Shown in pieces: positions 1 through 64,000 of a DNA stretch of 64,000 nt. Numbering within the stretch: position 1 is the stretch's first letter; every line of letters starts with the position of its first letter. A program made the translations under genes and the position numbers. The stretch covers positions 1,922,001-1,986,000 of the forward strand of contig NZ_CP042437.1 in the NCBI RefSeq assembly GCF_007971525.1, written 5' to 3'. The notes below the pieces were generated by a model. It was not told the DNA's origin. It saw only the letters and a program-made list of their open reading frames with translations, and did no database searches. The DNA is from Mucilaginibacter ginsenosidivorax. Lineage in GTDB: Bacteria > Bacteroidota > Bacteroidia > Sphingobacteriales > Sphingobacteriaceae.

Positions 1-248
1 TTGATTTTATATGGCCAATGGCTATCACTATGCGTGCCCTTACCTCGACGGATAAATTAGAGATTACCCGTTGCCTGCATATGCTTAAAAACACGCACGC
101 CGGCACCGGTTTTATGCACGAAGGTTTCCATAAGGATAATGCTAATAACTTCACCCGCAAATGGTTTGCCTGGGCAAATACCCTGTTTGGCGAACTGATT
201 GTTAAACTGCACGCGCACCATCCGGATTTGTTGCAGAAAATTTTTTAA
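1..248 (+). CDS. GH125 family exo-alpha-mannosidase, C-terminal end (partial)
   Basis: The gene is cut by the left edge of the window; codons are read from base 3. The visible 81 residues contain DFIWPMAITMRALTS near the start and an ending with FHKDN, FTRKWFAWANTLFGEL, which is the typical C-terminus of glycoside hydrolase family 125 (formerly DUF1237), metal-independent mannosidases that release mannose from alpha-1,6-linked substrates. The catalytic acid region and any signal peptide lie outside the window. An ATG at 18 opens the same frame but is internal, because the frame is open and family-like before it. The gene ends just before a strong terminator. Family call is confident; substrate is not testable here. 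Confidence 0.85.
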   Translation, partial: DFIWPMAITMRALTSTDKLEITRCLHMLKNTHAGTGFMHEGFHKDNANNFTRKWFAWANTLFGELIVKLHAHHPDLLQKIF

Positions 249-276
249 CGAGCGCTGAATAATCATAAAAATGCAG

Positions 277-309
277 AAGCTGTCACTTTTTAAGCGACAG
301 CTTTTTTTA
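277..309 (+). terminator. Rho-independent terminator after GH125 gene
   Basis: An 8-bp perfect stem (aagctgtc at 277-284 with gacagctt at 296-303) is followed by a run of T. It lies 29 bases after the stop of the GH125 gene. The T run is on the plus strand, as expected for this gene. Confidence 0.8.
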
Positions 310-452
310 CATTACCGGCGCGGTATTTTAACATATAATTAGTATAGCATACCTATTAAATATCCTTACCTTTAATTGGGTTTAGCCAATTAGCAATTTC
401 AAGCCCCATAAACCTAAACAAGTTATCAAAATTAACCTTACAAGTACAAAAA

Positions 453-1244
453 ATGAGAAAAACAATTAAAGCGATAATCACATCAGTGGTGTTATTGTTG
501 CTGGCCGGCCCTTTGGCTGCCCAGTCGGTTTCCTACAAATCGGGGATGCTTAGTGTTGATGGCAAAGAGATTGCCAGGATAGTAAAGCTTAAAGCCGGGT
601 TTGCCCAGCCCGCCAATTACGAACTGTATTCCATGAGCGGCGAAAAACTGATCATCGCCGTATTGGCCAGTGATTTGCCCCCTGATCCTCAAAACAATAC
701 TGACTTTTACTATCGCTTCTCTTTTTTAACAACCAGCCAGGTGGGCTTATTTACACTGAGTATATTAAGTGCCGAAAAATCTTTTGCTAAACTAATAGGC
801 CAAAGCGGGATAATAGTTGATGATAAGCTTAACGAGGCAAAAATAAACGAGTTTATAGCACTGAAAAGCAAGAACCCTATTGTACGAACAGAATACAATA
901 TTGTAAAAAGAAACATGATGTTTCCTGTTATGATAAAAGACGATAACATGATTTACCAGGGATTGGAAGCTATTGGCAAGTTTAAAAATATTTCATCGGG
1001 TCCCGAGGGCGACACTTATGAATTTAGTCTACCCGATGGGTTGATAGTTGTCAAGGTGAGTTTTAGCGGTGGTAACAGTGCATCTAAATTTATCATAAAC
1101 ACCAAAAAGGATAGCCAAACTATGGCGTACACCATAGCGCCTGATGGATTTGGTAAAACTATTATTGCTTCTGCCGGGGTAGATAAAAACGAACATACCA
1201 TATTACGAATAGCCAAGTGGCTGGTAAACGGGAAATATATGTAG
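453..1244 (+). CDS. Secreted protein of unknown function (263 aa)
   Basis: No family is recognised. The N-terminus MRKTIKAIITSVVLLLLAG is a clear signal peptide, with probable cleavage after PLAAQ, so the mature protein should be periplasmic or envelope-associated. The rest is soluble in character, with alternating beta-like segments (YELYSMSGEKLIIAVLA, TYEFSLPDGLIVVKVSF) and no further membrane segment. It is a single gene: the GH125 terminator lies upstream and a large hairpin plus a convergent gene lie downstream. No Shine-Dalgarno is seen; the leader is A-rich, as is common in Bacteroidota. Confidence 0.7.
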   Translation: MRKTIKAIITSVVLLLLAGPLAAQSVSYKSGMLSVDGKEIARIVKLKAGFAQPANYELYSMSGEKLIIAVLASDLPPDPQNNTDFYYRFSFLTTSQVGLFTLSILSAEKSFAKLIGQSGIIVDDKLNEAKINEFIALKSKNPIVRTEYNIVKRNMMFPVMIKDDNMIYQGLEAIGKFKNISSGPEGDTYEFSLPDGLIVVKVSFSGGNSASKFIINTKKDSQTMAYTIAPDGFGKTIIASAGVDKNEHTILRIAKWLVNGKYM

Positions 1245-1255
1245 GATTAAGCCAT

Positions 1256-1305
1256 AAGTCGGGAGTCTTAAGCCTGAAGTTTTTCTGACTTAAGACTCCC
1301 GACTT
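1256..1305. terminator. Perfect 17-bp hairpin between convergent genes
   Basis: Arms 1256-1272 and 1289-1305 are perfect reverse complements (aagtcgggagtcttaag and its complement) around a 16-base loop. The hairpin sits between the convergent genes ending at 1244 and 1324, so it could terminate both. There is no long T run on either side, so it may instead be a dispersed intergenic repeat of the kind seen elsewhere in this window. Confidence 0.6.
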
Positions 1306-1323
1306 TGGACTAAATTTGCTTTT

Positions 1324-2088
1324 CTAAAATAACGGCCTCCCCAGCATAGCATTATAAAATAATAGCGAAACGGCTATAAAATAAACACTTGCAAAAATAA
1401 CCGCCGGCCTGCTATTTTTAACCCCGCTGAAAACAACAAACAGCGGTATAATTTGCAACGCGTGCAGGCCCATGAAATGGGCTATCCGTAAATCGCCGGC
1501 TATACGGCTCCAGTTAAAAAGCGGCAGGCCAGGGCTGCCATCGGCAGCGCCTACTGTGTGGGCCAGTCGCGATGCCATTACACCGCCTTCAAGCGCGAAG
1601 ATGCAAGCCATAATTATACCCAGGCGGATAGCCCACAGCAAAGCGGGTGTTAATTTTACAGCCTTCACCTTAAAAAACTTTATTCCAATGTATAGGGCAA
1701 ACAGCGTTTGCGACACTATCACTATCCCCATCGTACTAAATACAAGCGCATTATAAGCACCCGAAGTATTATAGTGTGATAGCTGTCCTCTTGCGGCCTG
1801 CGTGGCGATGGCCAGCATCTCAAAACTCATGGCAAAAACTGTAAAATTCACGAAGCGCCTCTTGAGCTGTTCATAAGGCAGGTATTGCAGCAGCAAGGGC
1901 CATGTTAGGCAGTATATGGCGATGGAGATTGCAAATTTGATGGGCTTTGTCCACAAATTAATCCCCATCAGTTGGCGATGATCAAATTGGGCGATGATGA
2001 GCATCAGTATAAATAAGGCTAAATGACCCAACGCGCAGTAATAAAGAAGCGGACTAATAGTCTTGATACGGACGAATAAGGTTTTCAT
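1324..2088 (-). CDS. Multi-pass membrane protein, partner of ABA4-like gene
   Basis: This 254-residue integral membrane protein has about seven hydrophobic segments (for example YYCALGHLALFILMLII, IAIYCLTWPLLL, IAGDLRIAHFMGLHALQIIPLFVVF). The frame is open further upstream to 2181, but the start at 2088 is preferred because its ATG overlaps the TGA of the preceding gene in an ATGA junction, which implies translational coupling. Conserved-looking polar points include HFMGLHALQ and a Trp-Thr-Lys-Pro loop. No function is assigned. The pairing with the ABA4-like gene suggests the two membrane proteins act together, which is inference. Confidence 0.65.
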   Translation of the reverse strand: MKTLFVRIKTISPLLYYCALGHLALFILMLIIAQFDHRQLMGINLWTKPIKFAISIAIYCLTWPLLLQYLPYEQLKRRFVNFTVFAMSFEMLAIATQAARGQLSHYNTSGAYNALVFSTMGIVIVSQTLFALYIGIKFFKVKAVKLTPALLWAIRLGIIMACIFALEGGVMASRLAHTVGAADGSPGLPLFNWSRIAGDLRIAHFMGLHALQIIPLFVVFSGVKNSRPAVIFASVYFIAVSLLFYNAMLGRPLF

Positions 2089-2501
2089 TTGGATGATTTT
2101 ATTTTGTGGACAATTTGATAAAGTAAATAGCCGCAAGGGCCAAACATAAAGGTGAGCACCAGGCAAGGTATAACCAGCCAATGCGGGACCGCCGAAGCCC
2201 TGGCCGATTTAACTATAGAAAAACCGATCAATAAATCAAAAGCGAGGTAGTGGACCCAACCGGCAAGTAACAGGTTATCGTTACTAAAGAGGATACGAAC
2301 TTCCTGTACCGACCCAAAACCACCGCCATGGATACCGAAAAAGCCGGCAATGTAAATGCAATAAATTACCGAAAGCAATAATGGGACAGCAGCGTGGTTA
2401 ACCAACCACTGCGTAACTTTCCATTTATGCAATGCAATTAACAAAAGCCACTGCAATGCTGCGATGGCGCTAACGACGGAAAAAACCTGCGAGGCATTCA
2501 T
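2085..2501 (-). CDS. ABA4-like (DUF4281-type) membrane protein
   Basis: The 138-residue protein has four hydrophobic segments and the features of the ABA4-like family: an early WLLLIALHKWK segment, a G-rich GFFGIHGGGFGSVQEVRILF loop, a GWVHYLAFDLLIG segment and a C-terminal FMFGPCGYLLYQI. ABA4 in plants is needed for neoxanthin synthesis, but bacterial homologues have no settled role. The stop codon overlaps the start of the next membrane gene. The family call rests on the WxHYLAFDL and FGPxGYLLY segments. Confidence 0.7.
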   Translation of the reverse strand: MNASQVFSVVSAIAALQWLLLIALHKWKVTQWLVNHAAVPLLLSVIYCIYIAGFFGIHGGGFGSVQEVRILFSNDNLLLAGWVHYLAFDLLIGFSIVKSARASAVPHWLVIPCLVLTFMFGPCGYLLYQIVHKIKSSK

Positions 2502-2699
2502 ATTATTTTGATTTTGTGGTGTTGTTTTTATTTAAAAGCCTGCTAATTAACTCCAGCCTGGTAACGTTGACCTGGCTAAAAATCAAGCGTTTTGAGCCTT
2601 CTGCTTAAAGCTTTACAATGCACAGCACAAAACTGGGACTAATAGCTTAGCCGTGAAATGATATGAGGTTAAAAAGCGAAGTTGATTTATTAACCTAAG

Positions 2700-3281
2700 T
2701 TAACTTTTGGCGTTTGACAGCCTGGCCCTAATGCGGCTAAGGCTTTGCGGCTGAATGCCCAGGTATGAGGCAATTAAATGCTGGGGGAGCCTTTCAAATA
2801 TATGGGGCTGTTTGGTAAGCAGTTCAAGGTACCGGTCTTCGGCCGATTGCATTTTTAAATTCCGGTTGTTCCTGGCGGTGTCAATAAACAGTCTTTCGGC
2901 TATTATACGGCCAAAGCGTTCAAAGCGCTGGCTATGGTTATACAAGGCCTGCATGTCGGCGTAGCTCAGGGTAAATAGCTCGCAATCTTCCAGCGCTTCA
3001 ATAAAATCAGGCGATGGGGTTTGTAATAAAAAACTTTCGTAATCGCCAATCCATTCGCCCTCAAATGCAAAACCTAAAGTATTGTCGCCCTTCTCGCTGC
3101 GCGAAAAATATCTTAACCCGCCCCTAAATACAATGACCATGCTTTTGCAAACCTGGCCTTCTTTTAAGTAAAAAGCATACTTTTTTAAGCTGAGCGGCTT
3201 AAGCCTTTGCATAAATAAAAAAAGCTCCTCGTCGGTAAAATCAACCAGTGCGCGTAATGATTGGGTAATAACTTCGTACAT
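2700..3281 (-). CDS. Crp/Fnr-family transcriptional regulator
   Basis: The 193-residue protein has an N-terminal cyclic-nucleotide-binding-like beta barrel (about residues 20-115, with FYLKEGQVCKSMVIVFRGGLRYF and the GEWIGDYESFL segment), a long dimerisation helix (about 115-145) and a C-terminal winged-helix DNA-binding domain ending IASYLGIQPQSLSRIRARL. This is the common short Bacteroidota Crp/Fnr type, which usually lacks the Fnr cysteines and the full cAMP-binding motif; neither is seen here. The ligand is therefore unknown. The gene stands alone; a -7-like box lies 48 bases upstream of the start. Confidence 0.85.
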   Translation of the reverse strand: MYEVITQSLRALVDFTDEELFLFMQRLKPLSLKKYAFYLKEGQVCKSMVIVFRGGLRYFSRSEKGDNTLGFAFEGEWIGDYESFLLQTPSPDFIEALEDCELFTLSYADMQALYNHSQRFERFGRIIAERLFIDTARNNRNLKMQSAEDRYLELLTKQPHIFERLPQHLIASYLGIQPQSLSRIRARLSNAKS

Positions 3282-3328
3282 GGTAAAAACCTGCTGGCCG
3301 GTGGCTATTTTAGTAAAAACTGCTATAC

Positions 3329-3336
3329 CAAAGATA
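3329..3336 (-). promoter_or_regulatory. -7 box (TATCTTTG) for the Crp/Fnr gene
   Basis: On the minus strand the sequence reads TATCTTTG, a full match to the Bacteroidota TAnnTTTG element. It lies 48 bases before the ATG of the regulator. No clear TTTG at the -33 position was found, so this is a moderate call. Confidence 0.45.
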
Positions 3337-3375
3337 CACGAATAATTGAAATTGCCGTTTAACCCGCCCTGCGGG

Positions 3376-3470
3376 GCTGCTACTTTTTGTACACGGTTTT
3401 TAGAAACGTACCACTAAACAAAACCGCTGTCATTTCCTTTTATAAAAAGCTGTGTACACACAGTAGCCGC
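3376..3470. repeat. Imperfect inverted repeat, 21-bp arms
   Basis: The arm at 3376-3396 (gctgctactttttgtacacg...) pairs with 3450-3470 at 17 of 21 positions. The arms enclose about 53 bases. It lies in the gene-free region between the Crp/Fnr and H1-like genes and could be a structured RNA leader or another dispersed hairpin. Confidence 0.5.
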
Positions 3471-3896
3471 GGCAGAGCAACCTGGTATGGCAGGAGCAGC
3501 CCGGCATAATTGGCGATAAAAATTAAAAGCCGGTTACCCTCCCCGCCAGCTTTAAACCCAGGAACATCGGATAAATTCGATGTATTCAATTTAATAAATT
3601 AAAAAATGAAATAATATGTTAAATGAGTACCATAGTTCGGGTTTAATAGTATTTATAATACGTATTATTTAAATATGCATTTAATCAACTAAGCATAGCC
3701 ATAATATACTAAAGCAAAACCCCTATTTTCATACTATATAATTAATGCTTAAATATCCTGGCAGGCTTCAAGATGTGGAAAAAAACCACTGTAAAGGCAC
3801 TATTTTTCGACTTTAAAAATTTTTAATTAAAAAAAAACCTTATAGCTTAGCTTTAATTAAAAACAATAGACCTCATAATTTAAAAGGAGTAATTAA

Positions 3897-4076
3897 ATGA
3901 AAAAATTTACTGAAGTAAAGGAGCTTGTAGCTTCTTTAGAGGCTGACGCCGACAAATTCTACAACAAAGGAAACAGCGCTGCCGGAACCCGTGTTCGCAA
4001 AGGTATGCAAGATCTTAAAAACCTGGCACAAGCTATCCGCCTTGAGGTTCAGGAGGCGAAAAACAAAGAAAGCTAA
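3897..4076 (+). CDS. Histone H1-like protein (Bacteroidota Hc1 type)
   Basis: A 59-residue protein beginning MKKFTEVKELVASLEADADK, with FYNKGNSAAGTRVRKGMQDL and a helical Lys-rich tail. This matches the short Hc1-like 'histone H1' family of Bacteroidota, thought to bind DNA or act as a nucleoid-associated protein. The characteristic NxxAGTRVRKxMQxLK core is present at about residues 26-43. The start is fixed by an AGGAG sequence 7 bases upstream, which is unusual in this phylum. A strong terminator follows 35 bases after the stop, so it is a single-gene transcript. Confidence 0.85.
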   Translation: MKKFTEVKELVASLEADADKFYNKGNSAAGTRVRKGMQDLKNLAQAIRLEVQEAKNKES

Positions 4077-4110
4077 GGAAGATTTTTTGATCAATCTTAT
4101 TCCCCTGATA

Positions 4111-4143
4111 AAAACCCGGTTACAATCAATAACCGGGTTTTTT
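4111..4143 (+). terminator. Rho-independent terminator of the H1-like gene
   Basis: Arms 4111-4121 and 4131-4141 (aaaacccggtt and its complement) form an 11-bp stem ending in a T run. It also abuts the stop of the convergent Fic gene at 4145 and has an A run on its left side, so it can serve both genes. Confidence 0.85.
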
Positions 4144-4144
4144 A

Positions 4145-4942
4145 TTAAAAAAGAAAAGTAAACCCGCCGCCTTTTGATGGCTTGTTCATCTCCTCAAATT
4201 TTTCAATTTCTTTGTCAAGCAGCGATGCATACTCCCTGTTCATAAAATCGCGAAAGACCTGAATATTCTCTTGCGCACGGGTATCAACCAGGGCCTGAAT
4301 ATAAGCCGCCTTGTTTTCGCTTTTTACATTAGCCAAAGGTAAATTGTAATAAGCCTGTATGTAATTCATTAATAAACGCGAGGTACGCCCGTTGCCGTCA
4401 TAATAAGGATGGATGCTTACCAGGTTAAAATGGGCATCAAAAGAAAGGTTCAATTGCTCTTCAACAGATAAGGGCTTACCCATCTCATCATTTAGTTTCG
4501 CCACCAAATCGCCGGTTAACCTTTCCACCTTATCAAAATTCGGGAAATAAGAAACCCCGGCGGTTACGTTGCCTTTACGAAAAGCACCTGTCGCCGAATC
4601 GACCGTACCTAACATGGTGTTATAAACTTTTCCGGTGCTTTTCATCACCAGCGCATTTATTTGCTGCAAAAGGGTTACCGAAAGTTTATTTTTTGCTCTG
4701 GCGTTTCGTATTGTAAACAAAAGGGCGGCATGATGGTCGGTTACCATAAGGCTTTCCTGTAAGGGTTTACCATTAGGTGTACGGCCTTCGTTAATGAGCA
4801 CCTGTGTCTCTATCTCGGTAAGGGTTGATCCTTCAATCCGGGTAGAATGATGGTCAATAGCTATCAGGTTAAACTTATCATGGTCTATCACTTCGGCTAT
4901 GCCAAGGCCGTTATATTTTGCTATGAGTTTAACACAATCCAT
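4145..4942 (-). CDS. Fic domain protein (class II AMP transferase type)
   Basis: A 265-residue protein with the Fic active-site motif HPYYDGNGR at residues 178-186, where the His is the catalytic base and the Asp-Gly-Asn-Gly-Arg loop binds nucleotide phosphates. An inhibitory motif of the SxxxEG form (STRIEG, residues 33-38) sits in the N-terminal helix, which defines class II Fic proteins that hold themselves inactive. Such enzymes usually transfer AMP to protein hydroxyls, but the target cannot be inferred. The motif is complete, so the protein should be active. No antitoxin-like small gene lies next to it, in keeping with self-inhibition. Confidence 0.88.
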   Translation of the reverse strand: MDCVKLIAKYNGLGIAEVIDHDKFNLIAIDHHSTRIEGSTLTEIETQVLINEGRTPNGKPLQESLMVTDHHAALLFTIRNARAKNKLSVTLLQQINALVMKSTGKVYNTMLGTVDSATGAFRKGNVTAGVSYFPNFDKVERLTGDLVAKLNDEMGKPLSVEEQLNLSFDAHFNLVSIHPYYDGNGRTSRLLMNYIQAYYNLPLANVKSENKAAYIQALVDTRAQENIQVFRDFMNREYASLLDKEIEKFEEMNKPSKGGGFTFLF

Positions 4943-4952
4943 TTTATGGGTA

Positions 4953-4960
4953 CGAAAATA
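4953..4960 (-). promoter_or_regulatory. -7-like box (TATTTTCG) close to the Fic start
   Basis: On the minus strand TATTTTCG lies 10 bases before the ATG of the Fic gene. It matches TAnnTTTG except for one C. If it is used, the transcript leader would be only a few bases long. Confidence 0.4.
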
Positions 4961-4990
4961 GGCATAAATTGTTGTTTACAATACCCCAAC

Positions 4991-5024
4991 AAAAAAGCCA
5001 CATCAAAACTGACGTGGCTTTTTT
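4991..5024 (-). terminator. Terminator of dapA
   Basis: An 11-bp stem (aaaaaagccac at 4991-5001 with gtggctttttt at 5014-5024) lies 20 bases past the dapA stop on the minus strand. The A run on the plus strand gives the U tract for the minus-strand transcript. Confidence 0.8.
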
Positions 5025-5044
5025 GCTAAATTAGTTTAGCTATT

Positions 5045-5923
5045 TTAAGCTAAACTCTTCGTTTCTTTAATTATGGCTTCTGCTGTTGCACTACCAACCT
5101 GCACAAGCGGTAATCTTACCGTATCGCCACAAATGCCTAATTCCTTCAGCGCAGTTTTTACACCGGCGGGGCTGCCATCGGTAAACATCAGGCGGGTAAA
5201 TTCAATCAGGCTGTACTGGGCTTTGTGGGCGCCTTTATAATCGTTATTAAGCAGCAGGCGCACCATATCTGACAGCTGGCGGGGCAAGGCATTACCAATT
5301 ACCGATATTACGCCCACAGCGCCTAAAGCCATCATTGGCAAAGTAACCGGATCATCGCCCGATATAAATAAGAACCCTTCGGGCTTATCTCTCATCAGCT
5401 GGTTAAACAAATCAAAATTACCGGATGCTTCCTTAATGCCGATTATATTTTTAAAATCGTTTGCCAGGCGCACAGTTGTTGCGGCACTAACGGTGCTGCC
5501 CGTACGGCTGGGTACGTTATACAAAATAACGGGTAGTTGCGTGTTTTGCGCTATCGCCTTATAATGCTGGTAAATACCCTCTTGCGTTGGTTTATTATAA
5601 TGCGGGCTCGATGATAAAATAGCATCATAACCGGCAGTATTAAATGATTTTATTTGTTCAACAACTTCGTGCGTATTGTTGCCGCCAATACCGGCAACTA
5701 AACCCACGCGCTTATTTACTGCTTCGGCGGTAAAGGCCCAAACCTGCTTTCGCTCAGCCTCACTCAATGTGGCGCTTTCGCCGGTTGTACCTAATGATAC
5801 CAGGTATTCTACCCCGCCATCAATCAAATGTTCAATCAGGTTGCTCAACCCGTCGTAGTCAACTTGACCATCCGCCTGAAAAGGGGTCACCATGGCTACC
5901 CCTGTTCCGTAAAATATATTCAT
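5045..5923 (-). CDS. dapA: 4-hydroxy-tetrahydrodipicolinate synthase
   Basis: DapA condenses pyruvate with aspartate semialdehyde, the first committed step to diaminopimelate and lysine. The 292-residue length is normal. Family landmarks are present: GTTGESATLSEAER (Thr46 and Thr47 of the catalytic triad), YNVPSRTG with Tyr135 and the substrate-binding Arg140, and GIKEASG with the Schiff-base Lys164. Pathway neighbours are absent, which is usual in this phylum. It is transcribed alone and ends in a good terminator. The start is the ATG that gives the standard MNIFYGTGVAMVTPF N-terminus. Confidence 0.96.
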   Translation of the reverse strand: MNIFYGTGVAMVTPFQADGQVDYDGLSNLIEHLIDGGVEYLVSLGTTGESATLSEAERKQVWAFTAEAVNKRVGLVAGIGGNNTHEVVEQIKSFNTAGYDAILSSSPHYNKPTQEGIYQHYKAIAQNTQLPVILYNVPSRTGSTVSAATTVRLANDFKNIIGIKEASGNFDLFNQLMRDKPEGFLFISGDDPVTLPMMALGAVGVISVIGNALPRQLSDMVRLLLNNDYKGAHKAQYSLIEFTRLMFTDGSPAGVKTALKELGICGDTVRLPLVQVGSATAEAIIKETKSLA

Positions 5924-5957
5924 GAGTTAAATTAAAGGATGCTAATATAGGGAGTTA

Positions 5958-6033
5958 GTTTTGAGTAGTGGGTAATCAGTGGTGAGTTTTTTATTATTCC
6001 GTAAATCCGACCTCAATACTCACTACTCAAAAC
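5958..6033. repeat. Inverted repeat, 13-bp arms (gagtagtg type)
   Basis: gttttgagtagtg at 5958-5970 pairs perfectly with 6021-6033. It lies between the dapA start and the stop of the next minus-strand gene. A related single arm (ttgagttttgagtactgag) occurs near 23318, so it belongs to a dispersed set. Confidence 0.55.
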
Positions 6034-6039
6034 CGAAAA

Positions 6040-8490
6040 CTAAAGAGATATCCCCACCCTCAACGCATTCTTGATGTTACTGCCTGTATTGTAGCTGCGG
6101 CCATACATAACGCGTACCAAGCCGCGCTGTATGCCAAAACCCAGTTCGGTATAGTTTTTAAGCGTTGGGGTTGACAGGTAGTTCACATTAATGATCTCCT
6201 GCAGCTTCAGGTTTCTTAAAACAGGGATCTTATTGGTTATAAACCCCGAAAAGTTATGTTCCAGGTGACCTTCCAGGTACTTATCGGCTGTGCTGAAATT
6301 GTAGTAATCCAGCAATAAAAAGCGGTTGAACGATGGTTTGTACACATGGGTTTGGTCACCGTCAAAGTGTTTGTAATCGGGGAAGTAAATGTTGTCTGCG
6401 TTGATAAATTTACCGGCACCAATAAAAAACGAGGTTTGGCCGTAAAATCCAAGGTCGATATCCGATTTAGAGATATCGGCGCTTAGCTGGTCGTAATCCA
6501 CGTCGCTGCCCAGCACACCGCTTATGCCTTTGGTATAGTTAATACCGATGGTTGGATACTTTGAGGGCAGGTACCTGCGGCCAAATGGATAGGTTTCGTA
6601 CCTATTGCTAAAATCGTAGCTGGTGCGGGCGCTTATTTTAAAAGATTGGTTTTCTGGAAACAACGGCACATCCTGTGCTGGCAACAGCGGGTTGTTTGAA
6701 GTAAACTGCCTGTTATTTTTTTTAAAAAAGCTGTAATCGGTTGTGTTGGGCAACCATTTACGATTGGCCCATTCTACATAAGCACTGGCCTGCCAGCCGC
6801 CGCTGATTCGACCGGCAAATGATGCCGATGCAAATTGTTTTTGGTAAAGTTTCTGAAAATTCTCCCGCCTGAACAACGTATAAACCGAATTTACAAATGC
6901 CGATACCGGCTGTAGGTTGTTAAGGTCGGTAACGTCCGATCCGGCGTTAAAACTCAACGTCATCTGTTTTACAGGGAGCGAAACACCGGCAACGCCGCCA
7001 AATAAGTGATTGCCAAAACCGTAGCGTACCCGGGCGTTTATGGCTATAAAGCGGTTATCAACCGTATCAATCATTTTAGTAAACCCAACACCATAGTTGA
7101 GGGCCAAACCCTCTACAGTATTGTATAATACCGAGTTAAGCACACTGCTGTAATGAAAGTATTCTTTTTTGTAACGGTTACGGGTATCAATACCGGTGAG
7201 CAACAGGTTGCTTAGTTTAAAGGTGTTATTGGCCTTATCCAACGAATCGAGATATGGCTTTGATTCTCGTTTAATGGCCAGCTTTCCTTTTACTTCGTAA
7301 TCCTTTTTTTCTTCGTCGGTAAGCGGGATAGGCCGCTCTTGCGCCCAGTAAACCGAGTCTTTATCGTGTCCTTTGGTAATGTTGATGCGTTCGGCAAAAT
7401 CCTTTTTATTAAGCACGGGGGCCAGGTTGTAATTTTTATATACACTTATAAAATACCCACCCAGCTTAAAACCAAACACGCCGCCTGTAAACTCAAACTT
7501 AATGGTGGCCGGCATCCATACCCTGGCGTCAACCGGGTAAAACTGCTGACTTATTTTCAGCGTATCTACATAGTTAATATTTGCTTTTTTGGTGATAAAA
7601 AGCTGCAGAGAGGCAATACGCCAGCTATCGTCCAAAATATAAATATAGCCTTCAAAACAGGGGTCGTAACCGCGTTTGGGTGTTACCTGTATTTTATTGA
7701 TGGTTTCACCGTTTTCGATGGTTGCCCCAATAAGTTTATAGTTATAATAAAACAGGGCATTTTCGGCAATGGGCGATACTAACGGGCGGTTGCTCAGGCG
7801 TTTCCAGCTTTCAAAATTCTGGTAAAAGTTTACCAGCATATCTGATGCCCGGTTAAAGCTGAACGCCCGGTTATAGCCCGATACCTTTGAGGATACCTGT
7901 ACCTCGTGCACCAGGTCGGGCTGCATAAAGCTGTATTTCGATTCAGATTCCGAAAGGTAGACAATACCGGTACGGCTGGAATCAAGCCCGGCCTCGCTGG
8001 TGGCTTTTTGCACATCAAAACCCATAAACTTTTTAGGAGCGGCCAGTAATTTTTGCAAGCCCTTAATATAAATATCGCAGGTATACGCTTTCACCTCGTT
8101 TAAATAGGTTTTACGCTTTTTGATGGCCTTACGAATAATGGCGTAGGCCGGGTCTTCGCCGCCTGCGTGTATGGTAATATCTTTAAGCTGGTATGTTTCT
8201 GTTTTCAGGCTGATGTTGATAACCTGGTTTTGGGCAAGGGTTATTTGTTTTATTTGCTGGCCATAACCCACCGCTTTAAACTGCAGCTCATACTTACCGG
8301 GTGCTAACTGTAGTGCATACACACCCTCGCTATTAGCGGAAACTCCTTTAGTAGTATTTTTTACATATACAGAAGCAAACGAAATGGGATGGTTACCCTC
8401 ATCGGTAATTTTACCACTAATAGCAAACTGTTGTGAAAAGGCATCGATACTGAAACTAAACAGCAGGAGTAATAGTGTGGTAAACTTCAT
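6040..8490 (-). CDS. DUF5686 outer-membrane protein with carboxypeptidase-regulatory domain
   Basis: An 816-residue exported protein. The signal peptide is MKFTTLLLLLFSFSIDAFSQ. Residues about 22-110 form a carboxypeptidase-regulatory-like beta sandwich (ISGKITDEGNHPISFASVYVKNT, then SANSEGVYALQLAPGKYELQ). The remainder matches the DUF5686 type, with an alpha/beta middle part and a long C-terminal run of amphipathic beta strands rich in aromatic residues and ending in a strand-like RVGISL, as in an outer-membrane barrel. The role of DUF5686 proteins is unknown; the architecture suggests an envelope or transport function. It is a single gene. Confidence 0.82.
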   Translation of the reverse strand: MKFTTLLLLLFSFSIDAFSQQFAISGKITDEGNHPISFASVYVKNTTKGVSANSEGVYALQLAPGKYELQFKAVGYGQQIKQITLAQNQVINISLKTETYQLKDITIHAGGEDPAYAIIRKAIKKRKTYLNEVKAYTCDIYIKGLQKLLAAPKKFMGFDVQKATSEAGLDSSRTGIVYLSESESKYSFMQPDLVHEVQVSSKVSGYNRAFSFNRASDMLVNFYQNFESWKRLSNRPLVSPIAENALFYYNYKLIGATIENGETINKIQVTPKRGYDPCFEGYIYILDDSWRIASLQLFITKKANINYVDTLKISQQFYPVDARVWMPATIKFEFTGGVFGFKLGGYFISVYKNYNLAPVLNKKDFAERINITKGHDKDSVYWAQERPIPLTDEEKKDYEVKGKLAIKRESKPYLDSLDKANNTFKLSNLLLTGIDTRNRYKKEYFHYSSVLNSVLYNTVEGLALNYGVGFTKMIDTVDNRFIAINARVRYGFGNHLFGGVAGVSLPVKQMTLSFNAGSDVTDLNNLQPVSAFVNSVYTLFRRENFQKLYQKQFASASFAGRISGGWQASAYVEWANRKWLPNTTDYSFFKKNNRQFTSNNPLLPAQDVPLFPENQSFKISARTSYDFSNRYETYPFGRRYLPSKYPTIGINYTKGISGVLGSDVDYDQLSADISKSDIDLGFYGQTSFFIGAGKFINADNIYFPDYKHFDGDQTHVYKPSFNRFLLLDYYNFSTADKYLEGHLEHNFSGFITNKIPVLRNLKLQEIINVNYLSTPTLKNYTELGFGIQRGLVRVMYGRSYNTGSNIKNALRVGISL

Positions 8491-8592
8491 TCAGGCAGTA
8501 TTTACACTAAGATGTAGCTTATTTGCTAAATGTTACAACACTTAATTGTTAAATTATGCAAAATATGAATGACGTAGCATTAGCCAGCTTAG

Positions 8593-8826
8593 TTATGATG
8601 CTTCTTTTGAAGGTTTTGTATCCGTCGCTCCTAACGAGGTATGTACTTTGTTTTTAAGGTTCCAGTCATTAATATCAACAAAGCCAGGTTTGGTTTGATA
8701 GTGACTGTCGTGTTTAGGACATCTAACTATAAACAGCCCTTTCTGTTGCTCAACCACCGGCCTTTCACCGCAATCTTTACAAGGTTCAACAAAAATATTG
8801 CCTTGAATTTGTGTAAACCCTTTCAT
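8593..8826 (-). CDS. Small zinc-ribbon-like protein (77 aa)
   Basis: The protein has CKDCG at residues 16-20 and a later RCPKHD, that is CxxC and C..H positions suited to binding one zinc ion, followed by a DINDWN segment. The order of zinc-ribbon half, strand, second half and final W-N resembles the small Lar-like restriction-alleviation zinc ribbons, but the match is partial and the function is not claimed. The gene sits alone between the DUF5686 gene and ligA on the same strand. Confidence 0.55.
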   Translation of the reverse strand: MKGFTQIQGNIFVEPCKDCGERPVVEQQKGLFIVRCPKHDSHYQTKPGFVDINDWNLKNKVHTSLGATDTKPSKEAS

Positions 8827-8991
8827 ACCTTAATGTTTATAAGCCTGTAACCACACAACCGCAGCCGGGTAATTAATTAAACTTACGTAAATATTACTGT
8901 ACGGTTTTGTACTTATGCAAAAAAAGCATTTTACGTCATTTTTATATCTTTACAGGAATACCAGTTACTTTTTATTTTAAAATATTAAAAA

Positions 8992-11199
<2,208 letters not shown>

Positions 11200-11200
<1 letters not shown>

Positions 11201-12105
11201 TACTTATCAGTAATAACCGTTTGGCTCACCATGCTCATCGGGAAGGTGGCGCCACCTGGGGTATCGGGGGTATCTTTTATGGCTACGGTGCCACCTATAC
11301 TTTGTTTTATTTTTGATTCGGTTATCCAGCCGGTTAACCTGTCGGCTTTAACATCAGATACCATGGTGCCTTTCATGTTATATTTCATCTGTGCGTCTGG
11401 CGGGGCAGGTATAGTAGTTATGCTGCCTTCCCCATGAATAATGTAGCTGGCCGGCGTGGCATCGGTTAACTGGTATACCATGGCCACGTTGGCCTTCATG
11501 GTACTTTGAAGTGTTGTGTTTATTGTCCATTGATCATTCCGGGCAACCGCAGTTTCGGGGAATACCGCGGTAGACATTTCGATACTGCCTTTGATAGCAT
11601 TGCTGCCAAACGATTGGATGAATTTTGCCTTCAGTTCCTCCTTTTGCACGCCCTGAATTTCCTGGAAACCATCCAGTACCGACGATATCATCCGCTCTAC
11701 ATTATTAACCGACCGGATTTTACCACTCCTGGTAAATGTTGCCGTAAAAGGCTTATCAATTAACGCGCCCATCATTGACGACATCAAATCGGCCGGGTCT
11801 CTTTTTTCTGAATCAAAACTAACCGGCCCCTCGGGTAGCTGCATCTTCATCGTCAGGAATTTGTAGGTAACTTCCATATAGTACAGCGAATCATCGGCAC
11901 TTAGCACTTTAAAGGCTGTTGTGCCCGTCACTGTCACGTCAACATGGTTTACCTGCCCGTTTATGGTTTGCGTTATGGCCGATGTGGTAGCCGTAACCAT
12001 ATTGTAAGTATTGCCTTTTGTTAAGTTTAAAACAAGCTTAAGTTTTTGCCCCTGGCACGAAAATGCAGCAAAAAACAGCAAAAACAGGTTAAACAAATAC
12101 TTCAT
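11200..12105 (-). CDS. Secreted protein, probable DUF6263 family
   Basis: A 301-residue exported protein starting MKYLFNLFLLFFAAFSCQGQ; the LFFAAFSC segment could be either a signal peptide or a lipobox. The mature part alternates beta strands (LKLVLNLTKGNTYNMVT, YYMEVTYKFLTMKMQLP) with a DKPFTATFTRSGKIRSV segment in the middle, which is the layout of DUF6263 proteins. No function is known for that family. The final TAG codon takes its last base from the family A repeat that follows. Family assignment is by pattern and not certain. Confidence 0.65.
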
Positions 12106-12258
12106 GGCTGGCAGCGTATAATTAGGCTAAGATATTATAATATTTTGGCTAAAAAATATGCTAAAACATAGCAATTTATTAAAACTAATTTCGTTAACTT
12201 TATAGTAACCAATTGACTTTTATTTTTCAGGCAATTTATTAACCGAAAGGAGGGTTTT

Positions 12259-12507
12259 ATGTTACAGCAAATAGCATTTATACCACAGCATCAGTTTCAC
12301 GTGCTAATCAATTTTAAAAATGATGAACGCGCGGTAGCTGTTTTACCCAACGAAGCAGGAAAGTTCCGCGTGGTTGACCAGGGTAAAGTTATTGCAGAAG
12401 TTAATTTTGATAAAAACCGCAGCAATGTGGTTTGCAGCAGGGGCAAGTTAGGCGCCTATGTTATGGCTCAATTGGCCAACCAGATAAAAAACCATTACGC
12501 ATCCTAA
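12259..12507 (+). CDS. Small protein of unknown function (82 aa)
   Basis: The 82-residue product (MLQQIAFIPQHQFHVLINFK, then a short beta-rich domain and a C-terminal helix LGAYVMAQLANQIKNHYAS) matches no family known to me. The start is well fixed by AAAGGAGGG a few bases upstream, one of only three strong Shine-Dalgarno sequences seen here. A TAATTTCG box at 12186-12193 could be its promoter. The gene ends before a hairpin with a T run. Confidence 0.65.
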   Translation: MLQQIAFIPQHQFHVLINFKNDERAVAVLPNEAGKFRVVDQGKVIAEVNFDKNRSNVVCSRGKLGAYVMAQLANQIKNHYAS

Positions 12508-12530
12508 GTAAAACAGGTAACAAAGACTTT

Positions 12531-12598
12531 GATAGTTCATGGATAATGGCTCATGGTTCATAGTCCATGGGAATTTTTGTTCATGGGCTATCTTTTTT
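12531..12598 (+). terminator. Hairpin with T run after the 82-aa gene
   Basis: gatagttcatg (12531-12541) pairs imperfectly with catgggctatc (12582-12592) and is followed by tctttttt. The interior carries further copies of ttcatgg/tcatggttcatag, so this is also a dispersed text-like repeat. Confidence 0.5.
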
Positions 12599-12697
12599 AA
12601 AATTCATCACCACATTTCCAGTTACCGATGGATAAACAAACATCCTGTGCTTTTTTACAAACCGCAGGAAACTTATTTTATTGTTATAAGAACCTGA

Positions 12698-12729
12698 TTT
12701 GTGTCCCGGTGATAAAAAGTATAAATTTG
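12698..12729 (+). promoter_or_regulatory. Bacteroidota promoter of the toxin-antitoxin operon
   Basis: TTTG at 12698-12701 is followed after 20 bases by TAAATTTG at 12722-12729, a full match to the -33/-7 pattern of the phylum's primary sigma factor. A gtatatac palindrome starts at the last base of the -7 box and could be an operator for autoregulation. The ATG of the antitoxin is 18 bases downstream. Confidence 0.7.
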
Positions 12730-12747
12730 TATATACGTGTTTAACAT

Positions 12748-12987
12748 ATGACTACATTAACTATGCGGCAAAAACTAATGAGCTATCTGGCTGATGCCGA
12801 TGATAGTAAAGTGAATGCCCTTTATAAGCTTTTGGAACGTGATATACAGGAAGAGGAAGTATTCACCTTGAGCAATGAACAATTAGATATCCTGAAAAAA
12901 GAACGTGAAATGCACTTAAGTGGCCAAAGCAAGTCATATAGCCGCCAGGAAGCAAGCCAGATTATTAAAGGGCAACAGAGTTTTTAA
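12748..12987 (+). CDS. Antitoxin-like protein of a RelE/ParE module
   Basis: A 79-residue mostly helical, charged protein (MTTLTMRQKLMSYLADADDS; LDILKKEREMHLSGQSKSYS). Its C-terminal half, EREMHLSGQSKSYSRQEASQIIKG, resembles the tail of Bacteroidota antitoxins that accompany RelE/ParE toxins. It would bind and neutralise the product of the next gene and probably repress the operon. Its stop codon shares one base with the start of the toxin gene (TAATG), so the two are translationally coupled. No canonical DNA-binding fold can be confirmed by eye. Confidence 0.75.
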   Translation: MTTLTMRQKLMSYLADADDSKVNALYKLLERDIQEEEVFTLSNEQLDILKKEREMHLSGQSKSYSRQEASQIIKGQQSF

Positions 12988-13277
12988 TGTACCAATTAAT
13001 AATTAAAACCCGTGCCATTACAATGGCCAAAGAAGCTTATGAATGGTACGAAGAGCAACAGGCCGGCTTGGGTGATCTGTTTTTAAAAGAATTAGATAGC
13101 TGTTACGATAAAATAGAAATATGGCCATCCGCCTATGCCAAGGTCAAGAAAAATTTCCGTCAAATCATTCTAAAAAAGTTTCCTTACATAGTTGTATTTG
13201 AAATTTTTGAAAACGATGTTGTTATCTACGCCATATTTCATACCAGCCGTAGCCCCCGGAAGAAATTTATTAAATAA
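12987..13277 (+). CDS. RelE/ParE-family toxin
   Basis: A 96-residue protein of the RelE/ParE fold: an N-terminal strand (YQLIIKTRAI), a helical hairpin with EAYEWYEEQQAGLGDLFLKEL, then FRQIILKKFPYIVVFEIFENDVVIYAIFHTSRSPRKK. The length and the F-P-Y-x-V-x-F strand with the terminal H-x-x-R-x-P segment are typical. Members either cut ribosome-bound mRNA (RelE) or poison gyrase (ParE); the sequence does not tell which. It overlaps its antitoxin gene by one base and is the last gene of the operon. Confidence 0.88.
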   Translation: MYQLIIKTRAITMAKEAYEWYEEQQAGLGDLFLKELDSCYDKIEIWPSAYAKVKKNFRQIILKKFPYIVVFEIFENDVVIYAIFHTSRSPRKKFIK

Positions 13278-13335
13278 ACCATCCGTAAACCTTTTAAATT
13301 CAGCTACCTATGCAAAACATGGTAAACAAATTGTG

Positions 13336-15147
13336 CTACTCCTTCTTCGCTGCCGGCTTGGCCAGCATGGCATCCTTTATAAATTTTACTGGTGCGCTGC
13401 CGTAGCTTAAAAACTTCTCGTTAAACTCCTTTAGCTTGTATTTGTCGCCCATTTTTTCCTTGTAGGCGTCCCGCAAATCGGTAATTTCTTTATAGCCGGT
13501 GTAGTAGCTGGTGAGTTGTACACTGCTCACACTTACACGTTTCCATTTACCATCGGCCTCTGCCTGCTGCTGAAAAGCTTCGGTGGTGAGCATTTTGATG
13601 GCCTGCTCCTTGGTCATGCTGCCGCTGTGTACACTATAGTCTAAAATAGTGTTACACACCGATCGCAGGTTCCATTTATACCACATGAGCAGCATTTCGG
13701 GCTCGTTGTTACCATAACCGGCGTTAAGCATCATTTCTTCAGCATATACAGCCCAGCCTTCCTGCATAGCACCGTTGCCAAATACCGCTTTTATAATACT
13801 TGGCGCTTTGTTGGCGTATACCCCTTGCACATAATGCCCCGGAACGGCCTCGTGAATGCTCAGTATCTGGATAATATACTGGTTATACTCGCGCAGGTAA
13901 CTCTCGGCCTTTTCTTTAGGCCAGCCAGAAAGGCTGCCTACGTTGTAGTACGAATTACCATCCTTATCATATGGACCGGGGCCGCTCATAGAAGCACCGG
14001 CAACACCTGCCATATAGCCAGGCTCCTTGCGGATGATGAGCGGCTTTGTTGCATCAAGCGTTAGCAGGTCTTTTGTCCGCACAAAATTATTCAGCTTAGG
14101 GATCAGCTGCACAATGGCCGATTGAAAGTCATCCGGCTTAACATGATTTCCAGATAAAGTATCTATCATCTGGCTTATCATTTCCAGACTATCGGCCGGC
14201 ATTACTTTTTTACCAAAATATTTTGGCCAAAGCTGCCTGCTGATTTTGGCCATTTGCTGATGAACATATTTTTTACGCTGCACAGCGGTATTGTAAACCT
14301 GCTGCGCCGTTTTGGCTGCAACAACTTCGTACTTAAATTTATCTTCGTACAAATCGCGCCCCAGCCTAAAGTTGCGGGGATGGTCGTTTTTTAAATTCTT
14401 CAGCCATTCGGCATAATCCTTTATAGCTTTAACCGTAACCGCGGCCCTGTCAACCATCAATTTTTGTTCGGCCTTAGGGATGTTTGTCTTCTGCAACGAG
14501 TCGGCAAAATCTTTTCCAATCACATCTACCCCGCCCAGATTTTGCTCAATGGCCAGGCTCACCAGTTCGGTTACTGGGTTTTTAATCTGCTTTTCGGCAT
14601 CTTTATAAAACAGTGGCACGTTTAACATGCGTTGGTAAAAGTTGTGCAAACGCTTTGGCAGCGGCGCGTAATGTTCATTAAGGATATAAGCAAATGTGCC
14701 AATCACGTTATATGACGAGGGATCCCACTCGTAGCTTTTTAATTGTTTTATCTGCCACTGCGCATAATCTAACTGGTTTTGCATCATGTTGTAATCAATG
14801 CGGTTACCTTCGTTAAGCGTATTTACATCAAAACGGCTTAGCGAGTCCATTTGCACTTTGGCAAAATCGAGCATCTTATCGCGGCTCTGGTCGTTAGGAA
14901 TATACAGCAAGCTATCATATTTATGGTACCCTGCTGTGGTTGCCCAATCGGGGTTAAGCTTCCATAAATTTTCCAGGAACGAATTTTCATAAATGGTAAA
15001 AGCCGCATCATCTTTTGCAAAATTAGGACCACGGCTGGCGCTATCTTTTTTACAACCGGTTAAAGCCACCATGAAAAGTACAACGGCCAGTGCTATTTTT
15101 AATAAAACGTTTTTGATCACGGGATAATTTGAATTAAAATGCCGCAT
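13336..15147 (-). CDS. DUF885 family lipoprotein, putative zinc peptidase
   Basis: A 603-residue protein with a lipoprotein signal (AVVLFMVALTGC, lipidated Cys32), so it should be anchored in the envelope. The DUF885 hallmarks are present: HEAVPGH at residues 432-438 (a gluzincin-like HExxxGH motif) and the downstream EGWAVYAEE helix that supplies the third zinc ligand. Family members are thought to be carboxypeptidase-like enzymes, though few are characterised. The protein is full length. The gene is convergent with the toxin gene and divergent from the DinB-like gene. Confidence 0.85.
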   Translation of the reverse strand: MRHFNSNYPVIKNVLLKIALAVVLFMVALTGCKKDSASRGPNFAKDDAAFTIYENSFLENLWKLNPDWATTAGYHKYDSLLYIPNDQSRDKMLDFAKVQMDSLSRFDVNTLNEGNRIDYNMMQNQLDYAQWQIKQLKSYEWDPSSYNVIGTFAYILNEHYAPLPKRLHNFYQRMLNVPLFYKDAEKQIKNPVTELVSLAIEQNLGGVDVIGKDFADSLQKTNIPKAEQKLMVDRAAVTVKAIKDYAEWLKNLKNDHPRNFRLGRDLYEDKFKYEVVAAKTAQQVYNTAVQRKKYVHQQMAKISRQLWPKYFGKKVMPADSLEMISQMIDTLSGNHVKPDDFQSAIVQLIPKLNNFVRTKDLLTLDATKPLIIRKEPGYMAGVAGASMSGPGPYDKDGNSYYNVGSLSGWPKEKAESYLREYNQYIIQILSIHEAVPGHYVQGVYANKAPSIIKAVFGNGAMQEGWAVYAEEMMLNAGYGNNEPEMLLMWYKWNLRSVCNTILDYSVHSGSMTKEQAIKMLTTEAFQQQAEADGKWKRVSVSSVQLTSYYTGYKEITDLRDAYKEKMGDKYKLKEFNEKFLSYGSAPVKFIKDAMLAKPAAKKE

Positions 15148-15208
15148 AAACTTAAAACATTTAACCCAAATAAATCAAACCCTAAGCTAATTTGTTACCT
15201 TGGGTATA

Positions 15209-15697
15209 ATGAATGATAATCATAACATACTGGTGGGCGAGATAGTTCATTTGCTGCAAGGCGGCAATGCCCACGCCGATATAAAAAAAGCATTACAAAA
15301 TTTACCCAAAACCTTAAGGAGTGCAAAGCCCGACAAACTCCCTTACAGCATTTGGCAGCTTACAGAACATATCCGGATTGCCCAATGGGATATGCTGGAG
15401 TTTTGTAAAGATGGCAGCCATCAATCACCAAAATGGCCCGAAGGTTACTGGCCGAAAGAAACCGGACCAGAAAGCGACGAGGCCTGGGAAAATTCGGTTC
15501 AGCAAATAGATAGAGACCTTAATGAGTTGGTAAGCCTCGTTAAAACCGGCGATTTGTTTACAAAAATACCTCACGGCGACGGGCAAAACATATTACGCGA
15601 GGCCCTGCAGGTGGCAGACCATACAGCTTACCACGTGGCAGAGATTATTGTAATCAGGAGATTGTTGGGCGCGTGGAGAAGCCCCCTAACCCCCTGA
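15209..15697 (+). CDS. DinB-like metal-binding protein
   Basis: A four-helix-bundle protein of the DinB/DfsB type (162 residues). Likely metal ligands are the His in QLTEHIRIAQWD and the two His in ADHTAYHVAEIIVIRR, which is the standard spacing for the family. Homologues include thiol transferases and proteins of unknown role. The frame extends to a TTG at 15200, but the ATG at 15209 is the better start. The last residues (RSPLTP) and the stop codon lie inside a family D repeat, so the natural C-terminus has been replaced or extended by the repeat. Confidence 0.8.
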   Translation: MNDNHNILVGEIVHLLQGGNAHADIKKALQNLPKTLRSAKPDKLPYSIWQLTEHIRIAQWDMLEFCKDGSHQSPKWPEGYWPKETGPESDEAWENSVQQIDRDLNELVSLVKTGDLFTKIPHGDGQNILREALQVADHTAYHVAEIIVIRRLLGAWRSPLTP

Positions 15698-15771
15698 AGG
15701 GGGAACGAAGGATTGAAGTTCGACTATTCATTTTTAAAGTCCTCTCCTTTGGAGAGGATTTAGGTGAGGCT
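15680..15771. repeat. Family D repeat (agccccctaacccc type)
   Basis: Two related halves face each other: 15680-15706 (agccccctaaccccctgaag...) and 15739-15771 (ending taggtgaggct). The element fills the gap between the convergent DinB-like and hydrolase genes. It contains the stop codon of the first and ends two bases before the stop codon of the second. Confidence 0.7.
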
Positions 15772-15773
15772 CT

Positions 15774-17090
15774 TTACCTCACCTTCTTCACAAAACTGAT
15801 AACCGCCTTTATAAATTCGGGCTTGAGTGGTAAATCGGGCTCGTTATAGGTGGCCATGTTTTTATCCTTATCGGCCGGCGCATCTTTCAAAACGTGGTTC
15901 ATTTCGGGGATAATCTCGAGCACGGCATCTGATTTGGCCTTCTTCAGTTTTTCTGCATTGGATACTTTTACCTGCAAATCGGTAGTGCCTTGCACTATCA
16001 GTATCGGAATTTTAAGTCTTTTGATGGCGCGGGTCGGATCGTACCTAAACCACGACATCAGGTACTTTTGAATGCCAGGCCTTGCTATGAAATAAAGGGA
16101 CGGATCGATATTATCAGTCGTTTTACCTTTTTTTAAACTATCAAGCATTCGTTTAAAGCCCTCTGAGATATGGGTTGGCTGAGATTTCATTTGCTCGGTG
16201 AGGATATTATCGGCCGAGTCGCCGGCGCCGGCAACGGATATAAATCCTTTAACGGGCTGATCTATTGACGAGAGCATACCCACCAATGAACCTTCGCTAT
16301 GCCCAAGTATAATGATCCTCGAAAAACGCTCATCGTCTGTCAAAAAATTAATCAGGTTTACGCCATCTTCCACATAATCTTCAAAACGCAACTGGTCTTC
16401 TGTGGTCGAACTTACGCTTTTGCCAACCAGGCGTTTATCATAACGCAGGGAAGCAATTCCGCTTTTTCCCAATTCATTGGCAATCATTTTATATGCGTTT
16501 GTCGCAAGGCCCAATTTAGGGCTGTTACCATCCCTGTTTGTGGGGCCCGATCCTGCTATAATAATCACCACTGGTATTTTGCCGGTTACATTTTTTGGAA
16601 TAGCTAAAGTACCCGATATACTGCCTGCAAGGTTTTTCACCGTTACCGGTGTCTCCTGGATAGATGGGTCCATTACAAATGTGGCGGCAGATGCCGGAGC
16701 CGGGGCAGTTGCATCGGCGGGTACGCCTTCAAACGGCTTTAAAAACAAACCTGTAAACTGGTTTTTATCATTTAAGGCTATATTTAATAAATAGGTGCCT
16801 TTGCTAAACGTTGCTTTGTAAGAGGCAATCGGGCTTGCAAATTTCACAAAGTCGGTGCGGTCAAGGCTTCCCATCTGGGCCTTTAACTGCAAGGTTGTGG
16901 TTTTAAAGCTTTCCAGCGGCAGGGCAGCTTTCATTTCGGGGCTAAAGTAGTTGAAAATGCTATCGGGCTGGTTGGCATTATACAAATGTATAAACCTGTT
17001 AAGTGCAACCTTGTAATTTGCCGGTTCTGTTTGTGCAAATATGCGACCTGCAAAACAAAGCATCAGTACTAAAAAACTAACTTTTTTCAT
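15774..17090 (-). CDS. Secreted DUF3887-alpha/beta hydrolase
   Basis: A 438-residue exported protein with signal peptide MKKVSFLVLMLCFAGRIFAQ. Residues about 25-120 form a DUF3887-like domain (a small NTF2-like fold). The alpha/beta hydrolase domain follows: oxyanion strand VVIIIAGSGPTNRDG, nucleophile elbow GHSEG with Ser265, an acidic residue near LIVQGTTDLQV and the catalytic His in MNHVLKD. Homologues are esterases or peptidases acting in the periplasm; the substrate is unknown. All catalytic residues appear intact. Confidence 0.85.
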   Translation of the reverse strand: MKKVSFLVLMLCFAGRIFAQTEPANYKVALNRFIHLYNANQPDSIFNYFSPEMKAALPLESFKTTTLQLKAQMGSLDRTDFVKFASPIASYKATFSKGTYLLNIALNDKNQFTGLFLKPFEGVPADATAPAPASAATFVMDPSIQETPVTVKNLAGSISGTLAIPKNVTGKIPVVIIIAGSGPTNRDGNSPKLGLATNAYKMIANELGKSGIASLRYDKRLVGKSVSSTTEDQLRFEDYVEDGVNLINFLTDDERFSRIIILGHSEGSLVGMLSSIDQPVKGFISVAGAGDSADNILTEQMKSQPTHISEGFKRMLDSLKKGKTTDNIDPSLYFIARPGIQKYLMSWFRYDPTRAIKRLKIPILIVQGTTDLQVKVSNAEKLKKAKSDAVLEIIPEMNHVLKDAPADKDKNMATYNEPDLPLKPEFIKAVISFVKKVR

Positions 17091-17368
17091 GTTATGATAT
17101 TCAAAAAGGGCTATTGCCGGTTTGATGCGAAATTAAGAAAAATCGTATCGGTTTCCTTTTTTATTGATTTACTATATTTATATTGACAAAGCATTGTTAC
17201 CGGCACTTGTTGCATTATACAAAAATTATAAATAACAGCACAAACTACATTAATATTAATATATCATAAAAAACAAATTATAATGATATTATCAGTTTAG
17301 TATTTTGTGTTATATTGCGTTACATTTTCTAAACATTACTTTATCGCAAATTTCTACATCAACTATTA

Positions 17369-19807
17369 ATGAAGGTTTTATTCGGAGGCATTTTTTTTGC
17401 GATCCTAACCGGAGTGTGCTATGGTTCTTTTGCCCAAACAAAATCTTCGGTAATTCAGGGTAAAGTTTTGACAGAAGTCAACAGCCCTGCCGAAGCAGCA
17501 ACTGTTGTGCTCATGCTGGCAGCCGATTCGGCCATCATTAAATCAACCCTGGCCGATAAATCGGGATTGTACCAGCTAACCAATATAAAACCGGGCAATT
17601 ACATTCTTTTGGCAAGCCAGATAGGCAGCACTAAAGTTTATACGGGTACTTTTGGTTTAGTTGCCGGGCAAACATTTGTTGCGCCAACCATCACTCTTAA
17701 ACAAACAAACACCCAGCTTAAAGCTGTAACTGTTGTAGCCCGCAGGCCATACATACAGGTTAAGCCGGGCAAAATTGTGCTTAATGTACAAAACAGCATC
17801 CTTGCCGATGGCAATTCGGCGTATGAAGTGCTGCGCCAGTCGCCCGGTGTACATGTAGGGGGCGATAAAGAATCATTAATTATCAGCGGTAGACAACCAG
17901 CGCTTATCACCATTGACGGCCGCGCCACAAATTTAACCGGCGATGACCTTAACAACCTGCTGCGCAGCATGCAAAGCAGCACTATTGACCAGATAGAGAT
18001 TATTAGCACCGCATCGGCAAAGTATGATGCATCCGGCGGCGGCATTATCAATATTGTGCTAAAAAAGGGTAAAAACGTGGGCACCAACGGCACTATAACT
18101 GCCGGGGCGGGGTATGGTAAATATGCCAAAGGCAGGGCCGGTATCGTTTTCAATAACCGGTCGGCAAAGGTTAATGTTTTTGGCAACTATAGTTTTGATG
18201 ATAATAAAACTACGCGCATCATTAACACCGACAGGAATATCAGCTACCACGATACTTTAAGTGATTACAACGTTGCCTATCATAATATCCAAAAAACGCA
18301 AAACCACAATTTTAAAGCAGGGCTTGATTACTCGTTATCGTCGAAACAAAGCATTGGTTTTTTAGTAAGCGGTATTATAACTGATAGTAAATTCATAAAA
18401 GATAATACTTTAAAAATATCCAATCAAAATAAGCTGGACTCTATCATCATATCGCAATCCAACCTCGACAGGGGCAGCAACTTTTTAAATTATAACATTA
18501 ATTATAACGCCGAACTTGATAAAAGTGGCAAAAACCTTTCGGCCGATGCTACCTACTCTACTTATAGCCGCCACTCCAACGAGTTTATTACCAACAATTT
18601 TTACACGCCTGGTGGCATCAATTATAGGGACGCCCAGCAATTGGAAAACATTTCGCCCTCCAGCATACACATATGGACATTTAAAGCCGACTATGTAAAC
18701 CCGCTTACTAAAACTTCGCGTATTGAGGCCGGAGCTAAATACAACTTTGCCAAAAGTGACAACAACCTTACGTTTGGCCCCAGGGTAGGTAATGTTTATC
18801 AGGCGGACCCTAATTTTAGCAATCGTTTTTTGTACATCGAAAAAGTAAGCGCGGGATATATTAACTATATCAATAAAGTTGGTAAATGGGATATTACTAC
18901 AGGCCTGCGGGCCGAGAACACCAATTCAAAAGGAAGTTCGGTAAGTACGGCGTGGGTAACTACGTCGTATAAGTATTTCAATTTATTTCCGCAAACACAG
19001 GTAAGTTATACTTATAACGAGAAAAACGTTTTCGGCATCAGCTATAACCGTGGCATTCACCGGCCCGATTACCAGGACATTAACCCTTTTTTATATTATA
19101 CCGATCCATATGACTACCGGTCGGGCAATAAAAACCTAAAACCCGAATATACCGATGCCGTCCAGTTGTCGCATACCTATAACGATACTTTTATCACTAC
19201 GCTATATTACAACCAAACCAACGATGCATACGATTTTCCGGTTTACCGCCAAAACGATACCACCAAGGTTAACATAACCGAGCGTAAAAACTTTGGCCAT
19301 ATTTATGTATACGGCGTATCATTTTACGCGCCGGTGCAGTTTACCAAATGGTGGTCGGCAAATTTTAATTTAGATGCATCGTACCTGCGCTACAAGGCTT
19401 ACCCGGTTAATGGCAGTTTTAACAAAGCATCGCAGGATATTATTTTTAACAGTACCCAAACTTTCGCTATCAGCAGCACCATAGCTGCCGAAATTACCGG
19501 ACGGTATGAATCGCCCACACTTTACGGTGTAAACCAGCTTAAGCAAAGCTATACGGTTAACACCGGCATCAGCAAGAGTATTTTTAACAAACGCGCAAGT
19601 ATTAAAATAAATTTGAATGATATTTTCAATACAGATCGCGACCGCAATCATGCGATGTACCAAAACATCGACCTATCAGAATATAACAAAAAAGAAACCC
19701 GCGTATTGCGAATTGGATTCTCCTATCGTTTTGGTAAGATGTCAGTTAAATCGGCCGCCAAACACAATACCGGCAGTGATGATGAACAACGCCGGACAGG
19801 TAATTAG
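17369..19807 (+). CDS. TonB-dependent-type outer-membrane receptor (OMP_b-brl_3 family)
   Basis: An 812-residue outer-membrane protein. After a signal peptide (ending GSFAQ) comes a carboxypeptidase-regulatory domain (about residues 28-115), a plug domain (VLNVQNSILADGNSAYEVLRQSPGV ... ITIDGRATNLTGDDLNNLLR ... SASAKYDASGGGIINIVLKKG) and a long beta barrel. The layout is that of the Bacteroidota barrel family close to TonB receptors, distinct from SusC, which is longer. No SusD gene adjoins it. The substrate is unknown. A 278-bp region separates it from the divergent hydrolase gene. Confidence 0.88.
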   Translation: MKVLFGGIFFAILTGVCYGSFAQTKSSVIQGKVLTEVNSPAEAATVVLMLAADSAIIKSTLADKSGLYQLTNIKPGNYILLASQIGSTKVYTGTFGLVAGQTFVAPTITLKQTNTQLKAVTVVARRPYIQVKPGKIVLNVQNSILADGNSAYEVLRQSPGVHVGGDKESLIISGRQPALITIDGRATNLTGDDLNNLLRSMQSSTIDQIEIISTASAKYDASGGGIINIVLKKGKNVGTNGTITAGAGYGKYAKGRAGIVFNNRSAKVNVFGNYSFDDNKTTRIINTDRNISYHDTLSDYNVAYHNIQKTQNHNFKAGLDYSLSSKQSIGFLVSGIITDSKFIKDNTLKISNQNKLDSIIISQSNLDRGSNFLNYNINYNAELDKSGKNLSADATYSTYSRHSNEFITNNFYTPGGINYRDAQQLENISPSSIHIWTFKADYVNPLTKTSRIEAGAKYNFAKSDNNLTFGPRVGNVYQADPNFSNRFLYIEKVSAGYINYINKVGKWDITTGLRAENTNSKGSSVSTAWVTTSYKYFNLFPQTQVSYTYNEKNVFGISYNRGIHRPDYQDINPFLYYTDPYDYRSGNKNLKPEYTDAVQLSHTYNDTFITTLYYNQTNDAYDFPVYRQNDTTKVNITERKNFGHIYVYGVSFYAPVQFTKWWSANFNLDASYLRYKAYPVNGSFNKASQDIIFNSTQTFAISSTIAAEITGRYESPTLYGVNQLKQSYTVNTGISKSIFNKRASIKINLNDIFNTDRDRNHAMYQNIDLSEYNKKETRVLRIGFSYRFGKMSVKSAAKHNTGSDDEQRRTGN

Positions 19808-19921
19808 GGGCGCGGTGTTAACAGGAAAATGATGGATAGTGTTTGGCCAAAAGGCTGAGGCTGTAATCAAAAAAGAAAAACACCGGTTTAGAACTTCAGA
19901 CTAAATACTTATGACTTTTAG

Positions 19922-20152
19922 CTACCTAATCCGGATTTCCGGGTATTTCCCTTTTATCTGGGTAATAAAAAACTTTCCTAATGATTCGGCGCTCATGAAT
20001 TTTTTGAAGGATGCGTTTGAAAAGCCAAAGTATTGCCATACTCCTCCACTATCCCTAAATTCAAGTTCTAATATTTTAGAAGAAGGATCGTAGCCTGCGC
20101 TATTCAATGCCGATGACTGTACCGACTGCCTTTGCATAACATGCTTTTGCAT
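19922..20152 (-). CDS. KTSC domain protein
   Basis: A 76-residue protein matching the KTSC domain: VQSSALNSAGYDPSSKILELEFRDSGGVWQYFGFSNASFKKFM, then A-E-S-L-G-K-F-F. In other bacteria the domain follows lysyl-tRNA synthetase or stands alone; its role is unproved. The C-terminal FFITQIKGKYPEIRI also fits. It is a single-gene unit convergent with the TonB-type receptor gene. Confidence 0.85.
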   Translation of the reverse strand: MQKHVMQRQSVQSSALNSAGYDPSSKILELEFRDSGGVWQYFGFSNASFKKFMSAESLGKFFITQIKGKYPEIRIR

Positions 20153-20204
20153 AATACTTTATAAGCATTACAATGCGCAAAAGACAAAAAGGTTTTAAAT
20201 ACTT

Positions 20205-20594
20205 TTATCCGGCATGCCCGCTCAACATGCTGGCCATGATAATCAGCAACACAAGTATAGTGATGCCCAGGTATAAATAATCTTTTTCCATCACAAAACC
20301 AATGGCCGAAAACACCACCCGGATAATGGGCGTAGCTATTAATAATATAATACCAGCCTGGATAATGGCACGGCCCCGGCCTGTAAAAATACCATGTAAA
20401 ATACCACCCACGCTACCCACAAAATCGGGTACGCCTTTAAAGGTGCTATAATCTACATGGGTCTGTCCGTGCCGGTACAGGTACACTACGCCACCAATAA
20501 ATACCACGCTCATTGATATAAAGACCCCTGCCCGCAATATCCAGCCTATGATGGCTTGCATGTCGGTGTCACGGAATTTCTTTGAATCGTTCAT
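20205..20594 (-). CDS. DUF1634 membrane protein
   Basis: A small protein of about 129 residues with three hydrophobic segments (IIGWILRAGVFISMSVVFIGGVVYLY; AIIQAGIILLIATPIIRVVFSAIGFVM; YLGITILVLLIIMASML). This is the DUF1634 pattern, and the family is usually encoded beside a TauE/SafE permease, as here. The frame also opens at 20606, but those extra codons (MSKA) come from the family A repeat. The start at 20594 is preferred, and even this ATG lies in a repeat-like caATGAAC unit. Function is probably tied to the permease. Confidence 0.85.
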   Translation of the reverse strand: MNDSKKFRDTDMQAIIGWILRAGVFISMSVVFIGGVVYLYRHGQTHVDYSTFKGVPDFVGSVGGILHGIFTGRGRAIIQAGIILLIATPIIRVVFSAIGFVMEKDYLYLGITILVLLIIMASMLSGHAG

Positions 20595-20730
20595 TGCCTT
20601 GCTCATTAGTTCACTCGTTCATTAGTTCATTGGTGTCGCTTTAATAGTTAAGCTTGTTTACTATTTACAGTTGCAAAGGAATTGCCAGCGCAAAAGACCA
20701 ATGAACTAATGAACAAGTGAACCAATGAAC
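20595..20730. repeat. Family A intergenic inverted repeat, copy 2
   Basis: Left arm about 20602-20635 and right arm about 20697-20730, both made of gaactaat-type units. The loop carries gtcgcttt and gccagcgcaaaagac blocks that are shared, in reverse order, with copy 3. It sits exactly between the TauE/SafE stop codon, whose first base it supplies on the minus strand, and the DUF1634 start. Confidence 0.8.
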
Positions 20731-21566
20731 TATATCTTCCCCGCAAATCCGTTATATATCATTTGTGACGCTAAAAAGGTTACTACTACGGCAAAAACCC
20801 AGCGCAGCCAGCCCGATGAGCTGGTATGTACCAGTATCTTGGAGCCACTTAGTGCACCTAATAAAACACCTATTGCCACAGGCATTGATAGTCCGGGGTC
20901 AATATATCCGCGTTGCAGGTAAACTACTGCGCTTGCGGCTGCGGTAACACCTATCATAAAATTACTTGTTGTGGTTGATACTTTAAAGGGGATACGCATA
21001 ATGGTATCCATAGCCAGCACCTTCAAAGCGCCCGATCCTATGCCTAACAAACCCGAAATAGTGCCTGCAAACATCATCATAAAAAAACCGCCGCCTACGT
21101 TTTTTACTTTATAAGCAACCGAACCATTAGCGGTTGGATAAGTGCTGTTCAGCTTCAGTTTTTCGGCCAGTACACTGGGTTCCTGGTTTACAGATTCTAC
21201 CTTTTTCTTTAACGACATGATGGCCGAAAGTATAAGGATAACCCCGAATAAGATTGCAATAAAATGGGTAGGGATATAAACTGCTATCAGCGCGCCTACC
21301 ATGGCACCGGCAGTAGTGGCTATCTCCAGAAACATACCCAGCCTGATGTTGGTAATACCCTCTTTAACATAAGCCGCCGCCGAGCCCGACGATGTTGCAA
21401 TTACAGATACAAGCGATGCGCCAATGGCGTAATGGATATCTACTTTCAGCAGCAAGGTAAGCAAGGGGATAATAACCACTCCCCCACCCAGCCCGGTTAA
21501 TGAACCCAGCAATCCCGCAAAATACGAGCCGATAAGTATAATAAGCGTTAGTACAATTACCGACAT
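20730..21566 (-). CDS. TauE/SafE (TSUP) family permease
   Basis: A 278-residue membrane protein with about eight segments and the two family repeats, each starting with a GLGGGxxxxP-like motif (GLLGSLTGLGGGVVIIPLLTLLL; GTISGLLGIGSGALKVLAM). Family members move sulfite, sulfonates or related anions across the inner membrane; the exact substrate is not evident. The DUF1634 gene follows on the same strand, the standard arrangement. Its TAG stop is completed by the family A repeat. Confidence 0.9.
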   Translation of the reverse strand: MSVIVLTLIILIGSYFAGLLGSLTGLGGGVVIIPLLTLLLKVDIHYAIGASLVSVIATSSGSAAAYVKEGITNIRLGMFLEIATTAGAMVGALIAVYIPTHFIAILFGVILILSAIMSLKKKVESVNQEPSVLAEKLKLNSTYPTANGSVAYKVKNVGGGFFMMMFAGTISGLLGIGSGALKVLAMDTIMRIPFKVSTTTSNFMIGVTAAASAVVYLQRGYIDPGLSMPVAIGVLLGALSGSKILVHTSSSGWLRWVFAVVVTFLASQMIYNGFAGKI

Positions 21567-21588
21567 AATTTGCAGTAGTATTGAACTG

Positions 21589-21596
21589 CGAAAGTA
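21589..21596 (-). promoter_or_regulatory. -7-like box (TACTTTCG) of the TauE/SafE gene
   Basis: On the minus strand TACTTTCG lies 22 bases before the ATG. It matches TAnnTTTG with one change. No -33 element is clear. Confidence 0.35.
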
Positions 21597-21630
21597 ACAA
21601 TAACTTTTTTTAGATAAGATGCTTCTTTTT

Positions 21631-21845
21631 GGTTCATTGGTTCACTTGTTCATTAGTTCATTGGTCTTTTGCGCTGGAATTTCCTGGCAAGTGGCCTGAA
21701 TTGGTTCACTGGTTCATTAGTTCATTGGTTGTTTGCGTCGGCAACTCCTTTGCAATTGAACTGAATAACCCAACCTGAAAATTGAAGCGACACCAATGAA
21801 CTAATGAACAAGTGAACCAATGAACAAACCAAAACCAATGAACTA
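21631..21845. repeat. Family A intergenic repeat, copy 3 (compound)
   Basis: Three arm groups are seen: 21631-21666, 21702-21730 and 21791-21845. The first loop (cttttgcgctggaattt) and the second (ggcaactcctttgcaatt ... agcgacaccaat) each resemble the reverse complement of the copy 2 loop. The structure looks like two elements fused. It lies between the divergent TauE/SafE and M16 genes. Confidence 0.8.
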
Positions 21846-21926
21846 TATTGAATTTTAATATATAACAGGGATAATACAATAGTGATTAATTTGTTTTGTT
21901 ATTTTAAGCCCTTTAATATTAAATAC

Positions 21927-23300
21927 ATGAACAAGAAAGCTTGCCTGCTTACCATTCTATCTGCATTACTACCCGCCCTGATTTTTGCCCAATTGAAACT
22001 ACCGGCCAATATGTTTTTAAAAAAGCTGCCCAATGGCCTGGATGTATTGGTTGTTGAAGATAATAGCGTACCCCTGGCTACCATTATGATAACTACCAAA
22101 AATGGTTCATATACCGAAACACCCAAATTTAACGGGCTAAGCCATTTATATGAGCACATGTTTTTTAAAGCCAATAAAGACTATAAAAACCAGGAAGATT
22201 TTTTAGACCGTGTAAGCGAACTGGGTATGCAGTTTAACGGATCGACCACTTACGAAAACGTGAACTATTATTTCACCCTGCCCAAGTTTAACCTAAACCA
22301 GGGCCTTGGTTTTATGAATTCGGCCATCCGTTACCCCTCTTTTAACGCCGAAGAGATGGCAAGGGAAAATATTGTGGTCGACGGCGAGTTTCAACGCCAG
22401 GAATCGAGCCCAACATATGCTTTGAGCGATGCGATGGACCATCACATGTGGGGCGATTTGTACAGCCGAAAAAATGCCATAGGTAACCACGATGTCATCC
22501 GCACGGCTACGCCCGATTTGATGGATTCCATCAAAAACAAATACTATTATCCAAACAATTCCCTGTTAACAGTTGCCGGCGATGTGGAACACGAAGATGT
22601 TTTTAAAAAGGTGGAGGCCATTTATGGCAGCTGGAAACCATCAAAGTTTGACCCATTTAAAAAATGGCCTATACCCGAATTTAAGCCGCTTGCAAAACCT
22701 GATTATTTTATAGCAGAGTCGGCGCTGAGCAACGTGCCTTTGATTATGATTGACTGGCAAGGGCCCGATACCCGTAACGATGTACAATCAACCTACGCCG
22801 CGGATGTGTTCAGTTACATTTTAAATCAAAACTCATCAACCCTTAAAAAGGCGCTGGTACAATCGGGGCTGGCGCTTGATGTAAGTATAAGCTATTTAAC
22901 GCTAAGCCACGTTGGGCCTATTACTTTATTTATAGTACCCAATCCTAATAAAATTAAGGAATGTATGGCCGAAGTAAAACGGCAGCTGGAATTAATGGAT
23001 AAGGACGACTATGTTACTGACGAGCAAATTACCACATCTAAACAAAAGCTGGGCATTTTAAAAATACAGGAAGAGGAGGTTGCGTCGGATTTTGTGCAGG
23101 TACTATCATTCTGGTGGTCATCAGCATCGTTAGATTATTATACTACTTACAACACCCGGTTAAACCAGGTAACCCGTGCCGATTTGCAAAACTATGTGCG
23201 GAAGTACATTAAAAATAGACCTTACTGTGCCGGCATGCTCATTAACCCCGAACTGGCCAGCCAGGTAAATCCTAAAACTTTTTTCAACGCATCAAACTAA
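21927..23300 (+). CDS. M16 peptidase, active subunit (pair 1)
   Basis: A 457-residue exported zinc peptidase of the pitrilysin/insulinase family. The frame opens at 21882, but the ATG at 21927 gives a proper signal peptide (MNKKACLLTILSALLPALIF). The inverted zinc motif HLYEH lies at residues 73-77, with Glu76 as base, and VVDGEFQ supplies the distal Glu ligand. It should act with the next gene's product as a two-subunit clamp, as in processing peptidases. Its close relative lies at 27741, so this is one half of a duplicated pair. Confidence 0.9.
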   Translation: MNKKACLLTILSALLPALIFAQLKLPANMFLKKLPNGLDVLVVEDNSVPLATIMITTKNGSYTETPKFNGLSHLYEHMFFKANKDYKNQEDFLDRVSELGMQFNGSTTYENVNYYFTLPKFNLNQGLGFMNSAIRYPSFNAEEMARENIVVDGEFQRQESSPTYALSDAMDHHMWGDLYSRKNAIGNHDVIRTATPDLMDSIKNKYYYPNNSLLTVAGDVEHEDVFKKVEAIYGSWKPSKFDPFKKWPIPEFKPLAKPDYFIAESALSNVPLIMIDWQGPDTRNDVQSTYAADVFSYILNQNSSTLKKALVQSGLALDVSISYLTLSHVGPITLFIVPNPNKIKECMAEVKRQLELMDKDDYVTDEQITTSKQKLGILKIQEEEVASDFVQVLSFWWSSASLDYYTTYNTRLNQVTRADLQNYVRKYIKNRPYCAGMLINPELASQVNPKTFFNASN

Positions 23301-23400
23301 ATGAAGTCACGGGTATTGAGTTTTGAGTACTGAGTTTTCTTAACGCTTTTGATTCATCTTACCGACTACAGAGTCTTAACTTCCAAACTATTTATCACTA

Positions 23401-24702
23401 ATGAAAAAGATACTAACTGCCATACTGTTTATCTGCGGAAGCCTGTCTGTTATGGCCCAATCAGAAACAACATCGTTTGATGTAGATGGGATAAAGGTAA
23501 TTTTTAAACCTACGCTAAAAGACATTATCAATGTGCGCATGTTTTACCGCGGTGGCGTAACCAACTATCCGGCCAGCCAGGCGGGTATTGAAAAATTCGC
23601 GCTGGAAGCTACCACCGAATGCGGCACCAAAAAATATTCGGGCAACGTATATCGCGACAGGGCCGATGTTTATGGAGTTGACGTAGCCTCGGAGGGCGAA
23701 TATGATTATGGTAACATCCAGATGCAATGCATCACCAAATATTTTAACGAAGGCTGGGATTTATTTACCGAATCGGTAGTAAACCCGGTTTTTGACGCGG
23801 GCGAGGTGGAATTATTACGAAGCAAAATAGTAGCTAAAATGCGCGAAGATCAATCAAACCCCGATAAGCGTGCAGAGCAGTTGGTGTTGCAAAGCGCCTT
23901 TGAAGGCACACCTTACGCTACCGATCCTGATGGCACCGAAGAGATACTGAGCAAATTAACCGCTGCCGATCTTAAAAATTATTACAGCTCCATCTTCAAT
24001 AAAAACAGGATGTTTATTGTAGTGGCCGGCAAAATCAGCAAAGAGGCACTTATTGCCAAAATAAAGGCGTCATTTGCCGGCCTGCCATCGGCACCATATA
24101 CGCCGGTTGCCCTAAAAGAACCGGCATGGAATGATTACAAAGTGGTTAAAGAAGACCGTAACCTGCAAACCAATTACATAGATGCCATCATGAACGGGCC
24201 AGCATTTAACAGCCCCGATTATGTGGCCTACCGTGTAGGCATTTCGGCACTCGGAGGGTCATTATTCAGCGAATTGCGCACCAAACTCAATCTGTCATAT
24301 GATCCGGGTACCTATTCGGTAATGCAGCATATGCCCTATGCGCTAATGTACGTAAGTACAACCAGCCCAAAGGAGGCCGTAACAGCCATGAACCAGCAAT
24401 TGAACAAAGTACTAAGCTACGGGCTGAGTCCCGAAGGCCTTAAGCGCATAAAAAGCAGTTTTATAACATCAAACTATATCAAACAACAAAGCACTGCCTC
24501 CATAACCGGCAGCCTGGGCATTGCCGAAATTTTGGGCGGCTGGCAACTTGCCGAAGACCTGCCCAAAGCCATCGAAAACGTAACCGTTGCCCAGATAAAT
24601 GACGCCATGCAAAAATATATAGTCGGCCTGCGCTGGAGCTACTTAGGCGACCTGAAAAAAGCCGAAGAAGCTGATGCAGCGTTTAAGATGTTAATTCATT
24701 AG
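23401..24702 (+). CDS. M16 family inactive subunit (pair 1)
   Basis: A 433-residue exported protein (MKKILTAILFICGSLSVMAQ) of the M16 fold. The position of the HxxEH motif holds GIEKFALEATTECG, so the zinc site is lost. The C-terminal M16 domain has the expected FSELRTKLNLSYDPGTYS segment, the R/Y element that completes the partner's active site in heterodimeric M16 enzymes. It lies 100 bp after the active subunit. Its stop codon, and the preceding Ile-His, fall within a family A repeat (ATTCATTAG). Confidence 0.88.
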   Translation: MKKILTAILFICGSLSVMAQSETTSFDVDGIKVIFKPTLKDIINVRMFYRGGVTNYPASQAGIEKFALEATTECGTKKYSGNVYRDRADVYGVDVASEGEYDYGNIQMQCITKYFNEGWDLFTESVVNPVFDAGEVELLRSKIVAKMREDQSNPDKRAEQLVLQSAFEGTPYATDPDGTEEILSKLTAADLKNYYSSIFNKNRMFIVVAGKISKEALIAKIKASFAGLPSAPYTPVALKEPAWNDYKVVKEDRNLQTNYIDAIMNGPAFNSPDYVAYRVGISALGGSLFSELRTKLNLSYDPGTYSVMQHMPYALMYVSTTSPKEAVTAMNQQLNKVLSYGLSPEGLKRIKSSFITSNYIKQQSTASITGSLGIAEILGGWQLAEDLPKAIENVTVAQINDAMQKYIVGLRWSYLGDLKKAEEADAAFKMLIH

Positions 24703-24902
24703 TTCACTGGCTCATTAGTTCATTGGTCTTGGCAGTGGGCAATGAGCCATCGGCTTTAGCAGGGTTGATAATCATTGAGTTTAATAGGTTAATGTCATAT
24801 AAATGTATAAACTATCAAACTATAGCACCAATGAACTAATGAGCCAGTGAACTAATGAACAAATTCCACCAATGAACCAATGAACTAATGAACCAATGAA
24901 CT
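24694..24902. repeat. Family A intergenic inverted repeat, copy 4
   Basis: Left arm 24694-24727, right arm 24826-24902. The first 34 bases of the right arm mirror the left arm almost perfectly, including a private variant (ctggctcat on the left, atgagccag on the right). The right arm is extended by more gaaccaat/gaactaat units that run into the -7 box of ubiD. The left end holds the stop codon of the M16 gene. Confidence 0.85.
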
Positions 24903-24909
24903 AATTTCG
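24902..24909 (+). promoter_or_regulatory. -7-like box (TAATTTCG) of ubiD gene
   Basis: TAATTTCG lies 4 bases before the ATG at 24914, matching TAnnTTTG with one change. Its first base is the end of the family A repeat unit gaactaat, so the repeat forms part of the promoter. Confidence 0.4.
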
Positions 24910-24913
24910 CCCC

Positions 24914-26761
24914 ATGGGTTATAAGAGTTTACAGGCTTGTATTGCCGACCTGGAGAAACATGGTCATTTGGTGCGGATTAAGGAGGAGGTTGATCCTCAT
25001 TTACAAATGGCGGCCATACACCTGCGGGTGTTTGAAAACCAGGGACCGGCTATCCTTTTCGAAAATGTAAAAGGGAGTAAGTTTCCGGCAGTATCTAATC
25101 TATTTGGTACGCTGGAGCGATCTAAATTTATCTTCCGGGATACGCTGGAGAAGATCAAAACGCTCGTCGAACTAAAAAACGATCCGGTTAAGGCGGTTAA
25201 AAATCCCTTTAAATACGCTAATGTGGCGCTTACAGCCCTATCGGCATTGCCCATGAAAGGTAGTGGCAGCAGTGCCCCGGTAAACTTTGGTAAATGCACT
25301 ATCAGCGATATCCCACAGATAGTAAACTGGCCTATGGATGGCGGCCCTTTTGTAACCATGCCACAGGTATATACCGAAGATGCCGATAAACCAGGCATCA
25401 TGAATGCCAATCTGGGCATGTACCGTATACAGCTTGCCGGTAACGATTATATTTTGAATAAAGAAATAGGTTTGCATTACCAGCTGCACCGTGGCATTGG
25501 TGTTCACCAAACCAAAGCCAATGCAAAAGGCCAGCCTTTAAAGGTGAGCATTTTTGTGGGTGGCCCGCCAAGTCACCCCGTAGCCGCAGTCATGCCGCTG
25601 CCCGAGGGTTTATCCGAAATGACATTTGCAGGAGCTTTGGGCAACCGCCGTTTCCGGTATTTTTATGATGATGAGGGTTTCTGTATTTCTTCGGATGCCG
25701 ACTTTGTAATTACAGGCACCGTGATGCCCATGGAAAATAAACCCGAAGGCCCATTTGGCGATCACCTCGGTTATTACAGCCTGGCTCACGATTTCCCGTT
25801 ATTAAAAGTGCATAATGTATACCACCGTAAGGCTGCCATCTGGTCGTTCACGGTTGTAGGCCGCCCACCACAGGAGGATACCAGTTTTGGGGCATTGATC
25901 CACGAGATTAGCGGAGCAGCACTGCCGAAAGAAATTCCGGGTCTGCATGCCGTTAACGCGGTTGACGCGGCAGGTGTTCACCCATTATTGTTTGCAACCG
26001 GCAGCGAGCGTTATACACCTTATATCAAAGAACGTAAGCCGCAGGAGATATTGACCATTGCCAACCATATTTTAGGTAAAAGCCAGTTAAGCCTGGCAAA
26101 ATACCTGCTGATAGCTGCGCAGGAAGATGACCCAAACCTGGATGTAAACAATATAGAAGGATTCCTGCTCCATATACTGCAACGCGTTGATTTTACCCGC
26201 GACCTGCATTTTTACACCCGCACCACCATTGATACTCTTGATTACAGCGGCGACGGACTGAATACAGGTAGTAAAGTGGCTATCACCGTGGCTGGCGACA
26301 TTAAGCGTGAGCTTTGGACAGCATTACCATCATGGTTTGATTTGCCGAGGCCGATAACCAATATCAAAATGGCCATGCCCGGCGTATTGATGGTTGAAGT
26401 GCCCAAACATATAAATCATAAAGATATCGATAATGTTATTAGCATTATTGAGTATCGTTTAAAGGAAGAGGAAGATGAACTGGGCGGCCTGGCCCTCATG
26501 ATATTATGCGATGATGCAAGCTTTGCCGCGGCAAACATCAATAACTTTGTATGGGTAACTTTTACACGCAGCAACCCATCGCATGATATTTACGGCATAG
26601 GCAGCTTTACCGAACACAAACATTGGGGCTGCACGGGGCCGCTCATTATTGATGCACGCATAAAACCCCACCACGCACCGGTATTGGAGCGCGACCCGGA
26701 AGTTGAAAAGCTGGTTGATAAAATGGGCGAAAGGGGCGGCGCATTGTATGGACTGATCTGA
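24914..26761 (+). CDS. UbiD family decarboxylase
   Basis: A 615-residue cytosolic enzyme of the UbiD family, which uses prenylated FMN to decarboxylate aromatic or unsaturated acids. Recognisable parts are the prFMN-binding MNANLGMYRIQL region, the EGPFGDHLGYYS loop with its catalytic-type Glu, and GRPPQEDTSF. The closest use in this phylum is often annotated as menaquinone biosynthesis decarboxylase, but no quinone genes adjoin it, so the substrate is open. No UbiX-type prenyltransferase is in the window. It lies between the two M16 pairs. Confidence 0.9.
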   Translation: MGYKSLQACIADLEKHGHLVRIKEEVDPHLQMAAIHLRVFENQGPAILFENVKGSKFPAVSNLFGTLERSKFIFRDTLEKIKTLVELKNDPVKAVKNPFKYANVALTALSALPMKGSGSSAPVNFGKCTISDIPQIVNWPMDGGPFVTMPQVYTEDADKPGIMNANLGMYRIQLAGNDYILNKEIGLHYQLHRGIGVHQTKANAKGQPLKVSIFVGGPPSHPVAAVMPLPEGLSEMTFAGALGNRRFRYFYDDEGFCISSDADFVITGTVMPMENKPEGPFGDHLGYYSLAHDFPLLKVHNVYHRKAAIWSFTVVGRPPQEDTSFGALIHEISGAALPKEIPGLHAVNAVDAAGVHPLLFATGSERYTPYIKERKPQEILTIANHILGKSQLSLAKYLLIAAQEDDPNLDVNNIEGFLLHILQRVDFTRDLHFYTRTTIDTLDYSGDGLNTGSKVAITVAGDIKRELWTALPSWFDLPRPITNIKMAMPGVLMVEVPKHINHKDIDNVISIIEYRLKEEEDELGGLALMILCDDASFAAANINNFVWVTFTRSNPSHDIYGIGSFTEHKHWGCTGPLIIDARIKPHHAPVLERDPEVEKLVDKMGERGGALYGLI

Positions 26762-26908
26762 GGCCGGGATCGGTTGCCAGTTGCGAGGTTCGGGGTTCGG
26801 GAGCATGGTTAATGCATTCAAAAGCATTCCGCATCAACATCCCGGTACAATACCCCCCGTCCCCCATACAAAAATCCTGTAAATCCTGCCAAATCCCTTA
26901 ATCGTGTT

Positions 26909-26916
26909 TATCTTTG
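26909..26916 (+). promoter_or_regulatory. -7 box (TATCTTTG) of lipoprotein gene
   Basis: TATCTTTG is a full TAnnTTTG match 6 bases before the ATG at 26923. This supports the ATG over the upstream TTG in the same frame and implies an almost leaderless mRNA. The DNA upstream holds atcctgtaaatcctgcc, a text-like repeat also seen near 41850. Confidence 0.5.
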
Positions 26917-26922
26917 ACCGCT

Positions 26923-27621
26923 ATGAAAAATATATCTATATACATTTTATCTGTTGCCCTGCTGGCATCCGCCTGTATAAAAAAAGACGTTGCTTATTAC
27001 AGTATATCCAAGGTAACCAAATCAGATACGGCCAGTAAAGTCATCGTTAATATCAAAGCCCGCCTGACTAAGGACCAACTACTTGGCATCGCCGGAAAAA
27101 TAAAATCGGACAGTGCTGCTTTGCCCAACCTGCAACTGTGTTATATGTTACCCGGTCATAACGATAAAAATACCGGATCGAATAATTTTTACGCTATTGC
27201 CAAATATCCCAGCGCCCAAACGGCAACTATGCAGGATACTTTAAAAGATTCGGAAGGCAATGTTGTAAGGCTAAAAATAACCGGCGTATCTGCCCAAATG
27301 GCCCAAAAACTGGTTAATTTTCATCCAAAGGAATTAAAAGACCAAAACTTTTTCGGGCATTTTATTGATGATAACAACCATACTGTCATCATTCCCTTCA
27401 GGGATTTAACCGACCCGAAGAAGGAATATTACATATTGGAATTGGATACAACCGGCAAAGTGGTATCTGCAACAATCCCAACTGTGGTTACTAAGGATGG
27501 TATCGAAAAATGGTTTGTTACCGACCGCGGCGATTATATCACCATAAAAGATAGCATACTTACCCAATATTCCATCGATGATTTGGGCATGCCTTACAAT
27601 AGTATTAAATCGGGCCTGTAA
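26923..27621 (+). CDS. Lipoprotein of unknown function (232 aa)
   Basis: The signal MKNISIYILSVALLASAC is a lipobox with the lipidated Cys at residue 18, so the protein is envelope-anchored. The mature part has mixed alpha/beta character with LPGHNDKNTGSNNFYAIAKYP and NFFGHFIDDNNHTVIIPF segments; no family is recognised. An upstream TTG opens the same frame at 26914, but the ATG gives the signal peptide directly. It lies between ubiD and the second M16 pair and ends in a good terminator. Confidence 0.72.
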   Translation: MKNISIYILSVALLASACIKKDVAYYSISKVTKSDTASKVIVNIKARLTKDQLLGIAGKIKSDSAALPNLQLCYMLPGHNDKNTGSNNFYAIAKYPSAQTATMQDTLKDSEGNVVRLKITGVSAQMAQKLVNFHPKELKDQNFFGHFIDDNNHTVIIPFRDLTDPKKEYYILELDTTGKVVSATIPTVVTKDGIEKWFVTDRGDYITIKDSILTQYSIDDLGMPYNSIKSGL

Positions 27622-27641
27622 TAATATACGTGATCGCTTTC

Positions 27642-27673
27642 CCCTTTTTAACTAAAAACTAAGTTAAAAAGGG
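27642..27673. terminator. Terminator hairpin after lipoprotein gene
   Basis: ccctttttaact at 27642-27653 pairs perfectly with 27662-27673 over 12 bp, followed by ataaattttt. It separates the lipoprotein gene from M16 pair 2. Confidence 0.65.
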
Positions 27674-27740
27674 ATAAATTTTTCCTTTTCATAATTTATA
27701 CCAATATATTTATAGTGTTTAAAACATTATCAATATATCT

Positions 27741-29120
27741 ATGACCCGAAATCTTATTAAAACCTTAACACTGAGTGTTATCGGGGTTTTTAGCTTTTGC
27801 TTTGCAATCGCCCAGCCTCGCCTGCCAGAAGGCTATTTCTGGAAAAAACTTCCGAACGGACTGGAAGTTGTTGTTATTGAAAACAGCAAAGTGCCTTTGG
27901 CTACCATCGAAATTGCCGTAAAGAACGGTGCTTATACCGAAGGCCCGGAGTTTAGCGGCCTGTCTCATATGTTCGAGCATATGTTTTTTAAAGCCAACAA
28001 AGATTACCCAGACCAGGCTTCATTCCTGAAACGTACGCAAGAACTTGGCGCAATATGGAACGGCACAACCGATGTTGAACGGGTAAATTACTTTTTTACT
28101 TTTGACAGGGATAGCCTTAGTGCGGGTTTAAAATTCATGAACGCAGCCATTCGTTTTCCTATTTACCGCGAAGAGGACATGAAAAAAGAGCGCCCCGTTG
28201 TTGATGGGGAGTTTCAGCGTGCCGAAAGCGATCCGGGTTTCCAGTTATGGTACGGCATCCAGCAAAAACTATGGGGCGACCTTATCACCCGTAAAAACCC
28301 AATCGGGATTCACGAAGTGATTAATACCGCTACGCCCGAAAAAATGATGGTTATCAAAAACAAATATTATTTCCCTAACAACAGTCTGCTTACCATTTGC
28401 GGCGACGTAAAACATGACGCAGCTTTTGCCATGGCCGAAAAAATATTTGGCGATTGGGAAAGCAGTGGTTTCAACCCGCACGAAAAATACCCTATACCGG
28501 CATTTAAGCCATTAACCAAAAAGGAATATTTTATTAAAGAAACTACCATAGCGCAAACACCATCGATGCAGATTTCATGGCAGGGCCCATCATACCTTAC
28601 CGATTCGGCCTCTACTGTAGCTGCAGATTTGTTTGGCACCATTGTAGGTTTAAATTCATCAAAACTACAGCAGGCTTTGGTTGATAAAGGTTTGGCAAGC
28701 AGCGTATATGTAAACTATACAACAAGTAAATATGTTGGCCCTATTGATATGGGTATTGAACCGAACCCAACCAAGCTTAAAGAATGCTATGACGAAGTGA
28801 TAAACCAGATAAGCCTGTGGGCAAAGGACGATTACTATACCGATGAGCAGCTGAAAGATGCGAAGGCCATATTAATGCGCAATAGCATTCACCGTAAAGA
28901 AAAACCATCAACCCTGGCCAGCCAGCTAAGCTACCAATGGTGCAGCACATCGCTTAATTTTGCTACCGACCTGGATAGTAATTATCAGAAAGTAACCCGT
29001 GCCGATATTAAGAAATTTGTGGATACCTACATTATAGGTAAACCATACGCGGCCGGCTTAATTATTTCGCCCGATTTGAGTAAACAACTGAATGCAGCTT
29101 CATTTTTTGTAGCTAAGTAA
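27741..29120 (+). CDS. M16 peptidase, active subunit (pair 2)
   Basis: A 459-residue exported zinc peptidase closely similar to the product at 21927: shared segments include VPLATI, HMFFKANKDY, VVDGEFQR, the ATP-E/D-xM turn and KNKYYFPNNSLLT. The zinc motif is HMFEH at residues 76-80, with the distal Glu in VVDGEFQR. Signal peptide MTRNLIKTLTLSVIGVFSFCFAIAQ. It is the active partner of the gene 16 bp downstream. The two pairs most likely arose by duplication of the operon. Confidence 0.9.
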   Translation: MTRNLIKTLTLSVIGVFSFCFAIAQPRLPEGYFWKKLPNGLEVVVIENSKVPLATIEIAVKNGAYTEGPEFSGLSHMFEHMFFKANKDYPDQASFLKRTQELGAIWNGTTDVERVNYFFTFDRDSLSAGLKFMNAAIRFPIYREEDMKKERPVVDGEFQRAESDPGFQLWYGIQQKLWGDLITRKNPIGIHEVINTATPEKMMVIKNKYYFPNNSLLTICGDVKHDAAFAMAEKIFGDWESSGFNPHEKYPIPAFKPLTKKEYFIKETTIAQTPSMQISWQGPSYLTDSASTVAADLFGTIVGLNSSKLQQALVDKGLASSVYVNYTTSKYVGPIDMGIEPNPTKLKECYDEVINQISLWAKDDYYTDEQLKDAKAILMRNSIHRKEKPSTLASQLSYQWCSTSLNFATDLDSNYQKVTRADIKKFVDTYIIGKPYAAGLIISPDLSKQLNAASFFVAK

Positions 29121-29136
29121 TTTAAAAGATCTTATC

Positions 29137-30474
29137 ATGATGAAGAAATATATGTTCGCCCTGCTGATTGTAGCGGCGATAGGAAATATAAAAACGGTAC
29201 AGGCACAAAAAGCAGCTTACGAAACATCAGTTGATGGCGTTAAGGTAATTGTACAGCCAAGCGGCAACGACATAGTAGAGATACAAACCATTATTAAAGG
29301 CGGCGTACAAAATTACACTGCCGAAAAAATGGGTATCGAATCGATGGCGATGAATGCGCTAACCGAATGCGGTACGGTTAAGCACGATAAAAACGCGTTT
29401 AAAGATATATTGGATAAAGTAAGCGCTACTGTTTATGGGTATAGCAACAAAAACTATTCGGTAGTGCGCATGAACTGTATTAAAAGCGATTTAGATGTGG
29501 TTTGGCCCCTGTATGTTGAGGCCATGACCCAGCCGCGTTTTGATGCCAAGGAGTTTGCCCGTATTAAAACAGACGCTATTACCCAGTTAAAAAGCCTGGA
29601 TTCGAGGCCGGATAATGCTATTGACAAATTTGCAGATAAAGTTGCCTTTGTTAATCGTGATTATGCCAAAGACCCTATGGGTACCGTGGACATCCTGACC
29701 AAATTAACCCCTGAAGAAACCAAAGCCTATTACAGCTCAATCTTCACCAAATCGCGTTTGCTTATTGTTGTAGTGGCCGATTTGGACCAGGCTACTATCG
29801 AGGCTAAAGTAAAAGCAATGCTGGATGGTGTTAAAAAAGGCCCTGCCTTTACCTTCAAAAAAGCGTCATTTAAAGTTTACAAAAACAGCATTAATGTAGA
29901 GCAGCGCGATTTGGCTACCAACTATGTTGAAGGCATTACCAGCGGCCCAATACCGGGTACCGAAGATTTTGACGCCTTTAACGTGGCCATGCGCATTTTT
30001 GCTAACCGCCACTTTTTAGATGTGCGTACCAATAACGGCTTGTCATACGCGCCGCAGGCCTGGTTTAGCGTTGGGCAAACGTCAACCGCACGTTTTTCGG
30101 TATCAACCACGCAACCAGATAAATATATAGCCGTATTTGATAAACTGGTTGATAAAGTAAAAACAGAAGGATTTAAACCCGAAGAAGTAGCCAACATGAA
30201 GGTTACCTACCTAACCGGTTTTTACTATAAAAACGAAACCAACAGCGCCCAGGCATCATCAATAGCATCAAACGAAGTGTTATTTGATAACTGGAAACGC
30301 TCATTAACTTTGGTTGATGATGTTAAAAAATTAACTGTAGAGCAGGTTAACAACGCCTTTAAAACCTACATCAACAATATTGTGTGGGTATACCAGGGCG
30401 ACCCCAAAAAAGTAAACCAGATTTTATACATCAACGGGACATTGAATAAAGGCGAAAACGGTGTAAGCCACTAA
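29137..30474 (+). CDS. M16 family inactive subunit (pair 2)
   Basis: A 445-residue exported M16-fold protein (signal ending TVQAQ) with no HxxEH; the site reads GIESMAMNALTECG, matching the inactive subunit of pair 1 (both keep T-ECG). The C-terminal domain keeps FLDVRTNNGLSYAPQAW, the partner-completing segment. It follows the active gene by 16 bp, so the two are co-transcribed. A family A repeat begins at its stop codon. Confidence 0.88.
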   Translation: MMKKYMFALLIVAAIGNIKTVQAQKAAYETSVDGVKVIVQPSGNDIVEIQTIIKGGVQNYTAEKMGIESMAMNALTECGTVKHDKNAFKDILDKVSATVYGYSNKNYSVVRMNCIKSDLDVVWPLYVEAMTQPRFDAKEFARIKTDAITQLKSLDSRPDNAIDKFADKVAFVNRDYAKDPMGTVDILTKLTPEETKAYYSSIFTKSRLLIVVVADLDQATIEAKVKAMLDGVKKGPAFTFKKASFKVYKNSINVEQRDLATNYVEGITSGPIPGTEDFDAFNVAMRIFANRHFLDVRTNNGLSYAPQAWFSVGQTSTARFSVSTTQPDKYIAVFDKLVDKVKTEGFKPEEVANMKVTYLTGFYYKNETNSAQASSIASNEVLFDNWKRSLTLVDDVKKLTVEQVNNAFKTYINNIVWVYQGDPKKVNQILYINGTLNKGENGVSH

Positions 30475-30653
30475 TTGGTTCATTAGTTCACTGGTTCATT
30501 AGTTCATTAGTCTTGTATGGTGAACTGATTGAATAAAATTAAAGGAAAAGGGTTCGGAACAGCAGTTTCGAACCCTTTTTTATTGTCGATATAGTTCCCC
30601 TTGACTAATGAACTTTTCACCAATGAACCATTGAACTAATGAACCAATGAGCT
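30474..30653. repeat. Family A intergenic inverted repeat, copy 5
   Basis: Left arm 30474-30514 and right arm about 30603-30653, made of gaactaat/gaaccaat-type units. The loop encloses a strong bidirectional terminator. The element spans the whole gap between the convergent M16 and AI-2E-type genes, touching both stop codons. Confidence 0.82.
30546..30580. terminator. Bidirectional terminator inside repeat copy 5
   Basis: aaaagggttcg (30546-30556) pairs with cgaaccctttt (30569-30579), with an A run on the left and T run on the right. It can stop the M16 operon and the convergent AI-2E-type gene. Confidence 0.85.
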
Positions 30654-31749
30654 ACTGTTCAGGCAAAATGACTTTCTTCCTCCTCTTCCATATCTCACCT
30701 TTGTGGCGGGTCGGTACGGTGTCGCCAAGTAGTTTGCCCCATGGTTTAAGGCCATCTATCCGGTCGAAAATAATTTTTAATACCGCGATAAAGGGAATGG
30801 ACAGAAACATACCCGACAGCCCCCAGAGCATATTGCCCAGCAACACAACTATGATAGACATGAGTGCATTGATTTGCACTTTTGATGATACGATGCGTGG
30901 CACCAGGATATTGTTATCAATAAACTGGATTACCAGGTAAGCCACTATCACCCCCAATTGCGTGGCGTAACCATCTTTAGTAACCGTAGCCATTAATACC
31001 GGTAAAGCGATAGCGATAATGCCGCCTAAGTAAGGTACCAGGTTTAAAATGGCGCCTATAACCCCAATCAGTATGCCATATTTTACGCCAAGCAGGATAA
31101 GGGCAAGCGAATTCATGGCCGCCACAATCATCATTTCTATCAGTAAGCCTATAATGTAGCTTTGGATAGCAGTTTTGGTTTCTTTTAATATTTCGGCCAC
31201 CTGTTTGGAGTTCTCTTCTGAAAACACTTCGTAAAAAAAGTTGAGCAGTAAAGTTTTATAATATAGTACCAGGAAAACGTAAACCGGTATAATAAATATC
31301 AACCCAAATATACCTAATACCGAACCCAGGGTGCTGCCCAACAGCGATTGGCTGTTATTCATTGCCTCTTTAATAAGCAGGTTTTGTTTTTGTATGGGAT
31401 AACCAAAAGTTGTTGCCACCCATGATTGCGCTGAAGCCGAGATTGTTGCAAATTTTTGCTTCAGCACGGGCAGCGAATCGCCAAACTGGATTATTTGGGT
31501 GGATAGAAAATAAAACAACCCGGCTATCGCAATGGATGCGAGCAACAATGTAATGGAAATGGCCAGTGCTTTAGGGACTTTTTTACTTTCGAGCCAATTA
31601 CAAACGGGGTTCAGCAAAATAGCGATGAACAAGGAGTATGCTACCGGTACAAAAACATCGGCCAGCTGGTAAAATATATAAACCAGTAAAATGAGCCCGA
31701 ACATGATAACGGTACTCTTGAGGAAAAAAGGGTATTCTTTGGCAGGCAT
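30652..31749 (-). CDS. AI-2E family transporter
   Basis: A 365-residue membrane protein of the AI-2E exporter family: N-terminal hydrophobic pair, a soluble central part (about residues 75-140), then GLIFIIPVYVFLVLYYKT, and the conserved VPYLGGIIAIALPVLMA and FIDNNILVPRIVSSKVQINALMS segments. Despite the name, most members have unproved substrates and some are sodium/proton antiporters. The ATG at 31749 is preferred to the TTG at 31776. The stop codon TAG takes its last base from the family A repeat. Confidence 0.9.
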   Translation of the reverse strand: MPAKEYPFFLKSTVIMFGLILLVYIFYQLADVFVPVAYSLFIAILLNPVCNWLESKKVPKALAISITLLLASIAIAGLFYFLSTQIIQFGDSLPVLKQKFATISASAQSWVATTFGYPIQKQNLLIKEAMNNSQSLLGSTLGSVLGIFGLIFIIPVYVFLVLYYKTLLLNFFYEVFSEENSKQVAEILKETKTAIQSYIIGLLIEMMIVAAMNSLALILLGVKYGILIGVIGAILNLVPYLGGIIAIALPVLMATVTKDGYATQLGVIVAYLVIQFIDNNILVPRIVSSKVQINALMSIIVVLLGNMLWGLSGMFLSIPFIAVLKIIFDRIDGLKPWGKLLGDTVPTRHKGEIWKRRKKVILPEQ

Positions 31750-31852
31750 AAAAGCAGGATAATAGAGTATTGTCAATTAATGCGTCAAACGCCCAATTGT
31801 TTGGAATATATTTAGTGTAGTGTATATTTTTTAAGATTAAGAGCCTGCGTAT

Positions 31853-31883
31853 CTTGAAAAATACCTGTAACTTATTAAGTTTG
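31853..31883 (+). promoter_or_regulatory. Promoter of the DUF6934 two-gene unit
   Basis: CTTG at 31853-31856 (close to TTTG) is followed after 19 bases by TAAGTTTG at 31876-31883, a full -7 match. The predicted start of transcription is near 31890 and the ATG is at 31917. Confidence 0.6.
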
Positions 31884-31916
31884 GGGTAACAATACTTAAA
31901 CCGGAATATTCGCTGT

Positions 31917-32363
31917 ATGAATTTAGATCGTTATAATTATCAAATTAGTAATGACCATCAGGACTATATATTCTATAGCGAGGGACCTAAAGGGAAAATC
32001 AAAAAGATAGTTCGTTTCTCTAAAATTCAAGATTTAGAATCTACAGTTTATAATTTAGGTTTTGGCGATGCAGACGACGAAACGGGTGTTGTGGATGATA
32101 GTGTAGTAACAAACAATAAAGACAGCAGTATGGTTCTTGCTACTGTTGCTAATACCGTTATTGATTTTACTAATTATTATGGCAATCAATATATTTATGC
32201 CACAGGAAGTACACCAGCAAGAACAAGGCTATATCAAATTGGCATAGCCGGACTTTGGGAAAAAATCAGCATAGATTTTGAAGTATATGGACTAAAGGAA
32301 GATAGCTGGCATGAATTTAAAAAAAACGTTAACTACGATGCCTTTTTGGTAAGAAGAAAATAA
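31917..32363 (+). CDS. DUF6934 family protein
   Basis: A 148-residue soluble protein. The pattern MNLDRYNY, then YIFYSEGPKGKIKKIVRF, then VYNLGFGD, ANTVIDFTNYY and a final strand block with STPARTRLYQIGI and FEVYG fits DUF6934, a Bacteroidota family of unknown function. It has no signal peptide or membrane segment, so it is cytosolic. A 54-residue gene with a strong ribosome-binding site follows 34 bp later, so the two form a small operon under the promoter at 31853. The pairing of a 145-150-residue and a tiny basic protein resembles an addiction or defence module, but no direct evidence supports this. Confidence 0.72.
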   Translation: MNLDRYNYQISNDHQDYIFYSEGPKGKIKKIVRFSKIQDLESTVYNLGFGDADDETGVVDDSVVTNNKDSSMVLATVANTVIDFTNYYGNQYIYATGSTPARTRLYQIGIAGLWEKISIDFEVYGLKEDSWHEFKKNVNYDAFLVRRK

Positions 32364-32397
32364 ACAAGTATATTTGATATATCGGTAAGGAGATATT

Positions 32398-32562
32398 ATG
32401 CCAACTACAATTAAAAAAGCGACATCGAAGAAAAGCTATAGTGGTGACATTATTAACGACGATGTAAAAAGCTACGCCGACGAGCCTTATTTTGTAAAAA
32501 AAACAGAAGAAGCACGAGCGACCCTGAAGCGGGTAGGGTTGCCAGGCCAGAAGAAGAAATAA
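32398..32562 (+). CDS. 54-residue basic protein, partner of DUF6934 gene
   Basis: The product starts MPTTIKKATSKKSYSGDIIN and ends ATLKRVGLPGQKKK. It is rich in Lys at both ends, with an acidic, Tyr-containing centre (DDVKSYADEPYFVKK). TAAGGAG lies about 6 bases before the ATG, a strong signal for this phylum, and supports real translation. No family is recognised. Position suggests it works with DUF6934. Confidence 0.7.
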   Translation: MPTTIKKATSKKSYSGDIINDDVKSYADEPYFVKKTEEARATLKRVGLPGQKKK

Positions 32563-32761
32563 CTAAAAATTCTTGAATTGAATCAATGTAGCATCTTAAA
32601 TTGTTGCTCACCGATAAATACCTTAATTTTCCCCTTACGACTATATCCTCACAGGCATCTTACCACATGTCATCTCGTTAACTGTCGCCTGCGTCAACGC
32701 ACATTAATCTGTGGGTCAAGGGTACGAATAATCAGTTCTTTATAAAGGGTCATTATAAAGA

Positions 32762-32803
32762 ACGTGGCAATTGTGAGCCATTCAAAGCTAACAATTGCCA
32801 CGT
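32762..32803. terminator. Perfect 13-bp hairpin upstream of GH2 stop
   Basis: acgtggcaattgt at 32762-32774 pairs perfectly with 32791-32803. It lies between the convergent 54-residue gene and the GH2 gene and may terminate one or both. No T run adjoins it. The rest of the 281-bp gap (32563-32843) holds nothing else recognisable. Confidence 0.5.
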
Positions 32804-32843
32804 CGCGTGATAACATATCGGTATTTCTTTAGATTACAGTTGG

Positions 32844-35276
32844 CTACTTCGCATTCAACGTAATTGTAGCAGCAGGCAAGCCTTTTGATGTTGCTGTAAA
32901 TGTAACTGCGCCTGCTTTTTCTTTTGCCTGTACTATGGCCAGTGCCAAGCCGTGGAAAGCTTTACGGTACGATACCTTGAAAGAATCGTGTGTAACAGGG
33001 TCGCCGTTATCAACGCTGGCAACAAAGGCCGGGCCGCTTATTTTAAAGTCGACCAGGTTATCTGCATCTGGAACCACGTTGCCGTCTTTATCCAATATTT
33101 TTACAGTGATGAACGACAGGTCTTTCCCATCAGCTTTGATGAGCTTACGGTCGGCCGATAGTTCGATCCTCGCTGGCTCGCCTGCGGTATGGATAAGTTT
33201 GGTTAACACCACTTTGCCATCCTTGCGCGATACAGCTTTTAGCGTACCTGGCTCATATTTTACGCGCCACATGATATGCAGGTCGTCGCCGGTTTTCTTT
33301 TTGGTGCCTAATGATTTGCCATTCAGGAAAAGCTCCACTTCATCAGCACTGTTGTAATAAGCCCAAACGTCAACCATTTTGCCCGGAGTCCAGTTCCAAT
33401 GTGGGAAGATATGCAGTACCGGCTTGTTTGTCCACTCGCTTTGATACATGTAGTACACATCCTTAGGAAATCCGGCCAAATCAACAATACCAAAGTACGA
33501 ACTCCGCGACGGCCAGCTATATGGTGTAGGTTCGCCTAAATAATCAAAGCCTGTCCAGATGAACATCCCAGAAAGGAAATCATATTTTTTCATCACCTTC
33601 CAGGTCATCTCATGGGTCGATCCCCATGGTGGTCGTACGTTGTCATAAGCCGATACGTTATTACCTTCCCGTTCAAATGGCTTATCCCATTTTTCGGGCC
33701 ATACACGGATGCTATCTGATGGCATTTCGTAAAACCCACGGGTTTCCAAGCCAGATGTTGTTTCGGTAGCTATGAATTTTTTGCCGGGGTAGCGGTCATG
33801 AAAAGCGGCGTACTCCCCTTCATGGTAATTGTAACCCACTAAATCTATCGCACCCGAACTAATGATCTTGTTATTTTTATCCGGGTTGTTATTGGCTGCT
33901 GTAATCGGGCGGGTAGTATCAAGGCTGTGCACAATGGCGGAAAGCTCCGGCGCTATCCTTAAAGCCGTGGTATCGTGCTGTTGCGGAATCTCGTTACCGA
34001 TACTCCATATCATTACACTGGGGTGGTTACGGTCGCGCAGTACCTGGTCTTCCAGGTCGCGTTTATGCCATTCTTTAAAATACAGGTGATAATCGTATTT
34101 AACTTTTTCCCATTCCCAGCAATCAAAGGCTTCATCCATTACAATAAAACCCATTTTATCGCAAAGGTCAAGCAACTCAGGCGCCGGTGGATTGTGCGAG
34201 GTACGGATACCATTACAACCCATCGCTTTTAATATTTGCAGCTGACGCTCCAATGCACGGGTGTTGATGGCCGCGCCAAGGCTGCCCAGGTCGTGATGAT
34301 CGCACACGCCTAAAATTTTCATGGCTTTACCATTCAAACTGAAACCTTTGTCCAAATCAAAGTTAAAATAGCGAATACCCACCGGGGTAGTATACTCGTC
34401 AATGACGGTTTTGCCAGATAGTACCTGCGTAACCGCTTTGTATAAATAAGGCTTATCAACACTCCACAAGGTTGGGTTTTTTACTGCAAGGGTGGTACTT
34501 GTTTCAAATACAGTATCCTGTAGTTGTGTTTTAGATGGTATCGCTCCGCCGCCTGCAACCGCTTTGCCAAGGGCATCATATAACGTAGTTTTTACAACCA
34601 ACGCGGCAGACGGCGCCCCGTTTTTTACACTTACTTTGATATTTACCTTTGCCGATGCATTGCTTACATCTGTAGTGGTTACAAAAGTACCCCAATGGTT
34701 AATAGCGGTTTTAGCGGTAGTAACCAACCATACATTCCGGTAAATACCAGAACCGGAATACCAGCGCGAATTTGGCTGAACCGAGTTATCAACCTTAACA
34801 GCTATAACGTTATTACCACCAAAATTCAGATACGGAGTTAGCTCGTACCGGAAAGAGATATAACCATTGGGCCTGAAACCAAGCAGGTGCCCATTAATCC
34901 ACACTTTGCTTTTCTGGTAAACGCCGTCAAAATCGATGTATACCAATTTGCCTTTTGATGATGCCGGAACGGTAAATGATTTACGGTACCAGCCTATACC
35001 ACCCGGCAGTGCGCCGCCTTCGGGTGTTGCAGGATTATCCTTGCTGAATTTGCCTTCAACACTCCAGTCATGAGGCAGGTTAAGGCTGCGCCACTTGGTA
35101 TCGCTGGTGGCGGGCTTTTCGGCATCGGCCACCTCACCCAGGTTAAAGCGCCAGCCCTTGTCAAAATCAAGTGTTTGACGGGTTTGCTGGGCAAACGTTT
35201 TGGCACTAAAAAACAGCGCGATAAGCAACAAGCCACTAAGCTTAATGACCTTTGAGGAAGATTTTATAGCATACAT
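32844..35276 (-). CDS. GH2 family beta-galactosidase-type enzyme
   Basis: An 810-residue exported glycoside hydrolase. Signal peptide ends AKTFAQ. Domains: sugar-binding beta sandwich (about 35-195), immunoglobulin-like domain (about 195-305), catalytic TIM barrel (about 305-600) and C-terminal DUF4982/immunoglobulin-like domains. Acid/base Glu429 lies in WSIGNE and the nucleophile Glu505 in FIATETTSG; RTSHNPP and the N-W-R-x-N loop features of GH2 are present. Family members hydrolyse beta-galactosides, glucuronides or mannosides; domain layout favours galactosidase-type, not certain. It is transcribed alone. Confidence 0.92.
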   Translation of the reverse strand: MYAIKSSSKVIKLSGLLLIALFFSAKTFAQQTRQTLDFDKGWRFNLGEVADAEKPATSDTKWRSLNLPHDWSVEGKFSKDNPATPEGGALPGGIGWYRKSFTVPASSKGKLVYIDFDGVYQKSKVWINGHLLGFRPNGYISFRYELTPYLNFGGNNVIAVKVDNSVQPNSRWYSGSGIYRNVWLVTTAKTAINHWGTFVTTTDVSNASAKVNIKVSVKNGAPSAALVVKTTLYDALGKAVAGGGAIPSKTQLQDTVFETSTTLAVKNPTLWSVDKPYLYKAVTQVLSGKTVIDEYTTPVGIRYFNFDLDKGFSLNGKAMKILGVCDHHDLGSLGAAINTRALERQLQILKAMGCNGIRTSHNPPAPELLDLCDKMGFIVMDEAFDCWEWEKVKYDYHLYFKEWHKRDLEDQVLRDRNHPSVMIWSIGNEIPQQHDTTALRIAPELSAIVHSLDTTRPITAANNNPDKNNKIISSGAIDLVGYNYHEGEYAAFHDRYPGKKFIATETTSGLETRGFYEMPSDSIRVWPEKWDKPFEREGNNVSAYDNVRPPWGSTHEMTWKVMKKYDFLSGMFIWTGFDYLGEPTPYSWPSRSSYFGIVDLAGFPKDVYYMYQSEWTNKPVLHIFPHWNWTPGKMVDVWAYYNSADEVELFLNGKSLGTKKKTGDDLHIMWRVKYEPGTLKAVSRKDGKVVLTKLIHTAGEPARIELSADRKLIKADGKDLSFITVKILDKDGNVVPDADNLVDFKISGPAFVASVDNGDPVTHDSFKVSYRKAFHGLALAIVQAKEKAGAVTFTATSKGLPAATITLNAK

Positions 35277-35942
35277 AAAGGCAATAATTGGATTAATTGT
35301 AATTACGACACTAAATTATAAATAATTGTGGGATTTGGAAATAAAGAGCCTGTTATCCCAGGGCAAACGCATGTAATTGGGTTAACATAACTTAACACAT
35401 TTTAGATAGACAATCTATAAATAATTGATAATCAATATTTTATATTTAAACATGGTTAACACGAAACTGATCGCGTAATTTAGGCGCATCCAAATATTTG
35501 TGCCTGTTTTTGGCCAACACAAGTCCCTTCGGTAGCCGGATCATTTAACCAGGATCAGCCAATAAAACAAAGTGTCGTTTGATGCTTATATCTTCCCGAC
35601 GACGACATAAGCTTATTCTGTTAGCTATTTTGATGCGTTTGCCTTGGGTGATAAAATTTCGTAAAGTTCTGAAGGAGGGATGACATCGGTTAATCCCCAA
35701 AGTCATGCCGAACTTGTTTCGGCACCCCACATGCTAAGTGTACTTCATGTGGCTCACCTGTCCTGTGGGATCCCGAAACAAGTTCGGCATGACTTTCGTT
35801 TTTCAACTTGTCATGGTAAATACGAAGATCTACTCGCAGACTTTTCAAAGCTACTATGCACGGCGTAGAATAGATTACTCGTACCTTATAATGACAGTGG
35901 TATAAAACTAAAACGGACGGGGTGTTGTATGATTTTTAAGGA
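35277..35942. other. 666-bp gene-free region with two repeats
   Basis: No credible gene is seen. The first part is the AT-rich upstream region of the GH2 gene. At about 35650-35684 there is a reverse copy of the family C repeat found at 37563-37598 (gataaaatttcgtaaagttc and gaaggagggatgaca). At 35701-35794 lies a perfect 22-bp inverted repeat, described separately. Confidence 0.6.
35701..35794. repeat. Family E inverted repeat, 22-bp perfect arms
   Basis: agtcatgccgaacttgtttc gg at 35701-35722 pairs perfectly with 35773-35794. The 50-base interior holds a smaller complementary pair (cacatg...cttcatgtg). It looks like a transposon-like or REP-like intergenic element. Confidence 0.75.
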
Positions 35943-37193
35943 TTACTTCTTTACCGTATTCACCATACTAAACCCTACCAGCTCGTCCCAACGGGCAGTT
36001 GGGGGGCGGTAGTAAACCAGTAGCTGGTAATCGTTTTCGGTTTCAAAATGGCTGCCTTCAATGGGCACATCGTCGGCTTTTTTGGTTGCATTATCAACCC
36101 AAACATATTCGTAATCATATACGCCCTGTTTTAGCAACAGGTTGATATAATAACGGCCATTCTCGTCGCGCGTAAGCTTGCTTCGCTCGTCAATTTTATA
36201 ATCGTTAAACATGCCTACAATGTATGGCGTGCCATCGTTTCCGGTAGTATTTGCGGCCAGGCTAAAATACACCCGGGCATAATCAGCGTCATTACGCGGG
36301 TCGTTGCCGTCCTGGTTTAAGATATAAAACTTACCGTTATTATCAAAGTACTGCACATAGTTGGGGTTATTGCGCCATGGGTCGCCAATCAGCACCACTA
36401 TGTTTGCGGTATCCTTATAAATCCTGGCCACCCTTTGCGAGTTGAGCTTAAGCGTACGCAGATCAAACAGCCTGAACTCATTACGGCCCGGAAAATCGTT
36501 AATAGCTACATCATTATAAACCAATGAAGTGCCACGGATATTGGAGGGCCGGGTATTTAAAATACCCGTTGATGTACGTGCATTTTGCATTACAAAAACC
36601 CGGATATCATAGGATGGGTTCTGCACCCTAAGGCTCCCATAATCGACAGTGAAGTTTAACTTTTGATTGGTTTGCCGGGTTTGCGTACTTGGCGAAGCAA
36701 GTGTATTGGCTGCAATTGAAACCTTTTGGCCTACTACGTATAAGCGGCGGGTTAGGATCAGCTTAGATTGATCGCCATCCTCATAAACCTTCAGGATGTA
36801 ATTGCCGGATATTTTGGGCGCGATATTGTCATTAGGGATCTGCTGCTCGTAATGTGTATATTTTTGAAAGGTACCTATAGAGTAGCTAAAAGTATAAAAC
36901 CTATCGTCCTGAAAACTTTGCAGATACTCGGCCGGCGAAAGGTTTGACGAGTTCCAGTTGGCATCACAATGTTCGATAGTGTAATTGTAATTGCGGGTGC
37001 CGCCACGCAGGTCATCAAAAGCCAAAAGCACTTTATCATCGCTGCCCAGGTTTATAACCGGGAATGGCTGCTTGCCTGTGCCGTTAAACTCCACACTTTT
37101 AATGGCAGGATTGTATACATTGTTATCGTAAGGGGATTGGGCAAGGGTTTGTAGTGAGAGGAAAATTAGGATGAATAAGTAAACCAGCCTCAA
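35943..37193 (-). CDS. Type IX secretion system plug protein (DUF5103)
   Basis: A 416-residue exported protein of the DUF5103 family, associated with the type IX secretion translocon, where a plug protein closes the SprA channel. Landmarks are [47 protein letters not shown]-like [22 protein letters not shown] and a C-terminal second beta domain ([17 protein letters not shown]). The frame continues to an ATG at 37304, but those 37 codons are translated repeat DNA. The TTG at 37193 directly precedes a signal peptide ([18 protein letters not shown]) and is the likelier start. Confidence 0.85.
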
Positions 37194-37201
37194 AAACCAC
37201 G

Positions 37202-37296
37202 CGTCATTGCGAGGTACGAAGCAATCCCCGGTATGCAAAGTGGCCTTGCAAGGTTGCCTTGTATTGTTGGGGATTGCTTCGTACCTCACAATGACG
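37202..37296. repeat. Family B inverted repeat, copy 1
   Basis: Arms 37202-37229 and 37269-37296 (cgtcattgcgaggtacgaag... and its complement) are 28 bp long with one mismatch. The element overlaps the 5' end of the T9SS plug reading frame. A second copy is at 59636-59714. Confidence 0.8.
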
Positions 37297-37304
37297 GGTT
37301 TCAT

Positions 37305-37694
37305 AATATGTTTTACCTAATCAATTATTTCGTGTTAACACAAAAAAACACCTGTCATTCTGAACGTAGTGAAGAATCTATTCGCCGACACACATTTCCG
37401 ATAGAAAAGTTGGCGATAGATGCTTCGTTCCTACCCATGACATGTTTCTTTTTCTGTCATCCTGAGCGATAGCGAAGGATCTATTGTACGCCATGCATAA
37501 CCGCCCACAAAGTTCGCGAATAGATCCTTCGTTCCTCAGGATGACAGTCGTTTTTTTTTGATTGTCATTCTCCCTTCAGAATTTCGCGAAATTTTACCAC
37601 TCAGCATGACAGTCTTTATTTTTGATGTCATTCCCCCCCTCAGAACTTTCGTGAAATTTCACCACTCAGGATAACAGATTTTAAGCATTGCAGC
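37305..37694. repeat. Family C repeat cluster (tgtcattctga type)
   Basis: The 390 bases contain no gene but at least three repeat pairs: tgtcattctgaacgtagtga near 37352 with a matching cttcgttcctacccatgaca near 37423; tgtcatcctgagcgatagcg near 37456 with ccttcgttcctcaggatgac near 37527; and two similar single units near 37563 and 37622 (cagaatttcgcgaaatttta, cagaactttcgtgaaatttc). A lone related unit occurs near 53440. Confidence 0.75.
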
Positions 37695-39617
37695 TTACGC
37701 TTCCAGCTCCAATATCTGCTCGGCCAAAGTTTCCCATTTTTGCTGAATTTGTTTCAGCTCGGCTTGCTTTTGGTTATAAGCGGCGTTAGTTTCTTTTAGT
37801 TTTTGGCTATCGGTGTATATTTTTGTATCGGCCAGTTTGGCTTCAAACTCTTTCACTGTTTTATCAAGCGCAGCAATTTGATCTTCCATTTTGGCCAGGT
37901 CCTGGTTCAGTTTTTTCAACTGCTGATGCTTGTTTTCGCCGTGCTGTTGTTTAGCGGGCTCGGGTTTCTTCTCCTCTTTTTTGGGTTGAGGTGCAGGTGC
38001 CGCCACTTTAGGTTCAAGCTTGCGTTTTGAATACCACTCGTCAAATTCGGCGTAGGTACCAGGATATATCTTTATTTTCTGATCTTCAATAAACCAAATC
38101 TTGTTGGCCACATTATCAAGGAAATACCTATCGTGCGATACCACGATAAAAGTACCTTCGTATTGCTCCAATGCCTGGATCAGGATATTTACCGATTGCA
38201 TATCCAGGTGGTTGGTAGGCTCATCCAGTACCAGGAAGTTTGCATCCGCAGTAAGCGCTTTAGCCAAAGCCACACGTGATTTTTCGCCCCCGGATAATAC
38301 TTTGATCTTTTTAAACACATCATCGCCGGTAAACAAAAATGAACCCAAAATGGTACGCAATTCGGTATCGGTATGTTTTGGCGCAAATGCCTGCAACTCC
38401 TGTAAAATCTGGTGTTCCAGGTGTAATGATTCCAGCTGGTGCTGGGCAAAAAAGGTAGTAGTTACGTTATGGCCGGTGGTTACTTTGCCGGTGTAATCAT
38501 GATCGGCATTGGCAATAATACGCAGCAAGGTTGATTTACCTTTACCGTTAGCACCAATCAAAGCAATTTTATCGCCTTTTTCAATTACGGCTTCGCCACC
38601 ATCCAGGATATCAATCGCAGGGTATTTTTTAACAATATCTTCTAATGTTACCACGTGCCTGCCCGATTGTTTAGAGAACCGGAAGGCAAAGTTTACTGAT
38701 GGGTTATCATCATCCACGTCATCTACCCGCTCCATTTTATCAAGCATTTTGATACGTGATTGTGCCATTTTTGCTTTGGATGCCTTGGCGCGGAAACGCT
38801 CGATCAAACGTTCTTCCTGTTTTATTTTTGATTGCTGGTTTTTAAACTCACCGCGTTGAATTTCTTCTCGCAGTGCTTTTTCTTCCAGGTAGAAAGTGTA
38901 GTTACCCGCGTAAACAGTCAGCTTACCTTTACGCGATTCAACGGTGCGGTTAATAACCTTATCCAAAAACCACCTATCGTGCGATACGATGATGATAGCA
39001 CCGTTAAAAGCCTTCAAATAATCTTCCAACCACTGGATGGATGGTAAGTCAAGGTGGTTGGTAGGCTCATCCAGCAAAAGGATATCAGGTGCCTGTAACA
39101 GGATTTTGGCAAGCATAACCCGCATACGCCATCCGCCCGAAAATGTGCTTAGCTTACGCTGGCAATCCTGCTCGCTAAAGCCCAAACCGGCTAAAATTTC
39201 GTGTGCTTTGTATTCAATGTTATAACCATCCAACAGTTCAAACTCATGCTGTTTATCGCTTAGTTTGTTAATCAAGTCTTCGGTGTAATCTGTTTCGAGT
39301 TTTTTTAGTAAAACTTCTATCTCGTCGTGCAGTTGGTTTTGGCGCTCAAAAGCTTCCATGGCTACATGCACAATATTTTTATCAGATGAATATGACAGCA
39401 AATCCTGGTTAAGGTAACCCATGGTAAGGTCCTTAGCCATTGATATGGTGCCCGATGTAGGTTTATAGTCGCCTACAATAATTTTCAGAAGGGTAGTTTT
39501 CCCGGTTCCATTGGCACCTATTAAACCAATTTTTTCACCGGGTTTTATATGCCAGTTGGCTTCATCATAAAGGGCCCGCGCACCAATCTCAAACGTAAGG
39601 TTATTTATAGCAATCAT
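37695..39617 (-). CDS. ABC-F family ATPase (Uup/YbiT-like)
   Basis: A 640-residue soluble protein with two ABC cassettes and no membrane domain, hence an ABC-F translation factor type that acts at the ribosome. First cassette: GANGTGKTT near residue 34, signature FSGGWRMR, Walker B LLLDEPTNHLD. Linker of charged helices (about 245-300). Second cassette: GANGKGKST, LSGGEKSR, LVLDEPTNHLD. A Lys/Glu-rich C-terminal coiled coil (about 545-640) matches Uup-like members that bind nucleic acid. Antibiotic resistance by target protection is possible in the family but not indicated here. Confidence 0.9.
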   Translation of the reverse strand: MIAINNLTFEIGARALYDEANWHIKPGEKIGLIGANGTGKTTLLKIIVGDYKPTSGTISMAKDLTMGYLNQDLLSYSSDKNIVHVAMEAFERQNQLHDEIEVLLKKLETDYTEDLINKLSDKQHEFELLDGYNIEYKAHEILAGLGFSEQDCQRKLSTFSGGWRMRVMLAKILLQAPDILLLDEPTNHLDLPSIQWLEDYLKAFNGAIIIVSHDRWFLDKVINRTVESRKGKLTVYAGNYTFYLEEKALREEIQRGEFKNQQSKIKQEERLIERFRAKASKAKMAQSRIKMLDKMERVDDVDDDNPSVNFAFRFSKQSGRHVVTLEDIVKKYPAIDILDGGEAVIEKGDKIALIGANGKGKSTLLRIIANADHDYTGKVTTGHNVTTTFFAQHQLESLHLEHQILQELQAFAPKHTDTELRTILGSFLFTGDDVFKKIKVLSGGEKSRVALAKALTADANFLVLDEPTNHLDMQSVNILIQALEQYEGTFIVVSHDRYFLDNVANKIWFIEDQKIKIYPGTYAEFDEWYSKRKLEPKVAAPAPQPKKEEKKPEPAKQQHGENKHQQLKKLNQDLAKMEDQIAALDKTVKEFEAKLADTKIYTDSQKLKETNAAYNQKQAELKQIQQKWETLAEQILELEA

Positions 39618-39624
39618 TTGGGCG

Positions 39625-39632
39625 CAAAGATA
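39625..39632 (-). promoter_or_regulatory. -7 box (TATCTTTG) of the ABC-F gene
   Basis: A full TAnnTTTG match on the minus strand 7 bases before the ATG, implying a very short leader. No clear -33 element. Confidence 0.5.
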
Positions 39633-39664
39633 CGGTTTTTGAGCCGAAAAGCAGAAGCGTTCAG

Positions 39665-39741
39665 GTTGTACGTTTTACGTGGTACGTTATACGTGTAACC
39701 CCAAGGCCAAAACGTTCAACGTACCACGTAAAACGTACAAC
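39665..39741. repeat. Family G inverted repeat, 24-bp perfect arms
   Basis: gttgtacgttttacgtggta cgtt at 39665-39688 pairs perfectly with 39718-39741. Shorter acgt units (tacgtgtaacc) lie inside. It occupies the gap between the SGNH hydrolase stop (39748) and the ABC-F promoter. Confidence 0.8.
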
Positions 39742-39747
39742 GTTACC

Positions 39748-40518
39748 CTATGCTCCTACCGCCTTCAGCCACGTTTGGGCCATCAGGGCTTCGCCGGCTA
39801 CACTGGGGTGTACGCCGTCGCGGTTCCAGTAGGTGGCCGGGGCAATTTTCTCGGCTTTATCAAATGCCGACTGGTAGGGTACAAAAACAGCCTCATATTG
39901 CTCGGCTACATCTTTAGCTGCCTTGCGGAATAAATCAAACGTTGGGTACCATTTATCGTCAACTGCTTTAACGCCCTTCTCGGCAAAGGGCTCGCAAATA
40001 ACCAGTTTAATATCCGGCAGGGCTGCCTTGGTACGGTCTATCAGTTTTTTATAATCGGCAATATAATTGTCTATAGTTCCGGTGTAACCATTGGTAAGGG
40101 TATGCCAAAAATCGTTTACGCCTATGTGAATGCTCAGTACGTTGGGTTTTAGCGCCAGGCAATCGGTATCCCAGCGTTCGGCCAGCTGGTATACTTTATT
40201 ACCGCTAACACCTTTGTTATAAATTTTAAGGTTTTTATCGGCATGGTTAAGCAATAGCTGCGATGCGGTGATAAGCGCGTAGCCCGATCCTAAGGCGCTG
40301 GTGGTATTAAATTCGGTACTGTTATGATCGCGGCCCCAATCGGTAATAGAATCACCCTGGAAAAGCACCACATCGCCGGTATTAAAATTGATTTTTTTTG
40401 ACGGCTTATTATCGGCCAATGCAGCCGAAACAATCTGGGGCAGTCCCATTGCAGCTATGGTACCCACCGATGCGGTTTTTAAAAAATTACGGCGATTGGG
40501 TTTAAGAATATTATTCAT
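39748..40518 (-). CDS. SGNH/GDSL hydrolase with Tat-type signal
   Basis: A 256-residue exported esterase-type protein. The N-terminus has twin arginines in NRRNFLK (Arg9-Arg10) followed by a hydrophobic stretch, so export by the Tat route is likely. The SGNH blocks are all present: GDSITDWG (Ser57), a Gly in NKGVSGNKVYQLAERW, IGVNDFW with Asn, and DGVHPSVAG with the Asp-x-x-His pair near the C-terminus. Homologues deacetylate or de-esterify polysaccharides; the substrate is not known. Complete catalytic set. Confidence 0.9.
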   Translation of the reverse strand: MNNILKPNRRNFLKTASVGTIAAMGLPQIVSAALADNKPSKKINFNTGDVVLFQGDSITDWGRDHNSTEFNTTSALGSGYALITASQLLLNHADKNLKIYNKGVSGNKVYQLAERWDTDCLALKPNVLSIHIGVNDFWHTLTNGYTGTIDNYIADYKKLIDRTKAALPDIKLVICEPFAEKGVKAVDDKWYPTFDLFRKAAKDVAEQYEAVFVPYQSAFDKAEKIAPATYWNRDGVHPSVAGEALMAQTWLKAVGA

Positions 40519-40674
40519 AAATGGTTTGATAGATTTGATTTTGGATTTCCGAATTTACTGATTTACCCGGCTTTTTTAAACTTTGTTAAATTTTGTACCG
40601 GCATTTGCCTTATTAATATAAGCCGCCGGTTTAATTTTCATAAAATTCTGGTTTATACACCTATCAGTATTTGT

Positions 40675-40682
40675 TAACTTCG
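40675..40682 (+). promoter_or_regulatory. -7-like box (TAACTTCG) of pyrD
   Basis: TAACTTCG lies 4 bases before the pyrD ATG, one change from TAnnTTTG. The arrangement (box, cgcc, ATG) is the same as that before ubiD. Confidence 0.4.
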
Positions 40683-40686
40683 CGCC

Positions 40687-41742
40687 ATGTATTTTTTATT
40701 AAAACCCATCCTGTTCCAGTTCGATCCCGAAAAAGTACATTACTTTGTAACCCGAAATTTAAAGCGCTTTAACCGCTTTCCGGGTGGTGCCGCTTTAAGC
40801 CGGGCCATATGGGATGTAAACAACCCGCAACTGGAGCGCGAAGTGTTTGGCCTTAAATTTAAAAATCCCGTTGGCCTTGCCGCCGGTTTTGATAAAAATG
40901 CCGAATTAATGGGCGAAATGGCCAACATAGGCTTTGGTTTTGTAGAGATTGGCACCGTTACCCCCCTGCCCCAGCCCGGCAACCCGCAGCCACGCATGTT
41001 TCGCCTGCCGGCAGATGGCGCGCTGATTAACCGCATGGGCTTTAACAATTTTGGAGTAGATGTAGCTGCCGAACGGATTGCATCCTTCCGCAAAAATGCC
41101 AAAGGCGCACAAAAAAGCCTCATCATAGGCGGTAACATTGGCAAAAATAAGGTTACCCCCAATGAAGATGCCGTAAGCGACTATATCAAATGCTTTGACC
41201 GCCTGTTTGATGTGGTTGATTATTTTGTAGTGAACGTAAGCTCGCCCAATACACCCGGCCTGCGCGAACTGCAGGAAAAAGAGCCTTTAATGAATCTGCT
41301 GAATACCTTACAGCAACGTAATTCAAAAAATGGCATTAGCAGGCCTATCCTGCTCAAAATAGCACCAGATCTTACAGATTCGCAGTTGGATGACATTGTA
41401 GAGATTGTACAGCAAACCGGCATTGCAGGGCTTATAGCTACCAATACAACCATCAGCAGGGAGAATTTAAATTCGCCAGCCAGCTTAAAAGACGAAATGG
41501 GCGGGCTAAGCGGCACACCGCTAACCAAACGCTCAACCGAGGTTATCAGCTATATTCACAAAAAATCAAACGGATCGTTCCCGATAATTGGGGTAGGCGG
41601 CATACACTCTGCCGATGACGCTATCGAAAAGCTAAATGCAGGCGCATCATTAGTGCAACTATATACCGGGTTTATTTACGAAGGCCCAGGATTGATTGGG
41701 AGTATAAATAAACGCCTTCTGAATGAGAATTTGCAGAATTAA
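40687..41742 (+). CDS. pyrD: Dihydroorotate dehydrogenase (quinone), class 2
   Basis: PyrD oxidises dihydroorotate to orotate in pyrimidine synthesis and passes electrons to the quinone pool at the inner membrane. The 351-residue length and the N-terminal membrane-binding helices ([20 protein letters not shown]) mark class 2. FMN-site landmarks are [62 protein letters not shown] (catalytic Ser), LLKIAPDL and [12 protein letters not shown]. No other pyr genes adjoin it. Confidence 0.96.
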
Positions 41743-41878
41743 AGAATAGCCAGAATCTTAAAAGTTGAAAAATTAAATCAGAATGGCGCAGAATCATAAA
41801 AATTCATTTGCACTAATTGAGAAGGGTTGCTTATTCTGCTAATTCTAAAATCCTGCAAATTCTGATTCGGACATAAAA
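41743..41878. repeat. Text-like repeat region (cagaatc / aattctg type)
   Basis: The gap after pyrD holds complementary units such as atcagaatggcgcagaatc (about 41777-41795) and tcctgcaaattctgattc (about 41851-41868). The same kind of text (atcctgtaaatcctgcc) occurs near 26874. No gene is seen. Confidence 0.45.
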
Positions 41879-41913
41879 AAAATCCCACCGGTTTCTGAAA
41901 CCAGCAGGATTTA
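41879..41913 (-). terminator. Terminator of the 57-residue gene
   Basis: aaatcc-caccggtttc and gaaacc-agcaggattt form an interrupted stem; the A run on its left gives a U tract for the minus strand. It lies about 40 bases past the stop of the small gene. Confidence 0.65.
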
Positions 41914-41953
41914 TAAGATCTTTTTAAGCGCCAGGCGCCTGAAAACAGATAGA

Positions 41954-42127
41954 TTATTTACCGGCAGCGATAGCTAAAGCTTCGTTGTTTTTTTGGATTT
42001 GGTTGCCTTTTTTCTCGGCAGAACGGCTTCCGTACTCAAGGTTAGTAGCCAGTTTTAAAAACTGAACTTCTAAACGTGAAGTAGTTTTATTTTTTCTATC
42101 TTTTCTTTTTAAACGTGTAACGCCCAT
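41954..42127 (-). CDS. 57-residue basic protein of unknown function
   Basis: The product starts MGVTRLKRKDRKNKTTSRLE and ends NNEALAIAAGK. It has 14 Lys/Arg against 5 Asp/Glu, no hydrophobic segment and looks largely helical, as would suit binding to RNA or the ribosome. I recall similar short proteins being widespread in Sphingobacteria but know no function. It lies downstream of tRNA-Cys on the same strand, 33 bp away, so the two may share a transcript. It is too short to be called by length alone; the terminator after it supports it. Confidence 0.7.
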   Translation of the reverse strand: MGVTRLKRKDRKNKTTSRLEVQFLKLATNLEYGSRSAEKKGNQIQKNNEALAIAAGK

Positions 42128-42160
42128 GGTGTTGTTATTTTAATGTTTTTAATACCCTTG

Positions 42161-42231
42161 AGGTCGGGAGCGGATTCGAACCGCTGTAAAAGGTTTTGCA
42201 GACCTCTGCCTAGCCACTCGGCCACCCGACC
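42161..42231 (-). tRNA. tRNA-Cys (anticodon GCA)
   Basis: Read on the minus strand, a 71-base cloverleaf starts GGTCGGG and ends CCCGACC plus discriminator T. The anticodon stem GAGGT/ACCTT encloses CTGCAAA, giving anticodon GCA, and the T loop is TTCGAAT. U73 is the usual discriminator for tRNA-Cys. The 3' CCA is not encoded. Confidence 0.95.
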
Positions 42232-42281
42232 CTAATTTTAGGATTGCAAAAATAGTAATTTATTTATTGCAATGCCAATAT

Positions 42282-43031
42282 TTATTTCATTGAATTTCTT
42301 TTTATTTCAGAACATAGTATGGCAGTTGCTATTGCCACATTCAATGACTCGGCATGGCCTGCCCTCGGGATGGTTATTTTAGTTGTTATTAACCGCTCAA
42401 TATCAGCGCTTATGCCGTTGCCTTCGTTACCCATTACCAATAATCCTTCGGTGCCAAAAGGAGTGTTGTAAATATTTTCGCCATCCAGCATCGCGCCAAA
42501 TATCGGCAATTTAATTTGTGGCAGCGCTTGCGCCAGGTTGGTATAATGCACATTTACACGCGCCAACGAGCCCATAGTGGCCTGCACTACTTTGGGGTTG
42601 TATACGTCAACGGTATCCTCGCTACATACAATATCATTAATACCAAACCAATCGGCAGTGCGAATAATGGTACCCATATTGCCCGGGTCCTGTATATTAT
42701 CCAGGACCAAAGAAAACCTTTGTTTAAGGCTATCATAATTTAAAGTTGGCCATATTGGTATTTTAACCAAACCAATTACCTCCTGCGGCGTTTTCAAAGT
42801 GCTGATTTTTTCGATATCCTTCGCCGAAATCTCCTGAAAGTTTATTTTTCGGGATAAATTCAGCATTTTTGGGGCAATTGCGCCGGTATGGTATACCGTA
42901 TCAACCTGGTAACGCGAACCTGTAAATTCAACAACTGATTTATAGCCTTCAACCAGGAAAAAACCATGCTCCCTGCGAAATTTTTTATGTTGTAAGGATG
43001 TTAATAAACTGATTTGTGATTTTGAAAGCAT
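42282..43031 (-). CDS. TrmH/SpoU-family RNA 2'-O-methyltransferase
   Basis: A 249-residue enzyme that methylates ribose 2'-hydroxyls of tRNA or rRNA with S-adenosylmethionine. The N-terminal L30e-like substrate domain (HKKFRREHGFFLVEGYKSV) precedes the SPOUT knot: LDNIQDPGNMGTIIRTADWFG (motif 1), LLVMGNEGNGIS (motif 2) and IPRAGHAESLNVAIATAI (motif 3). The frame opens at 43061, but the ATG at 43031 is the normal start. That start overlaps the beginning of the divergent tamL gene by about 10-16 bases. The target RNA is not known. Confidence 0.9.
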   Translation of the reverse strand: MLSKSQISLLTSLQHKKFRREHGFFLVEGYKSVVEFTGSRYQVDTVYHTGAIAPKMLNLSRKINFQEISAKDIEKISTLKTPQEVIGLVKIPIWPTLNYDSLKQRFSLVLDNIQDPGNMGTIIRTADWFGINDIVCSEDTVDVYNPKVVQATMGSLARVNVHYTNLAQALPQIKLPIFGAMLDGENIYNTPFGTEGLLVMGNEGNGISADIERLITTKITIPRAGHAESLNVAIATAILCSEIKRNSMK

Positions 43032-45430
43032 ACAAAAAACCTGCTGGTTACCGTCTTGCAATATTAAGTATTTTACTGCTCATAATAGGCTCGGGCTGTA
43101 GCCTTACCCGCGGCATTGGCAAAAATCAAACCCTGGTGCGTAAAATTACCATCAAAGGTATTGACGAACAGTTTGAAGAAGCCGCGTTAAATTATGTTGA
43201 TAAAGAACAGCAGCCCAATAACAAGCTAAACCTGCAATTTTATTATTGGTTTAGCAACCATGGCAAACGCAACATAGGCGAAGCACCTACCTTACTTGAT
43301 AGCAACCTGGTTGAGTACTCGCGTTTCCAGATGGAAAAGTTCATCCAAAACCGTGGTTATTTAAAAGCAAAAGTTACTGATAGTGTTATCATCAAAAAGC
43401 AACGCGCCGAAATAGTTTTTACCACTGTAGAAGGCCCGATGTTCCACATCCGTAAGCTGGTTGATAGCATCCCGGATAAAAACATTGCCAACCTTTACCA
43501 CGCCAACCGTAACAGCATGTCGCACATACAACCCGGCGGGCGTTTTGACATGGATAGCCTGGCGCATGACCGCGATGAACTTTACCTGCTGATGAAACGT
43601 AATGGCTATTTTGATTTTTACCGCCAGTACGTAAACTTCACCTACGATTCTACCTTCAACAGCAGCGTGGTTGATATTAAAATGATGATTGATAACCCGG
43701 CAGGTAAAACAGAACACCCGGTTTATAAAATTAATAATACGCTGATAACCATATCTGCCAGTAATGGCAAAACAACCGGCAAAGCCGATACCTTGCAGGT
43801 CGATTCGCAATTCAGGTATGTAGATTTCTCGCATCGGTTTAAATCGCGGGTGGTAACTGATTATACTTTCCAAAAAAAGGGCCAGTTATATAACATCGAT
43901 AAACAAACTTTAACTACAACCCGACTTTCGGAGTTAAATGTTTTCCGGAATGTGCCCAACCCCACCTATGAAAAACTGGGCGATAGCACACACCGCCTGA
44001 ATACCAAAATTGACATTATTCCGCTTAAACACTATTCAGACCGTGTTGAGGGTGAGTTCCTGTTTGCCAATGGCAGGTATGGCTACAATGTGGGTAATAC
44101 CTTTACCAACCGGAATCTTTTTAACCAGGCGGCCATCCTGCAGTTAAAACTAAACTGGAGCATTTTGTTTGATAACGGAACAAATACCACAAATAATGAT
44201 AATATACAAAACCAAGAGCTTAGGCTGGGTGCAAACCTCATTTATCCCCGCATCATATCCCCCTTCAATTTCCCGCTTTTAGGAAAATTTGGCGTGCCCC
44301 ATACAACCTTCTCAACAAACTATTCCTTGTTTTATCAAAAAGGCCTGGTAACACGTCAAAGTTTTGTAAACTCCATCAGCTATGATTTTTATGAAACGGC
44401 GCGCAAGCTGCATACCATTACACCCATAAATATTGAATTTTCGAGGGGCGTTATTGACCCCGCTGCAATGGATAGCTTATTGGCCTACAACAGGCAGGCC
44501 TACATCAACTTAATTGGCCGGACTGTATTTACAACCGGTAGCCAGTATACTTTTCAGTATAACGCCATTGAATTAAATTCATATGATAACTTTTTATACT
44601 TCCGTGGAAGCCTTGATGTTGGCGGCAATTTCTTAAGCTTACTAAGCAACACATTTAACACGCCACGGGATGACTCGGGCCAGCGCAAATTCCTGGGTTA
44701 TGTTTTCAGCCAATATGCTAAGACCGAGGGAGATATTCGTTTTTATCGGACATTAGGTGGCGAAAAACAATTCATTTTTCGCATTAATCCAGGTATTGGC
44801 ATACCGTATGGCAACAGCAACCAGCTGATATTTGAAAAAAACTTTTACGGGGGCGGCGCCAATGATATGCGCGCCTGGCTGCCACGCACGCTGGGACCTG
44901 GCCAATATAACAGGGCTACGGCTTACTTTGATACAACAACAAATAAAGACAATCCGGTATCGCGCGCCCGTTTTAAATACCTTGACCAGTTTGGCGAAAT
45001 AAAATTGGTGGCCAACGCCGAATACCGTTACAAGCTAATCAATAACTTTTTTGGCGCCAAGCTAAAGGGCGCTGTTTTTGTTGATGCCGGAAACGTTTGG
45101 CGCCTGGGCAAAAAAGCCGAGAGCCCGAATGGCGAGTTCAGGTTTGATAACCTTTGGCAGTCAACCGCCATTGGCGTAGGAACGGGCTTAAGGTTCGATT
45201 TAAGCTTCTTTGTATTCAGGTTGGATATGGCCTTCAAGTTTAAGGATCCGCAGTTTAGCGGCAGTGATCAATGGGTACTTATCAAGCACGCCAATGAACT
45301 GTTTAAATCAGGCAGCTTTAAAGAGGCTTATCTAAAAGCCAACGCCACCGGCGTTGATAGCAAAGGCAACGTTGTTGGCGATAGTTACAATTTTATGCAG
45401 CTGAACTTCGGGATAGGGCTACCTTTTTAA
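43016..45430 (+). CDS. tamL: TamL-type BamA/TamA family lipoprotein
   Basis: An 804-residue Omp85 protein. The N-terminus has a lipobox (LLLIIGSGC, Cys28), the mark of Bacteroidota TamL, which works with TamB in building the outer membrane. POTRA-like domains occupy about residues 35-330 (FIQNRGYLKAKVTDSV; EGPMFHIRKL; SRVVTDYTFQKKGQLYN), followed by a C-terminal barrel with GGANDMRAW-LPRTLGPG and the terminal strand MQLNFGIGLPF. No tamB is adjacent. The start is GTG at 43016 or TTG at 43022, both overlapping the divergent TrmH gene; a neighbouring TrmH gene is common for TamL. Confidence 0.88.
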   Translation: MILKAYKKPAGYRLAILSILLLIIGSGCSLTRGIGKNQTLVRKITIKGIDEQFEEAALNYVDKEQQPNNKLNLQFYYWFSNHGKRNIGEAPTLLDSNLVEYSRFQMEKFIQNRGYLKAKVTDSVIIKKQRAEIVFTTVEGPMFHIRKLVDSIPDKNIANLYHANRNSMSHIQPGGRFDMDSLAHDRDELYLLMKRNGYFDFYRQYVNFTYDSTFNSSVVDIKMMIDNPAGKTEHPVYKINNTLITISASNGKTTGKADTLQVDSQFRYVDFSHRFKSRVVTDYTFQKKGQLYNIDKQTLTTTRLSELNVFRNVPNPTYEKLGDSTHRLNTKIDIIPLKHYSDRVEGEFLFANGRYGYNVGNTFTNRNLFNQAAILQLKLNWSILFDNGTNTTNNDNIQNQELRLGANLIYPRIISPFNFPLLGKFGVPHTTFSTNYSLFYQKGLVTRQSFVNSISYDFYETARKLHTITPINIEFSRGVIDPAAMDSLLAYNRQAYINLIGRTVFTTGSQYTFQYNAIELNSYDNFLYFRGSLDVGGNFLSLLSNTFNTPRDDSGQRKFLGYVFSQYAKTEGDIRFYRTLGGEKQFIFRINPGIGIPYGNSNQLIFEKNFYGGGANDMRAWLPRTLGPGQYNRATAYFDTTTNKDNPVSRARFKYLDQFGEIKLVANAEYRYKLINNFFGAKLKGAVFVDAGNVWRLGKKAESPNGEFRFDNLWQSTAIGVGTGLRFDLSFFVFRLDMAFKFKDPQFSGSDQWVLIKHANELFKSGSFKEAYLKANATGVDSKGNVVGDSYNFMQLNFGIGLPF

Positions 45431-45584
45431 TTAATGATTATCGATTTAATGAATTATTGAATTGAAAAGATTGGCTGGTTATTTAATTTGCAACTTATGT
45501 AAGTTGCCATTCAACAACCTCAATAGCTTCGATTCTTTTTCAAAAAGTCTTGATTCCTGGCTCTTGATTCTTGACTCTCTCGCC

Positions 45585-46118
45585 CTAAAGCATGTTCTTC
45601 AACCCGTCAATTATACTTTCAAAAAATGTAGGGATGCTGAGATTGTTGTGGTAGTTAAAATACAGGAAAATACAAAAGATGATTACCGCTATAATAATAA
45701 ACCGCTTAAACATATAAGCCAGCAGTACCAATATAAGCGGTATGGCAACTAAAAGCACCCAACTGATGTGCCATGGGCTTAGTTTACTATCGTGCTTGTA
45801 TATGTAATAAAGTATGGCGTGGGTGCCGGTCTCGTTCATGTGCTTGGCATACAAAAACGTCGACCGGTCTATTTTTTGGCGGTAAAAAGCAACCCCTTTT
45901 TCAAATTTAAGCTGATATTCAAATCCATTCATCACAAAAGTGAACAGCCCATTCACCTTCTCCTGCGTTACGCCCGCCGTGTCGGTTGCTACTATGGCCA
46001 CCTGGTCAACCGCAAAAGGATTTTCTTTAACTACAAAATGGTTTATGGTTATTGCATCAGCAAAAACAAAACTGTGAGCTGCTGCAACTAAGCAAAATAA
46101 AAGCAATAATTTTTTCAT
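45585..46118 (-). CDS. Membrane protein of unknown function (177 aa)
   Basis: The protein has a signal peptide (MKKLLLLFCLVAAAHSFVFA), an exported beta-rich part of about 100 residues (ITINHFVVKENPFAVDQVAIVA; GFEYQLKFEKGVAFYRQKI) and two closely spaced C-terminal membrane helices (ISWVLLVAIPLILVLLAYMF and FIIIAVIIFCIFLYFNY). No family is recognised. It is a single-gene unit convergent with tamL; the gap between them holds ttgattcttgactc-type text but no gene. Confidence 0.65.
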   Translation of the reverse strand: MKKLLLLFCLVAAAHSFVFADAITINHFVVKENPFAVDQVAIVATDTAGVTQEKVNGLFTFVMNGFEYQLKFEKGVAFYRQKIDRSTFLYAKHMNETGTHAILYYIYKHDSKLSPWHISWVLLVAIPLILVLLAYMFKRFIIIAVIIFCIFLYFNYHNNLSIPTFFESIIDGLKNML

Positions 46119-46171
46119 CTTTCAATAAACCGTCAGTAAAATGTACGCAATAAAAATAGTGTTTTTTTACA

Positions 46172-46666
46172 CTACTTATTCAGCAAATAAATAGCAGCGT
46201 TAAGTACCGCGGCAAAACTTACCCAAAGTAAATAAGGCCATAACAGCCGGCCTGCGGCTTTGCTAAACTTATAAAACCAGTTGATGTTTAAAATAATGCT
46301 TAGCCATAGTAAAATAATAACAATAAGGGCTCCAAGCACCTGGTGCAATCCAAAAAACACTATCGACCATGAAAAATTCAGGGCAAGCTGTATAAAGTAA
46401 ATATTGCGCGCTATGATGTATACAGGCTTACGGCTGCGGTGTTTCCACACCAGGTAAGCTGCAGTAGCCATCATAATGTATAACGCTGTCCACACCGGCG
46501 CAAACAGCCATGGCGGAGGATTAAATGATGGCTTTTTGAGTGTGCTGTACCAGCCGGCAATTTCGGGCCTTGTAAATAGCGAAGCCACAAAGCCAATGGC
46601 CAGTGTAATTATTAAACTGATCAGGAACGGAAAAAATTGAAACTTTCTGGGTACGGCCGGGATCAT
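46172..46666 (-). CDS. TspO/MBR family protein
   Basis: A 164-residue protein with five membrane helices and the TspO pattern: GWYSTLKKPSFNPPPWLFAPVWTALY, an AAYLVW helix, then LALNFSWSIVFFG and YLLWVSFAAVLNAAI. TspO proteins bind porphyrins and cholesterol-like ligands and take part in stress responses; the bacterial role varies. The conserved WxxLxxP and NxxWSxxFF motifs are present. It is transcribed alone. Confidence 0.92.
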   Translation of the reverse strand: MIPAVPRKFQFFPFLISLIITLAIGFVASLFTRPEIAGWYSTLKKPSFNPPPWLFAPVWTALYIMMATAAYLVWKHRSRKPVYIIARNIYFIQLALNFSWSIVFFGLHQVLGALIVIILLWLSIILNINWFYKFSKAAGRLLWPYLLWVSFAAVLNAAIYLLNK

Positions 46667-46791
46667 CGTTTACTTAACCATCAAAAATGCAATAAGTTTG
46701 CCGGATATTTACAATACGATTATCCAAACAGGTATTTCAAAAGTCGCAAATAACTTACTTTAGCGGCAATTGCCAAAGCTGACAAAACACA

Positions 46792-47154
46792 ATGATAAAA
46801 ACTTATAAGCTATATACCGGAGCCGACGGGCACTCCCATGTACAAACAGGGACAGTATCCGAAGGTCTTTTCAACCAGGCATCAAGCATCAGGTTCCAGG
46901 AATCGCCACCGCATTCATTTTTTGATTGGCACAATGCCCCTGCCGAGCAGTATGTGATAACCTTATCAGGCACCCTTGAGTTTGAAACCCGCCCCGGCGA
47001 AACTTTTATTGTGCGCCCCGGCGAAATACTGATTGCCCTGGATACCACCGGAACTGCCCATAAGTGGAAACTGGTTGATGACCAGCCATGGCGACGAGCA
47101 TATGTAGCTTTTGATGCCGGCCATGAAATAAATTTTGTACCGGACGGCGTGTAA
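46792..47154 (+). CDS. Cupin domain protein
   Basis: A 120-residue single-domain protein with the conserved cupin barrel layout: FDWHNAPAEQYVITLSGTLEFETRPGE (motif 1, with His and the G-x-x-E-F-E turn) and VRPGEILIALDTTGTAHKW (motif 2, with a late His). Possible metal ligands are His46 and His in the second motif, though the usual HxH pair is reduced. No signal peptide. The role is unknown; small cupins of this kind are often isomerases, dioxygenases or sensors. Confidence 0.8.
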   Translation: MIKTYKLYTGADGHSHVQTGTVSEGLFNQASSIRFQESPPHSFFDWHNAPAEQYVITLSGTLEFETRPGETFIVRPGEILIALDTTGTAHKWKLVDDQPWRRAYVAFDAGHEINFVPDGV

Positions 47155-47278
47155 AAAAAAGCCATGCTGGCCCGGCATTGCTGCCCAACCAGCTCCCTGC
47201 CTGCAAAACAATCATTTTGTCTTGCTTGCAGGGCCGGCGTTTTGCCCCGATAGCAAACCGGATGACCTTTAAACTTCT

Positions 47279-47695
47279 TTAATCGGGCCTAATTCTCACA
47301 TACACGGTGCTGAAACCATCGGAAATGAACACATCGTTTTGGTATAAGGTATCGTTACGGATAATAAAAGCGGTAGGGTTTTGGTTATTAATCTTCAACA
47401 GGTCAAAAGTTTCGGTAGCCGAATATTTATAGTTCCTGGTTATCGAGAACTTACCCGATAAGGTAAGCGAGTCTTTTTTATACATTTTAAAAGTACTATC
47501 AGCACCATAAACCTGGGTAAATGAGTAACCGAGGCTTTGCGGTGTAAGTGTAACCCCAGCAATGCCGCCAACAGATTTTACCCAGCGCCAACTGCCTGTT
47601 ATTTGGGTAGATGCCGGGACCGGCAAGCCATCTTTATTACATGAACTAACGCTGCAAAGTACCAGCGCGGCAAATAACAGGATAAAGTATCTCAT
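47279..47695 (-). CDS. Lipoprotein, lipocalin-like
   Basis: A 138-residue lipoprotein with lipobox LVLCSVSSC (Cys19). After a short linker comes ITGSWRWVKSVGG, a typical first strand of Bacteroidota lipocalin-like domains, and an eight-strand-like pattern (STFKMYKKDSLTLSGKFSI; IIRNDTLYQNDVFISDG). The ligand and role are unknown. It is divergent from purU. Confidence 0.68.
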   Translation of the reverse strand: MRYFILLFAALVLCSVSSCNKDGLPVPASTQITGSWRWVKSVGGIAGVTLTPQSLGYSFTQVYGADSTFKMYKKDSLTLSGKFSITRNYKYSATETFDLLKINNQNPTAFIIRNDTLYQNDVFISDGFSTVYVRIRPD

Positions 47696-47824
47696 TTTTT
47701 CAGGTTATATAATGCATTACGCAGGTGTTCAAAGCTTTGCTACAGCACATTACAATTTTTCAGAAAAATTATTTTATATAACTACTTATGTTATTTTGCA
47801 GCAAATTCTTTGTATCATTAAACC

Positions 47825-48652
47825 ATGATTATAGTTATTCAGTGTAAAGACCAGGTGGGCCTGGTTGCTTACATAGCAGCCATATTGGCGAAGCAGCATT
47901 TAAACATCGTATCCATGCGCGAACACGTGGATCAAAACGAAAGTTTATTTTTCATGCGGGTTGAAGTTGATGATAACCCCGAAAGCGCACAACTGGAGCA
48001 ACTATTAAAACGGCTGCTGCCCGATGGCGCCATGGTGCTGGTAAACCCCCTGCCCCACAAAAAGGTAGTAGTGCTGGTAACTAAAGAATACCATTGCCTT
48101 GCCGATATACTTATTCGCAACTATTTTAAAACATTGGGTGCAACTGTTCAATGCGTTATAGGCAATCATGCCACACTGCAAAACATTTGCAAACGCTTTG
48201 ATATGCCTTTTCACCACATATCTCATGAGGAGGGCACGAAAGAAGAATTTGAACAAAGGGTAATTGAAACCGTTGAACAGTACACGCCCGACTATGTGGT
48301 GTTAGCTAAATACATGCGTATCCTGTCGCCAAATTTTGTGAGCAGGTTTCCTATGCGCATCATCAATATCCACCACTCGTTTTTACCTGCATTTATTGGT
48401 GCAAATCCTTACCGCAAGGCTTTTGAACGGGGTGTAAAGCTAATTGGTGCAACAGCCCACTTTGTATCAAATGAGCTTGACGAAGGGCCTATCATCGCCC
48501 AGCAAATTATCCCGGTAAACCATACTTTTACAGCAGCAACCATGGTAAAGGCCGGGCAGGAAATTGAAACCTCCGTACTGGCCAGGGCTCTTAAACTGGT
48601 TTTTGAAGACCGTGTATTTGTATCAAAAAACAAAACCGTAATTTTTGAGTAA
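47825..48652 (+). CDS. purU: Formyltetrahydrofolate deformylase
   Basis: PurU hydrolyses 10-formyltetrahydrofolate to formate and tetrahydrofolate, balancing one-carbon pools. The 275-residue protein has an N-terminal ACT domain (residues about 1-80, IVIQCKDQVGLVAYIAAILAK) that senses methionine or glycine in known enzymes, and a C-terminal formyltransferase fold with the catalytic triad in NIHHSFLPAF (Asn and His) and VSNELDEGPII (Asp). All three catalytic positions are kept. It is transcribed alone. Confidence 0.94.
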   Translation: MIIVIQCKDQVGLVAYIAAILAKQHLNIVSMREHVDQNESLFFMRVEVDDNPESAQLEQLLKRLLPDGAMVLVNPLPHKKVVVLVTKEYHCLADILIRNYFKTLGATVQCVIGNHATLQNICKRFDMPFHHISHEEGTKEEFEQRVIETVEQYTPDYVVLAKYMRILSPNFVSRFPMRIINIHHSFLPAFIGANPYRKAFERGVKLIGATAHFVSNELDEGPIIAQQIIPVNHTFTAATMVKAGQEIETSVLARALKLVFEDRVFVSKNKTVIFE

Positions 48653-48725
48653 CAGCCGCCAGTCGTTAAATCCCAATATATCAAAGTAGTCTTTTTTGAC
48701 TTTTTAATTTTGACTTTAAACGATA

Positions 48726-48751
48726 ATGGTGGACCATAAATGATCCACCAT
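48726..48751. terminator. 8-bp hairpin between purU and GH30 gene
   Basis: atggtgga (48726-48733) pairs perfectly with tccaccat (48744-48751) between the convergent purU and GH30 genes. No T run is attached, so its role as terminator is tentative. Confidence 0.4.
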
Positions 48752-48787
48752 ACATCTGAGATTTAGTTGATTATAAAAAGATCTTTG

Positions 48788-50248
48788 TTACTCTACTACA
48801 AGTGTGGCAATGGAATGCGGCTGGCTGGTTGTTTTGGCAGCTTTACCTTTTATCCACAGGCTATATTCAATTTTTTCGTCGGTCTGGTTCATCACTATTA
48901 CGGATAACTTGCCGTTAGGGTTTAGGTAAGCGGTAGTTAATAATTTGTCGCGGCTGGCTACGGCTGCAACCCGCCTGGCACCCGGTTGAATGTACTTGCT
49001 AAAATGCCCTAAATAATAGTACGAACTGGTATAAATAAGGCTGCCGTTACGTAAATCGGCGTGTACCGGTGCAAAACAAAAGTTACCAACGTGGTTAGGG
49101 CCGCCGTTTTCATCCAGCAGGATGTTCCAGTCTGTCCAGGCCACGGTACCGGCATTAAAGTCGTTTATCATCGCCAACCCATAGCGTTCGCCAAGCGACC
49201 AATCGTTAATTTTATTGAAGTCAAATTTTTCGATACAGCCTTCGGTAAAAATGAGGTTTTTAGCAGGGAAAGCCTCGTGCGTACGCCTTAACGATTCAAA
49301 TTGCTGGCCCGCTCCCGTCCATGTTTCATACCAGTGGAAACCAATGCCCCATACATATTTGGCGGCTGCGGGGTCTTCAAGAATAGTACTGGCTTGCTGA
49401 TATAATAAATCGCGGTTGTGGTCCCATACAATCAGTTTTTTGCTGCTTAAGCCCTGTTTGGCCAATGTTGGCCCTAAAAAGTTCTTTACAAAATCGCGCT
49501 GTTCTTCAGCTGTATATTTACATGATTCCCAGCTTTGCGATGCCATAGGCTCATTTTGTACCGATAAGCCCCAGATAGGGATACCTTCATTTTCATAAGC
49601 CCTTATAAACTTGCCATAAAAATTGGCCCAGCTTTGATAGTATTTAGCCAACAACTTACCGCCATGCAACAGGCTGTTATTATCCTTCATAAAGGCAGGC
49701 GGGCTCCATGGCGACGCAAATAAAGTAAGCTTGCCACCGGCAGCGGCCATAGCTTCTTTGATAAAGGGAATGCGGTAAGCCCTGTCATGGCTGATATTGA
49801 AGGTTTTAAGCGCTCCATCGCCCTCTTTGATATAAGAGTAGCTGTCGCTCGAAAAATCGCAGCTTTGGATGTTGGTACGGGCCAGGGTGTAACCTATTCC
49901 CTTATCCTTATCATAGTAAGCGGCTAACAGTTCTTTTTGTTTATCCTTAGGGAGCTTGTAAAAAGTTTCGGCAGAGGCATCTGTGAGCGCGCCGCCAATA
50001 CCCAGCATGGTTTGAAATGATTTTGCCGGATCAACAAAAACAGATACTTCTGTTTCGCCTGGCTGGGGGCTATCCTGAAACTTTAAGGTTTCGGTAGTTT
50101 TAAACCTCATGCCCGGTTCGTTATCAGAAACTATAACACGTACCTTTTTGTTAGCGGTAGAAAACGGCACTTTAACCTGGGCATTTACCGATGGTAACTG
50201 TAGCAGGCCAGTTGCTATAAAACAGCCAATTATTACTTTTTTATTCAT
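48788..50248 (-). CDS. GH30 family glucosylceramidase-type enzyme
   Basis: A 486-residue exported glycoside hydrolase. The signal peptide ends PSVNA. The TIM barrel carries the GH30 residues: acid/base Glu233 in LSVQNEPM and nucleophile Glu336 in LIFTEGC; GIGGALTDA at the start and FASPWSPPAFMKDN are also typical. A C-terminal beta domain (about residues 415-486) completes the fold. Enzymes of this group act on beta-1,6-glucans or glucosylceramide-like substrates. It is a single gene with no transporter beside it. Confidence 0.93.
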   Translation of the reverse strand: MNKKVIIGCFIATGLLQLPSVNAQVKVPFSTANKKVRVIVSDNEPGMRFKTTETLKFQDSPQPGETEVSVFVDPAKSFQTMLGIGGALTDASAETFYKLPKDKQKELLAAYYDKDKGIGYTLARTNIQSCDFSSDSYSYIKEGDGALKTFNISHDRAYRIPFIKEAMAAAGGKLTLFASPWSPPAFMKDNNSLLHGGKLLAKYYQSWANFYGKFIRAYENEGIPIWGLSVQNEPMASQSWESCKYTAEEQRDFVKNFLGPTLAKQGLSSKKLIVWDHNRDLLYQQASTILEDPAAAKYVWGIGFHWYETWTGAGQQFESLRRTHEAFPAKNLIFTEGCIEKFDFNKINDWSLGERYGLAMINDFNAGTVAWTDWNILLDENGGPNHVGNFCFAPVHADLRNGSLIYTSSYYYLGHFSKYIQPGARRVAAVASRDKLLTTAYLNPNGKLSVIVMNQTDEKIEYSLWIKGKAAKTTSQPHSIATLVVE

Positions 50249-50544
50249 GGGTTATCTTAATTGGTTTACCGACGGGCAATTAGCCATTAGGGGACTTGGT
50301 TCCGGTATCCCAAATTAAGAAAGTTAATTTGAATAATGCAAATATGCACCGCAATAAATAATTGATTTATAGCAATTTATCGGCAGTTTGATACGGTTTA
50401 ATACCAATAAAACTATTTTAAATATTGCTAATAATCAAACAGTTAAAAATTCGGGAACGATACCGTAAATATGTTTTGATACGCTAAGATACATTTGTGT
50501 ATTTTATACACTCTGCAAGCCGGATTTTGGCCGCAGTAAATAAT

Positions 50545-50922
50545 TTATTGGCTTTTAAGCTCCTCTTCAATCCGCAGGCTTTCTTTGTGGATGGCGTTCA
50601 TCAGTTCGGTGATAAAGGTTTCTGAGAGGCCTTCTTTTTTGCCGGCAGCAACAGCTTTTTCAAGCACCTGCTTAAACCTGTCGGCTTGTAATGGCGCTAT
50701 ATTATTCTTGGCTTTGTAAATACCAATCTCCTTAACCACCCGTTCCCGCTGGCCCAGTAGGACTATGAGTTGCTTATCCAGCGAATCAATTTTATTACGG
50801 CTTATCTTCAGGGTTTGATCGGTGCTTTTAGGGGTCTCCATCGGTACAGATTGTGCGGTGGCTAAATTGAGGTTAAACAAATACATCAATAACAAAACTC
50901 CAAGTCGGGTAAGTATTTTCAT
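50545..50922 (-). CDS. Exported chorismate mutase (AroQ type)
   Basis: A 125-residue protein with signal peptide MKILTRLGVLLLMYLFNLNLATAQ, so it should be periplasmic. The mature part is an AroQ helical bundle: RNKIDSLDKQLIVLLGQRERVVKEIGIYK, then a conserved APLQADRF-K loop and IHKESLRIEEEL. Key basic and acidic residues (Arg, Lys, Asp, Arg, Glu) are in place. Chorismate mutase makes prephenate for Phe and Tyr; exported forms occur in some bacteria, with unclear purpose. The frame opens further at 51042, but the ATG at 50922 gives the proper signal peptide. Confidence 0.85.
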   Translation of the reverse strand: MKILTRLGVLLLMYLFNLNLATAQSVPMETPKSTDQTLKISRNKIDSLDKQLIVLLGQRERVVKEIGIYKAKNNIAPLQADRFKQVLEKAVAAGKKEGLSETFITELMNAIHKESLRIEEELKSQ

Positions 50923-51176
50923 AACCCAATTTAATAAAATTAATCTAATTAATTTGAAGATTTGAAAATGGAGGGTCAAAAACCAAGCAAAAATCCTCAA
51001 AAAAACTATACAAAACCACACAAATGATGCAAAAAAACACAACTAATTATTACTTTTCAGGTAATAAATAACAACATTTGGATACTTTTCAATAACCCTC
51101 ATCGATTTAATCAATAGTTACAAAAAAACCGGACAGCCATGCCCGGTTTAGTTTGTAATGATCAACCGAAATCTGG

Positions 51177-51536
51177 CTACCTGTCGTTATTATGGCCGCG
51201 TTTAATCATCTCGTGGACGGCCCTGGCCAAAAACTCTTTTCCGTAATCGTCAAGGTTGGTTTGTTTGCCGCCGCCGTTTATTTCGTAAACAATCTTCCCA
51301 TTGTCGTTCTCGGCCACCAGGTCATCACTGTTGATACTACAGGATACCGACCCATGGGGCGAAATAGCTTTAATGGCCTTGCCATCCTCGGTAAAGTAGG
51401 TTTGGCCGCGGTATTCAATCTTAACGGTTCTGCCATCGGCATTTTCAATAATGGTGGTGTGCCGGCCGCCAAAGCGGCAGGCTGTGGCCAGCAGCATAAG
51501 CCCTGCCAGGGCCATAAATTGTTGTATTTTTTTCAT
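51177..51536 (-). CDS. Small lipoprotein (119 aa)
   Basis: Signal MKKIQQFMALAGLMLLATAC with lipobox ATAC (Cys20). The mature part is a short beta-rich domain (TIIENADGRTVKIEYRGQTYF; SCSINSDDLVAENDNGKIVYEIN) ending in a charged helix. No family is recognised. It is transcribed alone in a region with repeat DNA on its upstream side. Confidence 0.65.
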   Translation of the reverse strand: MKKIQQFMALAGLMLLATACRFGGRHTTIIENADGRTVKIEYRGQTYFTEDGKAIKAISPHGSVSCSINSDDLVAENDNGKIVYEINGGGKQTNLDDYGKEFLARAVHEMIKRGHNNDR

Positions 51537-51696
51537 GATGATATGTTGTAAGTGTTGCGCTCATCACAAAGCTAATACAAAACACAGTACTATACAATAC
51601 ATAGTACCATATTTATTGAAAATAATTTTTTGCTGGTGATTAATTGCACATGACGTATTCCGGGTTCAAATAAACATTGGCATTGAACGCTGGCAA

Positions 51697-51847
51697 CGAC
51701 TCACCCGGTCGAGGCTACGCCCGACCACCCTCTCTCCGGCTGACGCCGCAAAGAGGGTTTTAATATTTTTATTAAATTTTCCGATCCCCTCTATGCGACG
51801 CAGTCGGAGAGAGGGGCAGACGGGCGAAGCCTCGTCGGGGTGAGTCG
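51697..51847. repeat. Family F inverted repeat with long imperfect arms
   Basis: Left arm from 51697 (cgactcacccggtcgaggct...) and right arm 51805-51847 (...ctcgtcggggtgagtcg) match over about 42 positions with some gaps. The interior carries a second pair (ccggctgacgccgcaaagag and ctatgcgacgcagtcggag). It lies 39 bases from the stop of the pentapeptide gene. Confidence 0.75.
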
Positions 51848-51886
51848 TGCCGACATGCGATATGCGTTATTCCCCGCCGCACTCTC

Positions 51887-52306
51887 CTACACCCTCCCAT
51901 TCAGCAAATCTTCAATCAAAATACCGTTGATGGTCATACCCGTAATATTACAGTTGGTTATGGCTACGCCTTGCAGGTTGCAGTTGTTGATGGTGCTGTG
52001 GCTCAGTTCGCAATCATCAAAGCGCAGGGGGCGTTGTTTGGCTGCGGGGTTGTATGCGGGGTGTCCTTCGGGCGGCATACCAATATTGTGAATGTAGGCG
52101 CCGCCAAGCTGCGCGCCTTCAATCTCCAGGTCGCTTAGGTTGGCATTGGTAATCTTAAGTTTGCTCAGGTCAACGTCGTTAAAGCTGGCGTTGCTCATTT
52201 TAAGCATTACAAATGTCGATCCATCCAGGTGCGCGTATTTGGCATCAATTACTTTGGTGGTTTCGATGATGTTAACCTTGTCCGGCTGAGTGTTTGAACT
52301 TTCCAT
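51887..52306 (-). CDS. Pentapeptide repeat protein
   Basis: A 139-residue protein whose centre and C-terminus are built of five-residue repeats of the A(D/N)LXX type: FNDVDLSKLKITNANLSDLEI, and after a loop LSHSTINNCNLQGVAITNCNITG. These form a right-handed four-sided beta helix. A loop of about 25 residues (YIHNIGMPPEGHPAYNPAAK) interrupts the helix. Some family members mimic DNA and protect gyrase, but most have no known role. The start at 52306 (MESSN) is preferred to the TTG/ATG extension at 52354. Confidence 0.85.
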   Translation of the reverse strand: MESSNTQPDKVNIIETTKVIDAKYAHLDGSTFVMLKMSNASFNDVDLSKLKITNANLSDLEIEGAQLGGAYIHNIGMPPEGHPAYNPAAKQRPLRFDDCELSHSTINNCNLQGVAITNCNITGMTINGILIEDLLNGRV

Positions 52307-52478
52307 AATATTTTTTTGTTCATCGAATTTACAAAGGAGTACAACTAATGGCAACGGCCGGCTCAGACATTTTAGCGGTACTTTTGCGACAATTGATGCG
52401 TTATAATTTGTTGGATGCTAATATGTACCCACATAAAACTATTTAGTATTCAAAGCGTTAAGCTGAAACAAAGCAATT

Positions 52479-52826
52479 ATGAAACCGATATTTTTTACGT
52501 TAACCAACAAGCTAAGGCTGATGGTAATACCCGATACCGAAGCGCACCTGGACGGACACCCGGTAATTAGTTATACCTATAGCCTGTTTATAGACAGGGA
52601 CAAGGGCCACGAAGAACAAGTTTTAGATAAATTGAGCACCCTGCATTTAGACAAAATTATCGACCCGGATTACTTAGGCTTTGTTGCCTTTGAACAGCCG
52701 GCCAACGTTTTCTCCTACACAGCGGGCCAGCACGAATTAAGCATTGCAGAAGTTGAAGAAGTAATTGAACTGCTAACCAAATTCAGGGATAACCCAACCC
52801 TTTGGCATCCAATTGACGATATGTAA
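52479..52826 (+). CDS. Protein of unknown function (115 aa)
   Basis: A soluble protein with beta strands at the N-terminus (IFFTLTNKLRLMVIPDT), a HEEQVLDKLSTLH helix, DPDYLGFVAFEQP and a helical C-terminus ending LWHPIDDM. No family is recognised. Its stop codon directly abuts the stop codon of the convergent PNPOx-fold gene. Confidence 0.65.
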   Translation: MKPIFFTLTNKLRLMVIPDTEAHLDGHPVISYTYSLFIDRDKGHEEQVLDKLSTLHLDKIIDPDYLGFVAFEQPANVFSYTAGQHELSIAEVEEVIELLTKFRDNPTLWHPIDDM

Positions 52827-53396
52827 TTAATGCAGCGCCGTTGGCAACCCATCAAGGCTTACCAGGTTTTTTTCTTTTTTATAGGCCTCCAACCCTTCGG
52901 CGCCTTTATTGGCGGCCCATTTATAAGCCTGGTCGCGCTCGCCTTCATAGCTGTAGTAGGGTACGCTAAAGCCGCACGATGTTTGCACCTGGTAAACGTT
53001 GGCCACAATAATTTGCCGGGTTGATAGCAGGATATCAAAATGCGGGGCCAGCAGCGGCCATTCTTCATCGCCGGGCAGCACGGTATAGCCATTGCCATAT
53101 AAACGCAGAATATTTGGCGGCCCCTCAAAGGCGCAAAACATAAAAGTGATTCGGCCATTTTCCAGGAGATGGGCCGAAGTTTCGTTACCGCTGCCTATAA
53201 TATCCATGTAGGCCACCCTGGTTGGCGACAGTACCTTAAAGCTATCTATCCCCTTGGGTGATAAATTAACATGCCCACCGGCAGCAAGCGGCGCCGAGGC
53301 TACAAAAAACATTTTTTGCTTTTCAATAAAAGCCTGGTGAGCAGGCTGTATGGTTTCAAAAAATTTTCCCATAGTGGTTTCATTTTTCTTGTCCAT
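52827..53396 (-). CDS. Pyridoxamine 5'-phosphate oxidase-fold protein
   Basis: A 189-residue protein of the flavin-binding split-barrel (PNPOx-like) type: KMFFVASAPLAAGGHVNLSPKG, RVAYMDIIGSGNETSAHLLENGRITFMFCAFEG and LRLYGNGYTVLP. The Bacteroidota members of this sub-group are of unknown substrate. The frame opens at a TTG at 53399, but the ATG at 53396 is the better start. A C-terminal extension (residues about 150-189) is Lys/Glu-rich. It is divergent from the upstream KAP gene across 447 bases of gene-free DNA. Confidence 0.85.
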   Translation of the reverse strand: MDKKNETTMGKFFETIQPAHQAFIEKQKMFFVASAPLAAGGHVNLSPKGIDSFKVLSPTRVAYMDIIGSGNETSAHLLENGRITFMFCAFEGPPNILRLYGNGYTVLPGDEEWPLLAPHFDILLSTRQIIVANVYQVQTSCGFSVPYYSYEGERDQAYKWAANKGAEGLEAYKKEKNLVSLDGLPTALH

Positions 53397-53843
53397 CAAA
53401 TTTAATAAATTATTGCGGCTGCCGTGCGTTTATCTCTTGTCATGCTGACGAAGGAAGCATCTATTAATGAACTTTTTTACCACCGGAAAACAAAGGAAAT
53501 AATTTCGTCCTTACGTACCGGGCATTTTTGTCTTGATTCTTAATTCTTTCCCTGCCGTTGCCTGCGGCCCGCGCTTTACACTCATACGCGCACAAGGCAT
53601 TAGGCGCTTGGCCGGTATCCGTTTCAATCGTTATCGGGGGTTTCGGGGAATTGAGGGGAGATTTACTACAAAATATTGATTTGCATGTTGCGAATATGTG
53701 AGACGTATGCACCAACTTGGAGTTCGGATAAGGTTGACATGATGACGCGCATCATACTTTTGGAAGAACGCTGATCTTTGGACAGTTTTTACAATTTCGC
53801 CAAATGCCCATCGGCAACTACCCATGCAACTTTTAAAAATGGA
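53397..53843. other. 447-bp gene-free region
   Basis: No coding frame is convincing. The left part has a lone family C half (tcttgtcatgctgacgaagg near 53437) and cttgattcttaattct text. The right part shows no feature I can identify. Confidence 0.5.
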
Positions 53844-56435
53844 TCAATTTACTTGGCCGCGGTTGACCACCTTGATTACTGTAAACTCAAAAGGGACCGC
53901 CTTCTCAAAATTTTGGGTAGCGAGCTGCCGGTAAAATTCGTCAAATTCCTTGACTGCCACACTGCTTGACGTATCCAGGTTGTTCAAGAAATCGCCAAAT
54001 GCTTCATAACTGCCGAAAATTGTTTTAATGATACCACTAATATACATGTGGTCATTGACAAAGGGTGGAAAATCAATGATCACAGGGAGAAATGCATCTA
54101 TGTGTTTGGTAATGGTCGCGATCATAATTTGATTGGCTTCCACCGGGTAAATAGTATCGCTACGATAGACACTTCCGCCGGTTGGTGTCCATTCTTTGTA
54201 GGAGCAGGCGTGATAAAGGTGCCAAAGATTATAATCCCAAGCTTTAAAGTTTTGTGTATAATCGTAAAACAGTTTTTGCACTATTTTTAGGCGTTCCTGT
54301 TTATGGATTGGAAATGAGTCATCAGAGCTTTTATTCAGGTGTTCCAAAAAGGTGCTATCGAATGAATAGGGTGATGTTGCCCCATCTAAAAGGCGCCGCA
54401 AAAATGTTGCATATTCATCCGACTTGCCATCATAAAATTGTTTGGAAATCCGTTTTTTATCGTCACTTAATAAGTCGGCAAGCTGGCGATTTTCGAAGCC
54501 ATACTGGGCATCATTATCAGGCTGTCGTGCGAAGTAAAAGATACCTTCAACTGTCGTTTCGAAACGTTTGCGGTTTTTGAAGGTTTTGATTTGCAAGAAC
54601 CTGCGTAGTACTTCAAAATTTAGTTTTTCCCTGTTCCATTCATCGATTTGTGTTTTAAGCTGTGGGAAATCGCTTTCAATGGCTTTAAGGAATTCGGCTT
54701 CTGAAAGCTTGCCTTCCAGTACGCTATAGGAGAAATATAGCTCGAATCGGCTGGGATGTACGACAGAAAGATGACTGCGAAAACGGGCTGTTAACATACT
54801 GACGCCAAACAGACCATCGATCAGATCGATTATTGGTGCAATCTCATGCTGCTCAACAGATAGCCGGGACGCGTTTTGCTGGACAAACAATTCAAATTCG
54901 CTGTGTTCATTAGTGAGATAAAATGGCTCCCCGCGCTTGTCACTGATGGTTTTAAGCTGATAGCCATCGGTACCATTATGCTTATCAGAAATATGTAGAA
55001 ATGTGCCTGAGCGGCGATAAAACGCTTCGTAGACCGAAGGGTATTTGAGCCGGAGGATTTCCAGGCGCACAAATTCTGAAAATACGACCTCGGTTAACAA
55101 CATATCCAGGTTTAGCTTGATGCCATTGCTAAGCCGGGTAACATCGCGCAGCGTTTCGATCCATCCTTCGAAGTAATTGGGGTAAGCTGACGGGGTGCCC
55201 ACAATTTCTTTCTCGATGTTTTCATGGTAATCTTCAGAGTAATAAGCCTTGAGCAGGTCAGCCAATTTTCGCTGAATGATAGCAGGGTCGAAATAAGGCA
55301 GGTTAACTTCGATCTGAAATATCTTTTCTAAAAAGTGATTGTGGTTAAATGCGTTCATTGCTTTAATGGCCGTGAGTACGTAATCGCGGTCATAAGCAAC
55401 AATAAAAAATGTGTTGCTGAAACTCGCCGTGTTACGAATGAGCCTGATCACTTCAGCGATCTCCTCCTTATCCAGTCGATCGAGGTCGTCAATGTAAATA
55501 ATGATCTTACGATCAATGGCTTTGATTTCCTTATTAATCTGGTCGTACAGATCATTGAGAGATTGTTCAGGTAAGATAACGCTTTTCAGTTCCTTTGCAA
55601 ACTTCCCCCAACCTTCGCTATGCAGACTGATCAGTTTATCGGTATAGGTATCCAGTAACTTAGGCAGCTGCGAGTGATAGGGCCGGGTCGCCCGTTGCAC
55701 GGTATCGAAAAAGTCTTTAATGATAGCATTGGGGCTGAGCGAGTTCCAAGGGTTAAAGTCGATAACAATGATGGGAGACGTAACCATTTTTCGTTTCAAC
55801 AAATCGAAAAAAGATGTCTTGCCGCTACCCCACCGTCCGTTGATACCGATTGCGATAGCCTTTTCAGGACGGCTTTGTTCAACCCGGGTAGCGAGTGACT
55901 GAACATAGGGTTCATAACCTAATAGGTCAGGCTTTTGTTTCCCAAGCGAACTGTCATCATCAAACCCTTTGCCGGCAATCAGCGGCTTCTTGGCGAAAAG
56001 CTGCCGTATTAATAAAATAGCGTTGAGGAAAGCGATCTCTATAATAATGTCTGTATAATAGATGTCCTGATGGCCTTTTAGCGGGTGCAAGATCCAAACA
56101 TCTTGATAATGTCGGTAGTATAAATAGATCAGGCTGATGATTACCTGTATCAGGAAAGCTTTAGCTGAAGGAACAAAGCTGATGATGCGTGAAAGGAATA
56201 GCAATAACAAATAAACCGCAATAAGCCAAAAGATTATGTTGTCGATATCAGTTGAGGCCACTTTTGACAGAACGGGCGTAACGATGAGCAGGCTGGTAAC
56301 TTCCTCGATGGGTTTGTGTAGTACTATCAGTAATATAAGCGGCAACCCATAGCTCAAAGCCGTTTTATGGGTAAGCGCCTGTCGTATACTGATCAGCCAG
56401 GTAAGATAATTTGATGACGTAGTTGTCTTGTTCAT
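53844..56435 (-). CDS. KAP family P-loop NTPase, membrane-anchored
   Basis: An 863-residue protein with four hydrophobic segments in the first 145 residues, in the usual place for a KAP NTPase membrane insert. The P-loop GRWGSGKT is at residues 200-207, Walker B YIDDLDR at about 314-320, and VIRLIRNTASF, FIVAYDRD and FLEKIFQIEVNLP follow as in KAP proteins. The long C-terminal part (about 440-863) is helical with no known motif. Some KAP proteins belong to anti-phage or toxin systems. Neighbouring genes give no known system, so this may be a lone defence-like gene; that is inference. Confidence 0.88.
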   Translation of the reverse strand: MNKTTTSSNYLTWLISIRQALTHKTALSYGLPLILLIVLHKPIEEVTSLLIVTPVLSKVASTDIDNIIFWLIAVYLLLLFLSRIISFVPSAKAFLIQVIISLIYLYYRHYQDVWILHPLKGHQDIYYTDIIIEIAFLNAILLIRQLFAKKPLIAGKGFDDDSSLGKQKPDLLGYEPYVQSLATRVEQSRPEKAIAIGINGRWGSGKTSFFDLLKRKMVTSPIIVIDFNPWNSLSPNAIIKDFFDTVQRATRPYHSQLPKLLDTYTDKLISLHSEGWGKFAKELKSVILPEQSLNDLYDQINKEIKAIDRKIIIYIDDLDRLDKEEIAEVIRLIRNTASFSNTFFIVAYDRDYVLTAIKAMNAFNHNHFLEKIFQIEVNLPYFDPAIIQRKLADLLKAYYSEDYHENIEKEIVGTPSAYPNYFEGWIETLRDVTRLSNGIKLNLDMLLTEVVFSEFVRLEILRLKYPSVYEAFYRRSGTFLHISDKHNGTDGYQLKTISDKRGEPFYLTNEHSEFELFVQQNASRLSVEQHEIAPIIDLIDGLFGVSMLTARFRSHLSVVHPSRFELYFSYSVLEGKLSEAEFLKAIESDFPQLKTQIDEWNREKLNFEVLRRFLQIKTFKNRKRFETTVEGIFYFARQPDNDAQYGFENRQLADLLSDDKKRISKQFYDGKSDEYATFLRRLLDGATSPYSFDSTFLEHLNKSSDDSFPIHKQERLKIVQKLFYDYTQNFKAWDYNLWHLYHACSYKEWTPTGGSVYRSDTIYPVEANQIMIATITKHIDAFLPVIIDFPPFVNDHMYISGIIKTIFGSYEAFGDFLNNLDTSSSVAVKEFDEFYRQLATQNFEKAVPFEFTVIKVVNRGQVN

Positions 56436-56504
56436 GGCAAGGTTGACCAGGTTGTTTTCCTGTAAATGTAAAAATAATCGACTTAATTATAATTCGGATA
56501 GTCA

Positions 56505-56738
56505 TTACTTTAACATCACAAAATCGATGAGGTCTATTTGACGTTCTATGGGCTTGATAAACTGCCTGACGTCTTCTGCAAAGTAGAAGAGGTGATCGGT
56601 AGCCCGGCTATGACGAATGTCGCGGCGAACAGTGCCGGCAAACTCAGGGGAGCTTGACGCATACCGGGTTTTACAGGCTATAGCGTTTGCAAGACAAAGC
56701 CCCCGTTGTTCGAAGTCTCTGACTACCCCGCTTTCCAT
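56505..56738 (-). CDS. Doubtful ORF (77 aa), possibly a gene remnant
   Basis: A 77-codon frame whose N-terminal codons are family H repeat DNA. The rest (LANAIACKTRYASSSPEFAG; DIRHSRATDHLFYFAEDVRQ) reads like protein but matches nothing I know. It may be the 3' remnant of a gene cut by the repeat, or chance. No promoter or ribosome-binding site is seen. Confidence 0.3.
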   Translation of the reverse strand: MESGVVRDFEQRGLCLANAIACKTRYASSSPEFAGTVRRDIRHSRATDHLFYFAEDVRQFIKPIERQIDLIDFVMLK

Positions 56739-56935
56739 AAAGTTCTGTTGTTCGAATGTATCCGACTTCGAACTCCTATGTCTATCGTCTCCTGTCTACA
56801 GGATACCCAAACAATCAACTCAATAATACCGCCAATATCTGCAGAATTGAGATGCACTTAAATATATACAATCTTCGGTCGGGTAAACCAAACTACAGGC
56901 ACAGAGGTTCGAAGTCGGAGACATTCGAACAGCAG
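56703..56935. repeat. Family H repeat cluster (ttcgaagtc type)
   Basis: Units 56745-56773 and 56907-56935 (gttcgaagtcggagacattc and complement) pair almost perfectly over 29 bases. Another unit, gttcgaagtctctgactacccc, begins near 56707 and recurs at 59441-59493. The 130-base interior has no gene. Confidence 0.7.
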
Positions 56936-57001
56936 AAGACTACGGACAACTGGGGAAATATTGCAAATAAAAAAGACCCTTTCGGGCCTTTCTTATTTCA
57001 A

Positions 57002-57475
57002 TTAGTGTTGCTGTTGTTGAGGATGAGCCTGGCCCTGGCCATATTGGTTCTGTACCTGAACAGCACGCTGCTGCTGCTGTGACTGCATTAACGCTAAACC
57101 TGCTAACTGCGAAGCCATTTGGTTACCAATCTGCGACTGACCCTGCGCATAGCCATTTTGATTTTGCAACTGCTGTTGATATTGCTGCTGTTGTTGTTGA
57201 GCCTGAATTTGCTGCATTTGCAATTGCTGCTGCCGACCGTATTGCTGATATTGCTGTTGCTGGATTTGCTGCTGCCGTTGCTGTTGCTGCTGTTGTTGCT
57301 GGACATGGGCTTGCTGGGCGGCCTGCTGAGCGACCTGCAATTGCTGCAATGCCTGCATCGACTGCTGTATTTGTTGCTGCTGCTGTTGATTTAAAGGTTG
57401 CTGCTGCTGCTGCTGAGCCATAGACTTTAAAGCCAGCAAAGCAACTAACGACGCGGATAATATGATCTTTTTCAT
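57002..57475 (-). CDS. Secreted glutamine-rich protein (157 aa)
   Basis: Signal peptide MKKIILSASLVALLALKSMA, then a mature part of 137 residues of which I count 76 as Gln (about 55 percent). Runs of up to seven or more Gln are broken by A, L, I, Y, M and R. A less extreme stretch GNQMASQLAGLALM lies near residue 120. Both CAG and CAA codons are used, so this is not a simple trinucleotide slippage tract. The composition suggests a coiled coil or a prion-like aggregating domain outside the cytosol. No family is assigned. A second small secreted protein gene lies 66 bp upstream on the same strand. Confidence 0.75.
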   Translation of the reverse strand: MKKIILSASLVALLALKSMAQQQQQQPLNQQQQQQIQQSMQALQQLQVAQQAAQQAHVQQQQQQQQRQQQIQQQQYQQYGRQQQLQMQQIQAQQQQQQYQQQLQNQNGYAQGQSQIGNQMASQLAGLALMQSQQQQRAVQVQNQYGQGQAHPQQQQH

Positions 57476-57512
57476 TTTTTTTAAGCTTTATTAGTTATCA
57501 GTATTTTTTTTA

Positions 57513-57534
57513 AGCAGCCTCCGGGGAGGCTGCT
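57513..57534. terminator. GC-rich hairpin between the two small secreted genes
   Basis: agcagcctcc (57513-57522) pairs perfectly with ggaggctgct (57525-57534). On the minus strand, which carries both flanking genes, it is followed by A and not T, so it is not a classic terminator; it may stabilise or separate the two messages. Confidence 0.4.
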
Positions 57535-57540
57535 CCGGTA

Positions 57541-57942
57541 TTAATGATGGTCGTGATCAGGCGCATCATGATGTTCATGCTCCTGGTGCTCCGACCGATC
57601 AGCATGATCTGAATGATCGGCATGCTCCGAGTGATCTGAATGCTCTACCTGACGACCATTCACCTCGCGGGTACCATCAGGGTGATCGATAATAGTAGTT
57701 GTCCTATTAGTGTCGTGATCACGGATGATCGTATTTCGGTCACCATTGGCCGAGGTAAAGGTTTCCCTTACCGAGCGGCCATTTTGATCACGGCCAACGT
57801 CTACCCTGGAGCCACCCGTGCCGTTGTAATGATCGCGGGCGAATTCTGCCTGTGATCGTTCCTGGGCAGACACGTCTGCCCTTTGTGCAAATGCTGCTGA
57901 ACCCGCCAGCAGCAATAATGCTGCGATTATTAACTTTTTCAT
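57541..57942 (-). CDS. Secreted His/Asp-rich protein (133 aa)
   Basis: Signal peptide MKKLIIAALLLLAGSAAFA, then a polar middle with two beta-like repeats (DVGRDQNGRSVRETF; NRTTTIIDHPDGTREV) and a C-terminal tail of about 35 residues made of H-S-D, H-A-D, H-E and D-H units ending HDAPDHDHH. Such a tail could bind divalent metals such as zinc, nickel or copper in the periplasm. No family is recognised. It precedes the glutamine-rich gene and may be expressed with it. Confidence 0.72.
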   Translation of the reverse strand: MKKLIIAALLLLAGSAAFAQRADVSAQERSQAEFARDHYNGTGGSRVDVGRDQNGRSVRETFTSANGDRNTIIRDHDTNRTTTIIDHPDGTREVNGRQVEHSDHSEHADHSDHADRSEHQEHEHHDAPDHDHH

Positions 57943-58061
57943 GTTTGGTTGATTAATTACCGCCTTTTACGGTAAGATTTTTATATTAATTTATTAAATA
58001 ATAGTCAATAATATCTACTTATACATATTTCAATATGTATTTATTTAAGGTATGTTAAAAA

Positions 58062-58235
58062 ATGAAGCTGGTGTTATTTGCTATTCAAATCATCAATGCT
58101 TTTTATCCAAAACGGCCATCTTTTGACCGAATGGAACTGGCTAATGCCTTGGTGCCCGTCCTTCCTCCGAACCTTGCCGGGAAAGACATTTTCAAATCCC
58201 GATTATCGCTATCGTTATTTTCGCCTCGACGGTAA
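58062..58235 (+). CDS. Possible 57-residue protein
   Basis: An ATG frame beginning MKLVLFAIQIINAFYPKRPS and ending SLSLFSPRR. It has a hydrophobic start, then a polar helical part. The AT-rich DNA before it has no clear -7 box, there is no ribosome-binding site, and a longer frame exists on the other strand. Offered as a possibility. Confidence 0.25.
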   Translation: MKLVLFAIQIINAFYPKRPSFDRMELANALVPVLPPNLAGKDIFKSRLSLSLFSPRR

Positions 58236-58380
58236 AAATTCCCGGCAAAAAAACCAATTAAATTGCGTAATTCGCAGATTTTAAGATAATTGAAAACTAA
58301 AGTTTTCATGACTTGATAAATTTAACAGACCTAAAAGAAATTGATTAACAAAAATTAGAAGCTTGGATCGGGTGTAGTTT

Positions 58381-58503
58381 TTAGAAACTATAAATAGTTC
58401 CTCGATCCATTTGGTCCGGAGTAGACGGCATATCAAATCCCGTCATACCGGTACTCCAGCCATGTAGGACCGGATTGGTATTAAAGGTGATCGATTTTGC
58501 CAT
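58381..58503 (-). CDS. Tiny 40-residue gene divergent from M41 protease
   Basis: The frame encodes MAKSITFNTNPVLHGWSTGM then TGFDMPSTPDQMDRGTIYSF. It is a polar peptide with Trp, several Gly and Thr, no Cys and no signal. A promoter pattern, TTTG (58555-58558 on the minus strand), 19 bases, TATTATTG (58528-58535), lies 24 bases upstream of the ATG, which supports expression. It points away from the M41-type gene that begins 125 bases to the right. It could be a leader peptide, a small regulator or a substrate of the protease; none is shown. Confidence 0.5.
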   Translation of the reverse strand: MAKSITFNTNPVLHGWSTGMTGFDMPSTPDQMDRGTIYSF

Positions 58504-58527
58504 TTGTTTAATTGTTTTTTGTTGATG

Positions 58528-58558
58528 CAATAATAAGTAGTAAAACTGAAATCTCAAA
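58528..58558 (-). promoter_or_regulatory. Predicted promoter of the 40-residue gene
   Basis: On the minus strand TTTG (plus 58555-58558), a 19-base spacer and TATTATTG (plus 58528-58535) match the -33/-7 pattern with one change in the -7 box. Confidence 0.5.
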
Positions 58559-58612
58559 ATTTATTTTTATTTTTTTTTAAAATAATATCCAAATAAGAAC
58601 TAATAGGTTGTG

Positions 58613-58620
58613 TAGTTTTG
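58613..58620 (+). promoter_or_regulatory. -7 box (TAGTTTTG) of the M41-type gene
   Basis: A full TAnnTTTG match 7 bases before the ATG at 58628. This supports the ATG over the GTG at 58622 and implies a near-leaderless message. Confidence 0.5.
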
Positions 58621-58627
58621 CGTGCTA

Positions 58628-59311
58628 ATGAAACAAATGGTCAAACGCTTAAAAAAATGGAGAAACCGTTTACGTTATTATTTTACCACGCCCAAGGGAA
58701 AAGTAAGGCGCACCTGTTACCATGAGGCCGGGCATTACATGGCCGCCTGGCTGTTCCCACAGCTGCTGGGCGTGAATTATGTAACGATCGATCGGAAAAA
58801 CATCGACCCGCAGTATCGCGGCGGCGTGCATATGAGCAAACTAACGCCTGGGCATGAAACCTGGCAGGAAGCGGAAAAGATTATGCTGGTGAACGTGGCA
58901 GGCATGGCGGCCACCACTATCTATAGCCATGGCTCGTCTTATGTCAGGAAGAAAATATCTTTGTTTCCAAACGACGAAACACTGGTGGATGCCCACGGCG
59001 GTACAGATGATTATACGGCAGCCATAGGAAACGCGAGAACAACGCTGTTTCACCTGCGTATCGATCCAGCACGGCTATACTGGCAGGGTTTTCAGTTCAT
59101 GTGTTTAGCCCTGATGAATCCTGTGATCTGGGAGGCGTTAACCTTACTCGCCGAAAATTTATATACTAATGAAGAAAAGAAACTGACCGAAGCGCAGATT
59201 AGTGCTTTATTCGCCTCTAAACTGGATGTTAGTACTTTGGCTCATGCACGTATGGAGATATTGAACCAAAGGTATCCTTTAAACCGCCAAAATTTATACC
59301 GTTTATACTAA
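58628..59311 (+). CDS. Free-standing M41 (FtsH-type) peptidase domain
   Basis: A 227-residue protein that aligns by eye only with the protease half of FtsH: HEAGH at residues 32-36 followed by YMAAWLFP, then VTIDRKN...RGGVHMSKL, which matches FtsH's VSIIPRG...LGVTMFLP, and TDDY (residues 126-129) in the place of the third zinc ligand Asp. FtsH normally has membrane helices and an AAA ATPase; neither is here, and no ATPase lies next to it. The start is basic (KQMVKRLKKWRNRLRYYF). It may be a domain that works with another ATPase, or an ATP-independent peptidase. Confidence 0.75.
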   Translation: MKQMVKRLKKWRNRLRYYFTTPKGKVRRTCYHEAGHYMAAWLFPQLLGVNYVTIDRKNIDPQYRGGVHMSKLTPGHETWQEAEKIMLVNVAGMAATTIYSHGSSYVRKKISLFPNDETLVDAHGGTDDYTAAIGNARTTLFHLRIDPARLYWQGFQFMCLALMNPVIWEALTLLAENLYTNEEKKLTEAQISALFASKLDVSTLAHARMEILNQRYPLNRQNLYRLY

Positions 59312-59886
59312 AGGCTTTTCAGCTTTCGCCAGACCCGCGCGAACATGCGTAAAATGATAAAAAAGGTTACCTCAGTAGGCTCTCTTCATTCCTTGCCTCA
59401 ATAGTACAAGAGCCTCCCCCGCTGCCCGTAGTGTTCCGCTGTTCGAAGTCTCCAGACTTCGAACCACTATGCATGTAGTCTCTGACTACCCCAGCTGTTA
59501 ATTACCCTCGCCAACCGAAAACATTGGAAACAACGGTCTGTGAGGACACAGACCGTGGAGGAGAAAAATATATTTAATAATCAACAACTTACAATCACGA
59601 TCCTTATAGATCGTTGATTATCAATATAAAATATACGTCATTGCGAGGCACGAAGCAATCCCTTAAATGCTAAGTCCCACATAGTTCGGGATTGCTTCGT
59701 ACCTCGCAATGACGGTAGTTTTAGAACATTCGTTTAACGATATCAGTTGAACGCCATAACAATTTTTTTCAGGTTTTAACTGATGGACACTCGCAATGAC
59801 GATCACAAGAAAGTTGCAGCATCCTTACATGTTACTACCAGGGCGGTCTGTGAGACCGTGTAGAAGAGACCATCCTATCCCCTCCC
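59312..59886. other. 575-bp gene-free region packed with repeats
   Basis: No gene is seen. It holds a family H palindrome at 59441-59464 (gttcgaagtct and its complement) with the linked tagtctctgactacccc, a 10-bp hairpin at 59533-59556 (acggtctgtg/cacagaccgt) with a partial second copy near 59842, and family B copy 2. Confidence 0.65.
59636..59714. repeat. Family B inverted repeat, copy 2
   Basis: Arms 59636-59662 and 59688-59714 (cgtcattgcgaggcacgaag... and complement) are 27 bp long with one mismatch and match copy 1 at 37202 in both arms while the loops differ. Confidence 0.85.
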
Positions 59887-62800
59887 CTACTTCTCCACAC
59901 TAAACACATAACTCCCCGATGCCAATTCATAAACAGCTTTCCCATCGGCATACCTTAAAAACTTAATTCCTTTTACCTTATCCGCGGGCTTACCGCCTTC
60001 GGTTACAGCAGCTGCCGAAGCGGCTGGCAGGTATAAAGTGGCTTTGGTATTTGCCGGTACTCTTGCGTTATAAATAAGGTTGGTGCCTGCCGTTTTCCAG
60101 CTGCTGCTAATCCTCCCGTAGGGCGAATCGTAGTAGCCTTTGGCGTAGGTCATCTGGCCGGTTGGGTCGGGTTCGGGTTGCAGGATAAAGTTTTTGAAAC
60201 CAACCTCGCCGCGCTGGATGCCCAGTGAGTAGGCCATCATCCACTGGCCAACGGCGCCAAAGGAGTAGTGGTTAAAGGAATTCATGCTGTTGTTACCACC
60301 GAAACCGTTTTCAACCGTGTAGCCGTTCAGGCGTTCCCATATGGTGGTTGCGCCCTGGTCAATAGCGTATAGCCATGAGGGATAATGATCATTTTGAAGC
60401 ACTTTGTAGGCCAGGTCGGCGTGGCCGTAATCGGATAGCGATTTGCTGATCCAGGCGGTACCTATAAAGCCAGTCATTAAGGAGTATTTAGGGCGGGTAA
60501 TACCGTCATCGTCCTTGTTTTCACGTTCGACAGCGGCCTGTAGATTTTTGGCCATATAAGGCGTGTTCTCATCGTTAAAAACACCTAATGACAGGCCAAC
60601 GGCATAAGCAGTTTGTATATCGGCTACTTTAAACTCCTGCTTTGCATCGCGGGGTGCAAATATGCCGCCACCCAAAAGCCCCATCGCCTTTTTATCGGCA
60701 TTGATAAAGGTTTTGTTAAAAAATGCCTTGCGCTCATCATATCTTTCCTGGTATTTGGCAGCGTCGTCGGGCTTGTTTAAAGCGCTGGCAATCTTCACCA
60801 TTATACCCAGGTCGAAAATATGGTAAGCGGTTACCAGGTAATCGGTACCCAGCTGGTTATTTTGAGGGCCAAGCCAATCGCCTAACTGCGAATCGGAACT
60901 GAGACCGTTTTTTTTGCTGATGGTAGAATCGATAAAACTCATGTACCTGGCCATGGCCGGGTAATGCTCTTTCAACAAGGCCACATCCTCATATTGCTGG
61001 TAGGCTTCCCAGGGGATAGTAATACCCGCGCTGCCCCAAAGTACGCCGCCAAAACCGCCGCCAACCGGGGCAATATCGGTAAACTTGCCATTGGGCATCT
61101 GCAAATCGCGCAGGGCAAAAAGGTGCCGTCTTAAAAACTGGTCGCTGTTGGACAAGTAGGTGGCAGTGCGCGAAAAAATACTGATATCGCCCGACCAGCC
61201 CATGCGCTCGTTACGCTGCGGGCAATCGGTAGGGATGGTTAAAAAGTTATCGATGTTTGACCAGGTAAGGTTTGACCACAGCTTGTTTACTTTGGGATTT
61301 GAGGTGACGTAATCTGCCGTTAGCTTGTGGATGGAGCTGATGGCCAAACCCTGCACAGCACTTAACGGCAGCGGTGCATCAACCCCGGTAATTTCAATAT
61401 ATTGATACCCGTGCGATGTAAAGTGAGGCTGAAATGTTTGCTCACCATCCTTCATGGTATACACATCCTGGCTCAGGGCCCCGCGGTAATTCTCGGTCAT
61501 GATCATCCCCACGTTTTTGCCCGATTGTTTGAGGGCCGGGTATAAAACCTCGGCATAGCGCAGCAATAACTTTTTACCCGCTTTACCATTTTTAATGTAA
61601 ATTTTAGGCACGCCCACCATATTTTGCCCCATGTTGTACACGTAAACGCCCTTGCGTACTTCCTGCATGCTTTGGGCGGTAAGCGTTTTGTAGATGCCGG
61701 CCGGCTGGCCAATTTGCCCAATCAGCGATAGCTTATCGTAGTTCAATTCATCCTTATGGCCAAAAAAATCATAGGATACGCCCGAATAGGTGGTACCATC
61801 TACCGGTACTTTAACCGCCTTTTGCCAGGCATTGTCATTATAGCTTACCGTAGTCCAGTTGTTTATCCCGGCTTCTAACGAGGCATCATAAACTTCGCCC
61901 ATATCCAGGCTGCTGTAAACTATAGGGCCTTTGTTGTAATATTTCCAATCCTTATCGTTGGTAGTAATTACTTTTTTTGAACCGTCGGCATATTTAATCA
62001 CCAGTTTGGCCAGTAATGATTGCCTGTCGCCAAAGTGGTTCCAGATGGTACCGTAGCTTAGCAGGCCGCTCCACCAGCCTTCGCCCAGCATGGCGCCTAT
62101 AGCGTTTTGTCCGTTGTTAACCATCGTGGTAACGTCATACGTTTGATACAGGTGGGTAATGTTGTATTGCGTTAAGCCGGGGTTGTAGTAATCATTGCCT
62201 ACGCGTTTACCGTTGAGGTACACCTCGTAAATGCCGCGGGCGGTAACGTACAGGCGGGCGCTTGTAATTTTTTTGCTGTTTGTTTCAAATTGGGTACGCA
62301 GCATAGGCATGGAGTTATGGCTTGGGTCGGCCACCGCAAAAACACCCTGGCTACCGCCCGAAACCTGGAAACGGTCGTTTTTTATACTGATGCCACCGTT
62401 GCCTATGAAAGATTTATAAATACCCGCGTAATGCTGTGCCGATAGATCTTCCTTAAACAAAATATTGCCCGGTTTGCGCGCGTTCGATACTTCCAACCCC
62501 GAAAATGCGGCCTGCTGCCCGGCATCCACAGCATAACCGATATCGCAAAGCAAACCGAACGAGATTACATCACGAGCGCCCAGCGGGTTAAGGGTAACTA
62601 CTGCCCTGTGCGGCCCGCGCGGCGGAAAAACAGGCTGGGCACCTGCAGGTGTTTTATCATTATCTACAAGAAAATCATAGTCGCCATCTACGCTAAAGGT
62701 TAAAGTGCCCATTTCGTTATAGATTGCAAAACGGTGCTCTTTGTTTTTATTGCCTTCATTAATTACACTTGTTTTAATATCAAATGATTTTAGCACCCGT

Positions 62801-63567
62801 GTAGCGGTATCATTGCCGGTATAACCGCTGCGGTATATGTTAATTTTAGCGTTACCTGTACCGGCGCTGCCCAGCTTTGAAATGTCCAGCTCGATCTTGA
62901 AATAACTCTCGTTCATTTTATTTTCAACCTGGAAAATATTTTTGTTTTTATCCATTAGGCGGGCATCATTGGCGCCCATGATGATGCTTGCACGGGTGCT
63001 GCCGGGCGCTATGGCCAGCTTGTAATTCATGTTAAAAACGGGCAGGTATTTGGAGTATAAAACCAGGTCGTTATTGCCGCCGCCAATCCAGGTAGCACCA
63101 TCCCAGGCCGATAATCCGGGATCGGCGTTCATCAAACCCGTTTCAAACCACGAGGTATTGGTTAACATGGCGCCTGTTTGGTCCCAAACGGTCACTTTCC
63201 AGGTGTAACGGGTGGCCGCTTTAAGCTTTTTCCCCGCATATTCAATACCTGATGATTTACTGCTGTTTACCTTCCCGGTACTCCAAACGGGTTTGCCTGC
63301 GCCATCTTTTACTTCCAGCTGGTAGGATAGCTGCACATAGCCCCTTGCCCCTGCCGGCGCTTTCATTTGCCAGCTAAAGCGCGGCGTTTCCACATCGATA
63401 CCCATGGGCTTATCGGTATACTCCACCTGTAGGTTATCAATACTTGCCGCGGGATTGGCCTTTAGTTGCGTGGCAAATGCAGCCGCATCATTACCAGGAT
63501 AAATAAAAAAAACTAAGGCGAAAACAAGCGTAATACTTTTAAAAGCGAACAGGCAACTCTTTTTCAT
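59887..63567 (-). CDS. GH78 family alpha-L-rhamnosidase
   Basis: A 1226-residue exported enzyme. After a signal peptide (KSITLVFALVFFIYPG) come N-terminal beta domains (about 35-150, an Ig-like PRFSWQM block; then carbohydrate-binding beta sandwiches to about 690), the catalytic (alpha/alpha)6 barrel and a C-terminal beta domain. The family motif PTDCPQRNERMGWSGD lies at residues 779-794, with Glu787 in the place of the general acid; GATTIWERLNGY later supplies the base region. It should release terminal rhamnose from plant polysaccharides. It lies beside a GH16 gene on the same strand. Confidence 0.93.
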   Translation of the reverse strand: MKKSCLFAFKSITLVFALVFFIYPGNDAAAFATQLKANPAASIDNLQVEYTDKPMGIDVETPRFSWQMKAPAGARGYVQLSYQLEVKDGAGKPVWSTGKVNSSKSSGIEYAGKKLKAATRYTWKVTVWDQTGAMLTNTSWFETGLMNADPGLSAWDGATWIGGGNNDLVLYSKYLPVFNMNYKLAIAPGSTRASIIMGANDARLMDKNKNIFQVENKMNESYFKIELDISKLGSAGTGNAKINIYRSGYTGNDTATRVLKSFDIKTSVINEGNKNKEHRFAIYNEMGTLTFSVDGDYDFLVDNDKTPAGAQPVFPPRGPHRAVVTLNPLGARDVISFGLLCDIGYAVDAGQQAAFSGLEVSNARKPGNILFKEDLSAQHYAGIYKSFIGNGGISIKNDRFQVSGGSQGVFAVADPSHNSMPMLRTQFETNSKKITSARLYVTARGIYEVYLNGKRVGNDYYNPGLTQYNITHLYQTYDVTTMVNNGQNAIGAMLGEGWWSGLLSYGTIWNHFGDRQSLLAKLVIKYADGSKKVITTNDKDWKYYNKGPIVYSSLDMGEVYDASLEAGINNWTTVSYNDNAWQKAVKVPVDGTTYSGVSYDFFGHKDELNYDKLSLIGQIGQPAGIYKTLTAQSMQEVRKGVYVYNMGQNMVGVPKIYIKNGKAGKKLLLRYAEVLYPALKQSGKNVGMIMTENYRGALSQDVYTMKDGEQTFQPHFTSHGYQYIEITGVDAPLPLSAVQGLAISSIHKLTADYVTSNPKVNKLWSNLTWSNIDNFLTIPTDCPQRNERMGWSGDISIFSRTATYLSNSDQFLRRHLFALRDLQMPNGKFTDIAPVGGGFGGVLWGSAGITIPWEAYQQYEDVALLKEHYPAMARYMSFIDSTISKKNGLSSDSQLGDWLGPQNNQLGTDYLVTAYHIFDLGIMVKIASALNKPDDAAKYQERYDERKAFFNKTFINADKKAMGLLGGGIFAPRDAKQEFKVADIQTAYAVGLSLGVFNDENTPYMAKNLQAAVERENKDDDGITRPKYSLMTGFIGTAWISKSLSDYGHADLAYKVLQNDHYPSWLYAIDQGATTIWERLNGYTVENGFGGNNSMNSFNHYSFGAVGQWMMAYSLGIQRGEVGFKNFILQPEPDPTGQMTYAKGYYDSPYGRISSSWKTAGTNLIYNARVPANTKATLYLPAASAAAVTEGGKPADKVKGIKFLRYADGKAVYELASGSYVFSVEK

Positions 63568-63820
63568 GAAGGGGGGTATGGTTAACTAAGTTTAATAATT
63601 TCAATAATAAAACCACACTTTGACTTATAAACACGGGCATAACCTATTGCTCATACAGTAAATGCCAGCCATCCGCAGGCATTACCGCCCGATAGCTTGT
63701 ATCAACCCAATAAAAAAGCAGAATGTGGTTTTATAATTATTTACACAATAATACGTGTTGAAACGGTGAAACCGTCATGAACTGTCTTCTATAAATATTA
63801 ACGCAGGTTATCCCGCATTT
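63568..63820. other. 253-bp intergenic region upstream of GH78
   Basis: Contains an inverted pair, aataaaaccaca near 63605 and gaatgtggttttata near 63721, about 110 bases apart. No gene is seen. The region separates the GH16 gene end from the GH78 start on the same strand and may hold the GH78 promoter. Confidence 0.4.
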
Positions 63821-64000
63821 TTATTTTTGATACACACGCACGTAATCAACCTCAAACCGTTTTGGAAAAGTGGTTGCCGATGGTTCGCCGCCGTTATCGC
63901 CGCCAATGGCCAGGTTCAGGAGGATGTAATGTGGCTGTTTAAAGGGATTAAAGTTGCTGCCGTCCTGGTTAACCAGGTCTTTTAAGGCCACATGGTTAAG
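63821..64000 (-). CDS. GH16 family beta-glucanase, C-terminal end (partial)
   Basis: The right edge cuts this minus-strand gene, leaving 59 codons and the stop. The product reads FNPFKQPHYILLNLAIGG, then PSATTFPKRFEVDYVRVYQK, which is the characteristic C-terminal block of GH16 laminarinase-like enzymes (the LNLAIGGxxGG and YEVDYVRVY motifs). The catalytic ExDxxE motif lies beyond the window. Substrates of the family are beta-1,3/1,4-glucans, agars and related glycans. Confidence 0.88.
   Translation of the reverse strand, partial: LNHVALKDLVNQDGSNFNPFKQPHYILLNLAIGGDNGGEPSATTFPKRFEVDYVRVYQK

Follow-up and report, generated by a model that had tools for sequence, protein, structure and literature searches.

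The third zinc ligand of M41 peptidases is an Asp within a helix that reads ND(L)..AT. In E. coli FtsH this Asp is found 74 residues after HExxH (PMC11266112). A precedent for a separated FtsH-type domain is VIR3 of Arabidopsis, a plastid membrane protein and putative metalloprotease that contains HEAGH and has no ATP-binding domain (PMC9166295). The Arabidopsis FtsHi1-5 proteins are inactive FtsH pseudoproteases that keep the AAA ATPase and occur in plastid membrane complexes (PMC8197885, PMC11266112). Literature searches returned neither bacterial solo M41 proteins nor any bacterial family that combines the solo form with loss of activity in most members.

The M41-like gene and its product

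The gene considered here was found in the window, by which we mean the whole stretch of 64,000 nucleotides that was analysed. The first-pass annotation described its product as an M41-type protein with HEAGH, the strand segment that follows it and a TDDY site, and inspection of the sequence and translation confirmed all three. The features are:

58613..58620, plus strand: TAGTTTTG, a -7-like element (TAnnTTTG) just 5' of the M41-like gene, from sequence inspection
58622..59311, plus strand: M41-like coding sequence, the longest frame from GTG 58622, 229 aa, from the open reading frame list
58721..58735, plus strand: HEAGH (residues 34-38 in the GTG frame), putative zinc-binding/catalytic motif
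59003..59014, plus strand: TDDY, with Asp130 (59009-59011) as candidate third zinc ligand
59270..59281, plus strand: RYPL (R217-Y218-P219-L220), a family signature outside the M41 core

Depending on the start codon, the protein has a length of 224-229 aa. Translation likely starts at ATG 58637 (MVKRLKKW...) or ATG 58628, with GTG 58622 as a possible start. The ATG codons are preferred because a relative (L038/L041) begins with MWSRVKKLLKKL, which matches MVKRLKKW. From the position of TAGTTTTG, transcription of the gene would begin near 58625; sequence inspection revealed no good -33 element to go with it. In the protein, HEAGH is followed by a strand and Gly-Gly segment. Neither the Pfam search nor the ORF translation indicated an AAA domain in the 229-aa frame, in agreement with the annotation. 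The claim that membrane helices are missing holds with a reservation. The most hydrophobic 19-residue stretch, FMCLALMNPVIWEALTLLA, has a mean Kyte-Doolittle value of 1.68, which is borderline. With N, P, W and E among its residues, it does not amount to a clear membrane helix.

The surroundings of the gene contain other features. Downstream, at 59627-59723, lies an inverted repeat of 36 nt built around the core CATTGCGAGGNACGAAGCAATC. This core occurs in 145 copies in the genome (G000; 72 forward, 73 reverse) and in none in a reversed control, and the copies are often paired arms about 50 nt apart, as in a dispersed REP-like element. On the minus strand, 57002-57475 and 57541-57942 encode two adjoining secreted-type proteins, one extremely glutamine-rich and one with a histidine-rich tail.

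Relatives and the fate of the zinc motif

A single-protein search of the bacterial family to which the host belongs matched 27 of 399 genomes, which are the window's own genome and 26 genomes of one sister genus. We take the sister genus to be Pedobacter and the own genus to be Mucilaginibacter. With a profile, single-copy relatives were detected in 38 of 145 genomes of the sister genus, and relatives in two of 149 genomes of the own genus (G000, the window's own, and G806). In a sample of the class the profile search found two of 395 genomes, one being again the window's own. When about 85,000 species genomes were scanned for the branch of the HEAGHYM type, a single locus emerged. This is L041, from a MAG with the title 'Bacteroidetes bacterium NGEE_A_bin6', and it encodes the same protein as G806/L038. 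This relative has zero Pfam matches, shares 29-31% identity with the window protein (E 2e-33), and retains HEAGHYM and GDY. A further match in the own genus (G196) is weak, covers 43 residues and carries three stops; it was taken as chance.

The related genes are likewise free-standing, of similar length and without an AAA part, and a tree splits the window protein and L038 from 37 sister-genus proteins with a support of 99/100. Their neighbours vary by clade, with a helicase gene in one, a cold-shock gene together with molybdenum-cofactor genes in another, and a kdp operon in L041, all named from our reading of the sequences. Searches of phage records with the window protein and with a sister-genus member found no relatives, family members were found neither on plasmids nor in viral contigs, and the neighbours of the M41-like gene resemble ordinary chromosomal genes; an origin as phage or plasmid gene was rejected on these grounds. 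Pfam M41 matches in 238 genomes of the phylum included no solo M41 gene among the best-scoring matches listed. The family is apparently small and unnamed. Since the genome searches are a sample, it may occur more widely.

The alignment of the family comprises 39 sequences, namely the window protein, L038 and the 37 sister-genus proteins. None of these 37 has the first His of HExxH, and the motif is replaced by AAAQF (27 proteins), E(A/T)AHY (nine) or NAAQY (one). The Asp is retained in 36 of the 37, and in 38 of the 39 family members, and the Tyr of TDDY in all 39. The RYPL segment is unchanged throughout (39/39), and the other positions that are invariant in all 39 sequences, besides the start Met, are L17, A42, F45, L89, G104, P116, Y131 and W154. 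The strongest family-wide constraint falls outside the zinc motif. The sister-genus genes evolve under purifying selection, with a median dN/dS of 0.094 (220 pairs, dS 0.2-1.5), which indicates that they encode conserved proteins and are not decaying. If a pseudopeptidase is taken to be the product of a conserved gene that has lost HExxH, these 37 relatives qualify, and the window protein with its HEAGH does not. The earlier label 'protease' is not a safe one for the family as a whole.

The absence of HExxH from all 37 sister-genus relatives examined, together with purifying selection, means that catalysis is not the conserved property of the family, and the shared job is probably not proteolysis. 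Judged from conservation, the common function is most likely binding, with catalysis as an option. Regarding the gene itself, we consider it fairly probable that it encodes a soluble, free-standing derivative of the FtsH/M41 peptidase domain and that it is among the few family members with a complete zinc motif. Regarding the family, the evidence leaves an even chance that these are free-standing, M41-derived bacterial binding proteins, non-proteolytic and with an invariant RYPL, of which nearly all are pseudopeptidases and the window protein represents a rare branch with the zinc motif.

The main competing explanation is that the window protein itself is already a functional pseudopeptidase or scaffold, in which HEAGH is an ancestral leftover and whose only mode of action is to bind a partner with its conserved C-terminal half and RYPL. 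The strong conservation of sister-genus proteins that lack HExxH and the location of the strongest constraint would agree with this. However, the window protein and L041 both keep HEAGHYM and the Asp although they are only 29-31% identical, and the persistence of these residues in two divergent members suggests that the site has kept a role there. We regard a leftover motif as unlikely, though it is the alternative that deserves most weight.

The sister-genus genes (e.g. at L092, L094 and L100) also share non-ATG starts. The start codon is TTG in 36 of the 37 and GTG in one, and a leader motif, GAACCGAAC or GAACCAAAC, is conserved in most of them some 10-25 nt upstream of the start. The conserved non-ATG start may reflect translational control.

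Relationship to the M41 family

In Pfam searches M41 (PF01434) was the sole family to match the window protein, with an E-value of 0.018 and a score of 15.4 bits, below the curated cut-off of 29.9 bits. The FtsH equivalog of NCBIfam (TIGR01241) scored 12.6, far under its cut-off of 600. No family of Pfam, NCBIfam or PHROG reaches its threshold for the window protein's family. Custom M41 profiles gave 27.5 bits in all; they had been derived from plasmid-borne AAA-M41 proteins and from the FtsH proteins that related genomes encode. The main stretch comprises residues 28-100, which align to the M41 profile with a single-comparison E-value of 2.6e-10. None of 2000 shuffles in which YHEAGH or 13 residues around it were kept fixed reached the observed score, with either profile, so the similarity of the window protein to M41 goes beyond HEAGH. 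The motifs also follow the M41 order, with HEAGH, the strand and Gly-Gly, an AG..A helix, the acidic Asp motif and an LAE.L...LT..I helix, the last of which aligns weakly to the M41 profile. Outside the host's own bacterial family, the closest sequence in a plasmid collection belongs to a Bosea AAA-M41 protein, whose M41 part is 35% identical over 79 residues. Descent of the window protein from M41 is likely on the basis of its sequence.

The position of the third ligand is less direct. Asp130 lies 91 residues after HEAGH, farther than the 74 of E. coli FtsH, and the automatic alignment to the M41 profile ends before it. It is a candidate equivalent of the zinc-ligand Asp of FtsH, matched by position and motif order and not by the automatic profile alignment.

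The M41-like appearance could also have arisen in another lineage of HExxH metalloproteins that converged on HEAGH. When the whole family was compared with FtsH profile to profile, the match was confined to the HEAGH segment, which favours such convergence. Structure prediction did not produce a confident fold either: two AlphaFold2 runs (two sequences; core alone) gave a pLDDT of 38, and the M41 fold is thus inferred from sequence. Sequence searches of the PDB returned only FtsH matches, which were non-significant with E-values above 1. Convergence nevertheless appears quite improbable in view of the significant similarity beyond the motif in the shuffles, the order of the motifs, and the fact that no other Pfam family matches.

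The divergent 40-codon frame and the FtsH of the host

The first-pass annotation considered the M41 domain to have a small partner, encoded by a divergent gene of 40 codons with a good promoter pattern. The relevant features are:

58381..58503, minus strand: 40-codon ORF MAKSITFNTNPVLHGWSTGMTGFDMPSTPDQMDRGTIYSF, an ATG frame, 58 codons when read from an upstream TTG
58528..58558, minus strand: TTTG-N19-TATTATTG, a promoter-like element directed towards the 40-codon ORF, from sequence inspection

The ATG frame and the promoter-like element do exist. The element consists of TTTG at 58558-58555, a 19-nt spacer and TATTATTG at 58535-58528, with one mismatch to TAnnTTTG, the Bacteroidota-type consensus, and it overlaps the best sigma-70-like match. 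The promoter claim is weakened by the finding that such patterns occur at chance frequency in the region and in the window, since a sigma-70-type scan gave four sites with 3.7 expected and the strict TTTG/TAnnTTTG pattern is present four times in the window with 3.0 expected. Short ORFs are common here; 89 ORFs of at least 35 aa overlap 11 kb.

In a two-gene system, the 40-codon product would be a substrate, inhibitor or regulator of the protease, expressed from a common control region. The divergent layout, the promoter-like element with its 19-nt spacer and the A-rich leader that precedes the ATG of the small frame would fit such an arrangement. So would an imperfect 19-nt inverted repeat (84%, AAACAAATGG) formed by the start regions of the two frames (58495-58513 and 58627-58645), but this repeat may only mirror similar A-rich translation starts. 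No homologue of the small ORF exists in the other 148 genomes of the genus, where weak matches are at chance level, nor on plasmids. Its codon usage does not stand out from that of other frames and shows no coding bias. The annotation had itself made conservation of the frame decisive for its proposal, and among the 149 genomes of the genus the frame occurs in the window's own genome only. The pair did not turn up in other species either: at the L041 locus the ORF has no counterpart and the upstream gene encodes an unrelated 166-aa protein, sister-genus neighbours differ between clades, and the neighbourhoods of L041 and of sister-genus members revealed no partner gene that accompanies the family across loci. 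Because the 40-codon ORF is not conserved, the two-gene system, which we regard as very improbable, was rejected. The ORF is probably not a conserved gene and not a partner.

An origin as decaying FtsH fragment or recent pseudogene, for which one could cite the low M41 similarity and the sporadic presence in the genus (2/149), is hardly credible since the single-copy frame is open without stops, the genome has one intact FtsH elsewhere (C1:3160116, open frame of 703 aa), relatives of the same length without an AAA part share the family-specific C-terminal segment, and the sister clade shows purifying selection. The fragment that the annotation had named as an alternative can thus be discarded, and its proposal of a free-standing M41-type domain is supported by the shuffles, the M41 profile alignment, the free-standing relatives and this intact FtsH.

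Possible roles and comparison with known systems

In view of the above, the following scheme can be considered. The ancestor would have been an active M41-type peptidase domain that became detached from the AAA motor. Within the sister genus the domain would have turned into a pseudopeptidase, of which the groove and the RYPL tail bind a partner or a peptide. For the window protein the proposal is less sure: zinc could be bound via His34, His38 and Asp130, and the protein may then be an ATP-independent peptidase that cleaves either short or already unfolded substrates or a partner held by its conserved C-terminal part. The scheme has no necessary role for the 40-codon ORF. If true, the family would offer a compact and tractable case of a protease domain re-used as a binding protein. 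What stands out is the combination of a bacterial, detached and mostly catalytically dead domain with strong purifying selection and one branch that has the zinc motif.

The closest named relative outside the host's bacterial family is WP_149134502.1 of Bosea sp. F3-2, annotated as 'AAA family ATPase' and with a C-terminal M41 part. Such proteobacterial plasmid AAA-M41 proteins differ from the window protein in being fused to an AAA ATPase and have about 590-760 aa. On Bosea plasmid pB32-2 (L091) the fusion gene lies, within 180-3381, between genes for a GIY-YIG nuclease and an MbcA/ParS antitoxin-domain protein. The ends of the three genes overlap, and they possibly form a small plasmid operon.

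With FtsH (M41, PF01434/TIGR01241) the window protein shares HEAGH, the next strand and AG..A helix, the candidate Asp ligand and the C-terminal LAE.L...LT..I helix. In contrast to FtsH, it has no N-terminal membrane helices and no AAA ATPase, scores far under the family cut-offs, carries an extra C-terminal RYPL segment and has a longer distance between HEAGH and the Asp. VIR3 is similar, as far as its description goes, in being a HEAGH metalloprotease without an ATP-binding domain, but it is a plant protein of the plastid membrane. The FtsHi1-5 proteins resemble the sister-genus relatives in that the M41-type zinc motif was lost and the protein retained, whereas they differ from these relatives in still possessing the AAA ATPase.
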